Source of the DNA: an uncultured Haliea sp.
GTDB lineage: Bacteria > Pseudomonadota > Gammaproteobacteria > Pseudomonadales > Halieaceae
Length of the DNA: 64,000 nt
Direction of reading: 5' to 3'
NCBI GenBank assembly: GCA_947258585.1
Contig: CAMYIZ010000067.1
Coordinates: 1 to 64,000 of the forward strand
Shown here: piece by piece, positions 1-64,000 of the stretch
Layout of the letters: every line of letters begins with the position of its first letter
Position numbering within the stretch: the stretch's first letter is position 1
Program-made: the position numbers and the translations under genes
The notes under the pieces: generated by a model
The model's database searches: none
Seen by the model: the letters and a program-made list of their open reading frames with translations, nothing else
Told to the model about the DNA's origin: nothing

Positions 1-82
1 CCGCAGCGAGGGCAGCCGCAGGCCGCCCGGCCCCGGTCGCCCCGGCCGGCGGGCAAGCGGGGCCGCGCTACGCAGCACCAAA

Positions 83-136
83 CACAGGAACACAGGAACA
101 CGGAACACGGAACACGGAACACGGAACACGGAACAC
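83..136. repeat. 7-8 bp tandem repeat in the ahcY leader
   Basis: Two copies of the 8-mer CACAGGAA are followed by five copies of the 7-mer CACGGAA and a partial copy ending CAC. The array ends about 36 bp before the ahcY start, so it probably lies in the promoter or 5' untranslated region. The 82 bases before it are very GC-rich. I found no convincing SAH-riboswitch consensus in them, although such switches precede ahcY in many relatives and the upstream part may be cut off by the window edge. Confidence 0.85.
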
Positions 137-172
137 AAAACAGTAACTGTCGAATCAACCAGCAGGAAGGAC

Positions 173-1570
173 ATGACCATGAGCACAGCCACCAAACTCG
201 ACACCAAGCCCGACTACAAGGTCGCCGACATCAGCCTCGCCGACTGGGGCCGCCGCGAACTGGACATCGCCGAAACCGAGATGCCGGCGCTGATCGCCAT
301 GCGGGAGAAATACCGCGCCAGCCAGCCCCTGGCCGGTGCCAAAATCCTCGGCTGTATCCACATGACCATCCAGACCGGAGTACTGATCGAGACCCTGATC
401 GAACTGGGTGCGGAAGTACGCTGGTCCTCCTGCAACATCTTTTCCACCCAGGACCACGCCGCCGCCGCAATCGCGGCTGCCGGCATCCCCGTCTTTGCCT
501 GGAAGGGCGAGACCGAGGAAGAATACGAGTGGTGCCTCGAACAAACCATTCTCAAGGACGGCAAGCCCTGGGACGCGAACATGGTCCTGGATGACGGTGG
601 CGACCTGACCGCGATGCTGCACCAGAAATACCCGGCGATGCTGGACCGCATCCACGGCGTGACCGAAGAAACCACCACCGGGGTGCACCGCCTGCAGGAA
701 ATGCTGGCACGCGGCGAGCTGAAAATCCCCGCGGTGAACGTCAACGACTCCATCACCAAATCCAAGAACGACAACAAGTACGGCTGCCGGCACAGCCTCA
801 ACGATGCAATCAAGCGCGGCACCGACCACCTGCTGGCGGGCAAGAAAGCGCTGGTGATTGGTTACGGTGACGTCGGCAAGGGCTCGGCCCAGTCCCTGCG
901 CCAGGAAGGCATGATCGTGCGCATCACGGAAGTCGATCCGATCTGCGCCATGCAGGCCTGCATGGACGGGTATGAGGTGGTCTCCCCCTTCATCGACGGC
1001 GTCAACACCGGCAATGCGGACTGCATCGATCACACCGTGCTCGGCAACGTCGACCTGCTGGTCACCACCACCGGCAACTACAACGTGTGCGACGAACACA
1101 TGCTGCGGGCGTTGAAATCCGGCACCGTGGTCTGCAATATCGGCCACTTCGACAACGAAATCGACACCGCCTTCATGCGCCGCAACTGGCAGTGGGAAGA
1201 AGTGAAGCCCCAGGTACACAAGGTCTATCGCGATGACGCCCGCAGCGACTACCTGATCCTGCTGTCCGAGGGACGCCTGGTGAATCTCGGCAACGCTACC
1301 GGCCACCCCTCGCGGATCATGGACGGCTCCTTTGCCAACCAGGTCCTGGCGCAGATCTACCTGTACGAGCGTCGCTTTGCCAATCTGGAGCCGGAGATGA
1401 AGGCGGCAGCCGTGAAGGTCGAGGTCCTGCCGAAGAAGCTGGACGAGGAAGTGGCCGCGCACATGGTCGCGGGTTTCGGCGGGGTGGTGACCAAACTGAC
1501 CAAGGCGCAGGCGGAATACATCAACGTCAAGGTCGACGGCCCCTTCAAGCCCGACAGCTACAAGTACTAG
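173..1570 (+). CDS. ahcY: Adenosylhomocysteinase (S-adenosyl-L-homocysteine hydrolase)
   Basis: A cytosolic, NAD-dependent enzyme that splits S-adenosylhomocysteine into adenosine and homocysteine, relieving product inhibition of methyltransferases and feeding the methyl cycle. The 465-residue length fits the bacterial family. Visible marks are the substrate-site block [14 protein letters not shown] near residue 84, the Rossmann NAD motif [14 protein letters not shown] near residues 226-239, and a C-terminal KPDSYKY that matches the family's conserved tail, which contacts the cofactor of the neighbouring subunit. The ATG is preceded by AGGAAGG at good spacing; an in-frame ATG two codons later is possible. 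metF follows after 7 bp, so the two are co-transcribed and link homocysteine release to its remethylation. Confidence 0.98.
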
Positions 1571-1577
1571 GGATGAC

Positions 1578-2405
1578 ATGAGTATGATCAGCTTTGAATA
1601 CTTCCCGCCGAAAACCGCGGATGGGCGCACCGCGCTGCTGGAGAAAACCACACCGGCACTGCGGGCCCTGAATCCGGCGTTCTTTTCCGTCACCTATGGC
1701 GCCGGCGGCTCAACCCGCGACAGCACTTTGGGTATCGTGGAAGCGCTGTGCGAGCGCGGCATTGACGTGGCGCCACACCTGAGCTTCGGCGCGGATGACC
1801 GCGACACCATCGCCGCCCTGCTGCAGCGCTACCGCGACATGGGCGTCCGGCGGCTGGTGGCGCTGCGCGGCGATATGCCCTCGGGGATGGGAGGCGCCAG
1901 CCAGCTGGTCTACGCCAGCGAGCTGGTGGCCTTTGTCCGGGAGCAGACCGGCGACCACTTTCACATTGAGGTGGCCGCCTACCCGGAAATTCACCCCCAG
2001 GCCGACAGCTACGACAGCGACCTGAAGTTCCTCAAGCAGAAGCTGGATGCCGGCGCCAACAGCGCGATCACCCAGTACTTCTACAACGTGGAGTCCTACT
2101 TTTACTTCCTCGACCAGTGCGCGGCGATCGGGATCGACAAGCCCATTGTCGCCGGCATCATGCCCATCACCAACTTCGCCAACCTGGCGCGCTTCTCACG
2201 CAATTGCGGCGCCGAGATTCCGCGCTGGATCTGCCAGCGACTAGAGGGCTACGGCAAGGACCAGGAGAGTATCCGCCAGTTCGGCATCGAGGTGGTCACC
2301 CAGCTGTGCCAGACTCTGCTGGAGAGCGGCGCGCCCGGGCTGCACTTCTACACCATGAACCAGATCGAGCCGACCCGGCAGATCCGCGACAACCTGGGAC
2401 TCTGA
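1578..2405 (+). CDS. metF: Methylenetetrahydrofolate reductase
   Basis: This flavoprotein reduces 5,10-methylene-THF to 5-methyl-THF, the methyl donor for homocysteine remethylation to methionine. The 275-residue TIM-barrel protein carries the N-terminal EYFPPKT block (residues 6-12), SVTYGAGGSTRD (about 36-47), LRGDMP and the later ITQYFYN block, all typical of MetF. The first ATG follows AGGGATGAC; a second ATG two codons on is an alternative. It lies 7 bp after ahcY, and rsmE follows 9 bp later, which suggests one operon ahcY-metF-rsmE. Confidence 0.97.
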   Translation: MSMISFEYFPPKTADGRTALLEKTTPALRALNPAFFSVTYGAGGSTRDSTLGIVEALCERGIDVAPHLSFGADDRDTIAALLQRYRDMGVRRLVALRGDMPSGMGGASQLVYASELVAFVREQTGDHFHIEVAAYPEIHPQADSYDSDLKFLKQKLDAGANSAITQYFYNVESYFYFLDQCAAIGIDKPIVAGIMPITNFANLARFSRNCGAEIPRWICQRLEGYGKDQESIRQFGIEVVTQLCQTLLESGAPGLHFYTMNQIEPTRQIRDNLGL

Positions 2406-2414
2406 GGGCTGGCC

Positions 2415-3152
2415 GTGCGCGTACCGCGCATCTTTACCGAGCAGACCCTGGCGCTGGGGTCCGAGCTGGCGCTGGAGCCGGGCCCCAGCCAGCACCTCGC
2501 CCGGGTCTTGCGTATGGGCCCGGGCGACGAGCTGCGGCTGTTCGACGGCAGCGCTTGCGAGTACCAGGCCAGAATCATCGCGGCCGACAAGCGGCAGGTG
2601 GTGGTGGCGGTGCTGGAGTCCGGCCCCGGGCTCGCGGAATCGCCCCTGCGGCTCCATCTGGGCATCGGGATTTCCCGCGGGGAACGCATGGATTGGGTAG
2701 TGCAAAAGGCCACCGAACTCGGCGTGGCCGCGATCAGCCCGCTCTACACCGAGCGCACTGAAGTGCGCTTGCGCGGGGAACGGGAAGCTCGCAAGCAACA
2801 GCACTGGCGGCAAGTGGCGGTCAGTGCCTGTGAACAGTGCGGCCGCAGCGTCCTGCCGGTCGTGCATGAGCCCACAGCCCTGGACCAGTGGCTGCGGGCA
2901 GGGGGCGGGGAGCGCAGGTTCGTACTCCACCACCGGGCCACGACCGCACCCCGGGGGACAGAGCTGCCCACCTCCGTCAAGCTGCTGGTAGGCCCCGAAG
3001 GGGGGCTCAGCGAAGCCGAGATTGCCGCCGCCGAGGCCGCCGGTTTCGAGTCCCTGACGCTGGGCCCCCGGGTCCTGCGCACGGAGACTGCGCCGCTGGC
3101 GGCGCTGGCTGTCCTCCAGGCCCGCTGGGGAGACATGGCTGGCCTGGACTAA
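2415..3152 (+). CDS. rsmE: 16S rRNA (uracil(1498)-N(3))-methyltransferase
   Basis: A SPOUT-class methyltransferase that methylates N3 of U1498 in the decoding region of 16S rRNA using SAM. At 245 residues it has normal length. The C-terminal trefoil-knot SAM site is clear: LLVGPEGGLSEAE (about residues 193-205) and LGPRVLRTETAPLAAL (about 217-232), both family signatures. The N-terminal PUA-like RNA-binding part begins with RVPRIF. The start is GTG, 9 bp after the metF stop. In P. aeruginosa, as remembered, a pilus chemosensory cluster lies between rsmE and gshB; here only 84 bp separate them. Confidence 0.95.
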   Translation: MRVPRIFTEQTLALGSELALEPGPSQHLARVLRMGPGDELRLFDGSACEYQARIIAADKRQVVVAVLESGPGLAESPLRLHLGIGISRGERMDWVVQKATELGVAAISPLYTERTEVRLRGEREARKQQHWRQVAVSACEQCGRSVLPVVHEPTALDQWLRAGGGERRFVLHHRATTAPRGTELPTSVKLLVGPEGGLSEAEIAAAEAAGFESLTLGPRVLRTETAPLAALAVLQARWGDMAGLD

Positions 3153-3176
3153 ACTTGCCCGAAGCCCGGGCGGCGC

Positions 3177-3205
3177 TTGCGCCGCTCTCGTCCATTGCGT
3201 ACTTT
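3177..3205 (+). promoter_or_regulatory. Possible sigma-70 promoter for gshB
   Basis: TTGCGC (3177-3182) and TACTTT (3200-3205) are separated by 17 bp, ending about 30 bp before the gshB ATG. The -35 is fair and the -10 is weak, so this is a candidate only. It sits just after the rsmE stop and would give gshB-tonB-yqgE-ruvX their own transcript. Confidence 0.35.
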
Positions 3206-3236
3206 AACCATCCTTGCAGACCTGCGGAAACTACCG

Positions 3237-4190
3237 ATGACAATCAAGATCGGCGTAGTCATGGATCCCATCTCGCGGATCCAGTACAAGAAAGACAGCA
3301 CCCTGGCCATGCTGCTGGCAGCCCAGGCCCGTGACTGGCAGCTATTCTATATGGAACCCCGCCACCTGTTCCTGGAGCAGGGCAAGGCCCGGGCCAGTAT
3401 GGCGCAGCTGACGGTGTTCCGGGACCCGGAGGCCTGGTTCCAGCTGGACTCTGAGCATGTGCGCGACCTGGCGGAACTGGATGTGATCCTGATGCGCAAG
3501 GATCCGCCCTTTGACAATGAGTACATTTACCTCACCTACATGCTGGAGGCTGCCGAGCGCGAGGGCACATTGATCGTCAACCGCTGCCAGAGCCTGCGGG
3601 ATTGCAACGAAAAGGTATTCGCCACCCGGTTTCCCCAGTGCTGCCCGCCCCTGCTGGTCAGCAGTGACCCGGCGCGACTCAAGGCCTTCCACAGCGAACA
3701 CGGCGACGTGATCTTCAAGCCGCTGGACGGAATGGGCGGCTCCTCCATCTTTCGGGTCATGCCCGGAGACCCCAACCTCAACGTCATCCTGGAAACGCTG
3801 ACCGGCCACGGCCGCTACACCATCATGGCCCAGCGCTTCATCCCCGAAATCCTCGAGGGCGACAAGCGCATCCTGATGATCAACGGCGAACCATTGCCCT
3901 ACTGCCTGGCGCGGGTACCCCTCGCCGGGGAAACCCGCGGCAACCTGGCCGCCGGGGGAACCGGCAGGGCGCAGCCTCTCTCCGACCGGGACCAATGGAT
4001 CGCCGCCCAGGTCGGACCGGCCCTCCGCGAACGGGGGCTGTATTTTGTCGGCCTGGACGTCATCGGGGACTACCTGACCGAAATCAATGTCACCAGCCCC
4101 ACAGGGGTTCGGGAGATTGATAACGCCTACAATCTGGACATCGGCGGGCAGCTGATGGATTGTATTGCCCAGGAGCTGGCAGCGCGCTGA
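3237..4190 (+). CDS. gshB: Glutathione synthetase
   Basis: An ATP-grasp ligase that joins gamma-glutamylcysteine and glycine to form glutathione in the cytosol. The ATG at 3237 gives MTIKIGVVMDPI, the normal N-terminus, and 317 residues, close to the E. coli enzyme; the open frame extends 20 codons upstream but lacks family similarity there. The ATP-grasp loop FKPLDGMGGSSIFRV lies near residues 160-175 and the metal/substrate block EINVTSPTGVREID near 282-295. The tonB-like gene starts 8 bp after its stop. The order gshB-tonB-yqgE-yqgF is conserved in pseudomonads. Confidence 0.97.
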   Translation: MTIKIGVVMDPISRIQYKKDSTLAMLLAAQARDWQLFYMEPRHLFLEQGKARASMAQLTVFRDPEAWFQLDSEHVRDLAELDVILMRKDPPFDNEYIYLTYMLEAAEREGTLIVNRCQSLRDCNEKVFATRFPQCCPPLLVSSDPARLKAFHSEHGDVIFKPLDGMGGSSIFRVMPGDPNLNVILETLTGHGRYTIMAQRFIPEILEGDKRILMINGEPLPYCLARVPLAGETRGNLAAGGTGRAQPLSDRDQWIAAQVGPALRERGLYFVGLDVIGDYLTEINVTSPTGVREIDNAYNLDIGGQLMDCIAQELAAR

Positions 4191-4198
4191 GGCACAGC

Positions 4199-5050
4199 AT
4201 GCAGCGAGGTATCACCACGGAGCCAGGCAATGGCCTGGGAATAGCCATATTCCTGGCCGCCGCCCTGCACGCCATCCTGGTGCTGGGTCTCGGGTTTGAT
4301 CCCGGCGCCGAACCCGAATATACCCCGCAGCTGGAGATTACCCTGGCCCAGCGTCGCACCGAACTCGCACCCGACGATGCCAGCCACCTCGCCCAGTTCA
4401 ACCAGCAGGGCAGCGGCGACCAGGCTGAAGAGACGAGTGTCACCAGCACCGACAGTGCACCCCTGTCACTGGCCCAACAGCAACAGGCGGCACAGCAGGC
4501 CCGGGAGCAGCAGGCAACCGCAACGCCGGTCACCAGTCACAACAGTCAACGGCAGCTACCCGCCAGCCAGCGGGACAGTCTCCCGGAGACCGCGCCCACG
4601 CCGGGTCTGAACCCAGATTCAGAGCGCCTGACCCGGGAGCTGGCCTATCTGGAAGCGGCCCTGGATGACCAGGCACGGGACTATTCCAACCGGCCAAAAG
4701 TACGCCGGCTGACCTCCCTGTCCACCCGCGAAGCGGTCGACGCAGCCTACCTGCATGACTGGCGGCGGCGGGTTGAGGCAGTCGGCAACCAGTATTACCC
4801 GGAAGCATCGATTCGCTATGGCATTTACGGCAGCCTGCGCCTGCTGGTAGTCATCAACTACGACGGTCAGCTTGAGGACATCCAGGTCCTGGCCTCCTCG
4901 GGCTTTGCGGTGCTGGATGAAGCGGCGATCAAAATCGTTCGTATGGCAGCGCCATTTGCCCCGTTTCCAGCCGAGCTCCGGGCCACCGCGGACAAGCTGG
5001 AGATTATCCGCACGTGGCAATTCGAGGAAAACCAGCTAAGCTCGGGGTAA
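4199..5050 (+). CDS. Energy transducer TonB family protein (TonB3-like)
   Basis: A single-pass inner-membrane protein of 283 residues. A hydrophobic segment at about residues 12-32 (LGIAIFLAAALHAILVLGLGF) is followed by a long Gln/Ala/Ser-rich periplasmic stretch, then a C-terminal TonB domain (about 195-283) containing IRYGIYGSLRLLVVINYDGQ and AAIKIVRMAAPFAPFP. The linker lacks the strong Pro-Lys repeats of classical TonB. No exbB/exbD is nearby. Position between gshB and yqgE matches P. aeruginosa TonB3, reported to be needed for twitching motility, so a pilus-related role is possible but inferred from context. The ATG at 4199 is chosen because the upstream extension overlaps gshB. Confidence 0.85.
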   Translation: MQRGITTEPGNGLGIAIFLAAALHAILVLGLGFDPGAEPEYTPQLEITLAQRRTELAPDDASHLAQFNQQGSGDQAEETSVTSTDSAPLSLAQQQQAAQQAREQQATATPVTSHNSQRQLPASQRDSLPETAPTPGLNPDSERLTRELAYLEAALDDQARDYSNRPKVRRLTSLSTREAVDAAYLHDWRRRVEAVGNQYYPEASIRYGIYGSLRLLVVINYDGQLEDIQVLASSGFAVLDEAAIKIVRMAAPFAPFPAELRATADKLEIIRTWQFEENQLSSG

Positions 5051-5096
5051 AGGCGGGGTGTTACCGTCCTGCCGCACATGAGGGTCAACATACGGG

Positions 5097-5687
5097 ATGT
5101 CTGTCCGGGGCGCGACCAGCGCAATCAAGAGTGGTAATTGCCTGCGTGATCACTTCCTGCTGGCCATGCCGAGCCTGTCCGAGGGAATATTCTCCCAGAG
5201 CATCACCTACATTTGTGAACACGGTGAGAGCGGGGCGATGGGTATTATCATCAACCAGCCCCTGGATTTGACCGTGGCGGAAATCTTCGAGCATCTGGAC
5301 ATCAAGGCCAGCCGGGAGTTCGGCGATGAGCCCGTGATGGCCGGCGGGCCGGTACAGATCGACCACGGTTTCGTGCTGCACCGCCACAGCGCAACCGACT
5401 GGGAAGCTAGCCTCCAGGTGACCCCGGAAATTACGCTCACGACCTCCCGCGACATACTGCGCGCCATTGCCGACGGCAGCGGGCCATCGGAACACCTGAT
5501 CGCCCTCGGCTACGCGGGTTGGTCCGCCGGCCAGCTGGAAGAGGAGCTGTCACACAACAGCTGGCTGAGCCTGCCGGCGGACAGCGAGGTCATTTTTGCT
5601 ACCCCCTGGCATCGCCGGCTCGCGGCGGCGGCGGCGGGCCTGGGTATCGACATGAACCTGATTTCGGCCCAGGCAGGGCATGCCTGA
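5097..5687 (+). CDS. yqgE: YqgE/AlgH family protein (UPF0301)
   Basis: A conserved cytosolic protein of 196 residues whose biochemical role is not settled; the P. aeruginosa homologue AlgH was linked to alginate regulation. The family signature is clear: SLSEGIFSQSITYICEHGESGAMGIIINQPL near residues 27-57 and the FVLH/GYAGWSAGQLEEEL blocks. The first ATG gives about 17 residues before the conserved LRDHFLLAMP; the ribosome site before it is weak, so a later start is possible. Its last 8 bases overlap the start of ruvX, which implies translational coupling. Confidence 0.93.
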   Translation: MSVRGATSAIKSGNCLRDHFLLAMPSLSEGIFSQSITYICEHGESGAMGIIINQPLDLTVAEIFEHLDIKASREFGDEPVMAGGPVQIDHGFVLHRHSATDWEASLQVTPEITLTTSRDILRAIADGSGPSEHLIALGYAGWSAGQLEEELSHNSWLSLPADSEVIFATPWHRRLAAAAAGLGIDMNLISAQAGHA

Positions 5688-6147
5688 CTCGCAAACCCTG
5701 GACAAGCAAAAACCCGCCACGGTGCTCGCCTTTGATTACGGCCTGAAGCAGATCGGGGTCGCTGTGGGCAACACACTGCTGGGCACTACCCGCAGCCTGG
5801 TCGTTTTGCGTGCGAGGGACGGTGTGCCGGACTGGTCGGCACTGGCGGCGCTGGTGGCCGAGTGGCAACCCGACTTGCTGGTGGTCGGCGACCCCCTGAA
5901 CATGGACGGCAGTGTCAGCGAGCTTGCCACCCGGGCACGCAAGTTTGGACGCCGGCTGCACGGCAGGCTGGGGCTGCCGGTGACCATGACCGACGAGCGC
6001 CTCAGCAGTTATACCGCCAAACAGGAACAGCGCGAGCAGGGACACCGCGGCGATTACAAGGCGGCGCCAATAGACAGCTATGCGGCAGAGTTGATCCTGC
6101 AGACCTGGCTGCGGGAAAACGCGGAACGCCATCGCGGGTCGGCCTGA
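5680..6147 (+). CDS. ruvX: Putative pre-16S rRNA nuclease / Holliday junction resolvase-like YqgF
   Basis: An RNase H-fold protein thought to trim the 5' end of pre-16S rRNA. The 155 residues show the expected acidic sites: FDYGLKQIGVAVG (Asp19), VVGDPLNMDGS near residue 67, MTDERLSSYTA near 104, and Asp in DSYAAELIL near 132. It starts inside the end of yqgE. The gene ends at a short tandem array, beyond which pilU ends convergently. In P. aeruginosa, as remembered, pyrR and pyrB follow yqgF; they are absent here. Confidence 0.94.
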   Translation: MPDSQTLDKQKPATVLAFDYGLKQIGVAVGNTLLGTTRSLVVLRARDGVPDWSALAALVAEWQPDLLVVGDPLNMDGSVSELATRARKFGRRLHGRLGLPVTMTDERLSSYTAKQEQREQGHRGDYKAAPIDSYAAELILQTWLRENAERHRGSA

Positions 6148-6152
6148 CACCA

Positions 6153-6230
6153 CCTGCGCGGCCCGACCTGCGCGGCCCGACCTACGCGGCCCGACCTACG
6201 CGGCCCGACCTACGCGGCCCGACCTACATA
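6153..6230. repeat. 14-bp tandem repeat between ruvX and pilU
   Basis: Five full copies of CCTRCGCGGCCCGA at 6153-6222 (two copies with G and three with A at the fourth base) are followed by a partial copy CCTACATA that runs up to the pilU stop codon. On the minus strand the unit reads GTAGGTCGGGCCGC and begins immediately after pilU with TATGTAGG. It fills the whole convergent gap between ruvX and pilU. Confidence 0.9.
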
Positions 6231-7379
6231 CTACGGTTTGCGCTGCCCCATGAAGTTGCCGCGGTTGTCGGCCTCGTCGAAGCTGAGACCCAGCGTGTCG
6301 TCCGTGGCAGTGCGGCTCTTCTCGAACATCTTTATCATCAGGCGCACATCATTGGCCGAATCCGCGAAGCGGAGCGCATCATCCAGGCTGATATAGTTCT
6401 TCTTGTAAGCGGCGACCAGGGACTGGTCGAGCGTCTGCATGCCCAGCTCGGTCGATTTGGACATGACATCCTTGATCAGGTGTACCTCGCCCTTGCGAAT
6501 GTAATCCTGCACCAGCGGCGTATTGAGCAGCACCTCCACCACGGGAACCCGCCCCTTGCCATCCTTGCGCGGCAACAATTGCTGGGCGACCATCGCCTTC
6601 AGGTTGAGCGACAGATCCATCCAGACCTGGGAGTGCATGTTGGCGGGAAAGAAGCTCTGGATACGGTCCAGAGCCTGATTGGCGTTGTTGGCGTGCAGGG
6701 TGCACAGGCACAGGTGGCCGGTTTCGGCGAAGGTCAGTGCCTGTGCCATGGTGTCCGCCGAGCGCACCTCCCCGATCAGGATGACATCCGGTGCCTGGCG
6801 CAGCGTGTTCTTCAGGGCGACATCGAAGGATTCGGTATCGATGCCGACCTCGCGCTGGGTGACCAGACAGTTGCCGTGCTCGTGAACGAATTCGATCGGG
6901 TCCTCAATGCTGATGATGTGGCCGCGGCTGTTGCGGTTGCGGTGGCCCACCATCGCCGCCAGTGAGGTCGTCTTGCCGGTACCGGTAGCACCGACAAAGA
7001 TGACCAGACCCCGCTTGGTCATGGCCAGGTCCTTGATGATGTTGGGCAAGCCGAGCTCTTCCACTTCCGGGATGCGGGTTTCAATCCTCCGCAGCACCAT
7101 GCCGAAGCGACCCCGCTCCACCAGCGCACTGGCCCGGAAACGACCCAGGCCCTCGCTGGCGAGAGCGAAATTGCATTCGTGGGTGCTGAGGAACTCCTCC
7201 TTCTGCTTCTCGGTCATGGTCGAGAGGACGATGTCCCGGGTCTGCTCATCGGTGAGTTTGGTGTCGCTGATGGGGTAGATCTGCCCATCCACCTTGATGC
7301 ACGGGGCGGCGTTGGCGGAGATAAAGCCGTCGGACGCGCCCTCCTTGACGATGCGTTGCAGTAGATCCTCAATCTTCAT
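6231..7379 (-). CDS. pilU: Type IV pilus ATPase PilU (twitching motility)
   Basis: A hexameric AAA-type secretion ATPase that assists PilT in depolymerising the type IV pilus on the cytoplasmic face of the inner membrane. The 382 residues include Walker A GATGTGKTTSLAAMV (about 130-144), the Asp-box ISIEDPIEFVHEHG, Walker B ILIGEVRSADTMAQAL and the His box TGHLCLCTLHANNA. The C-terminus differs from PilT, lacking its AIRNLIRE motif, as usual for PilU. The ATG follows GAGAGGAGC. It lies 24 bp after pilT in the same transcript. Confidence 0.96.
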   Translation of the reverse strand: MKIEDLLQRIVKEGASDGFISANAAPCIKVDGQIYPISDTKLTDEQTRDIVLSTMTEKQKEEFLSTHECNFALASEGLGRFRASALVERGRFGMVLRRIETRIPEVEELGLPNIIKDLAMTKRGLVIFVGATGTGKTTSLAAMVGHRNRNSRGHIISIEDPIEFVHEHGNCLVTQREVGIDTESFDVALKNTLRQAPDVILIGEVRSADTMAQALTFAETGHLCLCTLHANNANQALDRIQSFFPANMHSQVWMDLSLNLKAMVAQQLLPRKDGKGRVPVVEVLLNTPLVQDYIRKGEVHLIKDVMSKSTELGMQTLDQSLVAAYKKNYISLDDALRFADSANDVRLMIKMFEKSRTATDDTLGLSFDEADNRGNFMGQRKP

Positions 7380-7403
7380 GGGATGCTCCTCTCGGCGTCC
7401 GGG

Positions 7404-8438
7404 CTAGAAGTTTTCGGGCATACGCGCTTTCTCGCGGGCAATATCCCGGGAGATTACCCGCCGCTCCACCAGGTCCTTCAGACACTGGTCCATGGTTTGC
7501 ATGCCCAGCGCGTGACCGGTCTGGATCGCGGAGTACATTTGCGCCACCTTGTCCTCCCGGATCAGGTTGCGGATGGCCGAGGTGCCGCGCATGATCTCGT
7601 GTGCCGCCACCCGGCCACCAGTGGCGCGCTTGAGCAGGGTCTGGGAAACGACCGCCTGCAGGGACTCCGAGAGCATGGATCGCACCATGGACTTTTCCGC
7701 CGCGGGAAATACATCCACCACCCGGTCGATGGTCTTTGCCGCCGACGTCGTATGCAGGGTGCCAAACACCAGGTGCCCGGTTTCCGCGGCGGTCAGCGCC
7801 AGGCGGATAGTCTCGAGGTCGCGCATCTCACCCACCAGAATAATATCCGGGTCCTCCCGCAGCGCAGAGCGCAGGGCCTCGGCAAAACCCAGGGTGTCGC
7901 GGTGCACTTCGCGCTGGTTGACCAGGCATTTCTTGCTCTCGTGCACGAACTCGATCGGGTCCTCAATGGTGAGAATGTGTTCGTACTTGTTGTCGTTGAT
8001 GTGGTCCACCATGGCCGCAAGCGTGGTGGACTTGCCCGAGCCGGTAGGACCGGTGACCAGCACCAGACCGCGCGGTGTCATGCAGATATCCCGAAAAACC
8101 TGGCCCATGCCAAGATCTTCCATGGTCAATACCTTGGAGGGAATAGTCCGGAAAACACCGCCCGCGCCGCGATTCTGGTTAAAGGCATTGACGCGGAAAC
8201 GCGCCACACCCGGAACCTCGAAGGAGAAGTCCGTTTCCATGAACTCCTCATAGTCCTTGCGCTGCTTGTCGTTCATGATGTCGTAGATCAGCTCGTGGAC
8301 CTGCTTGTGGTCCATCGGCGGCAGGTTGATACGGCGCACGTCACCGTCGACCCGAATCATGGGCGGCAAACCCGCCGACAGGTGCAGGTCCGAGGCGCCC
8401 TGCTTCGCGCTGAACGCGAGAAGTTCTGTAATATCCAC
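7404..8438 (-). CDS. pilT: Type IV pilus retraction ATPase PilT
   Basis: The motor that retracts type IV pili for twitching motility and DNA uptake. The GTG at 8438 gives VDITELLAFSAKQGASDLHLSAG and 344 residues, the P. aeruginosa PilT length, and is preceded by an AGGGGAGCG ribosome site; the 39 extra upstream codons look non-coding. ASDLHL lies near residue 15, Walker A GPTGSGKSTTLAAM near 133-146, Walker B ILVGEMRD, the His box TGHLVFGTLHTTSA, and the PilT-specific TSAIRNLIRED near residue 290. It is divergent from yggS with 124 bp between, where the promoters must lie. Confidence 0.97.
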   Translation of the reverse strand: MDITELLAFSAKQGASDLHLSAGLPPMIRVDGDVRRINLPPMDHKQVHELIYDIMNDKQRKDYEEFMETDFSFEVPGVARFRVNAFNQNRGAGGVFRTIPSKVLTMEDLGMGQVFRDICMTPRGLVLVTGPTGSGKSTTLAAMVDHINDNKYEHILTIEDPIEFVHESKKCLVNQREVHRDTLGFAEALRSALREDPDIILVGEMRDLETIRLALTAAETGHLVFGTLHTTSAAKTIDRVVDVFPAAEKSMVRSMLSESLQAVVSQTLLKRATGGRVAAHEIMRGTSAIRNLIREDKVAQMYSAIQTGHALGMQTMDQCLKDLVERRVISRDIAREKARMPENF

Positions 8439-8562
8439 CGAATCGCTCCCCTGGGGCCAGCCCGGCATCACTGCCGGTTTCGGCTGCCGGCACAGGCTCG
8501 CGCAGCAGCCACTTGTTTTTTCAACTCGCGTGCCGCGACCGGAATCCGCTACCATCTACCGC

Positions 8563-9267
8563 ATGGACAACGATGCGCTCAGGCACAATATCGACAAGCT
8601 GCTCGAAAGAGTACGACTCAGCGCGGAAAAAAGCCAGCGCAAGGCGGACAGTGTGCAGGTTCTGGCCGTAAGCAAGACCCGACCGGCGGACGATGTGCGC
8701 CGTGCCGCGGCACTGGGCCTGCGCGATTTTGGCGAGAATTACCTGCAGGAGGCGCTGGACAAGATAGCCGCGCTCGCCGACCTCGATCTGTGCTGGCACT
8801 TCATCGGGCCCATCCAGTCGAACAAGACACGGCCCATCGCCACCCACTTCCAGTGGGTGCACAGCGTCGACCGGCTGAAAGTGGCCAGGCGCCTGAGCGA
8901 ACAACGGCCGCCTGGGTTGCCGGACCTGCAGGTCTGCCTGCAGGTAAATATCTCGGGCGAAGAAAGCAAATCCGGTGTCAGCCTGGCGGACCTCCCGGGC
9001 CTGGCGCGAGAGGTCGCGCAGCTGCCCCGGCTGCGCCTGCGCGGATTGATGGCCATTCCCGCAGCCACCACGGACCCGGCGCAGCAGCGCGCACCCTTTG
9101 CTGCCCTGCGCGCGGCCCTGGCGGATCTGCAGCGGCAGAACCCAGACCTGGACACCCTCTCGATGGGGATGTCCGGCGATCTCGAAGCGGCCGTCGCCGA
9201 GGGGGCCACCATTGTTCGTATCGGTACCGACATTTTTGGTCCACGGAGTGCCCCTGCAGGCGGGTGA
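8563..9267 (+). CDS. yggS: YggS family pyridoxal 5'-phosphate homeostasis protein
   Basis: A single-domain fold-type III PLP-binding protein without known catalytic activity that buffers PLP in the cytosol. The 234 residues include VLAVSKTRP (Lys near residue 36 binds PLP), RDFGENYLQEALDK, WHFIGPIQSNKT and the C-terminal LSMGMSGDLEAAVAEGATIVRIGTDIFG that holds the phosphate. The ATG at 8563 matches family N-termini; the frame stays open further upstream through the pilT promoter region. The order pilT/yggS-proC-yggT is conserved in related genomes. Confidence 0.95.
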   Translation: MDNDALRHNIDKLLERVRLSAEKSQRKADSVQVLAVSKTRPADDVRRAAALGLRDFGENYLQEALDKIAALADLDLCWHFIGPIQSNKTRPIATHFQWVHSVDRLKVARRLSEQRPPGLPDLQVCLQVNISGEESKSGVSLADLPGLAREVAQLPRLRLRGLMAIPAATTDPAQQRAPFAALRAALADLQRQNPDLDTLSMGMSGDLEAAVAEGATIVRIGTDIFGPRSAPAGG

Positions 9268-9287
9268 TTTTGGCGCCTCCGGGCGTG

Positions 9288-9293
9288 TATACT
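9288..9293 (+). promoter_or_regulatory. Possible -10 element upstream of proC
   Basis: TATACT preceded by GCGTG lies 40 bp before the proC TTG start in the 66 bp gap after yggS. I could not find a good -35 at 16-18 bp, so this is a weak candidate. Confidence 0.3.
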
Positions 9294-9333
9294 GCGCCAC
9301 TGCCCTGACCTTCAGCCAACGGGAAATTGCCTT

Positions 9334-10167
9334 TTGAACAAAGCAGTTATCAGCTTTATCGGCGCCGGCAACATGGCCGCCAGTATCATTGGCGGGCTGC
9401 TGGAAAGCGGCCACCCGGCGACCTCGCTACGCGCCTCTGATCCCACCGCGACAAGCCTGCAGAAACTGCGCCAGCTGGGAGCCATAGCGACCTTTTCGGA
9501 CAACGCCGCGGCCTGCGCCGATGCAGACGTGGTGATCCTCGCAGTCAAGCCCCAGATGATGGCCGAGGCCATGGCCAGCGTTGTCGAGCCTGTCGCGGCC
9601 AGCGGCGCGCTGGTGATTTCCATTGCTGCGGGCACCACCATCGCTGCCCTGGAAGGCGGCCTGGGGAGCGCTACCGCAGTTGTTCGCTGCATGCCCAATA
9701 CCCCTGCGCTGCTCGGCGTGGGCGCCACCGCCTTGTACGCCAACGGCAATGTGACTCCCGTGCAAAGGGATTTGGCCAGCACCATCCTGGGCGCCGTCGG
9801 CCTGATCGAGTGGGTGCCCGAAGAAAGCCAGCTCGACGCCATCACCGCCCTGTCCGGCAGCGGTCCCGCCTACTTCTTTCTGTTCATGGAGGCCATGATC
9901 AACGCCGGCTGCGCCATGGGCCTATCCCGCGAGTGCGCAACCGCCATGACCACCCAGACCGCCCTGGGTGCGGCGCGCATGGCCACCGAGAGCGATGTCG
10001 ACCTGGTCGAGCTGCGGCGCCGCGTAACCAGTCCCGGCGGCACCACGGAGCGCGCGGTGCAGTGCTTTGAGCACGAAGGCCTGCGGGACCTGGTGGCGCA
10101 CGCCATGACAGCCGCGCAGCAGCGGGCGGCGGAAATGGGTGCAGGCAAGGAGGATCCAAGAGCGTGA
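9334..10167 (+). CDS. proC: Pyrroline-5-carboxylate reductase
   Basis: The last step of proline synthesis, NAD(P)H reduction of 1-pyrroline-5-carboxylate, in the cytosol. The 277 residues show the Rossmann motif FIGAGNMAASIIGG (residues 7-20), VILAVKPQMM near 68, RCMPNTPALLGVGATAL near 115-131 and the signature ALSGSGPAYFFLFMEAM near 170-186. The start appears to be TTG (NKAVISFIGAGNMA); no upstream in-frame alternative fits better. Its stop overlaps the yggT start by 4 bases. Confidence 0.97.
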   Translation: MNKAVISFIGAGNMAASIIGGLLESGHPATSLRASDPTATSLQKLRQLGAIATFSDNAAACADADVVILAVKPQMMAEAMASVVEPVAASGALVISIAAGTTIAALEGGLGSATAVVRCMPNTPALLGVGATALYANGNVTPVQRDLASTILGAVGLIEWVPEESQLDAITALSGSGPAYFFLFMEAMINAGCAMGLSRECATAMTTQTALGAARMATESDVDLVELRRRVTSPGGTTERAVQCFEHEGLRDLVAHAMTAAQQRAAEMGAGKEDPRA

Positions 10168-10751
10168 GCGCAATAAGCGAAATTCTTGCCTATCTCGCCC
10201 AGACCCTGCTGACCCTGGCCCTGCTGGCCATGGTACTGCGCGTTCTGCTGCAACTGGTGCGGGCGGATTTCTACAATCCGCTCAGCCAGTTCCTTGCCCG
10301 CCTGACCAATCCCCTGGTGCTGCCCCTGCGCCGGGTCGTTCCCAGCCTGGGTGGACTGGATCTGGCCTCCCTGCTGCTGGCACTGGTGCTGCAAATGACC
10401 GCCATCGTGGTACTGCTGGTGCTCAACGGCGCCGGGCCGCCGAATGTTGTGCTGCTGTTGGTCTGGGCGGTGCTCGGTGTGGTGGGACTGGTGGTCAATA
10501 TCTACTTCTTCGCCCTGTTGGCGATGATTATCCTCAGCTGGGTTGCGCCCGCCAGCCGGCACCCCGCCCTGCTGCTGCTGTTCCAGCTCACGGAACCGGT
10601 GATGGCCCCCTTTCGCAGGATGTTGCCCAACATGGGCGGGCTGGACTTTTCCCCCATCCTGGTCTTCATCCTGATCAATATTGTCCAGATTGCGCTGCGT
10701 CACATGGCGGCAGGCGTGGGCCTGCACCCGGCGCTGGTCATCGGACTTTGA
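10164..10751 (+). CDS. yggT: YggT family integral membrane protein
   Basis: A 195-residue inner-membrane protein with two YGGT repeats, each with a pair of hydrophobic segments and an NPL-containing loop: [25 protein letters not shown] in the first half and [20 protein letters not shown] in the second. Function is poorly known; homologues have been tied to cell shape and osmotic tolerance. It starts at GTG, overlapping the proC stop by 4 bases, and metX starts 10 bp downstream. Confidence 0.93.
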
Positions 10752-10761
10752 CCCCGGCACC

Positions 10762-11898
10762 GTGAACCCTGCCAGCGTCGGTATCGTTGCGCCCCAGCGC
10801 GCCAGATTCACGGAGCCACTGACCCTGGCCTGCGGCCGGGTTCTCTCGGACTATGAACTTGTCTATGAAACCTATGGCGAGCTGAACGCCGGGCGATCCA
10901 ACGCCGTACTCGTATGCCACGCCCTCTCCGGCCATCACCACGCCGCGGGCTACCACAGTGCCGGGGACCGCAAGCCGGGCTGGTGGGAGGAATGTATCGG
11001 CCCCGGCAAGCCGATCGATACCAATCACTTCTTTGTCGTCAGCCTGAACAATCTGGGCGGCTGCCACGGCTCCACCGGCCCGGTGACAGTGAACCCGGCA
11101 TCGGGCCAACCCTGGGGGCCGGACTTCCCCTCCCTGCGGGTGCGAGACTGGGTACACAGCCAGGCCCGGCTGGCGGACTATCTGGGCATCGACTGCTGGG
11201 CCGCCGTGGTGGGCGGCAGCCTGGGCGGCATGCAGGCCATGCGCTGGGCACTGCTCTACCCGCAGCGTTTGCGGCACAGTGTGGTCATCGCGTCCGCGCT
11301 GCGCCTGAGCGCCCAGAACATCGCCTTCAATGAGATTGCGCGGCAGGCGATACAGTCCGACCCGGGCTTCGCCGGCGGCCACTACCTGGCGCAGAACACG
11401 CTGCCGGCACAAGGGCTGGCGCTCGCACGCATGGTCGGCCACATCACCTACCTGTCAGACGATGCCATGGCCAACAAGTTCGGCCGCGACCTGCGCTCCG
11501 GCAGCCTTGAACTGGGGGATGAGACCGGTGCCGAGTTCCAGGTCCAGAGCTACCTGCGCTACCAGGGCAGCCAGTTCTCCGGCAGCTTCGACGCCAACAC
11601 CTACATCCTCATGACCCGCGCCCTGGACTACTTCGATCTGGCCCGTGAATACGATGATGACCCGGTAGCCGCGTTCCGCCAGGCGCAGTGCAGTTTTCTG
11701 GTACTGTCCTTCTCCACGGACTGGCGTTTCTCGCCGCAACGCTCACGGGAAATCGTCGATGCCCTGATCGCTGCCGACCGGCCAGTGACCTACGCGGAAA
11801 TCGAGGCCGAGGAAGGACACGATGCGTTCCTGATGCCCATTCCCCGCTACCTGCAGTTGTTTGGCGCCTATATGCGGCGCGTGCAGGAGACCAGCTGA
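10762..11898 (+). CDS. metX: Homoserine O-acyltransferase MetX (probably succinyl-CoA using)
   Basis: An alpha/beta hydrolase-fold enzyme that activates homoserine for methionine synthesis. The GTG at 10762 gives 378 residues, matching the Pseudomonas protein; the 27 upstream codons overlap yggT. The nucleophile Ser153 lies in [12 protein letters not shown], with the triad completed by Asp320 (STDWRFSPQ) and His353 (EEGHDAFL). The [16 protein letters not shown] segment resembles the gammaproteobacterial MetX group that uses succinyl-CoA, but acyl specificity cannot be fixed by reading. Its stop shares one base with the metW start, the usual metXW pair. Confidence 0.95.
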
Positions 11899-12488
11899 TG
11901 CGCCTTGACCTCACCCATATCCAGCGCTGGATCGAACCCGGGTCAAAGGTACTGGACCTCGGCTGCGGCGACGGCGAGTTCCTGCAGAGGCTGCAGCAGG
12001 AGCGCGAGGTCCGCGGCCTGGGGCTGGAAATAGATCCGGACAAGATAACCGCGGCCGTCGCCCGCGGCCTGAACATTGTCGAACAGGACATGGACGCGGG
12101 GCTGGATAACTTTCCCGACCAGAGCTTCGACACGGTGGTCATGGCCCACGCCCTGCAAGCGGTGCATTTCCCGGACCGGGTACTGGAGGAGATGCTGCGA
12201 ATAGGCCGCCAGGGCATAGTCACCTTTCCCAATTTTGCCCACTGGAGTTGCCGCCTTTACCTGGGCACTCGCGGGCGCATGCCGGTGTCCCGCTTCATGC
12301 CCTATACTTGGTATGACACGCCCAATATCCACTTTTGCACGGTGCAGGATTTTGAAGCGCTGTGCGCAGAGCGTGGCATTCGCATCCTGGCCCGGGACAT
12401 GGTGGGCAACACCGAGCGCAAGCCTCTGCTGGCCAGCGCGTGGCCCAACCTGTTCGCCATCACCGCCATCTACCTGATCAGCCGTTGA
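11898..12488 (+). CDS. metW: Methionine biosynthesis protein MetW
   Basis: A small SAM-methyltransferase-fold protein of 196 residues found beside metX. It is required for methionine synthesis in several bacteria and is thought to activate or stabilise MetX; a methyl-transfer reaction has not been established. The SAM motif VLDLGCGDGEFLQRLQ lies near residues 17-32, and the family blocks DMDAGLDNFPDQSFDTVVMAHALQA, FPNFAHWSCRLYL and YTWYDTPNIHFCTVQDFE follow. The ATG overlaps the metX stop by one base. Confidence 0.95.
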   Translation: MRLDLTHIQRWIEPGSKVLDLGCGDGEFLQRLQQEREVRGLGLEIDPDKITAAVARGLNIVEQDMDAGLDNFPDQSFDTVVMAHALQAVHFPDRVLEEMLRIGRQGIVTFPNFAHWSCRLYLGTRGRMPVSRFMPYTWYDTPNIHFCTVQDFEALCAERGIRILARDMVGNTERKPLLASAWPNLFAITAIYLISR

Positions 12489-12495
12489 GGTGACC

Positions 12496-12930
12496 ATGAT
12501 CCGCTATCTACGCTACATTTCGGCGCTGCTGCTTTTCACCGCCGTCGGCGCGGCGGCCCAGCAGTCCGAGCGCTTCGGGCCCTACGAGCTGCACTACAGC
12601 GTGGTCAATACGACGTTCCTGGAGCCGCGGGTAGCCTCCACCTATGGCATTGTCCGGGGCAAGAACCGCGCAATCCTGAACCTGGCCGTGCGTGAACATG
12701 TCGGCGACTCCACCCGGCCCCGCAGCATGCTGCTGCAGGGCAGCACCCGGGACCTGATCACCGCGCAGGCACTGGAGTTCCAGGAGGTTCGGGAGGGCGA
12801 GGCCGTTTACTACATTGCCGAGTTCCGTTTTATCAACGAGGAGTGGCGCTTCTTCACCGTCGACTTCAGACCCGAGGGGGCGGAAGAAACCTTCCGCTTT
12901 GAACTCAAGCACCAGCTGTACGAGCACTGA
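12496..12930 (+). CDS. DUF4426 domain-containing exported protein
   Basis: A 144-residue protein with an N-terminal signal peptide ([21 protein letters not shown], cleavage probably before QQSERFG). The mature part, with [36 protein letters not shown], matches the DUF4426 family, regularly found after metXW in gammaproteobacteria. Function is unknown; a periplasmic location is expected. The ATG at 12496 has GAGG five bases upstream; a GTG two codons earlier is also in frame. Its stop overlaps the rdgB start by one base. Confidence 0.88.
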
Positions 12931-13562
12931 TGAACGTGATCGCGCCCCAGCAGACCGTCGTCCTCGCCAGCGGCAACCCCGGCAAACTGACAGAACTGGC
13001 ACGTATTCTGGAACCTCTGGGCCTGCAGCTGCGGGCGCAATCGGAGTTCGGCGTTCCGGAAGTCGATGAAACCGGCCTGACCTTTGTCGAGAACGCCATC
13101 CTCAAGGCACGGGCCGCAGCGCAGCACACCGGGCTGCCGGCGGTGGCCGACGACTCGGGGCTGGAGGTGGATTTTCTGCAGGGTGCTCCGGGGATTCGCT
13201 CCGCGCGCTATGCCGAGGGCGGCGACGAGGCGAACAACCGCAAGCTGCTCGCCGCCCTCGCCGGGGTACCCAAAGCCGGGCGCAGCGCCCGCTACCAGTG
13301 CGTAGTGGTGTTCATGCGCCACGCCCTGGATCCGACGCCGGTAATCTGTCAGGGCAGCTGGGAGGGGCATATTCTGGAGCAGCCCGCGGGTAGCGGCGGC
13401 TTTGGCTACGACCCGCTGTTTCACGTTGCCGCCTTTAATTGCAGCGCAGCTGAACTGGCACCGCGCACCAAGAACCGCGTCAGCCATCGGGCGATTGCCT
13501 GCGCCCAGCTGGAACAGGCGTTGCTGGGTTCCCTGCGCAGCCCCGAGTCACCGGGCAGCTGA
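12930..13562 (+). CDS. rdgB: dITP/XTP pyrophosphatase (RdgB/HAM1)
   Basis: A house-cleaning enzyme that hydrolyses non-canonical purine nucleotides (dITP, XTP) to monophosphates. The 210 residues include [13 protein letters not shown] (residues 11-23), the catalytic acidic block [25 protein letters not shown] near 71-91, and the base-binding [10 protein letters not shown] near 155-164 followed by [10 protein letters not shown]. The N- and C-termini both overlap neighbours by one base, so it is translated within the metX-hemW chain. Confidence 0.96.
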
Positions 13563-14707
13563 TGCCTGAGCTGCAGTTGCCCCCGCTGGGGCTGTACATT
13601 CACCTGCCCTGGTGCGAACGCAAGTGCCCCTACTGCGATTTCAATTCCCACGAAACCCGTGCGATTCCGGAGCAGGCCTATATCGACAGCCTGCTGGCTG
13701 ACCTGGCGGAGGACGCCCACTACGCCCAGGGGCGCAGCATCGCCACCCTGTTCATCGGCGGCGGTACCCCGAGCCTGTTCAGCGCCGGCGGTATTGCGCA
13801 GCTGATGGCGGGGATCGCGGCGCGGGTACCCCTGACGACCAGTCTGGAAGCCACCATGGAGGCCAATCCGGGCAGCGCCGAGGCGGAGAAGTTCGCCGGC
13901 TTCCGGGCGGCGGGTATCAACCGCCTGTCCATCGGCGTCCAGTCCTTCCAGGAAACCCAGCTGCAGGCCCTGGGGCGAGTGCACAACAGCGACCAGGCAC
14001 ACGCCGCGATCGCCGCCGCCCGAAGTGCCGGCTTCCAGCGCATCAACCTGGACCTCATGCACGGCCTGCCGCAGCAGGATGCCGGGCTGGCGCTGGCGGA
14101 TCTCGCCACCGCCACCGGTTACGGCACGGGCCATCTGTCCTGGTACCAACTCACCATCGAACGGAATACCCTGTTTCACAAGCACCCGCCCTTGCTGCCC
14201 GTCGAAGACGCGCTGGCGGATATACAGGACGCGGGCGAGGCGCTGCTGGCGGGCACCGAGCTGGGCCAGTACGAAGTCTCGGCCTGGTCAGCACCTGGCC
14301 AGCAGTGCCGCCACAACCTCAACTACTGGGAGTTCGGTGACTACCTGGGCATCGGTGCCGGTGCCCACGGCAAGGTGAGCTTTCCGGACGGCCGTATCCT
14401 GCGCTATGCCAAGCGCCGCCAGCCCGATGCCTATATGGCTGCGGCACCGACGGCGATGCAGGTGCAGCCGCAGTGGCTGGCGGCACGGGACCTGCCCGGG
14501 GAGTTCATGCTCAATGCCCTGCGCCTGAACGCGGGATTTTCGCTGGCGGACTACAGCGCGCGCACCGGCCTGGCGCCGGACACCCTGCAACCGGCCCTGG
14601 ACTCGCTGCTCGCGCGGGGGCTCCTGCTGCAGGCGCAAGACCACGTACGCGCGACTGACCTGGGGCGGCGTTTTCTCGATTCGGTGATTGCGGAATTCCT
14701 GGCCTAG
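13562..14707 (+). CDS. hemW: HemW, radical SAM heme chaperone (coproporphyrinogen III oxidase-like)
   Basis: A radical SAM protein that binds heme and is thought to deliver it to target proteins. The 381 residues have the iron-sulfur motif as Cys18, Cys22 and Cys25 in YIHLPWCERKCPYCDFN. It lacks the fourth Cys (CNxCxC-like) of true HemN, which fits HemW rather than an oxidase. GGGTPSLFS, GINRLSIGVQSF and NYWEFGDYLGIGAGAHGK are family blocks. The ATG overlaps the rdgB stop by one base. It ends convergent with trmB. Confidence 0.95.
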   Translation: MPELQLPPLGLYIHLPWCERKCPYCDFNSHETRAIPEQAYIDSLLADLAEDAHYAQGRSIATLFIGGGTPSLFSAGGIAQLMAGIAARVPLTTSLEATMEANPGSAEAEKFAGFRAAGINRLSIGVQSFQETQLQALGRVHNSDQAHAAIAAARSAGFQRINLDLMHGLPQQDAGLALADLATATGYGTGHLSWYQLTIERNTLFHKHPPLLPVEDALADIQDAGEALLAGTELGQYEVSAWSAPGQQCRHNLNYWEFGDYLGIGAGAHGKVSFPDGRILRYAKRRQPDAYMAAAPTAMQVQPQWLAARDLPGEFMLNALRLNAGFSLADYSARTGLAPDTLQPALDSLLARGLLLQAQDHVRATDLGRRFLDSVIAEFLA

Positions 14708-14710
14708 CCA

Positions 14711-14747
14711 CCGCACCTCGCCGGCCGCACCTCGCCGGCCGCACCTA
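14711..14747. repeat. 14-bp tandem repeat between hemW and trmB
   Basis: Two full copies of CCGCACCTCGCCGG (14711-14738) and a third partial copy run into the trmB stop codon. Read from trmB, the sequence is GTAGGTGCGGCCGGC then GAGGTGCGGCCGG. Period, position after a minus-strand gene and the TGTAGG start resemble the array after pilU. Confidence 0.85.
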
Positions 14748-15428
14748 CATACGGCGGAACAGCAGATCCCAGACGCCGTGGCCGAGGCGCTCGCCGCGCT
14801 GCTCGAACTTGGTCAGGGGCCGGGACTCGGGCCGCGACGCAAAGTTGCCGGCACCGGCGGTATTCTCCAGACCCGGCGTCCCCGACAGCACTTCCAGCAT
14901 TTGCTCCGCGTAATTTTCCCAATCGGTTGCGAGGTGCAGGATGCCGCCGGGCTTCAGAAACTCCACCAACTGTGCGGCAAAGGCCGGCTGGATCAGGCGC
15001 CGCTTGTGATGGCGCTTCTTGTGCCAGGGGTCGGGAAAGAAAATCTGGATCGTGTCGAGGGAAGCCGGCGGGATACAGTCGCGCAGCACCTCGACCGCAT
15101 CGTGGCAATAGATGCGGATATTCTCCACACCTTCGGCCGCCATGCTGTGTAACAGCTTGCCGACCCCGGGGCGATGCACCTCGATACCGATAAAGTCGGT
15201 GCCGGGGGCCGCAGCGGCCATGGTGACCAGGGACTGGCCCATGCCAAACCCTATTTCCAGCACCCTCGGCGCGTCACGGCCAAACACCGCGGCGTAGTCC
15301 AGGAGGCCGTCACTGTGGGCAAGACCGAAGCGCGGCCAGTGGTCGTCAAAGGCACGCTGCTGGCCGTCGGTGAGGCGCCCCATGCGCAGGACATAGCTGC
15401 GGATGGGACGGTGCGGGGTATCAGTCAT
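14745..15428 (-). CDS. trmB: tRNA (guanine(46)-N(7))-methyltransferase
   Basis: A SAM-dependent enzyme that makes m7G46 in the variable loop of tRNAs. The 227 residues contain the SAM motif [16 protein letters not shown] near 55-70, [15 protein letters not shown], and the diagnostic [18 protein letters not shown] near 138-156. The stop codon is part of a short tandem array shared with the end of hemW. DUF423 lies 3 bp upstream on the same strand. Confidence 0.96.
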
Positions 15429-15431
15429 GGT

Positions 15432-15809
15432 TCAGGGGAGCAGTTTCCAGCTTGCGGCGGCCAGACAGGCCCAGCCGGCAATGAAAGCCAGGCCACCCAG
15501 CGGCGTGACCGCACCCAGCCAGCGCAGGCCGCTGAAACTGAGCAGGTACAGGCTCCCCGAGAACACCACCAGGCCCAGCAGGAACAACCAGCCGCTGCTG
15601 CGCAGCAGGTTCACGTGGGGATAATTGAGGGCCAGGATGCCGACCGCCAGCAACGCCAGGGAGTGGTAGAAGTGATACTGGACCGCCGTCTCGAAGACAC
15701 CCAGGGCATAGCTGTCCAGGCGATTCTTGAGGGCGTGGGCACCGAAGGCGCCAAATGCTACAGCGAGGGCACCGCTGACGGCGGCGCTGGCAATAAAGAA
15801 CTGGGCCAT
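15432..15809 (-). CDS. DUF423 family membrane protein (YgdD-like)
   Basis: A 125-residue inner-membrane protein with about four hydrophobic segments. The family features are the N-terminal GALAVAFGAFGAHALKNRL and the Tyr-rich TAVQYHFYHSLALLAVGIL, then WLFLLGLVVFSGSLYLLSFSGLRWLGAVTPLGGLAFIAGW. Function is unknown. It starts 67 bp after rpoH and leads directly into trmB. Confidence 0.92.
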   Translation of the reverse strand: MAQFFIASAAVSGALAVAFGAFGAHALKNRLDSYALGVFETAVQYHFYHSLALLAVGILALNYPHVNLLRSSGWLFLLGLVVFSGSLYLLSFSGLRWLGAVTPLGGLAFIAGWACLAAASWKLLP

Positions 15810-15822
15810 GTTGTGGATCCGG

Positions 15823-15869
15823 CGAGAGCGGGAGCGCCAGTGTAACGCAAAACGCCAGTGACGCTCTCG
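15823..15869. repeat. Inverted repeat between rpoH and DUF423
   Basis: CGAGAGCG (15823-15830) and CGCTCTCG (15862-15869) are perfect 8-base arms around a 31-base loop that itself holds two direct copies of CGCCAGTG. It could form a hairpin after the rpoH stop and act as a terminator or RNA-stability element. There is no U-tract. Confidence 0.4.
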
Positions 15870-15876
15870 TGGACTA

Positions 15877-16731
15877 TCAGGCAGCGATAGCAGTGCGCAA
15901 CTTTTTCATGGCATTCTGCTCCAGCTGACGGATACGCTCTGCCGAAACCTCGTACTTTTCCGCCAACTCGTGCAGCGTGGCCTTCTCCTCCGCCAGCCAG
16001 CGCCGGGCGAGGATATCGCGGCTGCGCTCATCCAGATCCGCCAGCGCGACATACAGCTGCTCTTCGCTGTTTTCCTGCCAGTCGTCGGACTCAACCGCCA
16101 GGGCCGGATCACTGCGCTGGTCTTCCAGGTAGTACTGGGGTGCCTGCCAGGCATCGTCGTCGTCCTGGTCCAGGGGCGAGTCGAAAGCGACATCGCGACT
16201 GCTCAGCCGGCCTTCCATGCGCTGCACCTCGGCAATATCGACGCCCAGGTCATTGGCCACCGCCTGCGCCTCTTCCGCACTCAGCCAGGCGAGGCTTTTC
16301 TTGGCGCTGCGCAGGTTGAAGAACAGCTTGCGCTGGGCCTTGGTGGTGGCGACCTTGACGATGCGCCAGTTGCGCAGGATAAATTCGTGCATCTCGGCCT
16401 TGATCCAGTGCACTGCAAACGACACCAGGCGCACACCCTTCTCGGGATTGAAGCGCTTCACCGCCTTCATCAGGCCGACATTGCCCTCCTGGATGAGATC
16501 CGCTTCCGCCAGCCCATAGCCGGAGTAGCTGCGGGCTATGTGGACCACGAAGCGCAGGTGGGACATGACCAGTTGGCGGGCCGCCTCGACATTGTCGTTG
16601 TAGTACAGGTCCTCGGCCAGCTCCTTCTCCCGCTCCGGGGTCAGCAGCGGGATGCTGCTCACCGCCTGCACATAGGCCGCGAGGTTGGCACCCGGGACCA
16701 TCTGGTCAACCGGCAACAGGGTTTTGCTCAT
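15877..16731 (-). CDS. rpoH: RNA polymerase heat-shock sigma factor sigma-32
   Basis: A sigma factor that directs RNA polymerase to heat-shock promoters. The ATG at 16731, with GGAG eight bases upstream, gives 284 residues, the same as E. coli RpoH. The sigma-32-specific RpoH box QRKLFFNLR lies near residues 131-139, region 2 shows [21 protein letters not shown] and [17 protein letters not shown], and region 4 ends with [27 protein letters not shown]. It follows ftsYEX as in most gammaproteobacteria. The leader holds a CIRCE operator, so HrcA repression is likely in addition to whatever post-translational control exists. Confidence 0.98.
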
Positions 16732-16762
16732 GCGAGGTTCTCCATGTTCAATGAGGCCGATT

Positions 16763-16789
16763 CTAGCACTCATTCCCTTAGAGTGCTAA
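16763..16789 (-). promoter_or_regulatory. CIRCE operator (HrcA binding site) upstream of rpoH
   Basis: In the rpoH direction the sequence reads TTAGCACTC-N9-GAGTGCTAG. The CIRCE consensus is TTAGCACTC-N9-GAGTGCTAA, so 17 of 18 arm bases and the exact spacer length match. The element ends 31 bp before the rpoH ATG, the normal place for CIRCE between promoter and coding region. The hrcA gene is not in this window, so the repressor's presence is inferred. Confidence 0.88.
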
Positions 16790-16863
16790 TCGCCGGAAAG
16801 TTCCCTGTAAAGCCGGGAAATTTCAGAAAATTTTGTTAAATAACAATAGCTTGACAGCCGCGC

Positions 16864-17838
16864 TCAGCGAGGGGCGATGCGCCCCAGGTGGCGGGAAACG
16901 GCCAGCCAGGCACCCGCGAGGCCGAGCAGGCCACCCAGCACCACGAGATTGAGGCTGCCCATGATACCCAGGCCGCCCAGTTCGAAACTGCTCTGGTAGA
17001 GCTCCGCCAGGCGCGCCACCGGCTCGCCCAGGAACCACAGCGCCGCGGCGACCAGCAGGGCCGCGAAAAACCCTCCCCCAACCCCGTACCAGAGCCCGGT
17101 ATAGAGGAAGGGCCGGCGGACAAAGCCGTTGCTGCCACCCACCAGCTTGACCACCACTATTTCCTCGCGCCGGCTCTCAATGGCGAGGCGTATGGTATTG
17201 CCAAGGATCAGCACCACTCCGGCCACCAGCACTCCGCCCAGAGCCAGCACCATGCGCCGACTCAGTTCCATCAGGGTATTGAGCCGTTCCAGCCAGGCCA
17301 TGTCCAGTACGGCTTCCGCAACCCGCGGGTCCGCCGACAGTTCCCGGTGCAAAGCCGCCACCGGACCGGCTTCGGGAGCGGGCGTCACCAGCAGCAGGTC
17401 GGGCAGCGGGTTGTTGTCCAGGCTGTCGAGAACGTCCGCAAATCCGGAAAGCAGGCTGAATTCCTGCAGTGCCTCTTCCCGGGAAACAAATACCACCGCC
17501 GCTATATCCGGCCGCTCCTGCAGCTCCCGGTGCAACTCACGGGCCTCGTCGGCGCTGGCAGTCGCCGCCAGGAATAGCGATAACTGGGCGGGACTGTCCC
17601 ACTTGTCGCTGAGCTTGCGGGCATTGTCCAGGGCGACATCCAGAGCCGCGGGCAAGGCCAGGGCTATGCCGATCACCAGCCAGGTGAGGAGGCTGGACAC
17701 AGGATTGTCCAGTACCCGTGCCAGACTCTCCGCAGCGGACAGACGATGGTGGGTCAGCCAGCCGTTGAAGCGGTGGCGCAGCCGCGCTCGGCTGGTACTG
17801 GCCCCCTCCCGCCGGGACTTGTGGTCAAGCGCACTCAT
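16864..17838 (-). CDS. ftsX: Cell division ABC transporter permease subunit FtsX
   Basis: The membrane partner of FtsE. FtsEX relays ATP hydrolysis to activation of peptidoglycan hydrolases at the septum. The 324 residues show a cytosolic basic N-terminus, a first membrane segment (LLTWLVIGIALALPAALDVAL, about 53-73), a periplasmic domain (about 75-195) and three C-terminal membrane segments beginning near 200 (VLALGGVLVAGVVLILGNTI). The block RLAIESRREEIVVVKLVGGSNGFVRRPF is the family coupling region. Its start overlaps the ftsE stop by 4 bases. Confidence 0.96.
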   Translation of the reverse strand: MSALDHKSRREGASTSRARLRHRFNGWLTHHRLSAAESLARVLDNPVSSLLTWLVIGIALALPAALDVALDNARKLSDKWDSPAQLSLFLAATASADEARELHRELQERPDIAAVVFVSREEALQEFSLLSGFADVLDSLDNNPLPDLLLVTPAPEAGPVAALHRELSADPRVAEAVLDMAWLERLNTLMELSRRMVLALGGVLVAGVVLILGNTIRLAIESRREEIVVVKLVGGSNGFVRRPFLYTGLWYGVGGGFFAALLVAAALWFLGEPVARLAELYQSSFELGGLGIMGSLNLVVLGGLLGLAGAWLAVSRHLGRIAPR

Positions 17839-18497
17839 GCGCGGTTACTCACCAGGCGCCCATCGCGCAGGGTCAGGATACGGTGATGCAGGCGGGAAAT
17901 CAGGGCCAGGTCGTGACTGGCGATCAACACGGTTACGCCCACCTGGTTGAAGGCCTCAAACAGCTGCATGATTTCCGCCGACAGGGCCGGGTCAAGGTTG
18001 CCGGTGGGCTCGTCGGCCAGCAGGATGCGGGGCCGCGCCACCACAGCCCGGGCAATGCCCACCCGCTGCTGCTCGCCGCCCGAGAGTGTGATCGGCAGGG
18101 CGCGTTCCCGGGCCAGCAACCCCACCTTGTCCAGGGCCGCCCGCACCCGGCGTCCCACCTCTCGCTGATCATAGCCGGCAATAACCAGTGGCAGGGCCAC
18201 ATTGTGGTAGACCGAGCGATCAAACAGGAGCTGGTGGTTCTGGAATACGACGCCGATATTGCGGCGGTGGGCGGGAATACCCCGGTTGCCAATCCGGGCG
18301 AGGTTCTGGCCGTCGACAATGACCTGACCGCGGCTGGGGCGCTCAATCAGCATGATCAGGCGCAGCAGGGTGCTCTTGCCTGCGCCGGAGTGCCCGGTGA
18401 GGAATACCAGCTCGTTCTGGCTGATCTCAACGCTGACTTCACTCAGGGCTTCGTGGCCCTCCGCGTAGCGTTTGCTGACACGGTCGAAAGTGATCAT
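17835..18497 (-). CDS. ftsE: Cell division ATP-binding protein FtsE
   Basis: The ABC ATPase of the FtsEX divisome complex. The 220 residues contain Walker [14 protein letters not shown] (about 34-46), Q-loop VVFQNHQLL, signature [14 protein letters not shown] near 136-149 and Walker [13 protein letters not shown] near 157-168. It is coupled by 4-base overlaps both to ftsY upstream and ftsX downstream. Confidence 0.97.
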
Positions 18498-19654
18498 TGC
18501 TCGGGTTCGGCACCCGCAAACAAGGCTTCGATGAAGGGCTCCGCCGCAAATGGCCGGAGGTCGTCGGCAGTTTCACCCACACCGATGAAGCGGATCGGCA
18601 GGCCCAGCTTGCGGGCAATGGCGAAGATGATCCCGCCCTTCGCCGTGCCATCCAGTTTGGTCAGGGTCAGCCCGGTAACGCCCACCACCTGCTGGAACTG
18701 GCTGGCCTGGGCCAGGGCGTTCTGACCGGTACCCGCGTCCAGCACCAGCATGACTTCATGCGGGGCCTCCGGATCCAGCTTGCCCATCACCCGCACCACC
18801 TTGCGCAGTTCCTCCATGAGGTGGTCCTTGTTGTGCAGGCGGCCGGCGGTATCCGCGATCAGGACGTCGACATTGCGCGCCTGGGCGGCCTGCAGGGCGT
18901 CGTAGATCACCGAGGCACTGTCGGCCCCCGACTGCTGGGCGATCACCGGCACATTGTGGCGCTGACCCCAGACCTGCAACTGCTCGACCGCCGCGGCGCG
19001 AAAGGTGTCCCCTGCCGCGAGCATGACCGAGCGGCCCTCGGCCTGATAGCGACGCGCCAGCTTGCCGATAGTGGTTGTCTTGCCAACGCCGTTGACGCCG
19101 ACCATCAGGATGACGAAGGGCTTGCTGCCAGACACTTCCAGCGGCTCCTCGCAGGGTCGCAGGACGTCCAGCAGCTCTTCCTGCAACGCCCGCTGCAACG
19201 CTTCCGGGCTGGTCAGTTCCTTCCGCGACACTCGCCGGGTGAGACGGTCGATTATCTCCACCGTGGCGTCGACACCCACATCCGCCAGCAACAGCCGTGA
19301 CTCCAGTTCTTCCAGCAGTTCGGCGTCGATTTCCTTGCGCCCCAGGAACAGCGTGCCGAGACCCTGGACCAGGGTGTCACTGGTACGCCCCAGACCGCGG
19401 CGCAGGCGGGCAAAAAAACCTGCCTCGGTGGCCGCGACCGGGCGCGCTGCGGGTTCGGTCACCGAGGGTGCCTGGTCATCGCGGGGAGCGGGCACCATGG
19501 CTTCCACGGCGGGAACCGGGGTCGACACCGGCGCAGACTCCTGCACCGGCTCTCCCGCCCCGGCAGCGCCCTCGGCGAGGTCAGTTCCGGTCGCTGCGTC
19601 CGCGGCAGTCTCAGGCTGTCCGGGTAACTTCCTGTTGCGTTTGAAAAACTTCAT
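18494..19654 (-). CDS. ftsY: Signal recognition particle receptor FtsY
   Basis: The SRP receptor GTPase, which docks ribosome-nascent-chain complexes at the inner membrane. The 386 residues have a variable Pro/Ala/Val-rich acidic N-terminal A domain (about 1-85), then the NG domain with P-loop GVNGVGKTTTIGKLA near 190, DTAGRLHNKDHLMEEL near 268-283, and TKLDGTAKGG near 340-349. It is divergent from rsmD with 74 bp between the starts, the ftsY-rsmD arrangement common in gammaproteobacteria. Confidence 0.97.
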   Translation of the reverse strand: MKFFKRNRKLPGQPETAADAATGTDLAEGAAGAGEPVQESAPVSTPVPAVEAMVPAPRDDQAPSVTEPAARPVAATEAGFFARLRRGLGRTSDTLVQGLGTLFLGRKEIDAELLEELESRLLLADVGVDATVEIIDRLTRRVSRKELTSPEALQRALQEELLDVLRPCEEPLEVSGSKPFVILMVGVNGVGKTTTIGKLARRYQAEGRSVMLAAGDTFRAAAVEQLQVWGQRHNVPVIAQQSGADSASVIYDALQAAQARNVDVLIADTAGRLHNKDHLMEELRKVVRVMGKLDPEAPHEVMLVLDAGTGQNALAQASQFQQVVGVTGLTLTKLDGTAKGGIIFAIARKLGLPIRFIGVGETADDLRPFAAEPFIEALFAGAEPEQ

Positions 19655-19728
19655 GAGTCTCGTGTTAGAGTTTGCCGGCGGGCGTCTGCGGGAGGGCGTA
19701 TCCTATCACTCTTGGGCGGGGCGGCGAA

Positions 19729-20340
19729 ATGACAGGGAGGAGCAGGCGGCGAACACAGGACCCGCCCACCGCGGCCGGCCTGCTGCGCATCATCGGCGGT
19801 CGCTGGCGCGGGAGAAAGCTCCGCTTTACCGCCGCAGAGGGCCTGCGTCCCACGCCGGACCGGGTGCGCGAGACCCTGTTCAACTGGCTTGCAGGCGACA
19901 TTCGCGAAGCGCGCTGCCTGGACCTGTTCAGCGGGTCCGGAGCGCTGGGCCTGGAAGCGCTGTCCCGGGGCGCGGCGCACTGTGACTTCGTCGACAGCAA
20001 TCCCGGCAGCCTCGCGCAGATCAGGCGTCACCTGCAGAGTCTGGAGGCATCAGCGGCAGGCAGCTGCCATACCGCACGGGCCAGCGATTTCCTGGCGAGG
20101 GCCGACAGGCCCTGGGATATCGTGTTCATCGATCCACCATTCGGCCAGGGACTGGTGGCGCCCGCCTGCGAGCTGCTGCACAACCGGGGACTGCTGGCCG
20201 CGGGGGCGTGTATCTATATCGAAACCGGTACCGGGGACACCCTGCCGGAGCTGCCGGATACCTGGCATTTGCATCGGGACAAAGCCGCGGGCGCGGTCAA
20301 CTACCGCCTCTACCGGACCCCGGCAGGCGCCGCGTCCTAG
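19729..20340 (+). CDS. rsmD: 16S rRNA (guanine(966)-N(2))-methyltransferase
   Basis: Methylates N2 of G966 in 16S rRNA. The ATG at 19729 gives 203 residues, the family size, and leaves room for divergent promoters; the frame is open for 19 codons upstream. RIIGGRWRGRKLRF is the N-terminal RsmD signature, LDLFSGSGALGLEALSRGA the SAM site (about 65-83), and VFIDPPFGQGL (about 134-144) the catalytic N/DPPF motif. Confidence 0.95.
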   Translation: MTGRSRRRTQDPPTAAGLLRIIGGRWRGRKLRFTAAEGLRPTPDRVRETLFNWLAGDIREARCLDLFSGSGALGLEALSRGAAHCDFVDSNPGSLAQIRRHLQSLEASAAGSCHTARASDFLARADRPWDIVFIDPPFGQGLVAPACELLHNRGLLAAGACIYIETGTGDTLPELPDTWHLHRDKAAGAVNYRLYRTPAGAAS

Positions 20341-20368
20341 ACGGCAGCAGGGACGTATTTGCACCTGA

Positions 20369-21270
<902 letters not shown>

Positions 21271-21326
21271 TTTCCACTCCCGGAAAGAACCCGACCCCAA
21301 ACGGCTACGACTGCAGTTTAGCCTGT

Positions 21327-22139
21327 TCAGCGCTGACAGGCCACGCAATAGACCGTGGCACGCTGCCCGAGGCGACACTCGCGCAAAGGCCGCTCACAGC
21401 ACTTGCAGGGCTGCCCGCCACGGCCGTAGACATACAGCTGCTGGGCAAAGTAACCCGGCTTGCCGTCACCGCCAACAAAGTCACGCAGCGTAGTACCGCC
21501 CTGACTTATAGCCGAAGTTAACACTTGCTTAACGTGTTCAGCAAGGCGTTCGTAGCGCAGCCGGCCGACGCGCCCCGCCGGCCGGTCCGGGCGGATTCCT
21601 GCCAGGAACAGGGCTTCATTGGCGTAAATATTACCAACACCCACAACGATGTGGCCATCCATCAGGAAGGACTTCACCGGTCCGCGACGTCCGCGGGACC
21701 GCCGGTAAAGCAAGTCACCGCTGAACCCTGCCGACAGCGGCTCGGGGCCGAGGCTTTCCAGCAGGGGATGCGAGGCGCCCGGTTCAAGCCACAGCATGCA
21801 ACCGAAGCGACGCGGGTCGTTGAGACGCAGCCGATCGCCGCTGGCGAGCACGATTTCAACATGGTCGTGCCGCAGCAGGGGGCTATTGTCCCGGATAACA
21901 CGCAGGGAGCCCGACATGCCGAGATGGACCAGCAAGCTGCCGGCCCCGGTGCGGAACAGCAGGTATTTTGCCCGCCTTTCGACAGCCTCGATCACCTGCC
22001 CCCGCAGGCGCAGGTCCAGGTCGGCTGGCACCGGCCAGCGCAGGCGTGGCTCCCGCACTTGCACCGCGACCACGCGCTGACCCAGGCTCCATGGCTCGAC
22101 GCCGCGGCGCGTGGTCTCGACCTCGGGTAGCTCAGGCAT
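21327..22139 (-). CDS. mutM: Formamidopyrimidine-DNA glycosylase
   Basis: A bifunctional glycosylase/AP lyase that removes 8-oxoguanine and Fapy lesions. The ATG at 22139 is certain, because Pro2 of [13 protein letters not shown] becomes the catalytic N-terminal residue. The 270 residues include [18 protein letters not shown] near 167-184 and a C-terminal zinc finger made of CKCC and CVAC pairs with the GQRATVYC turn. No ribosome site precedes it, and the rpmG terminator ends only 14 bp upstream, so expression is probably weak or from a promoter inside rpmBG. Confidence 0.97.
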
Positions 22140-22152
22140 CAGGAGGACCCAC

Positions 22153-22178
22153 AAAAAACCCCGACCTGGGCCGGGGTT
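22153..22178 (-). terminator. Rho-independent terminator after rpmG
   Basis: On the minus strand AACCCCG-GCCCAGGT-CGGGGTT is followed by more T residues, a perfect 7-bp stem with a U-tract. It lies 27 bp after the rpmG stop and 14 bp before mutM. Confidence 0.85.
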
Positions 22179-22204
22179 CTACGCGTACCGATGACACTGA
22201 CCAA

Positions 22205-22360
22205 TTACTTGATCTTGCCTTCCTTGTACATGACGTGCTTGCGGACTACCGGATCGTACTTCTTCATTTCCAGCTTGTCCGGGGTGGTGCGCTTGTTCTT
22301 GTCAGTGGTATAGAAGTGGCCTGTACCGGCTGACGAAATCATTCTGATCTTGTCTCTCAT
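22205..22360 (-). CDS. rpmG: 50S ribosomal protein L33
   Basis: A 51-residue large-subunit protein, read as [17 protein letters not shown] followed by [19 protein letters not shown] and ending KEGKIK. It is the zinc-free form, with no Cys pairs, as is usual in gammaproteobacteria. AAGGAGAGAAACC precedes the ATG. It follows rpmB by 26 bp and ends at a strong terminator. Confidence 0.97.
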
Positions 22361-22386
22361 GGTTTCTCTCCTTCAGCTCAGACAGC

Positions 22387-22623
22387 TCAGACCTTGATGC
22401 CGCTGGCGCGAATGTCGCTCAGCACCTGGTCGATACCCTTCTTGTCGATGATGCGCATGCCCTTGCTGGAAACCCGCAGGGACACAAAGCGCTTCTCGGA
22501 CTCAACCCAGAACCGGTGGTGATGCAGATTGGGCAAAAAACGACGACGGGTGCGGTTTTTCGCGTGTGAAACGTTGTTACCGGTGACCGGACGCTTGCCG
22601 GTTACCTGACATACTCTTGCCAT
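22387..22623 (-). CDS. rpmB: 50S ribosomal protein L28
   Basis: A 78-residue large-subunit protein beginning [23 protein letters not shown]. The ATG at 22623 matches the family; the frame runs seven codons further. The single Cys shows the zinc-independent form. [30 protein letters not shown] is typical. A good extended -10 promoter lies about 90 bp upstream, and rpmG is the second gene of the operon. Confidence 0.98.
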
Positions 22624-22709
22624 GTTTGCCTCTCCCATTACCACGGGACTTGTAAAATTGGTGTGGCCAAACGGGTCTGAAATGGTACCCCGGCCGCGCG
22701 GAGCGCGAC

Positions 22710-22738
22710 TTTATACCAGAAGACACCCCGCTGCGCAA
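22710..22738 (-). promoter_or_regulatory. Sigma-70 promoter of rpmB-rpmG
   Basis: On the minus strand TTGCGC (22733-22738), a 17-bp spacer and TATAAA (22710-22715), with TGG just before the -10 as an extended -10 element. The position fits transcription of rpmBG. The -35 overlaps the hairpin that follows radC. Confidence 0.65.
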
Positions 22739-22750
22739 GCGAAAGCGGGG
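22726..22750. terminator. Hairpin after radC
   Basis: CCCCGCT (22726-22732) and AGCGGGG (22744-22750) form a perfect 7-bp stem with an 11-base loop, starting right after the radC stop on the minus strand. There is no clear U-tract, so termination is possible but unproven. Confidence 0.45.
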
Positions 22751-22751
22751 C

Positions 22752-23426
22752 CTACAACAGGCCGCTCTCGGCGAAGGAGTAGCTCTGGCCGCGGCCGATA
22801 ATGACATGGTCCAGCACGCGGATATCGAGCAGGCCCAGCGCGGACTGCAGCCGTTCGGTGATGCGCCGATCGGCCTGGCTGGGCTCGGCCACCCCGGAGG
22901 GGTGATTGTGCGCCAGAATAACTGCCGCAGCATGGTACTGCAGGGCACGCACAGCCACTTCCCGCGGATACACGGCGGCGCCGTCAAGGGTGCCGTAGAA
23001 CAGGTCTTCGCAGCGCAGGATCCGGTGCTGGTTGTCCAGGAACAGGCAGGTAAACACTTCCCGCTGCTGGCCCCCGAGGTGGTGCTGGAGGAAACGACGC
23101 GTTTCCCGCGGGCTGCACAGGGCGCTCCCCGCGCGGGCTTCCTCCAGGGCGTGCCGCCGGGCGAGCTCCAGCGCCGCGGCCAGCTGCGCGACCTTGCCGG
23201 CACCCATCCCGGGGCTGCCCAGCAGGGTCTGTTGCCCCGCCGCCAACAACCCCGAAAGGCTGCCAAAGCGCAGCAGCAGCTCCCTGGCCATGTCCAGCGC
23301 TGTATGGCCACGGCGCCCGGTGCGCAGCATCACCGCCAGCACCTCTGCGTCTGACAGCGATGCCGCACCGCGCTGCAGTAACTTGTCCCGCGGGCCCTCG
23401 CCGGCGCCCCAGTGCCTGATTGACAT
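22752..23426 (-). CDS. radC: RadC family JAB/MPN domain protein
   Basis: A 224-residue protein of the RadC family, once linked to DNA repair; its role is now regarded as unclear. The N-terminal helix-hairpin-helix region (GAASLSDAEVLAVMLRTGRRG, SLSGLLAAGQQTLLGSPGMGAGKVAQL) precedes the JAB/MPN metalloprotease-like domain with AVILAHNHPSGVAEPSQADRRIT near 172-194. It is divergent from coaBC by 91 bp. The stop codon lies in the same TGTAGG-type context as the pilU and trmB gene ends. Confidence 0.95.
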   Translation of the reverse strand: MSIRHWGAGEGPRDKLLQRGAASLSDAEVLAVMLRTGRRGHTALDMARELLLRFGSLSGLLAAGQQTLLGSPGMGAGKVAQLAAALELARRHALEEARAGSALCSPRETRRFLQHHLGGQQREVFTCLFLDNQHRILRCEDLFYGTLDGAAVYPREVAVRALQYHAAAVILAHNHPSGVAEPSQADRRITERLQSALGLLDIRVLDHVIIGRGQSYSFAESGLL

Positions 23427-23517
23427 CGGCTTACCCTCCCTGGCAATGCCTGTGCGGTGTCAAATAGCCTGACGTGATGGTATTGTTTCTACTATACAAA
23501 CCTATTGTCCCAGTTCG

Positions 23518-24732
23518 GTGGCCGCAGTGGCACATCTTTTCAATCGCAATGTTGTGCTCGGCGTCAGCGGTGGCATCGCCGCCTACAAGTCCGCAGAGCT
23601 GGTGCGCCAGCTCAAGGAACTGGGGGCCGATGTCCGGGTGATCATGACCCGCGGTGCCCGCGAGTTCATCACCCCCCTCACCCTGCAGGCGCTTTCCGGC
23701 AGGCCGGTCCACTCGGAGCTGCTGGATACCGAGGCCGAACTGGGCATGGGTCATATCGAGCTTGCCCGCTGGGCGGACCTGTTGCTGATAGCCCCGGCGA
23801 CAGCGGACCTGCTGGCGCGGCTGGCGTCGGGCCGTGCCGACGACCTTCTCACTACGGTTACCCTCGCTACAGCCTCGCCCAAGCTGCTGGCCCCTGCCAT
23901 GAACCAGCAAATGTGGCGCGACCCGGCGACGACTGCCAATGTCACCGCGCTCGCCGAGCGGGGTTTCCACCTGATCGGCCCCGCCGACGGCGAGCAGGCC
24001 TGCGGCGACGTCGGCCCCGGGCGCATGGAGCAACCCGCCGCCATTGCCCGGGCCGCCGCGGATCTGTTCAGCAGCGGCCTGCTGGCGGGCAAGCGCGTGG
24101 TGATCACTGCGGGCCCCACCCGGGAGGCGCTGGATCCGGTGCGCTACCTGTCCAACCACAGCTCGGGAAAGATGGGCTTCGCCCTCGCCAGGGCCGCGGC
24201 GGATGCGGGCGCCCTGACCACCCTGGTGAGCGGCCCGGTGCAGCTGCCGACGCCGGATCACGTCCATCGGGTCGACGTGCAAAGCGCGGAAGACATGCTG
24301 CGGGAGTGCCTGGACCGGGTACCGACCTGCGACATCTTCATCGCCTGCGCCGCGGTCGCCGACTATCGTCCGGTCGCGGTAGCCGGGGAGAAAATCAAGA
24401 AAGGGGCGGAACGCATCACCCTGGAGCTGCAGCGCAACCCGGATATCCTCGCCACCGTGAGCGCCCGGGCCGATGCGCCGTTCACCGTGGGGTTCGCCGC
24501 TGAGACCAGCAACCTCCTGGCCTATGCCAGAGGCAAGCTGGAGAACAAGGGCGTGGATATGATTGTCGCCAATGATGTCTCCAATAGCACCATAGGCTTC
24601 AATAGCGAGAACAACGCGGTCACGGTGCTCTGGGCAGACGGCAGCAAAGACCTGGCCCAGGCGAGCAAGGCGGCTATTGCCCGCGAGCTGATTGCTCTGG
24701 TTGCCGAACGGCTGGGGCTCGCCGGTGACTGA
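23518..24732 (+). CDS. coaBC: Bifunctional phosphopantothenoylcysteine decarboxylase / phosphopantothenate-cysteine ligase
   Basis: Catalyses two consecutive steps of CoA synthesis: CTP-dependent ligation of cysteine to 4'-phosphopantothenate, then FMN-dependent decarboxylation. The 404 residues hold CoaC first (GVSGGIAAYKSAELVR, ARWADLLLIAPATADLLARLASGRADDLL, PAMNQQMW, catalytic Cys in GEQACGDVGPGRM) and CoaB second (TAGPTREALDPVRYLSNHSSGKMGFALA, ACAAVADYRPV, IKKG). The start is GTG at 23518, or another GTG three codons on. The dut gene usually found next is missing; the algC-type gene starts inside the last 8 bases. Confidence 0.97.
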   Translation: MAAVAHLFNRNVVLGVSGGIAAYKSAELVRQLKELGADVRVIMTRGAREFITPLTLQALSGRPVHSELLDTEAELGMGHIELARWADLLLIAPATADLLARLASGRADDLLTTVTLATASPKLLAPAMNQQMWRDPATTANVTALAERGFHLIGPADGEQACGDVGPGRMEQPAAIARAAADLFSSGLLAGKRVVITAGPTREALDPVRYLSNHSSGKMGFALARAAADAGALTTLVSGPVQLPTPDHVHRVDVQSAEDMLRECLDRVPTCDIFIACAAVADYRPVAVAGEKIKKGAERITLELQRNPDILATVSARADAPFTVGFAAETSNLLAYARGKLENKGVDMIVANDVSNSTIGFNSENNAVTVLWADGSKDLAQASKAAIARELIALVAERLGLAGD

Positions 24733-27271
24733 CCGGGAGCCAACGGAAAGCCGGGGGGTTGTCGCCAGCAACAGGGCGCTGCTAGGGGTTTCGGCGTTGG
24801 CCCTGCTGCTTGCACTGGGGCCGCTGCTGGCCGGGTTCGCCTATCTGGGCCTGCTGCGGGACCCACAGCTGGAGAGCGCACAGGTTCACGCCTACAGCAC
24901 CATGGTGGCCAGGCAGCAGGCCGCCGGGGTGAGTTCGCTACTCCGGGACCTCGGCCTGCGGCTGGAACAGGCGGGAAGTGCCACAAGCTGGCAACAGCAG
25001 CTGCTGGACGGGGTCCCGATCGCGGTCCTGGCCCGCGGGCTGCTGCCATATTTCCCCGAGTTCTCCGAGCTCAGGCTGGTGCCCCTGACGGACCTGGGCA
25101 GCGCCACTCTGGCCGCGGGCGAATTTGGCCTGCGCAATCACATTGAAGTGGACATGGTGCGCCGCGCCGCCGCGGGCGAGGGCGGGCAACCCGAGGTCTA
25201 CCGCTTCGATGAGCGGTCGCTCATCTCGGTGGCCTACCTCGCGAGCGACCCGGACGGGGACGACAACAGGATCGTGATCCTCGGCACCCTGCGCGAGGAG
25301 TCGCTTGCCTCACGGCTGCAACAGGCAAACGGTGATCTCGGCGAAGTGGTGCTGACCCAGGTTCACGGCAGGCAGCACAGCGAACTCCTGCGCGTGGGCG
25401 AGGCCAGCCCGGAAGGCGGCGGGTTCCAGGCTGTACAGTCGGTCCCCGGTACCGACTGGCAACTTGGTTTTACCCCCTCTTCCAGCGTGATCACGAACCT
25501 CGCCGTAAACCGGCTGCCGCTACTGCTGGTGTTGTTGCTGCTGGTGGCTGGCATCTGCGCGGGACTGCTGACCGTGGTGCTCTGGTTGCCACGGCTGGCG
25601 CTGGGGGATGTCGCCCGTATCATCGACAGCGCCGGCCTGAAAAAGGACCTGCGGCTGGATGTTCCGCAGCTGGCGCCACAGGGGCGACGCCTGCGCGAAT
25701 TGCTCAGCGCACAGGCGAAACCAGCTGCACAGCAGCCGGGAGGGGACTACCGTGCCAGCAGCCCCCCCGCGGAGCTGGCCGACCAGCACCTGACCAACCC
25801 GCTGTTCCAGCGCGATTCGATTATCGATACAGAGGTGGAGGAGGAAGAGGGCAGTCTGGAGCTGGAGCTGCCGGAACACGACGACAGTCCGGATCCCGCG
25901 CTATTACCACCACACATTTTCCGCGCCTACGACATCCGCGGACAGGCAGAGCTTGAGCTGGGCGATACCGCCACGGGCCTGATCGGCAGGGCGATTGGCA
26001 GTCTCGCGGCCGACATGAATCAGGACACCCTGGTGGTGGGCTGTGACGGCCGCACGTCCAGTCCACGGATCAAGGAGGCGTTGATCCGCGCCCTGCTGGA
26101 TACCGGCCGCCAGGTAATCGATATCGGCGTGGTGCCGACACCGCTGCTGTACTACGCCACCCGCAAGCTGGGCAAGCATTGCGGCGTCATGGTCACCGGC
26201 AGCCACAATCCCGCCGCGGACAATGGCTTCAAGATCTTGCTGGAACGCTACAGCGTCGCCGGCGGCCTGATACAGCAAATTCGCGAGAGGGCCCTGGACG
26301 GAAATTTCTGCGCGGGCCAGGGTAGCCTGTCCCAGGCGGACCCGCGGCCCGACTATCTGGACGAGGTGGTCCGGGACATCGCTCTCGCCGTGCCCCTGAA
26401 GCTGGTGATAGACGCTGGGAACGGTGCAACCAGCGACCTGGCACCGCGCCTGTTTTCCGAGCTGGGCTGCGAGGTTGTGCCGCTGTTCTGCGATATCGAC
26501 GGCCGCTTTCCCAACCGCTCACCCGATACCAGTCGCGAAGACAACCTGAATGCCCTGGTAGACACCGTCCTGCGCGAGAAAGCCGATCTGGGCATTGCCT
26601 TTGACGGCGACGGTGACCGGCTGGCGGTGGTCACGGGCTCCGGGCGTATACTGCGCACCGACCAGCTGATGATGCTCTACGTACAGGATGTGGTCTCCCG
26701 CCACCCGGGAGCCGATGTCGTCTTCGACATCAAGTGCAGCCGCAATCTCGCCCAGTTGGTGACAACGCATGGCGGCCGCCCGGTCCTGTCAAAAACCGGG
26801 CACGCGTTCATGAAAGAAAAGATGGCGGAGACCGGCGCCCTGCTGGGCGGCGAGTTTTCCGGGCACATCTTCTTCGGCGAACGCTGGTACGGCTTTGATG
26901 ACGGCCTGTACGCCGCGGCCAGGCTGGTGGAAATCGTCAGCAATCACGGGGATACCCTGGACCAGCTGATGAGCGTCTTCCCGGAAACCGCCAACACGCC
27001 TGAAATCCTGATTCCGGTGCCCGAAGCGGCCAAGTTCGCGCTGATACAGAAGTTCATTGAGACCGCCAGCTTCCCCGAGGGCAAGATCAATACCCTCGAC
27101 GGCCTGCGGGTCGATTTCAGTGACGGCTGGGGCCTGGTCCGGGCCTCCAACACCTCCCCCGCTCTGACCGCACGCTTTGAGGCCTCCTCACAGGAGCAGT
27201 TGCACCTTATCATGAACACGTTCCGGACCCAGCTCGCAGCCATTGAGCCCGGCCTCGAAATCCCGAATTAA
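24725..27271 (+). CDS. algC: Phosphomannomutase/phosphoglucomutase with N-terminal membrane module
   Basis: Interconverts mannose- or glucose-6-phosphate and the 1-phosphates for LPS and exopolysaccharide precursors. From GTG at 24725 the protein has 848 residues. The N-terminal half has a membrane segment (about 18-41), an extracytoplasmic domain (about 42-258), a second membrane segment (LPLLLVLLLLVAGICAGLLTVVLWL, about 261-285) and an acidic linker. The mutase domain starts near residue 397 (HIFRAYDIRG), with phospho-Ser493 in TGSHNP, Mg-binding DGDGD at 627-631 and sugar-binding GGEFSGH at 708-714. The long form is known in Pseudomonas relatives. It overlaps the coaBC end and precedes argB. 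Confidence 0.93.
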   Translation: MTDREPTESRGVVASNRALLGVSALALLLALGPLLAGFAYLGLLRDPQLESAQVHAYSTMVARQQAAGVSSLLRDLGLRLEQAGSATSWQQQLLDGVPIAVLARGLLPYFPEFSELRLVPLTDLGSATLAAGEFGLRNHIEVDMVRRAAAGEGGQPEVYRFDERSLISVAYLASDPDGDDNRIVILGTLREESLASRLQQANGDLGEVVLTQVHGRQHSELLRVGEASPEGGGFQAVQSVPGTDWQLGFTPSSSVITNLAVNRLPLLLVLLLLVAGICAGLLTVVLWLPRLALGDVARIIDSAGLKKDLRLDVPQLAPQGRRLRELLSAQAKPAAQQPGGDYRASSPPAELADQHLTNPLFQRDSIIDTEVEEEEGSLELELPEHDDSPDPALLPPHIFRAYDIRGQAELELGDTATGLIGRAIGSLAADMNQDTLVVGCDGRTSSPRIKEALIRALLDTGRQVIDIGVVPTPLLYYATRKLGKHCGVMVTGSHNPAADNGFKILLERYSVAGGLIQQIRERALDGNFCAGQGSLSQADPRPDYLDEVVRDIALAVPLKLVIDAGNGATSDLAPRLFSELGCEVVPLFCDIDGRFPNRSPDTSREDNLNALVDTVLREKADLGIAFDGDGDRLAVVTGSGRILRTDQLMMLYVQDVVSRHPGADVVFDIKCSRNLAQLVTTHGGRPVLSKTGHAFMKEKMAETGALLGGEFSGHIFFGERWYGFDDGLYAAARLVEIVSNHGDTLDQLMSVFPETANTPEILIPVPEAAKFALIQKFIETASFPEGKINTLDGLRVDFSDGWGLVRASNTSPALTARFEASSQEQLHLIMNTFRTQLAAIEPGLEIPN

Positions 27272-28213
<942 letters not shown>

Positions 28214-28306
28214 GACCGCGAAAAAGCCAAGGCATCGGCCCGGACTTATTGCAGGACCGCCGGTGAGCCGCTAGCATTATCGAATCGTCTACCGATCGTG
28301 AGCGTC

Positions 28307-28948
28307 ATGCCGCCAAAAAAATCCCAACGCCGCCAGCAAATCCTGGAAGCTCTCGCCCAGATGCTGGAGGCAAGCCCCGGCACTCGCATTACCACCGCGG
28401 GGCTGGCGCGCCAGGTGGGCGTTTCGGAAGCCGCCCTGTACCGGCACTTTCCCAGCAAGGGCAAGATGTTCGAGGGGCTCATCGAATTTATTGAGGACAC
28501 CCTCTTCTCACGGATCAGCATCATCCTCAACGAAGAGCCTGGCGCCGCTGCCCGGTGCGCGAAGATGCTGCTGCTGCTGCTGGCGTTCACGGAGCGCAAC
28601 CCTGGTATCACCCGAATCCTGACCGGCGATGCCCTGACGGGAGAAACCGGGCGCCTTCACCAACGGGTTGTGCAATTGTTCGACCGCTACGAAACGCAGC
28701 TGAAGCAGGTCCTCAGGGAGGCGGAGCTGCGCGAGGGACTGCGCCCGGTAATCCCGCTGGGAGCCGCTGCCAACCTGCTCATGGCGACCGCGGAGGGGCG
28801 TATCGCCCAGTTCGTTCGCAGCGGCTTCACCCGTTCACCGACAGCAAACTGGCAGGAGCAGTGGGATCTGATGATGGATGGCTTTTTCCGCCAGGCGGTT
28901 CCCGGCCCGACCACAGGGCAGTCGGGATCACTGCTGGGGCAGGTCTAG
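28307..28948 (+). CDS. slmA: Nucleoid occlusion factor SlmA (TetR family)
   Basis: A DNA-binding protein that blocks FtsZ assembly over the nucleoid. The 213 residues show a TetR-type helix-turn-helix, [34 protein letters not shown] (about 28-61), whose sequence is characteristic of SlmA, and an all-helical C-terminal dimerisation part. I chose ATG 28307; a GTG three codons earlier is also possible. The position after argB is conserved. Its stop overlaps the convergent gene by 4 bases. Confidence 0.94.
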
Positions 28949-29595
28949 CTCCCCTCTTTGGCGGTCGCGCGGCGCCGCAGCTCCACATCTTCCTGGAGCA
29001 GCTGGAAGCGTTCGATTTCAGCCGCAAAATTTTCTTCTGCCGCCTCCAGCTCGCTGTTGCGCTCGGCAATCTGGCGCTCGGTGGAAACCACCTTCTTCTG
29101 CAATTCGTCTATGGTCTTCAGCAACTCCGTATTCACCTCAGCGCCACGACGCTCAAGCTCAGCCGCCTGGGCCTGGTATTTTTCAATCTGCTGGCTGTAC
29201 CCTTTGCGGTTGCTCTCCAGGATACTCACCCGCACCCGCAGCTCCGCCAGGGAGCGGTCGCGAGCCGACTCTATATCCTCCACAGCGCTGTAGCGCAGCA
29301 GCAGGGCCCGGTCCTGCTTGCGCACGCGCTGCTCCTGTTCCGGGGAGATTGAGCTGCCATCGGCAAGTTCCTCCGCCGATGGCGTTGGCGGCACTGTCCG
29401 CAGTACCACGCCGCGCAGGTTGAGGACCTCGTAGCCACCCGCAACGTACTCGGGGGGCACCTGATAGTCGACCACCACGTTGCCTTCCGCGTTGCGGTAG
29501 CGGTATAGCTCCTTGCCCTGGGCGAGGGCGAGGACCCCACAACCCAACAGCAAGAGCGCCAGAAGCAGGTGCTGCACATATCGCATTGAAATCAT
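28945..29595 (-). CDS. DUF4124-like exported coiled-coil protein
   Basis: A 216-residue protein with a signal peptide ([22 protein letters not shown]) and a short N-terminal DUF4124-like segment, [20 protein letters not shown], followed by a long charged helix region (about 85-205) rich in Glu, Arg and Leu that should form a coiled coil. Function is unknown; it is expected in the periplasm. Two starts fit (29595 and 29586); the first has GAGG only 2 bases upstream and the second 11. It lies downstream of pyrE on the same strand. Confidence 0.8.
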
Positions 29596-29631
29596 GGCCT
29601 CAATATAGAGCCTGCCAGGTGCGCAAACAAG

Positions 29632-30276
29632 TCAGACCCCGTAGCGCTCACGATAGCTGCGCATGGCCGCCAGCGCGTCGGCGTGGTCGTCCCCGGCAGC
29701 CTCCAGGTAGGCGATAATGTGGCTCATCTCAATGATACTGAGCACCGGTATACCGTACTCCGCTTCAATTTCCTGGATCGCAGACAGCTCTCCTGCGCCA
29801 CGCTCCTGACGGTTCAGGCCAATGGCGACACCGGCCAGGCTGGCACCGGCGGACTCGATCATGGCGATCACTTCGCGCACCGCGGTGCCCGCTGTGATGA
29901 CATCGTCAATGACAAGCACCCGCCCGCGGAGAGGTGCTCCCACCAGTACACCGCCCTCGCCGTGGGTCTTGGCTTCCTTGCGGTTGTAGGCGAAGGGTAC
30001 ATCGCGGCCGTGCTGGTCGGCGAGAGCTATGGCGGTTGCCGCAGCCAGCGGGATACCCTTGTAGGCGGGCCCCAGGATGACATCGAAATCGATCCCGGCG
30101 GCAACGATGCTCTGCGCGTAGCAACGCCCCAGCGTCGCCAGGGCGGCGCCACTGGCGAAGCCACCGGCATTGAAGAAATAGGGGCTGATGCGGCCGGACT
30201 TCAGGGTAAATTCGCCGAACTTGAGTACTTCGTAACGGCGAGCCAGTTCGATGAATTCCTGCTGATATGTATTCAT
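29632..30276 (-). CDS. pyrE: Orotate phosphoribosyltransferase
   Basis: Forms orotidine 5'-phosphate from orotate and PRPP in pyrimidine synthesis. The 214 residues match E. coli PyrE (213). [19 protein letters not shown] near 117-135 is the PRPP-binding loop. The N-terminal [21 protein letters not shown] and [18 protein letters not shown] are family blocks. It is divergent from the crc-like gene with 160 bp between the starts; I saw no clear attenuator with a U-tract in that leader. Confidence 0.97.
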
Positions 30277-30436
30277 GCGCTAATCCGGTGCAGGGTAAAA
30301 GCTGCGAAATGGGGGGATAGGGGTTATGATTCCGCGGCAGCGCCGCTATTATGAGCAGCTGCGGTAGGTCGCCGCCAACAACCGCCGGCCAACCTGACCA
30401 TTTTATGATACACGCTCTCTCTGCAAGGGGCCACGC

Positions 30437-31201
30437 ATGAGGATCATCAGTTTCAGTGCCGACGGCATCCAGCACGCCGCCAGCAATGGTTTTTATGACT
30501 GGCTAAGCGAGCAGGACGCGGATTTCGTCTGTATCCAGGATCTGCGCTGCACAGAATATGACCTGCGCGACGATCTGTACTTCCCGCGGGAATACAACGC
30601 CTACTTTTTCGATCATGTGGATGGCAAAACCGATGGCGTAGCCATCTACTGCCGCAAACTGCCCAAGGCCATCATGACCGGCCTGGGCTTCGCCGACTTT
30701 GACATGGAAGGCCGCTATATCCAGGCCGACTATGAAAACCTGAGCGTGGGTTGCCTGCTGGCACCCTACGCGGAGCCCGGCAACGCCGATCAACTGCGAC
30801 GCAAGACGGAATTCTACGGCTTGCTGCAGAACCACCTGCAGAAAATCCGCAACAAACGCCGGGAGTTCATTATCTGCGGCAACTGGCATATCGCCCACAC
30901 CGCGGCCGACGTGCAGGATACCGAGCGCAACAGCAACACCCCCGGCTTCCTGGCGGAAGAGCGCCAGTGGATGGACGAACTGGTCGAGTCAGGCTATGTG
31001 GACGCGTTCCGGGAAATCAATTCCGATCGCGATGAGTTCAGCTGGTGGCCGGACGGTGAGCCCGGCAACAACGGCTGGCGTACCGACTTCCAGATCGTGT
31101 CCAAGGGCCTGAAGTACGCTGTCGATTATGGCGCCATTTACAAAGCGAAGGTCTTCTCCAGCCATGCCCCGGTAATCATGGATTACGATATCGAGGTCTG
31201 A
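30437..31201 (+). CDS. crc: Catabolite repression control protein Crc (non-catalytic exonuclease III homologue)
   Basis: A 254-residue protein with the endonuclease/exonuclease/phosphatase fold and close sequence likeness to P. aeruginosa Crc (MRIIS..., GLGF, GRYIQADYENLSVG, RRKRRE-like and FSWWPD blocks). Crc works with Hfq to repress translation of catabolic mRNAs. Key exonuclease III catalytic positions have changed: QE is QD in CIQDLR, GDxN is GNWH, and SDHAP is SSHAP, so nuclease activity is unlikely. Position between pyrE and rph matches Pseudomonas. AAGGGGC precedes the ATG. How far Crc function extends outside pseudomonads is uncertain. Confidence 0.88.
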   Translation: MRIISFSADGIQHAASNGFYDWLSEQDADFVCIQDLRCTEYDLRDDLYFPREYNAYFFDHVDGKTDGVAIYCRKLPKAIMTGLGFADFDMEGRYIQADYENLSVGCLLAPYAEPGNADQLRRKTEFYGLLQNHLQKIRNKRREFIICGNWHIAHTAADVQDTERNSNTPGFLAEERQWMDELVESGYVDAFREINSDRDEFSWWPDGEPGNNGWRTDFQIVSKGLKYAVDYGAIYKAKVFSSHAPVIMDYDIEV

Positions 31202-31217
31202 CTCCGCGAGAGGCGGT

Positions 31218-31276
31218 CCGGGGTGTGGGGCCAGGCGGACCAGTAGCTGCATTGCCCGCCTGGCCCCACATCCCGG
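31218..31276. terminator. Long inverted repeat between crc and rph
   Basis: Two 21-base arms (31218-31238 and 31256-31276) pair with a single G-T type mismatch around a 17-base loop; the inner 15 bases, TGTGGGGCCAGGCGG, match perfectly. It lies between two convergent genes, so it probably serves as a bidirectional terminator or 3' stabiliser. No U-tract follows directly. Confidence 0.7.
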
Positions 31277-31301
31277 CCGCCCTTTCAGCGCCGCAGAAGA
31301 T

Positions 31302-32021
31302 TCAGCCCGCCAGGGCCTGCTTTTGCAGGACGAACAGGTGGCGGATGCCGGACTCCGCCAGCTCCAGCATGGCGTCCATCTCGGCGCGGTGGAAGGGCTG
31401 GCCCTCGGCGGTGCCTTGGACTTCGATGAATCCACCATCCTCACCCATGACGACATTCATGTCGGTATCGGCCCTGGAGTCCTCGCGATAGTCCAGGTCC
31501 AGCACCGGCACCCCCTGAAAAATCCCCGCGGAGACCGACGCTACCATCTGCAGCAGCGGGTCGGTGGTAATCAGTTTTTTGCGCTGCAGGTGGTTGAGGG
31601 CATCCACCAACGCCACGCAGGCGCCGGTGATGGCGGCCGTGCGGGTGCCACCATCGGCCTGGATAACATCGCAGTCCACGGTAATGGTGTACTCACCCAG
31701 CTTTTTCAGGTCCACCGCCGAGCGCAGGGAACGACCGATCAGGCGCTGGATCTCCAGCGTGCGCCCGCCCTGCTTGCCACGGCTGGCCTCGCGATCCATC
31801 CGCGAGCCGGTGGAGCGCGGCAACATGCCGTACTCGGCAGTAACCCAGCCACTGCCGGTACCGCGCAGGAACCGGGGCACCCCGGCATCCACCGATGCGG
31901 TACAGATAACTTTGGTGGCGCCGAATTCAACCAGCACGGAGCCCTCGGCGTGGCAGGTGTATTCGCGCGTCAGGGTGACGGTACGCAAGTCGGCGGGCGC
32001 GCGGCCACTGGGTCTTTGCAT
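31302..32021 (-). CDS. rph: Ribonuclease PH
   Basis: A phosphorolytic 3'-5' exoribonuclease that trims tRNA 3' ends. The 239 residues have the family's N-terminal [37 protein letters not shown], the catalytic and PH-specific [23 protein letters not shown] near 116-138, and [20 protein letters not shown] near 174-193. It is full length, unlike the frameshifted allele of some E. coli K-12 strains. yicC is divergent. Confidence 0.97.
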
Positions 32022-32084
32022 GGGTGGAACTCCGGTCAGATTGGCAACGCGACAGTATACGCGAGCCAGGGGGACGCTGCAGGT

Positions 32085-32137
32085 CCGGGAGTGCCGGGAG
32101 TGCCGGGAGTGCCGACCTGGGAGTGCCGACCTGTGAG
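32085..32137. repeat. 9-bp and 14-bp tandem repeats in the rph-yicC gap
   Basis: Three copies of CCGGGAGTG (32085-32111) are followed by CCGACCTGGGAGTG and a degenerate second copy beginning CCGACCTGTGAG. The array lies between the divergent rph and yicC starts, in promoter territory. Confidence 0.8.
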
Positions 32138-32190
32138 CTGGCCGTGCAAACTGCTAGACTTTCCCTCCCCCTGCGCAGTGAGGCACTCTC

Positions 32191-33063
32191 GTGGCAGCCA
32201 TTTTCAGCATGACCGCCTTTGCCCGCGAGTCCGTCGAGACCGGACAGGGCGCCCTCACCGTCGAGATCCGCGCGGTCAACCACCGCTATCTCGATTGCAG
32301 CTTCAGGCTACCCGAGTCCCTCCGCAACTTGGAGGGCAAGCTGCGCCAGCAGGCGGCCGTGAAGCTGGCCCGAGGCAAGGTGGAATGCGCTTTTCGGCTG
32401 CAACCGCTGGCAGCCCAGCTCCCGGCGCTCGAAATCAACCAGGAGCAGTTGCGGCGGGTCGTGGAGGCAGCCACCCTGGTGACCCGGGCACTGCCGCAGT
32501 CGCAGCCGCTAAACCCATTGGAGGTGCTGCAGTTTCCCGGAGTATGCAGCGCTGCCGAAGCGGATGAAGAAGCGCTTCAGGCCCACGCCGCGGCCCTGTT
32601 CGACCGGGCTTTGGACTCACTGGTCGACAATCGCGCCCGGGAAGGCGCCAAGCTGGCCACCATGATCCGGGAGCGACTGGTGCAGGTCGAGGCGGAAACC
32701 GCGGCCACCAGCGCGCTGCTGCCGGAGCTCAAGGCACAGCAGAGGAATCGCCTGCTGGCGCGGCTGGCCGAATTGCAGGTCGAAGTCGACGGTCCCCGAC
32801 TGGAACAGGAACTGGTTTACCTGGCCCAGAAGGCGGACGTGGACGAGGAACTGGATCGACTGCAGACCCATGTGGAAGAAGTACGCCGCACCCTCGACCA
32901 GGGAGGTCCCTGCGGCCGCCGGCTGGATTTCCTGATGCAGGAGTTGAATCGGGAGGCCAATACCCTGTCCTCCAAATCCATTGCCAGCAGCAGCACCCAC
33001 AGCGCGGTCCAGCTCAAGGTCCTGATAGAGCAGATGCGGGAACAGATCCAGAACATTGAGTGA
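32191..33063 (+). CDS. yicC: YicC family endoribonuclease
   Basis: A 290-residue protein of the YicC/YloC family, members of which act as endoribonucleases. The N-terminal SMTAFARESVETGQGALTVEIRAVNHRYLDCSFRLPESLR and C-terminal GRRLDFLMQELNREANTLSSKSIASSSTHSAVQLKVLIEQMREQIQNIE are diagnostic. The GTG at 32191 fits; an ATG six codons in (32209) would be short. The order rph/yicC-gmk is conserved. Confidence 0.95.
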   Translation: MAAIFSMTAFARESVETGQGALTVEIRAVNHRYLDCSFRLPESLRNLEGKLRQQAAVKLARGKVECAFRLQPLAAQLPALEINQEQLRRVVEAATLVTRALPQSQPLNPLEVLQFPGVCSAAEADEEALQAHAAALFDRALDSLVDNRAREGAKLATMIRERLVQVEAETAATSALLPELKAQQRNRLLARLAELQVEVDGPRLEQELVYLAQKADVDEELDRLQTHVEEVRRTLDQGGPCGRRLDFLMQELNREANTLSSKSIASSSTHSAVQLKVLIEQMREQIQNIE

Positions 33064-33108
33064 CCCGGTGACGGCACTGCTTGTCCCAATACCTGCCTCA
33101 CCGTGTAA

Positions 33109-33771
<663 letters not shown>

Positions 33772-33840
33772 CTCGTCCGCGGCATTATTCACATCGCCTC
33801 GCGGCCATTCGCCACTGTACCCTAAGCCCAACAATGCGGG

Positions 33841-33846
33841 TATAAT
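33841..33846 (+). promoter_or_regulatory. -10 element of the rpoZ-spoT promoter
   Basis: A perfect TATAAT lies 36 bp before the rpoZ ATG. The best -35 candidate 16-18 bp upstream (around TACCCT) is poor. A small GGTT-CGTT-AACC palindrome lies just downstream, near the expected transcript start. Confidence 0.55.
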
Positions 33847-33882
33847 TGAGGGTTCGTTAACCTCAACAGGATTGATTGACAG

Positions 33883-34146
33883 ATGGCACGCGTAACCGTT
33901 GAAGATTGTCTGGAAAATGTAGATAACCGCTTTGAACTGGTGATGGTCGCCAGCAAGCGCGCCCGCCAGATCGCCACCGGCGGCAAGGATCCCCTGGTCG
34001 AGGAAGAGTCCGACAAGCCCACCGTTATCGCCCTGCGCGAAATCGCCGAGGGCCTGATCACGTCGTCCATCCTGACCCGTGAAGAAGAAATGGACGCGGA
34101 AGAGGAATTCGCCGAAGTCATGGCGGCGTCCCACGAGTCCTTCTAA
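33883..34146 (+). CDS. rpoZ: RNA polymerase omega subunit
   Basis: An 87-residue protein that helps assemble the beta' subunit and contributes to one ppGpp site. [59 protein letters not shown] is unmistakable. The acidic C-terminal tail is typical. It is followed by spoT 41 bp later, the standard rpoZ-spoT pair, so ppGpp target and enzyme share a transcript. Confidence 0.98.
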
Positions 34147-34187
34147 TCTCTTTCGGGCATCCTTGCTAGGCAGGTACCATTACTGAC

Positions 34188-36344
34188 ATGCAAACCATCG
34201 ATGCCCTTGATTCCACCCTCCGCAGTTACCTGGATGCCGAACAGGCCCGGCAGGTTCGGCGTGCCTACTACTTCGCCGAGCAGGCCCACTTCGGGCAGAT
34301 CCGGCGCAGCGGCGAGCCCTATGTGACCCACCCCCTGGCCGTTGCCGGCATCCTCGCCGACATGCACATGGACCACCAGAGCCTGATGGCGGCCATGCTG
34401 CACGATGTCATTGAAGATACCGGCATCGACAAGGACTCCATTGGCAGCCAGTTCGGGCCCGCGGTGGCAGAACTGGTGGACGGGGTCAGCAAGCTGACCC
34501 AGATGGAGTTCAGCTCCCTGGCAGAAAAGCAGGCTGAGAACTTCCAGAAAATGGCCCTGGCCATGGCCAGGGACATCCGCGTGATCCTGGTGAAACTGGC
34601 GGACCGCCTGCACAATATGCGCACCCTGGGTGTACTGCCCCAGGACAAGGCCCGCAGGATTGCCCGCGAAACGCTGGAAATCTACGCTCCCATCGCCATG
34701 CGCCTGGGTATGAACTCGGTGCGCATTGAGTTCGAGGACCTGGGTTTCAGCGCCCTGTATCCCATGCGCGCCACCCGCATCGCGGCGGCGATGCGCGCCG
34801 GCAGCGGCCACCGCAAGGAGCTGGTCGACAAGATTCGCCACCAGATCGAGTCCACCCTGGAGCAGGAGGGCCACGACGTTGAGGTGATTGGCCGCGAGAA
34901 GCACCTCTACAGCATTTACAGCAAGATGAAGTCGAAGAAGAAGTCCTTCGCGGAAATCATGGACATCTATGCCTTCCGCATCATCGTCGACTCGGTGGAT
35001 ACCTGCTACCGGGTGCTGGGCTCTGTACACAGCCTCTACAAGCCGGTGCCGGGAGAGTTCAGCGACTATATCGCGATCCCCAAGGCCAACGGCTACCAGT
35101 CCCTGCACACGGTGCTGATGGGCATGCACGGTGTACCCATTGAAATCCAGATCCGGACCCGGGAAATGGAAGAGATGGCAAACAATGGCATCGCCGCGCA
35201 CTGGCTGTACAAGAGCGATGGCCAGTCCGCCAACGGCAGCCACGCCCGCGCCCGGGAGTGGGTACAGGGACTGCTGGAAATGCAGCAGCGGGCCGGCAAT
35301 TCGCTGGAGTTCATCGAAAGCGTCAAGATCGACCTGTTCCCGGACGAGATTTACGTGTTCACACCCAAGGGCCGCATCCTGGAGCTGCCCCGCGGCGCCA
35401 CAGCGGTGGATTTTGCCTATGCGGTGCACACGGACGTTGGCAACAGCTGCGTGGCCTGCCGGATCAACCGGCGGCTGGCGCCCCTGTCAGAGCCCCTGCA
35501 GAGCGGCCAGACCGTAGAGATCCTCACCGCCCCGGGGGCGCGCCCGAACCCCTCCTGGTTCAACTACGCGGTGACCGCCAAGGCGCGGACCAATATCCGC
35601 CATTTCCTCAAGCACCAGACCCGGGAGGACTCGGTCGCCCTGGGGCGGCGCCTGCTGGACAAGGCCCTGCAGGCCTTCGACAGCAGCCTGGAACAGCTTC
35701 CCGCCAGCCAGATGCAGGACTACCTGAAACGGCACGAGTACGCCGCCCTGGATGACCTGCTGGAGGACATCGCCCGCGGCAACCGGCTGCCACCCATTAC
35801 CGCCCAGCAGATCCTCGGGGAGCTGGCGGCGGGCCTGCTGGAGCCGGCGGAGCAGAAGCCACAGCCCATGGCCATCCGCGGCACCGAGGGCTTCATGGTC
35901 ACCTATGCGCGCTGCTGCCACCCGATTCCGGGCGACCCGATCGAGGGCTACCTGAGCTCGGAAAAAGGCGTGGTAGTGCACCGCGAGCGCTGCAAGAACC
36001 TGGCGGAGATGCGCGAGAACCGCGAGCGCCTGGTGGCCCTGCGCTGGGATGAACAGGTACAGGGCGAATACCTTACCGAACTGCGGATAGAGGTGGAGAA
36101 TCGCCGCGGCATGATCGCGGTACTCGCCACGCGCATCAACAGCATGGGCGTGAACATCGAGAAAATCTCCACCGAGGACAAGGATTACCAATTCACCTTC
36201 GTCGACCTCGCCATGCAGGTCAACAACCGGATCCACCTCGCGCGGATCATGAAGCGCCTGCGCACCGTCAACTCCGTGCGCCGGGTATCACGACTCAAGA
36301 ACGAGGCGCCCGCACGGCGCCCCAAGCAGGGAACAGGCAAATGA
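34188..36344 (+). CDS. spoT: Bifunctional (p)ppGpp synthase/hydrolase SpoT
   Basis: Makes and degrades the alarmone (p)ppGpp. The 718 residues have the HD hydrolase domain (His72-Asp73 in AAMLHDVIEDTG; LVKLADRLHNMRTL near 135-148), the synthetase domain (IYSKMKSKKKSFAEIMDIYAFRIIV near 240-264; GYQSLHTVL and EIQIRTREMEEMANNGIAAHWLYK near 318-341), TGS (about 385-445, EIYVFTPKGRILELPRGATAVDFAY) and a C-terminal ACT domain (about 645-705). The intact HD site makes hydrolase activity expected. The ridA start overlaps its stop by 4 bases. Confidence 0.97.
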   Translation: MQTIDALDSTLRSYLDAEQARQVRRAYYFAEQAHFGQIRRSGEPYVTHPLAVAGILADMHMDHQSLMAAMLHDVIEDTGIDKDSIGSQFGPAVAELVDGVSKLTQMEFSSLAEKQAENFQKMALAMARDIRVILVKLADRLHNMRTLGVLPQDKARRIARETLEIYAPIAMRLGMNSVRIEFEDLGFSALYPMRATRIAAAMRAGSGHRKELVDKIRHQIESTLEQEGHDVEVIGREKHLYSIYSKMKSKKKSFAEIMDIYAFRIIVDSVDTCYRVLGSVHSLYKPVPGEFSDYIAIPKANGYQSLHTVLMGMHGVPIEIQIRTREMEEMANNGIAAHWLYKSDGQSANGSHARAREWVQGLLEMQQRAGNSLEFIESVKIDLFPDEIYVFTPKGRILELPRGATAVDFAYAVHTDVGNSCVACRINRRLAPLSEPLQSGQTVEILTAPGARPNPSWFNYAVTAKARTNIRHFLKHQTREDSVALGRRLLDKALQAFDSSLEQLPASQMQDYLKRHEYAALDDLLEDIARGNRLPPITAQQILGELAAGLLEPAEQKPQPMAIRGTEGFMVTYARCCHPIPGDPIEGYLSSEKGVVVHRERCKNLAEMRENRERLVALRWDEQVQGEYLTELRIEVENRRGMIAVLATRINSMGVNIEKISTEDKDYQFTFVDLAMQVNNRIHLARIMKRLRTVNSVRRVSRLKNEAPARRPKQGTGK

Positions 36345-36724
36345 CCAACCGCGCCATCATCTCCAGCCCCGACGCCCCCGCCGCGATCGGGCCCTACTCC
36401 CAGGCGGTAAAGGTGGGCAACACCGTGTGGCTCTCCGGCCAGATACCCCTGGTGCCCGGCACCATGGAACTGGTCACCGGGGACATCCGTGCCCAGGCGC
36501 AGCAGGTGTTCAGCAACCTGGCCGCGGTGGCCGAAGCGGCCGGCGGCACGCTCAACAGCGCGGTGAAGATCAATATCTCGCTGACTGACATGGGCGACTT
36601 TGCCACCGTCAACGAGGTGATGGCGGAGTTTCTGCAGGCCCCCTTCCCGGCCCGGGCCTGTGTCCAGGTTGCCGGCCTGCCCAAGGGTGTGGCTATCGAA
36701 GTCGAGGCAATCCTGGCCCTCTGA
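36341..36724 (+). CDS. ridA: RidA family reactive intermediate/imine deaminase
   Basis: A 127-residue trimeric protein that hydrolyses reactive enamines and imines released by PLP enzymes. ISSPDAPAAIGPYSQAVKVGNTVWLSGQIPLVPGTMELV (about 8-46) and the active-site Arg in FPARACVQVAGLPKGVAIEVEAIL (about 103-126) are conserved. The ATGA overlap with spoT shows translational coupling, and the spoT-ridA order is common. Confidence 0.96.
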   Translation: MTNRAIISSPDAPAAIGPYSQAVKVGNTVWLSGQIPLVPGTMELVTGDIRAQAQQVFSNLAAVAEAAGGTLNSAVKINISLTDMGDFATVNEVMAEFLQAPFPARACVQVAGLPKGVAIEVEAILAL

Positions 36725-36740
36725 CACCCCGGCGCCCGCT

Positions 36741-37610
36741 TCAGCCCTCGGGCAGCGGGCGCTGCTCCAGTACCGCGCTGTAACCTGCGCGGTAGTCCGG
36801 ATACCTCAGCCTGTAACCGCTGGCCCTCAGGGCCAGGTTGCGGCAGCGCTTGTGGCCGCCCGCGCGTGTGCCGTCGGCCCGGTTCCGCCACTGGGCAATA
36901 CCCAGCGCCTGCGCCAGCCAGAGTTCAACCTCGAACTGCGGCGCGGGCGCATTGTCGACCGCAATCATGGTTCGGGCCGGGGCAATACCCCGCTCCCATT
37001 CTTGCAGCAACCAGGCCAGCAGCCCCCCTACATCGTCCCGGTGAATCCGGTTGCTGTAGCGCAGCGGTGTCTGCGGGCACAGCTCGCCGCCGGCGATCCG
37101 GCGCAGCAGATAGCCCTCGGGCTGGCCGTAGATACCGGCACAGCGCAGCACACAGGCCGGGTGCTCCGAATCCAGCAGTTGCCGCTCTGCATCGATAATC
37201 GCCAGGGCGGCGGGATCAGCGCTTGCCAGGGGACTGTCATCCTCTACCCAGCCGCCCTCTGCCTCCGCGTAGACACGGGTACTGGACACCATCACAACCC
37301 CCCCCGGACGGTGCCGGCCCAGGCCCAGCAGCACGTTGTGCATGGCCTGGCTGAAGCCCTCATGGTATCCGGCTTCGCCGCCGCCGGTCGGCTTCAGGGT
37401 GAGAATGACAAAGTCCGGCGCCAGTGCTTCCAGCATGGACAGAGGCGTGTTTTCGGCGGCATAGTCCGCGGCAATCCCGGCAAAACCCCGGGGCAGGGAG
37501 CGGGGATGTCGCCGCAGACCCGTCACCGACCAGCCGTCCCGCAGCAGAATACCGCCGGCGCGGGCCCCGAGGTCGCCACAACCGACAATCAAAACGCTTT
37601 TGCCCTTCAT
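36741..37610 (-). CDS. NAD(P)-dependent SDR/epimerase-like protein (YeeZ-like)
   Basis: A 289-residue extended short-chain-dehydrogenase-fold protein. The Rossmann motif reads VLIVGCGDLGARAGGIL (residues 6-22), a GxGxxG variant, and VMVSSTRVYAEAEGGWVEDDSPL near 111-133 resembles the SSTxVY catalytic segment of YeeZ-type epimerases, with the downstream YxxxK Tyr not obvious, so catalysis is uncertain. LRCAGIYGQPEGYLLRRI is the usual epimerase block. Substrate is unknown. It is convergent with ridA (16 bp) and divergent from recG. Confidence 0.85.
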   Translation of the reverse strand: MKGKSVLIVGCGDLGARAGGILLRDGWSVTGLRRHPRSLPRGFAGIAADYAAENTPLSMLEALAPDFVILTLKPTGGGEAGYHEGFSQAMHNVLLGLGRHRPGGVVMVSSTRVYAEAEGGWVEDDSPLASADPAALAIIDAERQLLDSEHPACVLRCAGIYGQPEGYLLRRIAGGELCPQTPLRYSNRIHRDDVGGLLAWLLQEWERGIAPARTMIAVDNAPAPQFEVELWLAQALGIAQWRNRADGTRAGGHKRCRNLALRASGYRLRYPDYRAGYSAVLEQRPLPEG

Positions 37611-37696
37611 CTGCCCTTCCCTGACTGGTTACACTGTGCAGCTTCGACCCAACGGGCCCAACGCCGTGATCACAGTGTACTGCACCCCCTGCGCCG

Positions 37697-39826
37697 GTGC
37701 CCGCACCACCCTCCCCGGAGCCTCCAGCCTTGGCCGTGCTTGAACCCCAACCGGTTACCGCGCTGCGGGGGGTCGGTCCCCGTCTCGCCCGGCAGCTGGA
37801 GGACTATGGCATCACCCAGGTGGAGGACCTGCTGTTTCACTTGCCCCTGCGCTACCAGGACCGCACCCGGGTCACCCCGATCGCCGCGTTGCAGGAAGGA
37901 GGCGAGGTGTCCGTCGAGGGTGAGGTGCGGCTCGCGGACATCGTTTTCGGCCGCAGGCGGAGCCTGGTGGCTCGGATTCAGGACGGCACCGGCACCCTCA
38001 CCCTGCGCTTCTTCCACTTCAGCGCGGCGCAGAAAAACAGTCTGCAGCCCGGCGCCAGGCTGCGCTGCTTCGGCCAGGTACGGCGCGGCGCCAGTGGCTT
38101 CGAGATCTTCCACCCGGAATACCGGCTGCTCGCGGACGATGAGGATGCCGGCTTCCCCGGGGCGGTAGAGGCCGGTCTGGGCGCAACACTGACACCGGTG
38201 TATCCGACGACCAGCGGTATCGGCCAGGCCCAGTGGCGCAAGCTCTGCGCCCAGGCCCTGCAGCGGCTGGAACAGGCCCAGCCCAGGGATCTCCTGCCCG
38301 CGGGCAGTGGACAGCGCTTCACCCTGGTGGAGGCCCTGCGCTACCTGCACGCACCGCCGCCGGACGCACCCCTGCAGCACCTGCTGGGAGGAACCCATCC
38401 GGCACAGCTGCGGCTGGCACTGGAAGAGCTCGTCGCCCACAATCTATCGCTCCTGCGGCTGCGGGAGAAGCAGCAGGAGAGAGCCGCGCCGTCCCTGGCA
38501 CAAGGCCGGGCAGCAGCGCTGCAGCGGTCCCTGTTGGCCGGGCTCCCCTTCAGCCCCACCGCTGCCCAGTTGCGGGTGATGGCAGAGATCGGCCAGGACC
38601 TGGCGCTGCCGGTGCCCATGCTGCGCCTGGTCCAGGGGGACGTCGGCTCAGGCAAGACCCTGGTTGCGGCCCACGCCGCCCTGCAGGCGATCGCCAACGG
38701 CTACCAGGTGGCGCTGATGGCCCCCACGGAAATTCTCGCCGAGCAGCACCGGCTCAACTTTGGCGGCTGGTTCGAAGCCCTGGACATCGACCTGGAGTGG
38801 CTCAGCGGGCGGGTGAAGGGCCGGGCCCGCAAGGCCGCGACAGCGAGAATTGCCTCCGGCGAGGCGGCCATGGTGATTGGCACCCATGCCCTGTTCCAGG
38901 AAGACGTAGCCTTCCACCGCCTGGGCCTGGTCATGGTCGACGAGCAGCACAAGTTCGGCGTACACCAGCGTCTCGCGCTCAGTGAGAAGGCGGGCATCGA
39001 CGGTCGCCCACACCAGCTGGTGCTGACCGCCACCCCCATCCCGCGCACCCTGTCGATGGTGGCCTATGCCGACCTCGACTGCTCGGTCATCGATGAACTG
39101 CCGCCGGGCAGGCAACCTGTGACCACCCTGCTGGTGGACAGCCAGCGCCGGGACCAGGTCATGGCCCGGGTTGCCAGCGCCTGCGCCGAGGGCCGCCAGG
39201 CCTATTGGGTCTGTACCCTGATTGAAGAGAGCGATGCCCTGCAGGCCCAGGCGGCGGAAGCGACCGCGCAACAGTTGCGGGAGGCCCTGCCGGATCTCGC
39301 GGTCGGCCTGGTGCACGGGCGGATGAAGCCCGCGGAAAAGGCGACCGTCATGGCCGCGTTCAAGTCGGGCGCGGTGGCGCTGCTGGTGGCCACCACGGTG
39401 ATTGAAGTGGGCGTCGACGTACCCAATGCGAGCCTGATGATCATCGAAAACCCGGAGCGGCTGGGGCTGGCGCAGCTGCACCAGTTGCGAGGCCGGGTCG
39501 GACGCGGCGGTGGCGCCAGTCACTGTGTGTTGCTCTACCAGGCGCCGTTGTCGCGCAGCGGCAAGCAGCGGCTGGTGGCCATGCGCGAGAGCAACGACGG
39601 CTTCTACATCGCCGAGCGGGACCTGGAGCTGCGGGGCCCGGGAGAGGTGCTGGGGACGCGCCAGACCGGCCTGCTGGCATTCCGCATCGCCGAGCTGCCG
39701 ACCCACAATCACCTGCTGGAGCGGGTACAGGCTATCGCCGCAAACCTGCAGGGCGGCGACCCGGCCATCGTCGACGAGCTGATCCAGCGCTGGACCGGCA
39801 GCAAGGCACGCTTCGCCGAAGTCTGA
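37697..39826 (+). CDS. recG: ATP-dependent DNA helicase RecG
   Basis: A branched-DNA helicase that regresses stalled forks. From GTG 37697 it has 709 residues. The wedge/OB domain begins with VTALRGVGPRLARQLEDYGITQVEDLLFHLPLRYQDRT. Helicase motifs are RLVQGDVGSGKTLVAAHAAL (Walker A, about 311-330), MAPTEILAEQH, VMVDEQHKFGVHQR (about 413-426), TATPIPRT and the C-terminal half with QLHQLRGRVGRGG. The exact start is uncertain: a TTG at about residue 12 is an alternative. recG and the convergent DUF1415 gene end 8 bp apart. Confidence 0.96.
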   Translation: MPAPPSPEPPALAVLEPQPVTALRGVGPRLARQLEDYGITQVEDLLFHLPLRYQDRTRVTPIAALQEGGEVSVEGEVRLADIVFGRRRSLVARIQDGTGTLTLRFFHFSAAQKNSLQPGARLRCFGQVRRGASGFEIFHPEYRLLADDEDAGFPGAVEAGLGATLTPVYPTTSGIGQAQWRKLCAQALQRLEQAQPRDLLPAGSGQRFTLVEALRYLHAPPPDAPLQHLLGGTHPAQLRLALEELVAHNLSLLRLREKQQERAAPSLAQGRAAALQRSLLAGLPFSPTAAQLRVMAEIGQDLALPVPMLRLVQGDVGSGKTLVAAHAALQAIANGYQVALMAPTEILAEQHRLNFGGWFEALDIDLEWLSGRVKGRARKAATARIASGEAAMVIGTHALFQEDVAFHRLGLVMVDEQHKFGVHQRLALSEKAGIDGRPHQLVLTATPIPRTLSMVAYADLDCSVIDELPPGRQPVTTLLVDSQRRDQVMARVASACAEGRQAYWVCTLIEESDALQAQAAEATAQQLREALPDLAVGLVHGRMKPAEKATVMAAFKSGAVALLVATTVIEVGVDVPNASLMIIENPERLGLAQLHQLRGRVGRGGGASHCVLLYQAPLSRSGKQRLVAMRESNDGFYIAERDLELRGPGEVLGTRQTGLLAFRIAELPTHNHLLERVQAIAANLQGGDPAIVDELIQRWTGSKARFAEV

Positions 39827-39834
39827 CGGCCCGG

Positions 39835-40434
39835 TCAGAGCGCCCGCAGGCGGGCCAGACGGGCGGCCAGTTCCTCCCGGCCCATGCTGTTCAGGCGGGC
39901 AATATTGGCCCGCGGGATATTTTCCGGCTCAGGCCAGGCAGCCAGGGCGCGTTCCAGCATGTCCTCCCGCAGCAGGTGGATGACCGGCAGCGGCGCGCGA
40001 TTGCTGTAATGACTGGCGGCGTCAGGCGCTTCACCCGCAAACAGGTAGCCGGGATGGAAACTGGCCAGCTGGATAAGCCCTTCCAGGCCAGCGGCCTCCA
40101 GCAGCTCGTTGGCCTGATCGAGAAAATCGAGGTAGTCGTCAAAGCGGGCGAGGCCGCCGGCATAGGCCACCAGCGTGGTGGCGATCTCGTCTTCGCTGCT
40201 GCCCTGCATCAGATCCAGTTCGCGCAGCAGAAACGCCTGCATCTGCTGCAGGCCCTGCTCGCTGTCGTCGGCGGTACATACCGCGATGCGCAGGCCGGGC
40301 CCCTGCAGCAGGGGCCGGGCAAACGGGCAGAGGTCCAGGCCGACCACGCAGCTTTCCAGCCAGGCGCGCAGCTGGCGCTGCGCCCGGTCGACGCTGAGGG
40401 CCGCCCCGCTGATACCGGGTCCGTCCGGGCTCAG
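39835..40434 (-). CDS. DUF1415 domain-containing protein (start codon uncertain)
   Basis: A conserved protein of unknown function; DUF1415 members are about 190 residues. [20 protein letters not shown] and the C-terminal [38 protein letters not shown] are diagnostic. The stop is certain but the start is not. Between the rubredoxin-reductase stop (40431) and the conserved domain the frame has no ATG, GTG or TTG. Canonical choices are a GTG at 40572, giving a 142-base overlap with the upstream gene, or GTG 40347, inside the domain. The boundary given begins at a CTG touching the upstream stop; an ATC at 40413 would give 192 residues. Confidence 0.8.
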
Positions 40435-41801
40435 GGCAGGATTGCCGGCAGGGCCTTCTGCAGCTCGATCTTGGCCCTGGTCGCATCGCCGGTCAGGGCA
40501 AAGCCCAGCAGGTCGCCGTCGGTGCTGCGGAATTCGGCGCGGACATTGTTGCCCTCTGCCTCGATCTTCCACTCACCGGCCGCACCCGCCGCGGGCGGTG
40601 CCACCACCACAGGGCAGGCCGGCGTCTTGATCGTCACCGGCATCGGCGGATACACCACTTCGGTGGGCTCACCCGCCAGGGTCTTGCCCAGTGCCCGCGA
40701 CGCCGCCACCAGCGGCGCCACATAGACCAGCACGTGGCCGGCCACTTCGGCGCAATCGCCCAGGGCATAGACGTTGGCTGCGCTGGTTTCCAGCAGGCGG
40801 TTGGTGACAATGCCGCGGTTGACTTCGATACCGGCGGCCTTCGCCAGGTCCACGCGCGGACGCACGCCCACCGCCGAGACCACGATGTCCGCGGCGATGG
40901 TGTGGCCATTGTTGAGGCTGACAACAACGCCCGCTTCGTCCTTGTTCACCGCCGTCACCAGCGGACCAAAATGGAACTTTGCGCCCTTCTCTTCCAGCGC
41001 CGCCTGCACGGCCTTGCCCGCGGCTTCAGGCAACAGGGTGGGCAGGCAGTAGCCCAGTGGGTCCACGGCCTCCACCTCGAAGCCGCCGTTGAGCAGGTCG
41101 TTGGTAAATTCGCAGCCGATCAGCCCGCCGCCGATGATGCAGACCTTGCGGACCTTGTTCTTGGCCATCGCCGTGCGGAAATCGTCGTAGTCCAGCAAAT
41201 CGTTGACCGAATACACCAGCTCCAGCGCGTCGCCCGCGATCGGCGGCTGGATGGTCTGGGCACCCAGGGCCAGGGCCAGCTTGCCGTAGTGGATCGCGGT
41301 TTTCGCGTCGCCCACCCGGATCACCTGCTGCTCGGTGTCGATGTCGCTGACCTGGGTCATGGTCCAGACGCTGGCCTTGAGCTGCTTGGCCATGGAGCCG
41401 GCATCGAGCTGGGCCAGGTCATCGGCGCCGGTGTCCTTGGTGTAGCCGGTAGACAGCATGGGCTTGGAGTAGGCGCGACCGTCATCGGAGGTAATCAGGA
41501 TCAGCGGTGTTTCGCTGTCGTGCTTGCGGAACTCCTTGGCCAGGCCGTAACCCGCGAGACCAGTGCCGACAATCACCACCGGTGGGTGCACCTTGTCCGC
41601 GACCGGCTCCTCGTGGTGGGGGGTCTCGTCGACAGGAGCCTCCTCGATCAGCTCGAAATCTTCCTTGCCGACCCCACAATCCGGACACAGCCAGTCCTCG
41701 GGCACATCTTCCCACTTGGTGCCCGGCGCGATGCCATCGTCTGGCCAGCCCTCTTTCTCGTCGTAGACCAGGCCGCAGACAATGCATTCCCACTTGCTCA
41801 T
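40431..41801 (-). CDS. Fused rubredoxin / FAD-dependent rubredoxin reductase
   Basis: A 456-residue electron-transfer protein. Residues 1-53 are a complete rubredoxin with two iron-binding Cys pairs, [12 protein letters not shown] and [13 protein letters not shown]. An acidic linker follows, then a pyridine nucleotide-disulfide oxidoreductase domain: FAD-binding [21 protein letters not shown] (about 75-95), NAD(P)H-binding [13 protein letters not shown] (about 220-232), and the second FAD block [30 protein letters not shown] (about 345-374). It probably passes electrons from NAD(P)H to its own rubredoxin and onward to an oxygen or peroxide reductase or an alkane hydroxylase; the partner is unknown. 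In pseudomonads these are separate neighbouring genes. Confidence 0.93.
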
Positions 41802-41892
41802 AAGGACTCTCGCTCTCTGTCAGTTATGCGGGCAGCCCTACCCCGCTAACATGGACAAGCGGGGGTACAAGCGGCCGAATTTCGAGCGCAAC

Positions 41893-41920
41893 ACTATAAG
41901 GTTGTATGAAAATTGTGCAA
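41893..41920 (-). promoter_or_regulatory. Sigma-70 promoter of the rubredoxin-reductase gene
   Basis: On the minus strand TTGCAC (41915-41920) and TATAGT (41893-41898) are separated by 16 bp, and the start codon lies about 90 bp downstream. The spacer is AT-rich against a GC-rich background. The remaining leader holds no other clear signal. Confidence 0.6.
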
Positions 41921-41977
41921 GGGCTTTGCAGCCGGGCCGCGGCCGTACCGGGCGCTGGTTCAACTTGGTCCCGGTGG

Positions 41978-42220
41978 TCACTGCCTCTCCGCTGCCTCGA
42001 TCTCCCTGGCCCTGCGCTCGGCCTCATCGACCATGTAGTCGCCCATCTGCTCTTCAAACGCCTGCAGCTGCCCGGGGTTGGTCGGCACCCGGGGTGCCCC
42101 TTCGCGCACACTCTGCGCCCCCGGTCCCGCCTGTTCGACAGTACTGCTGCCCCCCAGCTGCTTTTGTACCAGAAGACCAACAATCAGCAGCGTTACCAAT
42201 ACGACAATCAATCTCATCAC
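41978..42220 (-). CDS. Small single-pass membrane protein, function unknown
   Basis: An 80-residue protein with an N-terminal hydrophobic segment (MRLIVVLVTLLIVGLLVQKQL, residues 2-22) and a hydrophilic tail with Pro/Gly residues and a charged C-terminal helix, QAFEEQMGDYMVDEAERRAREIEAAERQ. Codon choice and amino-acid pattern look like a real gene, and no gene overlaps it, but I recognise no family. The N-terminus could be an anchor or an uncleaved signal. It lies between the divergent ubiC and the rubredoxin-reductase gene. Confidence 0.6.
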   Translation of the reverse strand: MMRLIVVLVTLLIVGLLVQKQLGGSSTVEQAGPGAQSVREGAPRVPTNPGQLQAFEEQMGDYMVDEAERRAREIEAAERQ

Positions 42221-42298
42221 AGTTCCACCCTGTTGCCACGCTGGAGGCGGGCCGAAGCCAGCGCCGCCCCAAGCTTACCGCAGCCGGGCTGCGGCTTA

Positions 42299-42359
42299 CC
42301 ATCCGGGTCTTCTGCGGGGGGTGGGGGGCACCCCCGGGCCGGGCAAAAAACCCGGATGG
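42299..42359. repeat. Inverted repeat in the leader of ubiC
   Basis: CCATCCGGGT (42299-42308) and ACCCGGATGG (42350-42359) are perfect 10-base arms. The 41-base interior includes a G-rich run, GGGGGGTGGGGGGCACCCCC, which can form its own hairpin, and the A6 run in GGGCAAAAAACCC. It lies in the 216-bp gap between the small membrane protein and ubiC. Apart from it and a short CCGCAGC-CGG-GCTGCGG palindrome at about 42278-42294 I see nothing clear in this gap. Confidence 0.55.
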
Positions 42360-42436
42360 CTGCGCTTGTGGGACCTTGCACGCAGGCGCCTACTGCCGCA
42401 TGCTCCCGCCTTTGAATTGCCCGGGAGACCCGCGAC

Positions 42437-43063
42437 GTGCCCGCCAAGCCGACGGCCCACAGCGGCCGCGACCCGCGCTGGCGCCGTGTGCAACAGTTTA
42501 CCGCCGCGGAATTGCCTGCGGCCTGTCGCCGTTGGCTGCTGGATGACGACTCACTCACCGCCCGGCTGATCGCGCTCGACGCCGGCCGCTTCAATGTCCT
42601 GCGCCTCGACCAGGGCTGGCAGGTTCCCCTGCCATCCGAGCAGGCTCTGCTACAGGTGCCGCCCAGGCAGCGCGCGCTGGTGCGCGAGGTACTGCTGCGC
42701 CTGGATGAGCGGCCGGTGGTGTTTGCCCGCAGTGTCTTTCCCATCAGCAGCCTCGACGGTGAACTCGCGCACCTGCGCCAACTGCGCAACCGCTCTCTCG
42801 GCGCCATCCTGTTCCGCTTCCCGTCCATGCAGCGCAGCCCGTTCGAGCTCGCGCGGATCGCCGGCGACAGCGCCTACATGGCACCCTGGATAGGCCAGCA
42901 GGAGGACGCCTGGGCGCGCCGCTCCTGCTTCGATATCCACGGCAAGCGCCTGCTGGTCAGTGAGGTGTTCCTGCAGGGGTTCACTCCCTGGGATGCGAGC
43001 CTGCCAGTGCACCGCAGCCAGCGCGGCAAGGTAAGCGCTGCAATCGGTGGCATAAAGCAGTAA
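42437..43063 (+). CDS. ubiC: Chorismate lyase
   Basis: Removes pyruvate from chorismate to form 4-hydroxybenzoate, the ring precursor of ubiquinone. The 208 residues include WLLDDDSLTARLI, PRQRALVREVLLRLDERPVVFARSVFP, LRNRSLGAILFR and the C-terminal ARRSCFDIHGKRLLVSEVFLQG, all matching UbiC. The start is GTG at 42437. ubiA follows 32 bp later, completing the first two dedicated steps of ubiquinone synthesis. Confidence 0.94.
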   Translation: MPAKPTAHSGRDPRWRRVQQFTAAELPAACRRWLLDDDSLTARLIALDAGRFNVLRLDQGWQVPLPSEQALLQVPPRQRALVREVLLRLDERPVVFARSVFPISSLDGELAHLRQLRNRSLGAILFRFPSMQRSPFELARIAGDSAYMAPWIGQQEDAWARRSCFDIHGKRLLVSEVFLQGFTPWDASLPVHRSQRGKVSAAIGGIKQ

Positions 43064-43095
43064 GCTTGCAGCTTGCTCCCAGTCTGCAACCGATC

Positions 43096-43965
43096 ATGCG
43101 TCAAGGCTTCGCCATCGTCCCCCTGCTGAAACTCGTTCGCTTCGACAAGCCTATCGGCACCCTGCTGTTGCTGTGGCCGACCCTGTGGGCACTGTGGATC
43201 GCCGCCGGCGGACCGCCGGAGCCAAAACTGCTGGTGATCTTCGCCCTCGGCACGTTCCTGATGCGCTCAGCCGGCTGCATCGTCAATGACCTGGCAGACC
43301 GCCACTGGGACGGCAGCGTCGAACGCACCAGCACGCGGCCGCTGGTGACGGGTGAGGTCTCCGTCACCCAGGCCCGCATCCTGTTCGTGCTGCTCTGCCT
43401 GGCCTCATTCGGGCTGGTCCTGCTCACCAATACCCTGACCGTACTGCTGTCCGTGGGCGGTCTGCTGCTGGCCTCCACCTACCCGTTCATGAAGCGGTTT
43501 ACCTACTGGCCCCAGGTCGTGCTGGGGGCGGCATTCTCCTGGGCCATCCCCATGGCCTTTGCCGCCCAGCTGGGCGAGCTGCCCAGTGCCCTGTGGTTGC
43601 TGTACATCGCCAACCTGCTGTGGACCATGGTGTTTGACACCCAGTACGCGATGGTGGACCGGGACGATGATCTCAGGGTGGGTATCAAGTCCACCGCCAT
43701 CCTGTTTGGCGACGCCGACCGTCTGGTGCTGGCGGCACTGCAGCTGCTGTGTCTGCTCGCCCTGCTCCTCGCCGGCCAGCGGTTCGGCCTGGGAGGCATG
43801 TATTATCTCAGTCTGGTTGCAGTTGCGCTGCTGTTCGGTTATCACCAGTACCTGATACGCAACCGCGACCGGGACGCCTGCTTCAAGGCGTTCCGCCACA
43901 ACAACTGGGTGGGACTGGTCATCTTCATGGGTATTGCCCTGCACTACGCAAGCCAAGGTCGCTGA
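43096..43965 (+). CDS. ubiA: 4-hydroxybenzoate octaprenyltransferase
   Basis: An inner-membrane prenyltransferase that attaches the polyprenyl tail to 4-hydroxybenzoate. The 289 residues from ATG 43096 contain the two Asp-rich sites, NDLADRHWDGSVERT (about 70-84) and DTQYAMVDRDDDLRVGIKST (about 186-205), and about eight hydrophobic segments. RFDKPIGTLLLLWPTLWALW near 15-34 is very close to E. coli UbiA. A TTG ten codons upstream is an alternative. Confidence 0.96.
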   Translation: MRQGFAIVPLLKLVRFDKPIGTLLLLWPTLWALWIAAGGPPEPKLLVIFALGTFLMRSAGCIVNDLADRHWDGSVERTSTRPLVTGEVSVTQARILFVLLCLASFGLVLLTNTLTVLLSVGGLLLASTYPFMKRFTYWPQVVLGAAFSWAIPMAFAAQLGELPSALWLLYIANLLWTMVFDTQYAMVDRDDDLRVGIKSTAILFGDADRLVLAALQLLCLLALLLAGQRFGLGGMYYLSLVAVALLFGYHQYLIRNRDRDACFKAFRHNNWVGLVIFMGIALHYASQGR

Positions 43966-43972
43966 ACGGGCC

Positions 43973-45139
43973 ATGGCCGCCACCGAAGCAGCGGGCCTGC
44001 CCGTCGCCGAATTTATCGATTCCCTCGCCGCTGTCAGTGCCCGCGAATGGGATGCCGTCGCCGCAACCGACTACCCGTTCCTCCGTCACGCCTTTCTGCT
44101 GGGCATGGAGGAAACCGCCTGCACCACCGCCGCGACCGGCTGGCAGCCCTGCCACCTGCTGCTGCGCCAGGACGGGCGACTGATAGCGCTGCTGCCCCTG
44201 TACCTGAAGTCCCACTCCTACGGCGAGTACGTTTTCGACTGGTCCTGGGCCGATGCCTGGCAGCGCGCAGGTCTCAGCTATTACCCGAAGCTGGTATCGG
44301 CGATTCCCTTCACCCCCGCCACCGGACCCCGCCTGTGCGTGGCCCCCGGGCTCGACAGCGACGCCCTGTGGGACCACGCCCTGGCGGCCATCCGCCGCTT
44401 TGCCGGTGCCAGGGGCATTTCCTCGTGGCACCTGCTGTTTCCGGAACAGGACACCTCCGACCGCCTGCTGGCCGCCGGGCTGCCCCAGCGCATGTCGACC
44501 CAGTTCCACTGGCTCAATGAAGGCTACGACAGTTTCGATCAGTTCCTGGCAACCTTTGCCAGTCGCAAGCGGAAAAACCTGCGCCGTGAGCGCGAGCGAG
44601 TCGGGGAGCAGGGCCTGCGGCTGGAGTTGCTGCGCGGCGCCGAGATTACCCCGTCACACTGGGAGCAGTTTCACCGCTTCTACCAGCTCACCTACGCCAA
44701 GCGCAGCGGCCATGGCGGCTACCTGACCCGCGACTTTTTCCTGCAGACAGCCCCGTCACTCGGGGACCAGGTAATCATGGTGGTGGCGGCGCACGGCGCC
44801 AGGGCGGTGGCCGCCGCCCTCTACTTCCGCTCGGCAACCACGCTGTTCGGGCGCTACTGGGGGTGCATCGAGGAATTCGACTGCCTGCATTTCGAGGCCT
44901 GCTATTACCAGGGTATCGAGTACTGCATCCGCGAGGGGCTGCAACGTTTCGACCCCGGCGCCCAGGGCGAGCACAAGATCCAGCGCGGCTTCCGCCCGGT
45001 ACACACCTTTTCCAACCACTGGATAGCCGACCCACAGCTGGCGGCGGCGGTTGCCGACTTTACCCGCCGCGAGCGGCCCCACATCGAGGCCTATCGGCAG
45101 GACGCCGCCACCCTGCTGCCCTTTCGCCGGGACAGCTGA
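43973..45139 (+). CDS. FemAB-like GNAT family N-acyltransferase (PF04339 type)
   Basis: A 388-residue protein of the FemAB-like/DUF482 group. The double GNAT fold shows FLRHAFLLGMEETACTTAATGWQPCHLLLRQDGRLIALLPLYLKSHSYGEYVFDWSWADA in the first half and FASRKRKNLRRERERV, FYQLTYAKRSGHGGYL, and LQRFDPGAQGEHKIQRGFRPV in the second. The acceptor is unknown; homologues are often annotated only as GNAT. The ATG at 43973 lies 7 bp after ubiA, so it is probably in the ubiCA transcript. It converges with the flavin monooxygenase. Confidence 0.88.
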   Translation: MAATEAAGLPVAEFIDSLAAVSAREWDAVAATDYPFLRHAFLLGMEETACTTAATGWQPCHLLLRQDGRLIALLPLYLKSHSYGEYVFDWSWADAWQRAGLSYYPKLVSAIPFTPATGPRLCVAPGLDSDALWDHALAAIRRFAGARGISSWHLLFPEQDTSDRLLAAGLPQRMSTQFHWLNEGYDSFDQFLATFASRKRKNLRRERERVGEQGLRLELLRGAEITPSHWEQFHRFYQLTYAKRSGHGGYLTRDFFLQTAPSLGDQVIMVVAAHGARAVAAALYFRSATTLFGRYWGCIEEFDCLHFEACYYQGIEYCIREGLQRFDPGAQGEHKIQRGFRPVHTFSNHWIADPQLAAAVADFTRRERPHIEAYRQDAATLLPFRRDS

Positions 45140-45151
45140 GCCGCACGGGGG

Positions 45152-46615
45152 TCAGGACATGTCGAAATCGGCAAAGTCCGGGGCGCGCATGTGCCACCAG
45201 TAATACAGCGTCGACCGGGGCCAGTTGTTGACCACCTTGCCGGCGGCGTTCTTGTACCAGCTGTCGCAGTTGGCCACCCACACCGTTCCCGCCATGTCGC
45301 CCTGCAGGCGGTCGTTGTAGGCGCGCATGACCGCGGCATTCACCGCCAGCGACTGCAGATCGTGGGCCAGCATCTTGTCGATACACGCGGCGATATAGTT
45401 CACCTGCCGTTCGACCATGAAGATGATGGAGTTGCTTCCCAGGTTGGTATTGGGGCCGTAGAGCATGAACAGGTTGGGGAAGCCGGCGACGCAAACACCG
45501 CGATAGGCCTCGGCGCCGTCGGCCCAGGCCTGCCTCAGGCTGCGCCCGCCGGTACCAATGAAATCCACCCCGGACAGCATCGCCGAGGTGTTGAATCCGG
45601 TGCCATAGATAATGACGTCGACCGGTCGCGGCAGGCCATCTTCCGTGACCACGCCCTGTTCATCGATGGCGGCAATGGCTGAGGTGACCAGCTCCACATT
45701 GTCACGGGCAAAGGCCTGGTAATAGTCGTCGGCAACCAGGATCCGCTTGCAACCCACGGGATAGTCCGGAGTCAGCTTGCGGCGCAATTCCGGATCCTGG
45801 ATGTGTTCTTCCAGATGCTCCCGGGCCCATTTTTCCCACAGCGGGCGCAGTAACCGACTGTTGCGCAAGACCGGGTAGAACAGCAGCTCCCCGCGGATAT
45901 ACACCCCGGCCCGGTGTAGTTTCTGCAGCCAGGGCCAACGCGCGAACCGGCGCTTCTGGGCGTCGGTGTAAGCGCTGTCGTTACGCTTGATCACATAGTT
46001 CGCACTGCGCTGGTACACATGCAGCTGGGCCGCCTGGGCGGCGACGTGGGGAATGAACTGCAGGGCACTGGCGGCATTGCCAATCACTGCGACCCGTTTG
46101 CCGGTGAGGTCGATATCGTGGCGCCAGCGGGCGGAGTGGAAAGACACCCCGCCAAAGGTGTCAGCACCGGGGAAGTCCGGCGTATGGGGCAGATTGAGCT
46201 GGCCCAGGCCGCTGATCAGCACCTTGCTGCGCAGCTGTTCACCGGATTCCAGCGTGACTTCCCACGCCCCGGCGCCCTCATCGAAGCGCGCCGAACGCAC
46301 GGTTGTCGACAGCCGCAGGCGATCGCGCAAGCCATACTTGTCCGCGCAATGCTCGAAATAGGCGCGAATCTCATCCTGCGCCGAATATTCGCGGGACCAG
46401 TTCGGGTTGGGCTCGAAGGAGTAGCTGTAGAGTACCGAGGGTACATCACAGCAGGCACCGGGGTAGGTGTTGTCGTGCCAGGTGCCACCCACACCCGCGG
46501 ATTTTTCCAGGATCAGGAAATCGTCAATGCCCATACCCTGCAACCGGATTCCGGCGCACAGGCCGGACATGCCCGCGCCGATTATGATGACCTGGTGCAT
46601 TGTGGCGTCGCTCAT
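45152..46615 (-). CDS. Flavin-containing monooxygenase, Baeyer-Villiger type
   Basis: A 487-residue NAD(P)H- and FAD-dependent monooxygenase. The FAD motif is IIIGAGMSGLCAGIRLQ (residues 10-26), then GGTWHDNTYPGACCDVPSVLYSYSF, the type I BVMO fingerprint FxGxxxHxxxW as FGGVSFHSARW followed by Arg instead of the usual Pro or Asp, and the second Rossmann motif VAVIGNAASALQFIP near 172-186. Substrates are probably ketones or sterol-like carbonyls, not determinable here. It lies 42 bp downstream of yaaA on the same strand. Confidence 0.9.
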   Translation of the reverse strand: MSDATMHQVIIIGAGMSGLCAGIRLQGMGIDDFLILEKSAGVGGTWHDNTYPGACCDVPSVLYSYSFEPNPNWSREYSAQDEIRAYFEHCADKYGLRDRLRLSTTVRSARFDEGAGAWEVTLESGEQLRSKVLISGLGQLNLPHTPDFPGADTFGGVSFHSARWRHDIDLTGKRVAVIGNAASALQFIPHVAAQAAQLHVYQRSANYVIKRNDSAYTDAQKRRFARWPWLQKLHRAGVYIRGELLFYPVLRNSRLLRPLWEKWAREHLEEHIQDPELRRKLTPDYPVGCKRILVADDYYQAFARDNVELVTSAIAAIDEQGVVTEDGLPRPVDVIIYGTGFNTSAMLSGVDFIGTGGRSLRQAWADGAEAYRGVCVAGFPNLFMLYGPNTNLGSNSIIFMVERQVNYIAACIDKMLAHDLQSLAVNAAVMRAYNDRLQGDMAGTVWVANCDSWYKNAAGKVVNNWPRSTLYYWWHMRAPDFADFDMS

Positions 46616-46657
46616 GTTGTGCCCCTGTTATCGTAATCGGGGACACCGGGGCGCCGG

Positions 46658-47437
46658 TCAGGCGGTCGGTGCCTTGCGGGTAAACACCGGTTCCCGGGGG
46701 CCGGATTCCCGGCGATTGTAGCTGTAGCCGTCGACACTGAACTGCAGCAGGCTGTCGGCGTCATTGAGCCCGTTCTCGATGATGAAGCGCGCCATCTGGC
46801 CCCGGGCTTTCTTCGCGTAGAAGCTGATGACCTTGTACTTGCCGTTCTTCAGGTCCCGGAACTGGGGTGTGATGATATCGGCATCCAGCGCTCCGGGCTG
46901 CACCGCCCTGTAGTATTCATTGGAGGCGAGATTCACCAGTACCCGGCTGCCGCTCTTGCCCAGCTCGGCGTTGATGGCCCGGGTGATCTCCCCTCCCCAG
47001 AACTGGTAGAGGTTGCTGCCGCTGCGGTTGGCGAACTTGAGGCCCATTTCCAGGCGGTAGGGCTGCATCAGGTCCAGCGGGCGCAACAGGCCATACAGCC
47101 CCGAGAGGATGCGCAGGTGTTTTTGCGCGAAATCCAGCTGTGCCTTGTCCAGGGTATCCGCTTCCAGGCCGGTATAGACGTCACCGCGAAAAGCGAGGAT
47201 CGCCTGCTTGGCATTGTCCAGGCTGAAAGGCGTCGTCCAGTTGTGAAACCGGCGATGGTTGAGCTCGGCAATCGCCTCGCTGACGCCCATCAGCTCGCGG
47301 ATGGCCGCCGGGTCCAGTTTGCGGGCATCCTCCACCAGCGCTGCGGATTGCTCGAGAAAGCGGGGCTGGGTGCTTTTCCGGGTCGCGGGAGGCGTGTCAA
47401 AGTCCAGCGTCTTCGCCGGCGAAATCAGTGTCAGCAT
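46658..47437 (-). CDS. yaaA: Peroxide stress protein YaaA
   Basis: A DNA-binding protein induced by peroxide in E. coli, where it lowers free iron and limits Fenton damage. The ATG at 47437 gives MLTLISPAKTLDFDTPP and 259 residues, against 258 in E. coli; the frame is open far upstream but non-homologous. FRGDVYTGLEADTL, LRILSGLYGLLRPLDLMQPYRLEMG and ISFYAKKARGQMARFII are family blocks. It is divergent from dctQ by 102 bp. Confidence 0.96.
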   Translation of the reverse strand: MLTLISPAKTLDFDTPPATRKSTQPRFLEQSAALVEDARKLDPAAIRELMGVSEAIAELNHRRFHNWTTPFSLDNAKQAILAFRGDVYTGLEADTLDKAQLDFAQKHLRILSGLYGLLRPLDLMQPYRLEMGLKFANRSGSNLYQFWGGEITRAINAELGKSGSRVLVNLASNEYYRAVQPGALDADIITPQFRDLKNGKYKVISFYAKKARGQMARFIIENGLNDADSLLQFSVDGYSYNRRESGPREPVFTRKAPTA

Positions 47438-47539
47438 GGAAACGGGTCCGTCAGGGGCTTGATCGGGCTGATGCAGCTTGTGCCCAACTATAACGCCTAT
47501 GATACCCTGCACCGGTTTGTTCAAAAAGACCAATAACAG

Positions 47540-48052
47540 ATGGCCCTGTTGACACTTGCTGTGCGCACGATTGACCGCTTCACCGAGACCTCCGGCAGGC
47601 TCCTTGCCTGGCTGTTGCTGGCGATGGCCCTGCTGACTGCCGCGGTGGTGCTGCTGCGCTACGGCTTCAATACCGGCTCCATCATGGCCCAGGAAGCAAT
47701 CACCTACCTGCATGGCTGCGTATTCATGCTGGGCGCGGCCTACACCCTGAAGCACGACGGCCATGTGCGGGTGGATATCTTCTATCGGCGCTTCTCGCCC
47801 CGGGGCCAGGCCTGGATCAACGCGATCGGCGGCATCGTGTTCCTGCTGCCCATGTGCGGGTTCATTCTCGTGTCCAGCTGGGACTACGTCGAGGCCAGCT
47901 GGATCATCCGCGAAACCTCGGCCGAAGCCGGGGGCATCCCGGCGGTGTTTCTGCTGAAAACCCTGCTGCCGCTGCTCGCCATCAACCTGTTCCTGCAGGC
48001 CCTGGCGGAAACCCTGCGCAACGCCTCCCTGCTGGTTGGGGGGCAGAGCTGA
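47540..48052 (+). CDS. TRAP transporter small permease (DctQ family)
   Basis: The small membrane subunit of a tripartite ATP-independent periplasmic transporter. The 170 residues have four hydrophobic segments; the second is followed by the DctQ-type AQEAITYLHGCVFMLGAAYTLKHDGHVRVDIFY. It is joined to the large permease by a one-base stop/start overlap. The substrate-binding gene lies about 1.8 kb further on the opposite strand. Confidence 0.93.
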   Translation: MALLTLAVRTIDRFTETSGRLLAWLLLAMALLTAAVVLLRYGFNTGSIMAQEAITYLHGCVFMLGAAYTLKHDGHVRVDIFYRRFSPRGQAWINAIGGIVFLLPMCGFILVSSWDYVEASWIIRETSAEAGGIPAVFLLKTLLPLLAINLFLQALAETLRNASLLVGGQS

Positions 48053-49416
48053 TGGACGGCTACATCGCGCTCTACATGTTCGCCGCCATCTGCCTGCTGT
48101 TGATGCTCGGCTACCCGGTGGCGTTCACCCTGGCGGGTACGGCGCTGGCCTTTGCCGCAGTGGGCGTCATTGCCGGGCATTTCGACCCCGCGTTTCTCGC
48201 GGCGCTGCCGGCGCGCATGTTTGGCACCATCAGCAACGACACCCTGATCGCCGTGCCGCTGTTCATTTTGATGGGGGTGATCCTGGAGAAATCCCGGATC
48301 GCCGAGCAGCTGCTGGGCACCATGTCGCGGAGTTTCGGCTCACTGCCCGGGGGCCTGGGTATCGCCGTCATACTGGTGGGGATGCTGTTGGCGGCGAGCA
48401 CCGGGATCGTCGGCGCCACGGTAGTGACCATGGGCCTGCTGTCTCTGCCGAGCATGCTCAAGGGCGGCTACAGCCCGTCCCTGGCCGCAGGCACCATCTG
48501 CGCCACCGGCACCCTGGGACAGATCATTCCACCCTCGATCGCCCTGGTACTGCTCGGTGACGTCCTCTCCAATGCCTACCAGCAGGCACAGCTGAGCATG
48601 GGGATCTTCAACCCCAAGACGGTGTCGGTCGGTGACCTGTTCGTGGGCGCCCTGATTCCGGGGATCCTGCTGGTACTGCTGTACCTGGCCTACGTCATGG
48701 CTGTCGCCCGGTTCCGACCGCGGTTGGCGCCCAATGTGGAAACCGAGCCGGTGGCGCTGGCCGAACTGCTGGGCAGCCTGCTCCCGCCACTGGTGCTGAT
48801 CGCCGTGGTGCTGGGCTCAATTCTGGCGGGCGCCGCCACCCCGACCGAGGCCGCCGGCGTCGGCGCCGTGGGCGCCCTGTTGCTGGCCCTGGCCAAGCGC
48901 GAGATGCCCCTGCCACGCCTGCGGGAGGCAGTGATCGACACCATGAAAGTCACCTGCATGGTGTTCATGATCCTGATCGGAGCGGCGGTGTTTTCCCTGG
49001 TGTTCCGCGGCTTTGGCGGTGAGGACCTGATCCATCACTGGTTCGGCCAGATGCCCGGCGGCGTGTTCGGCGCCACGCTGGTGGTAATGCTGGTGATTTT
49101 CCTGCTGGGTTTCATCCTCGACTTTATCGAGATCACCTTCGTGGTGGTGCCGATTGTCGGACCGGTGCTGCTGATGATGGGACTGGATCCGATCTGGCTG
49201 GGCATCATGATCGCCATCAATCTGCAGACCTCTTTCCTCACCCCGCCCTTTGGCTTCGCCCTGTTCTACCTGCGCGGCGTGGCGCCGCCAGAGCTGCGTA
49301 CCAGCGCTATCTACCGGGGTGTGATTCCCTTTATAATCATCCAATTGCTGGTGCTGGCGGCCCTCTGGGTGTGGCCCGCCCTGGCGACATGGCTGCCCGC
49401 CGCCCTGAAACAATAG
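48052..49416 (+). CDS. TRAP transporter large permease (DctM family)
   Basis: The 454-residue transport-channel subunit, with about 12 hydrophobic segments. FILMGVILEKSRIAEQLLGTMSRSFGSLPGGLGIAVILVGMLLAASTGIVGATVVTMGLLSLPSML and CATGTLGQIIPPSIALVLLGD are typical DctM blocks, as is NLQTSFLTPPFGFALFYLRG near the C-terminus. The GHAV-type loop sequence resembles the 2-oxoacid (TakM-like) group, consistent with the nearby binding protein. Confidence 0.94.
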   Translation: MDGYIALYMFAAICLLLMLGYPVAFTLAGTALAFAAVGVIAGHFDPAFLAALPARMFGTISNDTLIAVPLFILMGVILEKSRIAEQLLGTMSRSFGSLPGGLGIAVILVGMLLAASTGIVGATVVTMGLLSLPSMLKGGYSPSLAAGTICATGTLGQIIPPSIALVLLGDVLSNAYQQAQLSMGIFNPKTVSVGDLFVGALIPGILLVLLYLAYVMAVARFRPRLAPNVETEPVALAELLGSLLPPLVLIAVVLGSILAGAATPTEAAGVGAVGALLLALAKREMPLPRLREAVIDTMKVTCMVFMILIGAAVFSLVFRGFGGEDLIHHWFGQMPGGVFGATLVVMLVIFLLGFILDFIEITFVVVPIVGPVLLMMGLDPIWLGIMIAINLQTSFLTPPFGFALFYLRGVAPPELRTSAIYRGVIPFIIIQLLVLAALWVWPALATWLPAALKQ

Positions 49417-49456
49417 GGCCCGGCAACGTTACCCGGAACACACAACCAGGCTTCGC

Positions 49457-49849
49457 ATGAACGACATCGATACCACACCCATGCCCCAGGGCGATCTGGC
49501 TCTGCAGGTCGTCGCCATGCCGCGGGACACCAATGCCAGCGGTGACATTTTCGGCGGCTGGCTGGTCTCGCAGATGGACATGGCCGGTTCCGTCACTGCC
49601 ACGGATGTGGCGGGAGGCCGCGTCGCCACCGTGGCCATCGAGGGTATGGCTTTCCTGACGCCGGTGCACGTTGGCGCCGTGGTGGCCTGCTATTGCGACG
49701 TCCTGGAAGTGGGCCGCAGCTCCGTGCGCATCGTGGTGGAAGTATGGATCAACTCCAAGCACGACGGTGAGCCGATCAAGGTCACCGAGGGGGAGTTCGT
49801 GTTCGTCGCCATCGACGAGAAGGGCAGAACCCGCGCCATCAGCGCCTGA
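49457..49849 (+). CDS. yciA: Acyl-CoA thioesterase, YciA type
   Basis: A 130-residue hot-dog-fold thioesterase that hydrolyses acyl-CoAs in the cytosol. LALQVVAMPRDTNASGDIFGGWLVSQMDMAGSVTA (about 15-49) holds the catalytic Asn and Asp region, and EGMAFLTPVHVGAVVACYCDVLEVGRSSVRIVVEVW follows. It lies 40 bp after the TRAP large permease and its stop abuts the convergent binding-protein gene, so it separates the parts of the transporter. Confidence 0.93.
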   Translation: MNDIDTTPMPQGDLALQVVAMPRDTNASGDIFGGWLVSQMDMAGSVTATDVAGGRVATVAIEGMAFLTPVHVGAVVACYCDVLEVGRSSVRIVVEVWINSKHDGEPIKVTEGEFVFVAIDEKGRTRAISA

Positions 49850-51016
49850 TCAGTCCCGGTCCAGCACCTCGTCCCGGGCGTTGATATACGCTTGCTCGGA
49901 GATGTGGTGGTAATTCCGCACCCCCGCGTAGAATTCAATAAACGAGGCGTACACCTTCGCCGCCATCGGATCCGCGGCGACCAGGTCCCGCATGGCCTGC
50001 TCGCCCGCGGTATGAAAGGCCTGCATGACATCGTCCGGCAGCTGCCGCAGCTGTACCCCGTGATTCTCCACCAGCTCCCGCAAAGCGGCATTGTTGCGCG
50101 CGGTGAACTCGTCGAGCATGTCCTGGTTGGCGGCGCGGGCCGCGGCGGTGACAATGGCCTGCAGGTCCGGCGGCAGCGCCTCGTAGGAGTCCTTGTTGAC
50201 AATGAACTCGAGCATGGCACCGGGTTCGTGCCAGCCGGGATAGTAGTAGTACTTGGCCACCTCATGCAGGCCCAGGGCCAGGTCGTTGTAGGGCCCAACC
50301 CACTCGGCGGCGTCGATCACGCCGGTCTGCAGCGAGGTATACAGCTCGCCGCCGGAAATGCGCACGGACGTACCACCCGCTGCGCTGAACACCTCGCCGG
50401 CCAGCCCCGGAATACGCATTTTCAGGCCCTGCAGGTCCGCCAGGGAGTTGATTTCCTTGCGAAACCAGCCCGCCATCTGCACCCCGGAATTGCCCCCGGC
50501 GAAGGGGATGATGTTGGACGGCGCGTAGGCCTCCCGCCACAGTTCCAAGCCGCCGCCGTAGTGCAGCCAGGCATTGATTTCCTGGGCGGTCATGCCAAAC
50601 GGGATGGCGGTGAAGAACACCGAGGACGGCACCTTGCCCTTCCAGTAGTAGGCGGCACCGTGGCCCGCATCCGCCACCCCCTGGCGCACCGCGTCAAATA
50701 CCTCGAAAGCGGGGACCATCTCGCCAGCGCCGTAGACCCGGGCCGTCAGTCGGCCATTGCTCATTTCGCCGACCATGCGGGCAAAGTTCTCTGGCCCGGA
50801 GCCGAGCCCGGGCAGGTTCTTCGGCCAGGTGGTGACAATCTTCCAGGTATAGCGGGCCTGGTCACCGCCGCCCGCCTGGACCCCATCGCGCCCCGCCAGG
50901 GCACCTATGCCGCCGCTGCGCTCGCTGGCCCACAGGGCGACGACGACCACCAGTGCGGCCAGCAGGAGCAGGATGATGGCGGGGCTGTAGCGGCGTTCAA
51001 TGGGAGACAAAGCCAT
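49850..51016 (-). CDS. TRAP transporter substrate-binding protein, TakP/2-oxoacid type
   Basis: A 388-residue periplasmic solute receptor. The N-terminus (SPAIILLLLAALVVVVALWASERSGG) is a strong hydrophobic segment without an obvious AxA cleavage site, so it may be membrane-anchored. YTWKIVTTWPKNLPGLGSGPENFARMVGEMSNGRL and SLQTGVIDAAEWVGPYNDLALGLHEVAKYYYYPGWHEPGAMLEF strongly resemble TakP-type receptors of 2-oxoacids such as pyruvate. Substrate assignment is by likeness only. It should partner the divergent-strand DctQ/DctM pair. Confidence 0.9.
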   Translation of the reverse strand: MALSPIERRYSPAIILLLLAALVVVVALWASERSGGIGALAGRDGVQAGGGDQARYTWKIVTTWPKNLPGLGSGPENFARMVGEMSNGRLTARVYGAGEMVPAFEVFDAVRQGVADAGHGAAYYWKGKVPSSVFFTAIPFGMTAQEINAWLHYGGGLELWREAYAPSNIIPFAGGNSGVQMAGWFRKEINSLADLQGLKMRIPGLAGEVFSAAGGTSVRISGGELYTSLQTGVIDAAEWVGPYNDLALGLHEVAKYYYYPGWHEPGAMLEFIVNKDSYEALPPDLQAIVTAAARAANQDMLDEFTARNNAALRELVENHGVQLRQLPDDVMQAFHTAGEQAMRDLVAADPMAAKVYASFIEFYAGVRNYHHISEQAYINARDEVLDRD

Positions 51017-51135
51017 GGTTATTCTACTTGGAGGTGGAAGGTGTATTTATTGGAGTTGGCCGCAGTCTACCCCGAGGGGTTGGGGTTGACCAGCTACCCG
51101 GGGCCGGCCGCGGCGCACCAATAGGCCGCACCGGC

Positions 51136-53286
51136 TTATAACAATTGCAGCTTCGCGTACTGCACCACCAGCCACTTGCTGCCCTCGAAGTCGAAGTTCA
51201 CCTCCACCCGCGCGTTGTTGCCCCGGCCTTCGAAATTGAGCACCACGCCCTCGCCGAAAACCTGGTGGTAGACCCGCTGGCCCAGGGCGATACCGGTATC
51301 CGGCACCGCGGCCTGGGACAGGCTGCTGACCGGGCGGCTGATGGCCGTGTGCAGACGCACCTCCCGCAACAGCTCCGCAGGGATCTCCCGAATAAATCGG
51401 CTTGGCGTGTTGTAGCTCTCACTGCCGTGGATGCGGCGGGACTCAGCGTAGGTGATCACCAGCCGCTGCATGGCCCGGGTGATGCCGACGTAGGCCAGGC
51501 GCCGCTCTTCTTCCAGCCGGCCCGGCTCCTCCAGGGACATGCGGTGGGGAAACAGGTTCTCCTCCATCCCCGCCAGGAAGACCAGGGGAAACTCCAGGCC
51601 CTTGGCGGAGTGCAGGGTCATCAGCTGTACGCTGTCCTCAAAGTCGTCTGCCTGGGCATCGCCCGCATCCAGGGCGGCGTTGTCGAGAAACTGCTGCAGC
51701 GGTGACAGCTCTTCGCCCCCGGGGCTGAACTGCTTGGCGGCGCTGACCAGTTCCTCCAGGTTCTCCACCCGGGCCTGACCCTTTTCCCCTTTCTCGTTGC
51801 GGTGGAAATCCACCAGCCCGGAGCCCTCGATGACATGCTCCACCAGCTCTTCCAGGGCGAGCTCATCGGTGCCCGAGTCGAGCTCGTTGATCAGCACCTG
51901 GAATCCCTCCAGCGCGCCCAGGGCGCGGGCCGGCAGCAGCTTCTCCTCGCGGGCGCCGTTGATGGCCGCCCACAGGGGGATACCGCGTTCCCGGGTCAGC
52001 TGGCGCAGGGTCTCGAGGGTCTTGCTGCCGATACCCCGTGGCGGAGTATTGATGACGCGCTCAATGGCTGCGTCGTCTCCCCGGTTAGTAAGTAGTCGCA
52101 TATAGGCCAGGGCATTGCGGATTTCCAGGCGCTCGTAGAAGCGCTGGCCTCCGTAGATGCGGTAGGGAATGCCACTGCGAATCAGGGCTTCTTCCAGCAC
52201 CCGGGACTGGGCATTGGAGCGATACAAAATGGCGATGGAGGCGCGTTCATTGCCGTCGCTGATCCAGGCCTCCGCCTGCTCGACGATAAAGCGGGCCTCG
52301 TCCTGCTCGTTGAACCCGGCATAGAGCGAAATGGGCTCACCGGACTCACCCTCGGTCCACAGCTCCTTGCCGAGACGGCCGAAATTGTGGGCGATGACGC
52401 CGTTGGCGGCCTGCAGGATGGTCTGGGTGGAGCGGTAGTTCTGCTCCAGACGCACTGTCCGGGTACCGCTGAAGTCCTCGCCGAATCGCTGGATGTTCTC
52501 GATTTTGGCGCCGCGCCAGCCGTAAATGGACTGGTCGTCGTCCCCCACCGCCACCACCGGGATGCGATCCCCCGCCAGCACGCGGAGCCAGGCGTACTGG
52601 ATGGTGTTGGTATCCTGGAACTCGTCCACCAGGATCTGGCGAAAGCGGTCGCGGTAGTGTTGCAGCACCGCGGGACTGTGCAGCCACAGTTCGTGGGCGC
52701 GCAGCAACAGTTCGGCAAAGTCCACCAGTCCGCCGCGCTCGCAGGCCGCCTCGTAGGCCCGGTAAACCTGCTGCATGGTCTGGGCGAACAGGTCTCCCGG
52801 GGGCGGGTTGATATGGGCCGCACGCAGACCCTCATCCTTCTGCGCATTGATGTACCACTGGGCCTGCCGCGGCGGCCAGCGGGACTCTTCCAGCTCCAGC
52901 TCCCGGCATACCCGCTTGACCAGCCGCAGCTGGTCGTCGCTGTCCAGGATCTGGAAATTCTGCGGCAGCTTTGCCTCCTTCCAGTGTGCTTTCAGCAAGC
53001 GGTGAGCGAGGCCGTGAAACGTCCCGACCCACATGCCATGGGCCGGGATGTGCAGCATCTCCTCGATGCGCGAGCGCATTTCCCTGGCCGCCTTGTTGGT
53101 AAAGGTCACGGCGAGTATCGCCCAGGGCGACACGTCCTGGGCGCGGATCAGCCAGGCGATACGGTGCACCAGCACCCGGGTCTTGCCGCTGCCTGCGCCT
53201 GCCAGCACCAGCAGATTCGGGCTGTCGTCGGCGACGGCCTCGCGCTGGGCATCGTTTAGGGGGGAGAGAATATCGGAAACATCCAT
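51136..53286 (-). CDS. uvrD: DNA helicase II (UvrD)
   Basis: A superfamily 1A 3'-5' helicase of nucleotide-excision and mismatch repair. The 716 residues match E. coli (720). Walker A LVLAGAGSGKTRVLVHRIAWL (about 26-46), VTFTNKAAREMRSRI, VDEFQDTNTIQYAWL near 220-234, GDDDQSIYGWRGA, and LMTLHSAKGLEFPLVFLAGMEENLFPH near 560-586 are present, with a C-terminal Tudor-like tail. No LexA-like CTGT-N8-ACAG box was found upstream. It is divergent from the SPOR gene. Confidence 0.97.
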   Translation of the reverse strand: MDVSDILSPLNDAQREAVADDSPNLLVLAGAGSGKTRVLVHRIAWLIRAQDVSPWAILAVTFTNKAAREMRSRIEEMLHIPAHGMWVGTFHGLAHRLLKAHWKEAKLPQNFQILDSDDQLRLVKRVCRELELEESRWPPRQAQWYINAQKDEGLRAAHINPPPGDLFAQTMQQVYRAYEAACERGGLVDFAELLLRAHELWLHSPAVLQHYRDRFRQILVDEFQDTNTIQYAWLRVLAGDRIPVVAVGDDDQSIYGWRGAKIENIQRFGEDFSGTRTVRLEQNYRSTQTILQAANGVIAHNFGRLGKELWTEGESGEPISLYAGFNEQDEARFIVEQAEAWISDGNERASIAILYRSNAQSRVLEEALIRSGIPYRIYGGQRFYERLEIRNALAYMRLLTNRGDDAAIERVINTPPRGIGSKTLETLRQLTRERGIPLWAAINGAREEKLLPARALGALEGFQVLINELDSGTDELALEELVEHVIEGSGLVDFHRNEKGEKGQARVENLEELVSAAKQFSPGGEELSPLQQFLDNAALDAGDAQADDFEDSVQLMTLHSAKGLEFPLVFLAGMEENLFPHRMSLEEPGRLEEERRLAYVGITRAMQRLVITYAESRRIHGSESYNTPSRFIREIPAELLREVRLHTAISRPVSSLSQAAVPDTGIALGQRVYHQVFGEGVVLNFEGRGNNARVEVNFDFEGSKWLVVQYAKLQLL

Positions 53287-53426
53287 TGCCGTATTCTACC
53301 CAAATTATGGCGCCGGCGAACGAGCAATTCTGCTCTCCTGTTGTCCAATTGGCGTCCCCGCAGAGCATTGGCCGCGGCCCTCTGTTAAGATTCGCGAAGG
53401 CCACAGGGGCGGACCGGAGTGACAGG

Positions 53427-54473
53427 ATGAGCAACGACAGGCGCGATGATCGGGACCAGGAAAACTCCGCGGAGGACTGGAACCCCTGGCTGGACGAAGA
53501 TTCCAGTGAGGATGACCTGCCCAGCTTCAGTCACGACAGTGACGAGGAAGAAGCCGGTTTCCGCCGCTACGACGAGTCCAGCGTCCGCGACCCGCTGGAT
53601 GAGAATGAGGATGGGGAGGAGGACGACGAGAGCGGCGGCTCCCTGGCAGACAGCGAACCGCCGGCGCTGGCCATGCCGCCCGCAAGCCCGGTCAGGGCTG
53701 CTCCACCCGCCTACAAGCCACAGGAAGAGGCGTTTTCCTCCGAGGACGAGGACGAGGAGGATGATTACGATGACATGGATTCCTGGGATGAAGAGGAGCA
53801 ACAGGATGACGAGTACCGGCCGACCGAGGCTTCCCGCTTCACCGACACCTGGCCTGTCGGGCTGATCGCCGTTGCCGCGCTGGCGCTGGTGCTGCTTGCA
53901 GCCGGTGGCTATGGTGTCATGAAGCAGCGCGCAGCCATGGAGCAGGAAATTCGTGACCTGCAGGCACTGCTGGCGGTGGCCGCGAAGCCCGAGGAAATCA
54001 GCGACACCCGCGCCAGCCTCAGCAGCCTGGAAGAAGACAACCGCGAACTGCGCGCGACCCTCGGCGCGCTGCGGGATGAAAATCGCCAGCTCAGCGACAC
54101 CTTGGCGGGGCTGGAACAACAACTCGTCGCCCAACGCAACGCCACCGCCCGTGCCGCTCCGGCGCCGGCAGCCGCGAAACCACCGCAGCCGGCCGCCCAG
54201 GCGGCGCCTGCCAGGGTTTCGCCTGCGAACGTGAGCAGCGGCGACTGGTTCGTCAATTTCAGCAGCTACAGTGATCGCAGCGTGGCCGAGCAGTGGGCCG
54301 CGCGCCTGCGGCCAGGAACCGGCAAGGTCACGGTCACCGAGACCCAGCGCAATGGCGAAACCCTTTACCGGGTGCGGGTTGCCGGCCTGGCTTCGGAAAG
54401 CCAGGCGCAGACGATGGCACGCAAACTGGAAACCGATTACGGACTGCCCAAACTCTGGGTGGGCCGCGAATAG
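53427..54473 (+). CDS. SPOR domain protein with acidic cytoplasmic region
   Basis: A 348-residue single-pass inner-membrane protein. Residues 1-133 are strongly acidic, with long Asp/Glu runs, followed by a membrane segment (WPVGLIAVAALALVLLAAGGYGVM, about 142-165), a coiled coil (about 170-235), an Ala/Pro linker and a C-terminal SPOR domain (about 272-348) starting GDWFVNFSSYSDRSVAEQWAARL. SPOR domains bind septal, amidase-processed peptidoglycan, so a division-site role is likely. The ATG at 53427 has ACAGG upstream; the open frame before it runs through the uvrD promoter. Confidence 0.88.
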   Translation: MSNDRRDDRDQENSAEDWNPWLDEDSSEDDLPSFSHDSDEEEAGFRRYDESSVRDPLDENEDGEEDDESGGSLADSEPPALAMPPASPVRAAPPAYKPQEEAFSSEDEDEEDDYDDMDSWDEEEQQDDEYRPTEASRFTDTWPVGLIAVAALALVLLAAGGYGVMKQRAAMEQEIRDLQALLAVAAKPEEISDTRASLSSLEEDNRELRATLGALRDENRQLSDTLAGLEQQLVAQRNATARAAPAPAAAKPPQPAAQAAPARVSPANVSSGDWFVNFSSYSDRSVAEQWAARLRPGTGKVTVTETQRNGETLYRVRVAGLASESQAQTMARKLETDYGLPKLWVGRE

Positions 54474-54547
54474 GCAAGCCTTGCACCAGCTTGGCAGCAA
54501 CCCCCGGGGCTGCTAAGGTTCACCCAAACTCACTGAGGAGCACCACC

Positions 54548-54916
54548 ATGAAAGTTGTAAATTCCCTGCTGGCAGTACTCGCCCTGGGCAGTTCCGTGGC
54601 AATGGCGGAGTGTGTCCAGCCTGAGGCCCCGGCCCTGCCCGATGGCGCCTCTGCCACCATGGACGAAATGATTGCCGGCCAGCAGGCCGTGAAGACCTTC
54701 CAGGCTGCGAATCTCGAGTACATGGGTTGCCTGGAGGGCGAATTCACCGCGGCAAAGACGGCAATAGAAGGCGGCAAGGCGGAAGATCCGAAGGCGCTGC
54801 AAGCGGCCTATGAGAAATCCATTGACGCCTACAATGCCGCGGTCTCCACCGAGGAGGCGGTTGCCGGCCAGTTCAATACGGAAATCCGCGAATACCGCGC
54901 CGCCAACCCGGGCTGA
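54548..54916 (+). CDS. Small exported protein, function unknown
   Basis: A 122-residue protein with a clear signal peptide (MKVVNSLLAVLALGSSVAMA, cleavage before ECVQPE). The mature part is mostly helical and acidic, with two Cys (ECVQP near the new N-terminus and MGCLEGEF mid-chain) that could form a disulfide. The start has GAGGAG seven bases upstream. I recognise no family; helix-rich proteins of this kind are common in marine gammaproteobacteria. It lies 74 bp after the SPOR gene and converges on oxyR. Confidence 0.8.
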   Translation: MKVVNSLLAVLALGSSVAMAECVQPEAPALPDGASATMDEMIAGQQAVKTFQAANLEYMGCLEGEFTAAKTAIEGGKAEDPKALQAAYEKSIDAYNAAVSTEEAVAGQFNTEIREYRAANPG

Positions 54917-54924
54917 CAGGTTGC

Positions 54925-54958
54925 GGGTCGGGTTGGGCCCCTGCGCTCCTCCCGACCC
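54925..54958. terminator. Inverted repeat between the small exported protein and oxyR
   Basis: GGGTCGGG (54925-54932) and CCCGACCC (54951-54958) are perfect 8-base arms with an 18-base loop, followed by AAATTCCCC. It lies in the 58-bp gap between convergent genes and could stop transcription from both sides; the U-tract is weak. Confidence 0.55.
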
Positions 54959-54974
54959 AAATTCCCCCTGCTGG

Positions 54975-55889
54975 CTACCGCACTGCAGCTGCTGCGTGAG
55001 CAGCCAGTTCCCTTTTGAACAGCTGCTTCAGCACCTCGATATTCGCCACGCCACCGAAGTTGGGGCGTACGATAAAGGCGATAGTCCGGTGCGGGCCCGG
55101 CTCATCAAGGTGCAGGGCATTGAGTTCGGAGCTGCCTGAGAGCAACTGATCGAGCGCCATCTCCGGCACCAGGGTGGAGCCCATGTGCCCCGCCACCATC
55201 TGGATCAGGGTATAGAGGCTCGCGCCCTCCAGGGTCTCATCGAGACTGGACGATTGCAGGTGACACACCGCCAGCGCGTGATCCTTGAGACAGTGCCCAT
55301 CCTTGAGCAGCATCAGGCTGAGTTCCCGCAGATCCCCCGCCTTGACCCGCGTCCGCTTGCCCAGCGGGCTGTCGCGGTGAGTCACCAGAAACAGGTCTTC
55401 CTCCCAGAACGGAAATGCCAGCAAGCCATCGTGGCTGTAGGGTAGTGCCAGGACCGCGGTGTCGAGTTCCCCCCTGCGCACCTTCTCCACCAGCACATGG
55501 GACTGTTCTTCCACAATGCTCAGGCGGAAATCGGGGTAATCGCGCCGGACCGTGGGCAATACCTTGGGCAGCAGGTAGGGCCCGATCGTCGGAATGACAC
55601 CCATGCTCAGGGGATAGCTCAAGGGATCCTTGCTATCCTGGGCGAGGCGATAGATGTCTTCCAGCTCGACCTGGATCGCTGATGCCCGTGCCAGGATCTG
55701 TTTACCCACCGGTGTCACCAGGACTTTCTTGTTGTCCCGCTCAAACAATTGAATACCGAGCTGGGACTCCAGCTCGGAAATCGCCGTACTCAGGGCCGAC
55801 TGGGAAATGGAGCACTGCTCCGCCGCCTTTTTGAAATGACGGGTATCGGCAACCGCGAGGGCATAGGTGAGTTGTTTCAGCGAGATCAT
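54975..55889 (-). CDS. oxyR: Hydrogen peroxide-sensing transcriptional regulator OxyR
   Basis: A LysR-family regulator of 304 residues from the ATG at 55889. The winged helix-turn-helix is FKKAAEQCSISQSALSTAISELESQLGIQLFER (about 18-50). The sensor domain has the redox motif DGHCLKDHALAVC, with the two Cys nine residues apart as in E. coli OxyR (Cys199 and Cys208), so reversible disulfide control is expected. In pseudomonads oxyR lies beside recG; here it sits 119 bp downstream of glmS on the same strand. Confidence 0.94.
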   Translation of the reverse strand: MISLKQLTYALAVADTRHFKKAAEQCSISQSALSTAISELESQLGIQLFERDNKKVLVTPVGKQILARASAIQVELEDIYRLAQDSKDPLSYPLSMGVIPTIGPYLLPKVLPTVRRDYPDFRLSIVEEQSHVLVEKVRRGELDTAVLALPYSHDGLLAFPFWEEDLFLVTHRDSPLGKRTRVKAGDLRELSLMLLKDGHCLKDHALAVCHLQSSSLDETLEGASLYTLIQMVAGHMGSTLVPEMALDQLLSGSSELNALHLDEPGPHRTIAFIVRPNFGGVANIEVLKQLFKRELAAHAAAAVR

Positions 55890-56008
55890 CAACCGTCGTC
55901 CTTCAGTTCAGGCCTGGCAGGCAACTCCCGGTACTGGCATAACGACCGGGAAGCATCGGGCGTCCCGCCGTCCGGCAAGGCTCCCGGCCAGCAGAATGTG
56001 ATTAACCG

Positions 56009-57838
56009 CTACTCCACCGTCACCGACTTCGCCAGATTCCGCGGCTTGTCGACATCCGTGCCCTTCTGTACGGCAACGTGGTAGGCCAGTAGCTGCAGGG
56101 CGACCGTGTAGACGATGGGCTTCAGCAGTTCCGGGCAGCTGGGCAACGCCAGTACATGGACCCTGGACTCATCGGCGAAGTGGGCTTCGCTGTCGGCAAA
56201 CACATACAGTTCGGCGCCGCGGGAACGCACTTCCTCCAGGTTGGACTTCAGTTTTTCCATCAACTCATCCCCCGGCGCAACCGCCACTACCGGCATCTCC
56301 GCGTCTACCAGGGCCAGGGGGCCGTGTTTCAGTTCTCCCGCCGGGTAGGCTTCGGCGTGGATGTAGGAGATTTCCTTGAGCTTCAGCGCCCCTTCAAGGG
56401 CGATCGGGTAGTAGATACCGCGACCGAGGAACAGGGCATGCTGGCGTTGAATGAAAGCGCCGGCCATGCGCTTGATCGCCGGATCCAGGCGCAGGGTTCG
56501 CTCCACATAGTCCGGCAGGCTGTGCAAAGCGGAGACAATGTCGGTGGCCACGGCCGGCGCCAGGGCATGGCGGCGGCCCAGCACCAGGGTCAGCATCAGG
56601 AACGCCGCCAGCTGGGTGGTAAAGGCCTTGGTAGAGGCCACCCCGATTTCGGCGCCGGCCCGGGTCAGGAACACGAGGTCCGATTCCCGCACCAGTGAGC
56701 TGTGGTCCACGTTGGCAATCACCAGGCTGGCGACAAAGGCTTCTTCCGTGGCATTGCGCAGGGCGGCCAGGGTGTCAGCGGTTTCTCCGGACTGGGACAC
56801 CGTGACCAGCAGGGTACCCGGATGCTGCACCCTTTTGCGGTAGCGGAATTCGGAGGCCACTTCTACCGCACAGGGAATGCCCGCCAGCTCCTCCAGCCAG
56901 TAGCGGGCAACCATCCCGGCGTGGTAGCTGGTGCCACAGGCGACAATCTGTACGGCTTTGACCTGGTCAAAGATGGCGCCCGCGTCCGCTCCAAACGCAC
57001 TGTCCTCGATCTCGCGGGTGCCGGCCACGGGTGTGGTGGCTGCCAATGCGCGGGGCTGCTCGAAAATCTCCTTGAGCATATAGTGCTCGTAATCACCCAG
57101 CCCGGTGCTCTCTTCCATGGCCGAAATCAGCGACATCTTGCGCTGCACCGGCTCCCCGGCGGCATTGCTGATTTGCACTGATGTCGCGGTGATCCTTACC
57201 AGGTCGCCCTCTTCCAGGTAGATGAAGCGGTCCGTCACCTGCCGCAGCGCCAGCTGGTCGGAGGCCAGGAAGTTTTCACCGATGCCCACGCCCACGACCA
57301 GCGGACTACCCTCGCGGGTACCGACCACCTCATCCGGGTGCTCGACGTCGATGGCAGCCAGGGCGTAGGCGCCCTGCAATCTCGGCACCACGGCCAGCAT
57401 CGCCTGATGCAGGTTGCGCCCTGCGTCCAGTTCCCGGTGCAGCAGGTGTGCGATCACTTCCGTATCGGTTGCCGACTGGAACTCATAGCCAGCGGCCTGC
57501 AATTCACTGCGCAATGTCGCGTGGTTTTCAATTATGCCATTGTGAACGATAGCCACCCGCTGGCCGGAGAGGTGCGGGTGGGCGTTGACTGCTGAGGGCA
57601 CGCCGTGGGTCGCCCAGCGAGTATGGGCGATACCCACGCAGCCGTACTTGGGGTCCATCGCCTGGGCCTGTTCCAGCTCCGCAACCTTGCCCTGGCGCTT
57701 GTGCAGGAGCAGGTTGTGCTCGCTGTCGATGAGGGCGATCCCCGCGGAATCATAGCCCCGGTATTCCAGCCGCCGCAGGCCCTCCAGCAGGATTTCCGAC
57801 ACCTCGCGACGGGCCGCCGCGGCAACAATTCCACACAT
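56009..57838 (-). CDS. glmS: Glutamine-fructose-6-phosphate aminotransferase (isomerizing)
   Basis: Makes glucosamine 6-phosphate, the first step to UDP-GlcNAc. The 609 residues equal the E. coli length. Cys2 of MCGIVAAAARREV is the glutaminase nucleophile. RWATHGVPSAVNAHPHLSG follows, and two SIS isomerase domains occupy about 285-609, with SQSGETADTLAALR and the C-terminal KPRNLAKSVTVE. It is the last gene of the atp-glmU-glmS cluster, 3 bp after glmU. Confidence 0.98.
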   Translation of the reverse strand: MCGIVAAAARREVSEILLEGLRRLEYRGYDSAGIALIDSEHNLLLHKRQGKVAELEQAQAMDPKYGCVGIAHTRWATHGVPSAVNAHPHLSGQRVAIVHNGIIENHATLRSELQAAGYEFQSATDTEVIAHLLHRELDAGRNLHQAMLAVVPRLQGAYALAAIDVEHPDEVVGTREGSPLVVGVGIGENFLASDQLALRQVTDRFIYLEEGDLVRITATSVQISNAAGEPVQRKMSLISAMEESTGLGDYEHYMLKEIFEQPRALAATTPVAGTREIEDSAFGADAGAIFDQVKAVQIVACGTSYHAGMVARYWLEELAGIPCAVEVASEFRYRKRVQHPGTLLVTVSQSGETADTLAALRNATEEAFVASLVIANVDHSSLVRESDLVFLTRAGAEIGVASTKAFTTQLAAFLMLTLVLGRRHALAPAVATDIVSALHSLPDYVERTLRLDPAIKRMAGAFIQRQHALFLGRGIYYPIALEGALKLKEISYIHAEAYPAGELKHGPLALVDAEMPVVAVAPGDELMEKLKSNLEEVRSRGAELYVFADSEAHFADESRVHVLALPSCPELLKPIVYTVALQLLAYHVAVQKGTDVDKPRNLAKSVTVE

Positions 57839-57841
57839 GTA

Positions 57842-59209
57842 TCAATCCTTGTCTGTTGTTCCCGGACGGGTCCAGCCCTTGATATTGCGCTGTTTGCCGC
57901 GGCCGACCGCCAGCTCCCCGGTTGCGACCGGGCGGGTTATCGTGGAGCCTGCCGCGACAAAGCCATCGGGGCCGATCTCCACCGGAGCCACCAGTGTCGC
58001 GTTGGAGCCCACGAATGCGCCATCACCGATACGGGTAATATGCTTGTTGACTCCATCGTAGTTGCAGGTAATCGTGCCGGCGCCGATATTCACTCCGCCG
58101 CCCATGTCACAGTCGCCGACGTAGGAGAGGTGATTGATCTTGCTACCGGCGCCAATGGCGGCTTTCTTGGTCTCGACGAAGTTGCCGACCCTGGCCTCGT
58201 CGCCGAGGCTGGTGCCGACTCGCAGGCGGGCAAAGGGACCGACAGTGCAGCCGCTACCCACCCTGGCCGACTGCAGGTGACTCATCGCACAGACTTCGCT
58301 GCCGGCGCCAATCGTGGTATCCCCGAGCACGCAGTTGGGACCGATGCTCACGCCATCCCCCAACACCACAGTGCCGGTAAAAACACAGTTCACGTCGATA
58401 AACACATCCCGGCCGCATTGCAGACTGCCGCGGATATCGATCCGGGCCGGGTCTGCCAACCTGACGCCCGCCTGCAGCAGCGCCTCGGCGCGCTGTCGCT
58501 GCAACTCACGTTCCAGGACACTGAGCTGCAACTGGTCATTGACGCCCATGACTGACAGCGCACTTTCCGCCGGGGCAGTTTGCACCACCACACCGTCCGC
58601 CAGGGCCAGGGACAGCACATCGGGCAGATAGTATTCCCGCTGTTGATTGCTGTTGCCCACGCGGGGCAGGTATCGATGCAGCAGCCTGGCCGGCGCCGCC
58701 AGGATGCCGGTATTCACCTCCCGCACCGCGCGCTCGAAATCGGTGGCATCCTTGTGTTCCACCACCGCCCTGAACTCACCGTCGGCATCGCGCAGGATTC
58801 GCCCGTAGCCCGCCGGGTCATCGAGACTGGCGGTCAGCAATGCCGGCGCACTCGCGGCGGCGCCCACCAGGGCCTCCAGGGTGGCCACGGGCACCAGGGG
58901 AACATCCCCGTAGAGCACAAGCACCGTGCTGTCGTCGCCGATGGCAGGCAATGCTTGCAGGACGGCGTGCCCGGTACCGAGCTGTTGCCGCTGTTCGACC
59001 CAGGACAATGCCTGGCCCTCACAGGCGGCGCGGACCTGGTCGGCACCGTGACCGGCAACCACGTGTATCGCTGCCGGAGAGAGCTGCCTGGCGCGGTCGA
59101 TGACATGCTGCAAGAGTGGCTTGCCCGCCAGCAGGTGCAGGACCTTGGGCAGGCTTGAACGCATGCGAGAGCCCTGGCCGGCAGCCAGGATGACGACTTC
59201 TAGAGACAT
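57842..59209 (-). CDS. glmU: Bifunctional UDP-N-acetylglucosamine pyrophosphorylase / glucosamine-1-phosphate N-acetyltransferase
   Basis: Acetylates glucosamine 1-phosphate and then forms UDP-GlcNAc for peptidoglycan and LPS. The 455 residues have the uridylyltransferase domain with LAAGQGSRMRSSLPKVLHLLAGKPLL (residues 7-32) and YGDVPLV, then a left-handed beta-helix acyltransferase domain rich in hexapeptide repeats (about 250-437) with the active-site His in INHLSYVGDCDMGGGVNIGAGTITCNYDG. It pairs with glmS. Confidence 0.98.
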   Translation of the reverse strand: MSLEVVILAAGQGSRMRSSLPKVLHLLAGKPLLQHVIDRARQLSPAAIHVVAGHGADQVRAACEGQALSWVEQRQQLGTGHAVLQALPAIGDDSTVLVLYGDVPLVPVATLEALVGAAASAPALLTASLDDPAGYGRILRDADGEFRAVVEHKDATDFERAVREVNTGILAAPARLLHRYLPRVGNSNQQREYYLPDVLSLALADGVVVQTAPAESALSVMGVNDQLQLSVLERELQRQRAEALLQAGVRLADPARIDIRGSLQCGRDVFIDVNCVFTGTVVLGDGVSIGPNCVLGDTTIGAGSEVCAMSHLQSARVGSGCTVGPFARLRVGTSLGDEARVGNFVETKKAAIGAGSKINHLSYVGDCDMGGGVNIGAGTITCNYDGVNKHITRIGDGAFVGSNATLVAPVEIGPDGFVAAGSTITRPVATGELAVGRGKQRNIKGWTRPGTTDKD

Positions 59210-59362
59210 TGCAGTATCCCGTTCTCGGGCGAGCTAGCGGAGCTGGACCACCGCTGCGCGCTGGCACTGGCCTGTGACATCGAGCATAGTAACGCCAAGA
59301 TGGGCCAAAACAACCCGCTGCAGGGGGCAACCGTCAGAATTGTGATGCAGGGCAAAGGATTT

Positions 59363-59383
59363 GGCCCCGCCAGTGCCGGGGCC
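59363..59383. terminator. Hairpin between atpC and glmU
   Basis: GGCCCCG-CCAGTGC-CGGGGCC is a perfect 7-bp stem, 18 bp after the atpC stop on the minus strand. It is followed on that strand by AAATCC rather than a U-tract, so it may attenuate rather than end the atp transcript. The rest of the 191-bp atpC-glmU gap holds no signal I can defend. Confidence 0.5.
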
Positions 59384-59400
59384 GGGGGGAAAGACCAGCC

Positions 59401-59829
59401 TCAGCCGCGGCCGGCCCGATTCTTCATTTTGCGCAGGGTCGCCAGCTGGGCTGCGGCTTCCGCGAGCTGTGCGGACGCCCGCCCGTAGTCGAAGTCTCCC
59501 GACTGGTTGGTCAGAGTGTGAACCGCTTCACGGCGGGCCTCTTCGGCGGCCGCTTCGTCCACGTCACCGGCGCGCAGGGCGGTATCAGCGAGGATGGAGA
59601 CAACCCCGGGCTGCACTTCGATAAATCCGCCCGAGACGTAGTACACCTCTTCCTCACCACCCTGCTTGACGATGCGAACGGGGCCCGGGATCAGCGATGA
59701 CAGCAGCGGAGCGTGGCCGTAGGTCACACCCATCTCACCGAGGTCAGCGGTAGCTACCAACATCTCAACCAGTCCGGAGAAGATTTCCTCCTCCGCACTG
59801 ACGATGTCGCAGTGAATTGTCATTGTCAT
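59401..59829 (-). CDS. atpC: ATP synthase F1 epsilon subunit
   Basis: A 142-residue subunit of the central stalk that couples rotation and inhibits ATP hydrolysis. [51 protein letters not shown] is the typical N-terminal beta-sandwich; a C-terminal helix pair (about 90-140) follows. It is the last F1 gene of the operon, 24 bp after atpD. Confidence 0.97.
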
Positions 59830-59853
59830 CTTCAGCCCCTCTGTCGCGTTAAC

Positions 59854-62198
<2,345 letters not shown>

Positions 62199-62214
62199 CT
62201 GGTTGTCCTCGGGC

Positions 62215-63759
<1,545 letters not shown>

Positions 63760-63775
63760 GCTCTGTTCCTCAATC

Positions 63776-64000
63776 CTACGAATTCATCGCCGTGGCCAGC
63801 TTGTTCAGCCGGCCACGTACGGAACCATCGATCACCAGATCGCCGGCTCTGATTAACACACCACCCAACAGGCTTGCGTCGGTCGTGTTGTGCACGTTCA
63901 CTTCCCGTTCGAAGCGTTTGCCCAGCGCAGCCGCCAACTTCTGCGTCATTGCGTCCTCGAGTTCAAAGGCAGAAACCACTTCCACATCCACCGATTTCTC
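63776..64000 (-). CDS. atpH: ATP synthase F1 delta subunit (C-terminal part, cut by window edge)
   Basis: The 74 C-terminal residues of the peripheral-stalk subunit that links F1 to Fo. [52 protein letters not shown] is the conserved C-terminal domain. The rest lies beyond position 64000, where atpF, atpE and atpB are expected. Confidence 0.95.

Follow-up and report, generated by a model that had tools for sequence, protein, structure and literature searches.

In Bacillus subtilis, GroEL is thought to keep the repressor HrcA active, and in other bacteria HrcA is released when GroEL is occupied. In E. coli, sigma-32 is controlled by translation and turnover, and the rpoH mRNA is a thermosensor. 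Promoters of the sigma-E type follow the consensus GGAACTT-N15/16-TCTRA, and extended -10 elements resemble TGnTATAAT. The comparative study of Rodionov et al. (2004; PMC545781), in the parts of it available to us, treats HrcA/CIRCE and sigma-32 as two separate heat-shock mechanisms and gives groESL as the constant HrcA target in deltaproteobacteria. The same parts predict, by genome comparison, a CIRCE (TTAGCACTC-[N9]-GAGTGCTAA) at -51 of rpoH in Geobacter sulfurreducens, the only genome with an rpoH site in Table 8 of that paper. In the available portion of PMC5493296, rpoH is listed among the known RpoE-dependent promoters.

The window, by which we mean the whole stretch of 64,000 nucleotides that was analyzed, carries an rpoH gene with a CIRCE-like palindrome in its leader. 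The relevant features are as follows.

15877..16731, minus strand: rpoH, encoding sigma-32, 284 amino acids from the ATG at 16731 (TIGR02392, 396 bits)
16760..16768, minus strand: predicted extended -10 element TGCTAGAAT, formed by the right CIRCE arm plus three bases beyond it
16763..16789, minus strand: CIRCE operator (predicted HrcA binding site), TTAGCACTC-N9-GAGTGCTAG, kept before rpoH in relatives
16778..16782, minus strand: predicted -10 of a sigma-E-type promoter, TCTAA, 15 bases from the -35
16798..16804, minus strand: predicted -35 of the sigma-E-type promoter, GGAACTT, a sequence match; GAAC is common at rpoH sites
16864..17838, minus strand: ftsX, upstream of rpoH (TIGR00439, 332.5 bits)
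17835..18497, minus strand: ftsE (TIGR02673, 285.4 bits)

The assignment of rpoH is well above the TIGR02392 cut-off of 323.1. The longest open reading frame starts at 16773, within the operator, and we took the ATG at 16731 as the start because relatives start there. The best named RpoH match, among the top 80 of at least 594, was that of Haliea sp. E1-2-M8 (95%), and we therefore regard the window as Haliea-like. It shares the placement of ftsE-ftsX upstream of rpoH with E. coli K-12.

On the rpoH strand (minus), window positions 16789..16763 read TTAGCACTC-TAAGGGAAT-GAGTGCTAG, one arm base off the CIRCE consensus TTAGCACTC-N9-GAGTGCTAA. The initial annotation had counted 17 of 18 matching arm positions around an exact 9-base spacer and had placed the site, in the leader of a heat-shock gene, 31 bp 5' of the rpoH ATG (16731..16729); re-reading of the strand bore out both statements. 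The palindrome is the sole match at up to three mismatches within the 64,000-nt window. Chance as its origin, already called negligible, was ruled out, as a match at this stringency occurred in 0 of 100 dinucleotide-shuffled windows. Window positions 1-64000 gave no Rfam match at gathering score, nor was a tRNA gene found there. We consider it very probable, on sequence grounds, that the palindrome serves as an HrcA operator superimposed on the rpoH promoter region, from which HrcA would block both of the promoters described below and so act above sigma-32.

The initial annotation had suggested that hrcA and further CIRCE sites be sought in the genome. The repressor gene was found on another contig (G000:C56:11382-12044; PF01628, 208 bits, E 3e-61, against a cut-off of 22.2), followed by grpE. 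A search of the assembly, which is 96% complete, for CIRCE with up to three mismatches returned three sites: the one before rpoH (one mismatch), one before groES (two) and a weak one (three). The last of these (C70; L004) was set aside, as neither RpoH nor GroES adjoins it. Of the further sites to be sought, the one at groES was recovered, whereas none was found before grpE, or before hrcA, at up to three mismatches in this 96% complete assembly. Since groESL, the usual target, also carries a CIRCE, rpoH is predicted to be an added HrcA target and not a substitute for groESL. A sigma-32-like sequence, CTTGAAA...CCCAAT, precedes grpE in the same genome, and a second is found some 9 bp past the groES CIRCE (L003, minus strand), both noted without a chance control; given the position of the latter just downstream of the operator, groESL may be under HrcA and sigma-32 alike.

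The rpoH operator is predicted to be merged with two promoter elements, one of sigma-E type and one with an extended -10, a feature that the initial annotation had not noted. The putative sigma-E promoter, GGAACTT-N15-TCTAA, spans 16804-16778 and agrees with the sigma-E consensus, its -10 straddling the end of the left CIRCE arm, which supplies two bases, and the start of the spacer, which supplies three. The second element, TGCTAGAAT, matches a sigma-70 extended -10, and a scan for sigma-70-type promoters returned TTAGCA-N18-TAGAAT with TG at a score of 9/12. The predicted transcription starts lie at about 16771 and 16753. In all, 7 of the 18 arm bases double as promoter motif (TC on the left; TG and TAG on the right), so selection on the promoter alone could account for part of their conservation.

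We compared 99 distinct rpoH-CIRCE sites with 80 distinct groES-CIRCE sites, leaving out sites too near a locus end and collapsing leaders or sites with the same sequence in the compared stretch to one; the adjoining genes were identified by tblastn with the RpoH of the window and the GroES of its own genome. A T at +3 past the right arm was present at 98/99 rpoH sites and at 11/80 groES sites, GAAC 13-16 bases 5' of the site at 80/99 and 0/80, and an A at spacer base 3 at 83/99 and 6/80, respectively. TTGA 26-28 bases 5' of the site showed the opposite distribution (57/80 at groES, 1/99 at rpoH). CCA in the right arm occurred at none of the 99 rpoH sites and at 13 of the 80 groES sites, whereas the matching change in the left arm was seen at 11/99 and 18/80. 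These differences indicate one operator set into two different promoters.

The genome of the window encodes RpoE (322 bits), with a GGAACTT element some 45 bp upstream of the rpoE open reading frame. Among 32 leaders of the class sample described below, with RpoE scored as present at E ≤ 1e-45, GAAC at offset 15 or 16 was found in 20 of 27 RpoE-positive genomes and in 0 of 5 RpoE-negative ones (Fisher p 0.004; this value, like those for the site comparison and the class counts, overstates independence, the genomes being related). The GAAC element is therefore associated with RpoE among relatives, although 7 of the 27 RpoE-positive loci had none at these offsets. The T at +3 was present in all five RpoE-negative genomes (G166, G199, G233, G250 and G277), of which G199 is 88% and G233 73% complete. 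Since GAAC tracks RpoE and the T is kept without it, the two promoters appear separable, and the pattern is what one would expect if RpoE used the GAAC element and a different holoenzyme used the extended -10. G166, in which no RpoE match at E 1e-45 was seen, has two rpoH copies (C325 and C289), with a CIRCE listed only at C325.

The CIRCE-less rpoH leaders, from named Pseudomonas, Marinobacter, Gilvimarinus and others, have no CIRCE at up to two mismatches within 250 bp. A scaffold of GAAC with TGnTAnnnT 34-36 nt after it was present in 35 of 42 distinct CIRCE-bearing leaders (13/8400 shuffles) and in 19 of 58 distinct CIRCE-less ones (15/11600 shuffles), the latter drawn from the top 80 of at least 594 named matches, and was not detected in the other 39 of the 58. 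A regular expression for a sigma-E-like element matched 20 of 64 CIRCE-less leaders (14/3200 shuffles) and found none in 44; the same kind of expression recovered TGAACTT-N16-TCTGA before E. coli K-12 rpoH. In the rpoH leader of Gilvimarinus gilvus (L126), a decayed CIRCE with four mismatches sits on an intact GGAACTT and TGCTAGACT scaffold.

These data bear on a first alternative, in which the T at +3 and its neighbors belong to an extended HrcA operator and rpoH is driven only by the sigma-E promoter and perhaps by another that we did not see. The score of just 9/12 for the sigma-70-type match speaks for it. However, the T occurs at only 11/80 groES-CIRCE sites, where the same repressor presumably binds, and the AAT has no mirror image in the left flank. 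The TGnTAnnnT scaffold, moreover, is also found in CIRCE-less leaders (19/58, against 15/11600 shuffles), and the five RpoE-negative genomes retain the T. We regard this reading as unlikely.

The operator is well conserved among relatives. All 25 sampled genomes of the family, that of the window included, have a CIRCE with up to two mismatches before rpoH, and all 25 have hrcA. The initial annotation had named absence of hrcA from the genome and lack of the palindrome in related leaders as outcomes contrary to its reading; both were looked for and neither was found. In a first sample of 38 genomes, again including that of the window, 29 had hrcA and all 29 had the rpoH CIRCE, while among the nine genomes without hrcA it was present only in G026 (75% complete). 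Beyond the family, the genomes of the order with the site in this sample were G026, G027, G028, G032 and G036. Among 115 genomes sampled from the order, a set that overlaps the 38 above and for nine of which the loci had already been read, the rpoH CIRCE was present in 31/36 genomes with hrcA and in 4/79 without. The five genomes with hrcA but no site were G046, G052, G085, G090 and G127; the four with the site but no hrcA were G026 (75% complete), G040 (96%), G109 (95%) and G113 (79%). G040 and G113 belong to one genus, and their rpoH sites (L191 and L192) have one and no mismatches, respectively; no hrcA and no further CIRCE at up to two mismatches was found in either. Either hrcA is absent from these assemblies or the site survives there as promoter.

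A perfect CIRCE in G052 (L159, G052:C1:4232743-4232769) lies about 55 bp before an AAA+ ATPase open reading frame (PF00004), with neither rpoH nor groES adjoining; groES of this genome has its own CIRCE. The ATPase gene is a possible extra HrcA target.

Of at least 594 named rpoH matches, the best 80 comprise 16 with the CIRCE and 64 without it, Pseudomonas being frequent among the latter. All 13 loci labelled Haliea, Sediminihaliea, Parahaliea, Halioglobus, Luminiphilus or Halieaceae among these 80 carry it, the others being L121 (Ketobacter), L131 and L135.

We further examined a class sample of 151 genomes, one per family label, in which hrcA was found in 108 and RpoH (E ≤ 1e-70) in 138. 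The exact composite, YTRGCACTC-N9-GAGTGCTA-N3-T, occurred at 110 sites in 83 of these genomes, and its reversed control pattern at none in the 151. On the same strand and 62-227 bp before an RpoH match, 76 sites in 76 genomes were found. Among the class genomes having rpoH, the exact composite preceded it in 71 of 99 with hrcA and in 5 of 39 without. Four of the 28 hrcA-bearing genomes that lack the exact form (G240, G260, G265 and G275) have it with mismatches, and the five genomes with the composite but no hrcA are G140 (62% complete), G172 (81%), G228 (99%), G233 (73%) and G238 (85%). CIRCE sites were listed for 32 of the 115 CIRCE-bearing class genomes, those just before hrcA by coordinates being omitted; 29 of the 32 (all but G160, G226 and G234) have a CIRCE before rpoH, and in 28 of these 29 the T at +3 is present. 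The rpoH CIRCE is thus conserved, and associated with hrcA, in both the order and the class samples. The wiring of HrcA onto rpoH proposed in the initial annotation agrees with the presence of hrcA, with its 25/25 conservation in the family and with this association, but it is not peculiar to the genome of the window.

It could also be that what is mainly kept is the dual promoter, sigma-E plus extended -10, and that the likeness to CIRCE is a relic, with HrcA control weak or absent today. Promoter letters do lie in the right arm and spacer, the scaffold is found in 19/58 distinct CIRCE-less leaders, the site persists where no hrcA was detected, in four genomes of the order and five of the class, and the site in the window has an arm mismatch. 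Against this, the sigma-E -10 has no need of most of the left arm (TTAGCAC), which is nevertheless kept, the site tracks hrcA (31/36 versus 4/79 in the order, 71/99 versus 5/39 in the class), and in the family of the window both are present in 25/25 genomes. We hold this explanation to be quite improbable. That the palindrome works at the RNA level, folding into a hairpin that stabilizes the message or senses temperature, and not as a DNA operator is scarcely credible: although an inverted repeat could adopt such a fold and the E. coli rpoH mRNA is known as a thermosensor, the predicted starts (~16771 and ~16753) lie within or past the palindrome, which would therefore not be fully transcribed, no Rfam match was found in the window and the site is linked to hrcA.

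If this reading of the palindrome as an HrcA operator over the rpoH promoters holds, HrcA bound to it would cover the sigma-E -10 and the whole overlapping extended -10 promoter of sigma-70 type, both hexamers included, and would silence rpoH under either holoenzyme. Unfolded cytoplasmic protein would occupy GroEL, leading to release of HrcA, and rpoH and groESL would come on together. The freed rpoH would be transcribed by the sigma-70 holoenzyme and, under envelope stress, by the sigma-E holoenzyme as well. Sigma-32 would then drive groESL and grpE-dnaK, which are preceded by sigma-32-like promoters in the same genome. HrcA would thus stand above sigma-32, in addition to acting directly on groESL. 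The composite would join two sigma inputs to one chaperone-dependent repressor, and in 71 of 99 hrcA-bearing class genomes, each from another family, the prediction is of a series arrangement in which HrcA stands above sigma-32.

As the scaffold is common to leaders with and without CIRCE, the operator was either lost from it or built on it. Loss in E. coli and Pseudomonas is the favored direction, inferred from the wide occurrence of CIRCE alongside hrcA. On balance, we lean towards the composite under HrcA being the ancestral control of sigma-32 in Gammaproteobacteria, with hrcA-less E. coli, Pseudomonas and others as derived lineages that lost HrcA, partly kept the scaffold and adopted other controls; the extended -10 of hrcA-less lineages would then be a remnant of the right arm. 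This suggests that the HrcA-over-rpoH arrangement is an older mode of heat-shock control. It is a testable proposal that the control of sigma-32 by translation and turnover in E. coli replaced an older transcriptional loop.

The class showing the composite includes E. coli. No CIRCE palindrome was seen by eye in the 250 bp leader of E. coli K-12, and E. coli was not among the control genomes giving an HrcA match. Permina and Gelfand reportedly covered beta-, gamma- and epsilon-proteobacteria, and gammaproteobacterial cases may exist there or in RegPrecise. Outside PMC545781, no rpoH CIRCE was found in the literature searched, in the parts available (including PMC9866376, PMC5493296, PMC1978210 and PMC3135505), nor was the composite architecture or its breadth. 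The idea of a CIRCE before rpoH has thus been known since 2004; the composite and its breadth are new as far as those sources extend. G. sulfurreducens is a Deltaproteobacterium, and the available parts of PMC545781 do not mention a promoter overlap for its rpoH CIRCE. With the classic HrcA/CIRCE systems of groESL and hrcA-grpE-dnaKJ, our genome shares the same 9-9-9 palindrome, an hrcA gene and a groES site. It differs from them in having no site at up to three mismatches before hrcA or grpE, and in that rpoH is here the predicted target, with the operator merged into a sigma-E-type promoter and an extended -10.
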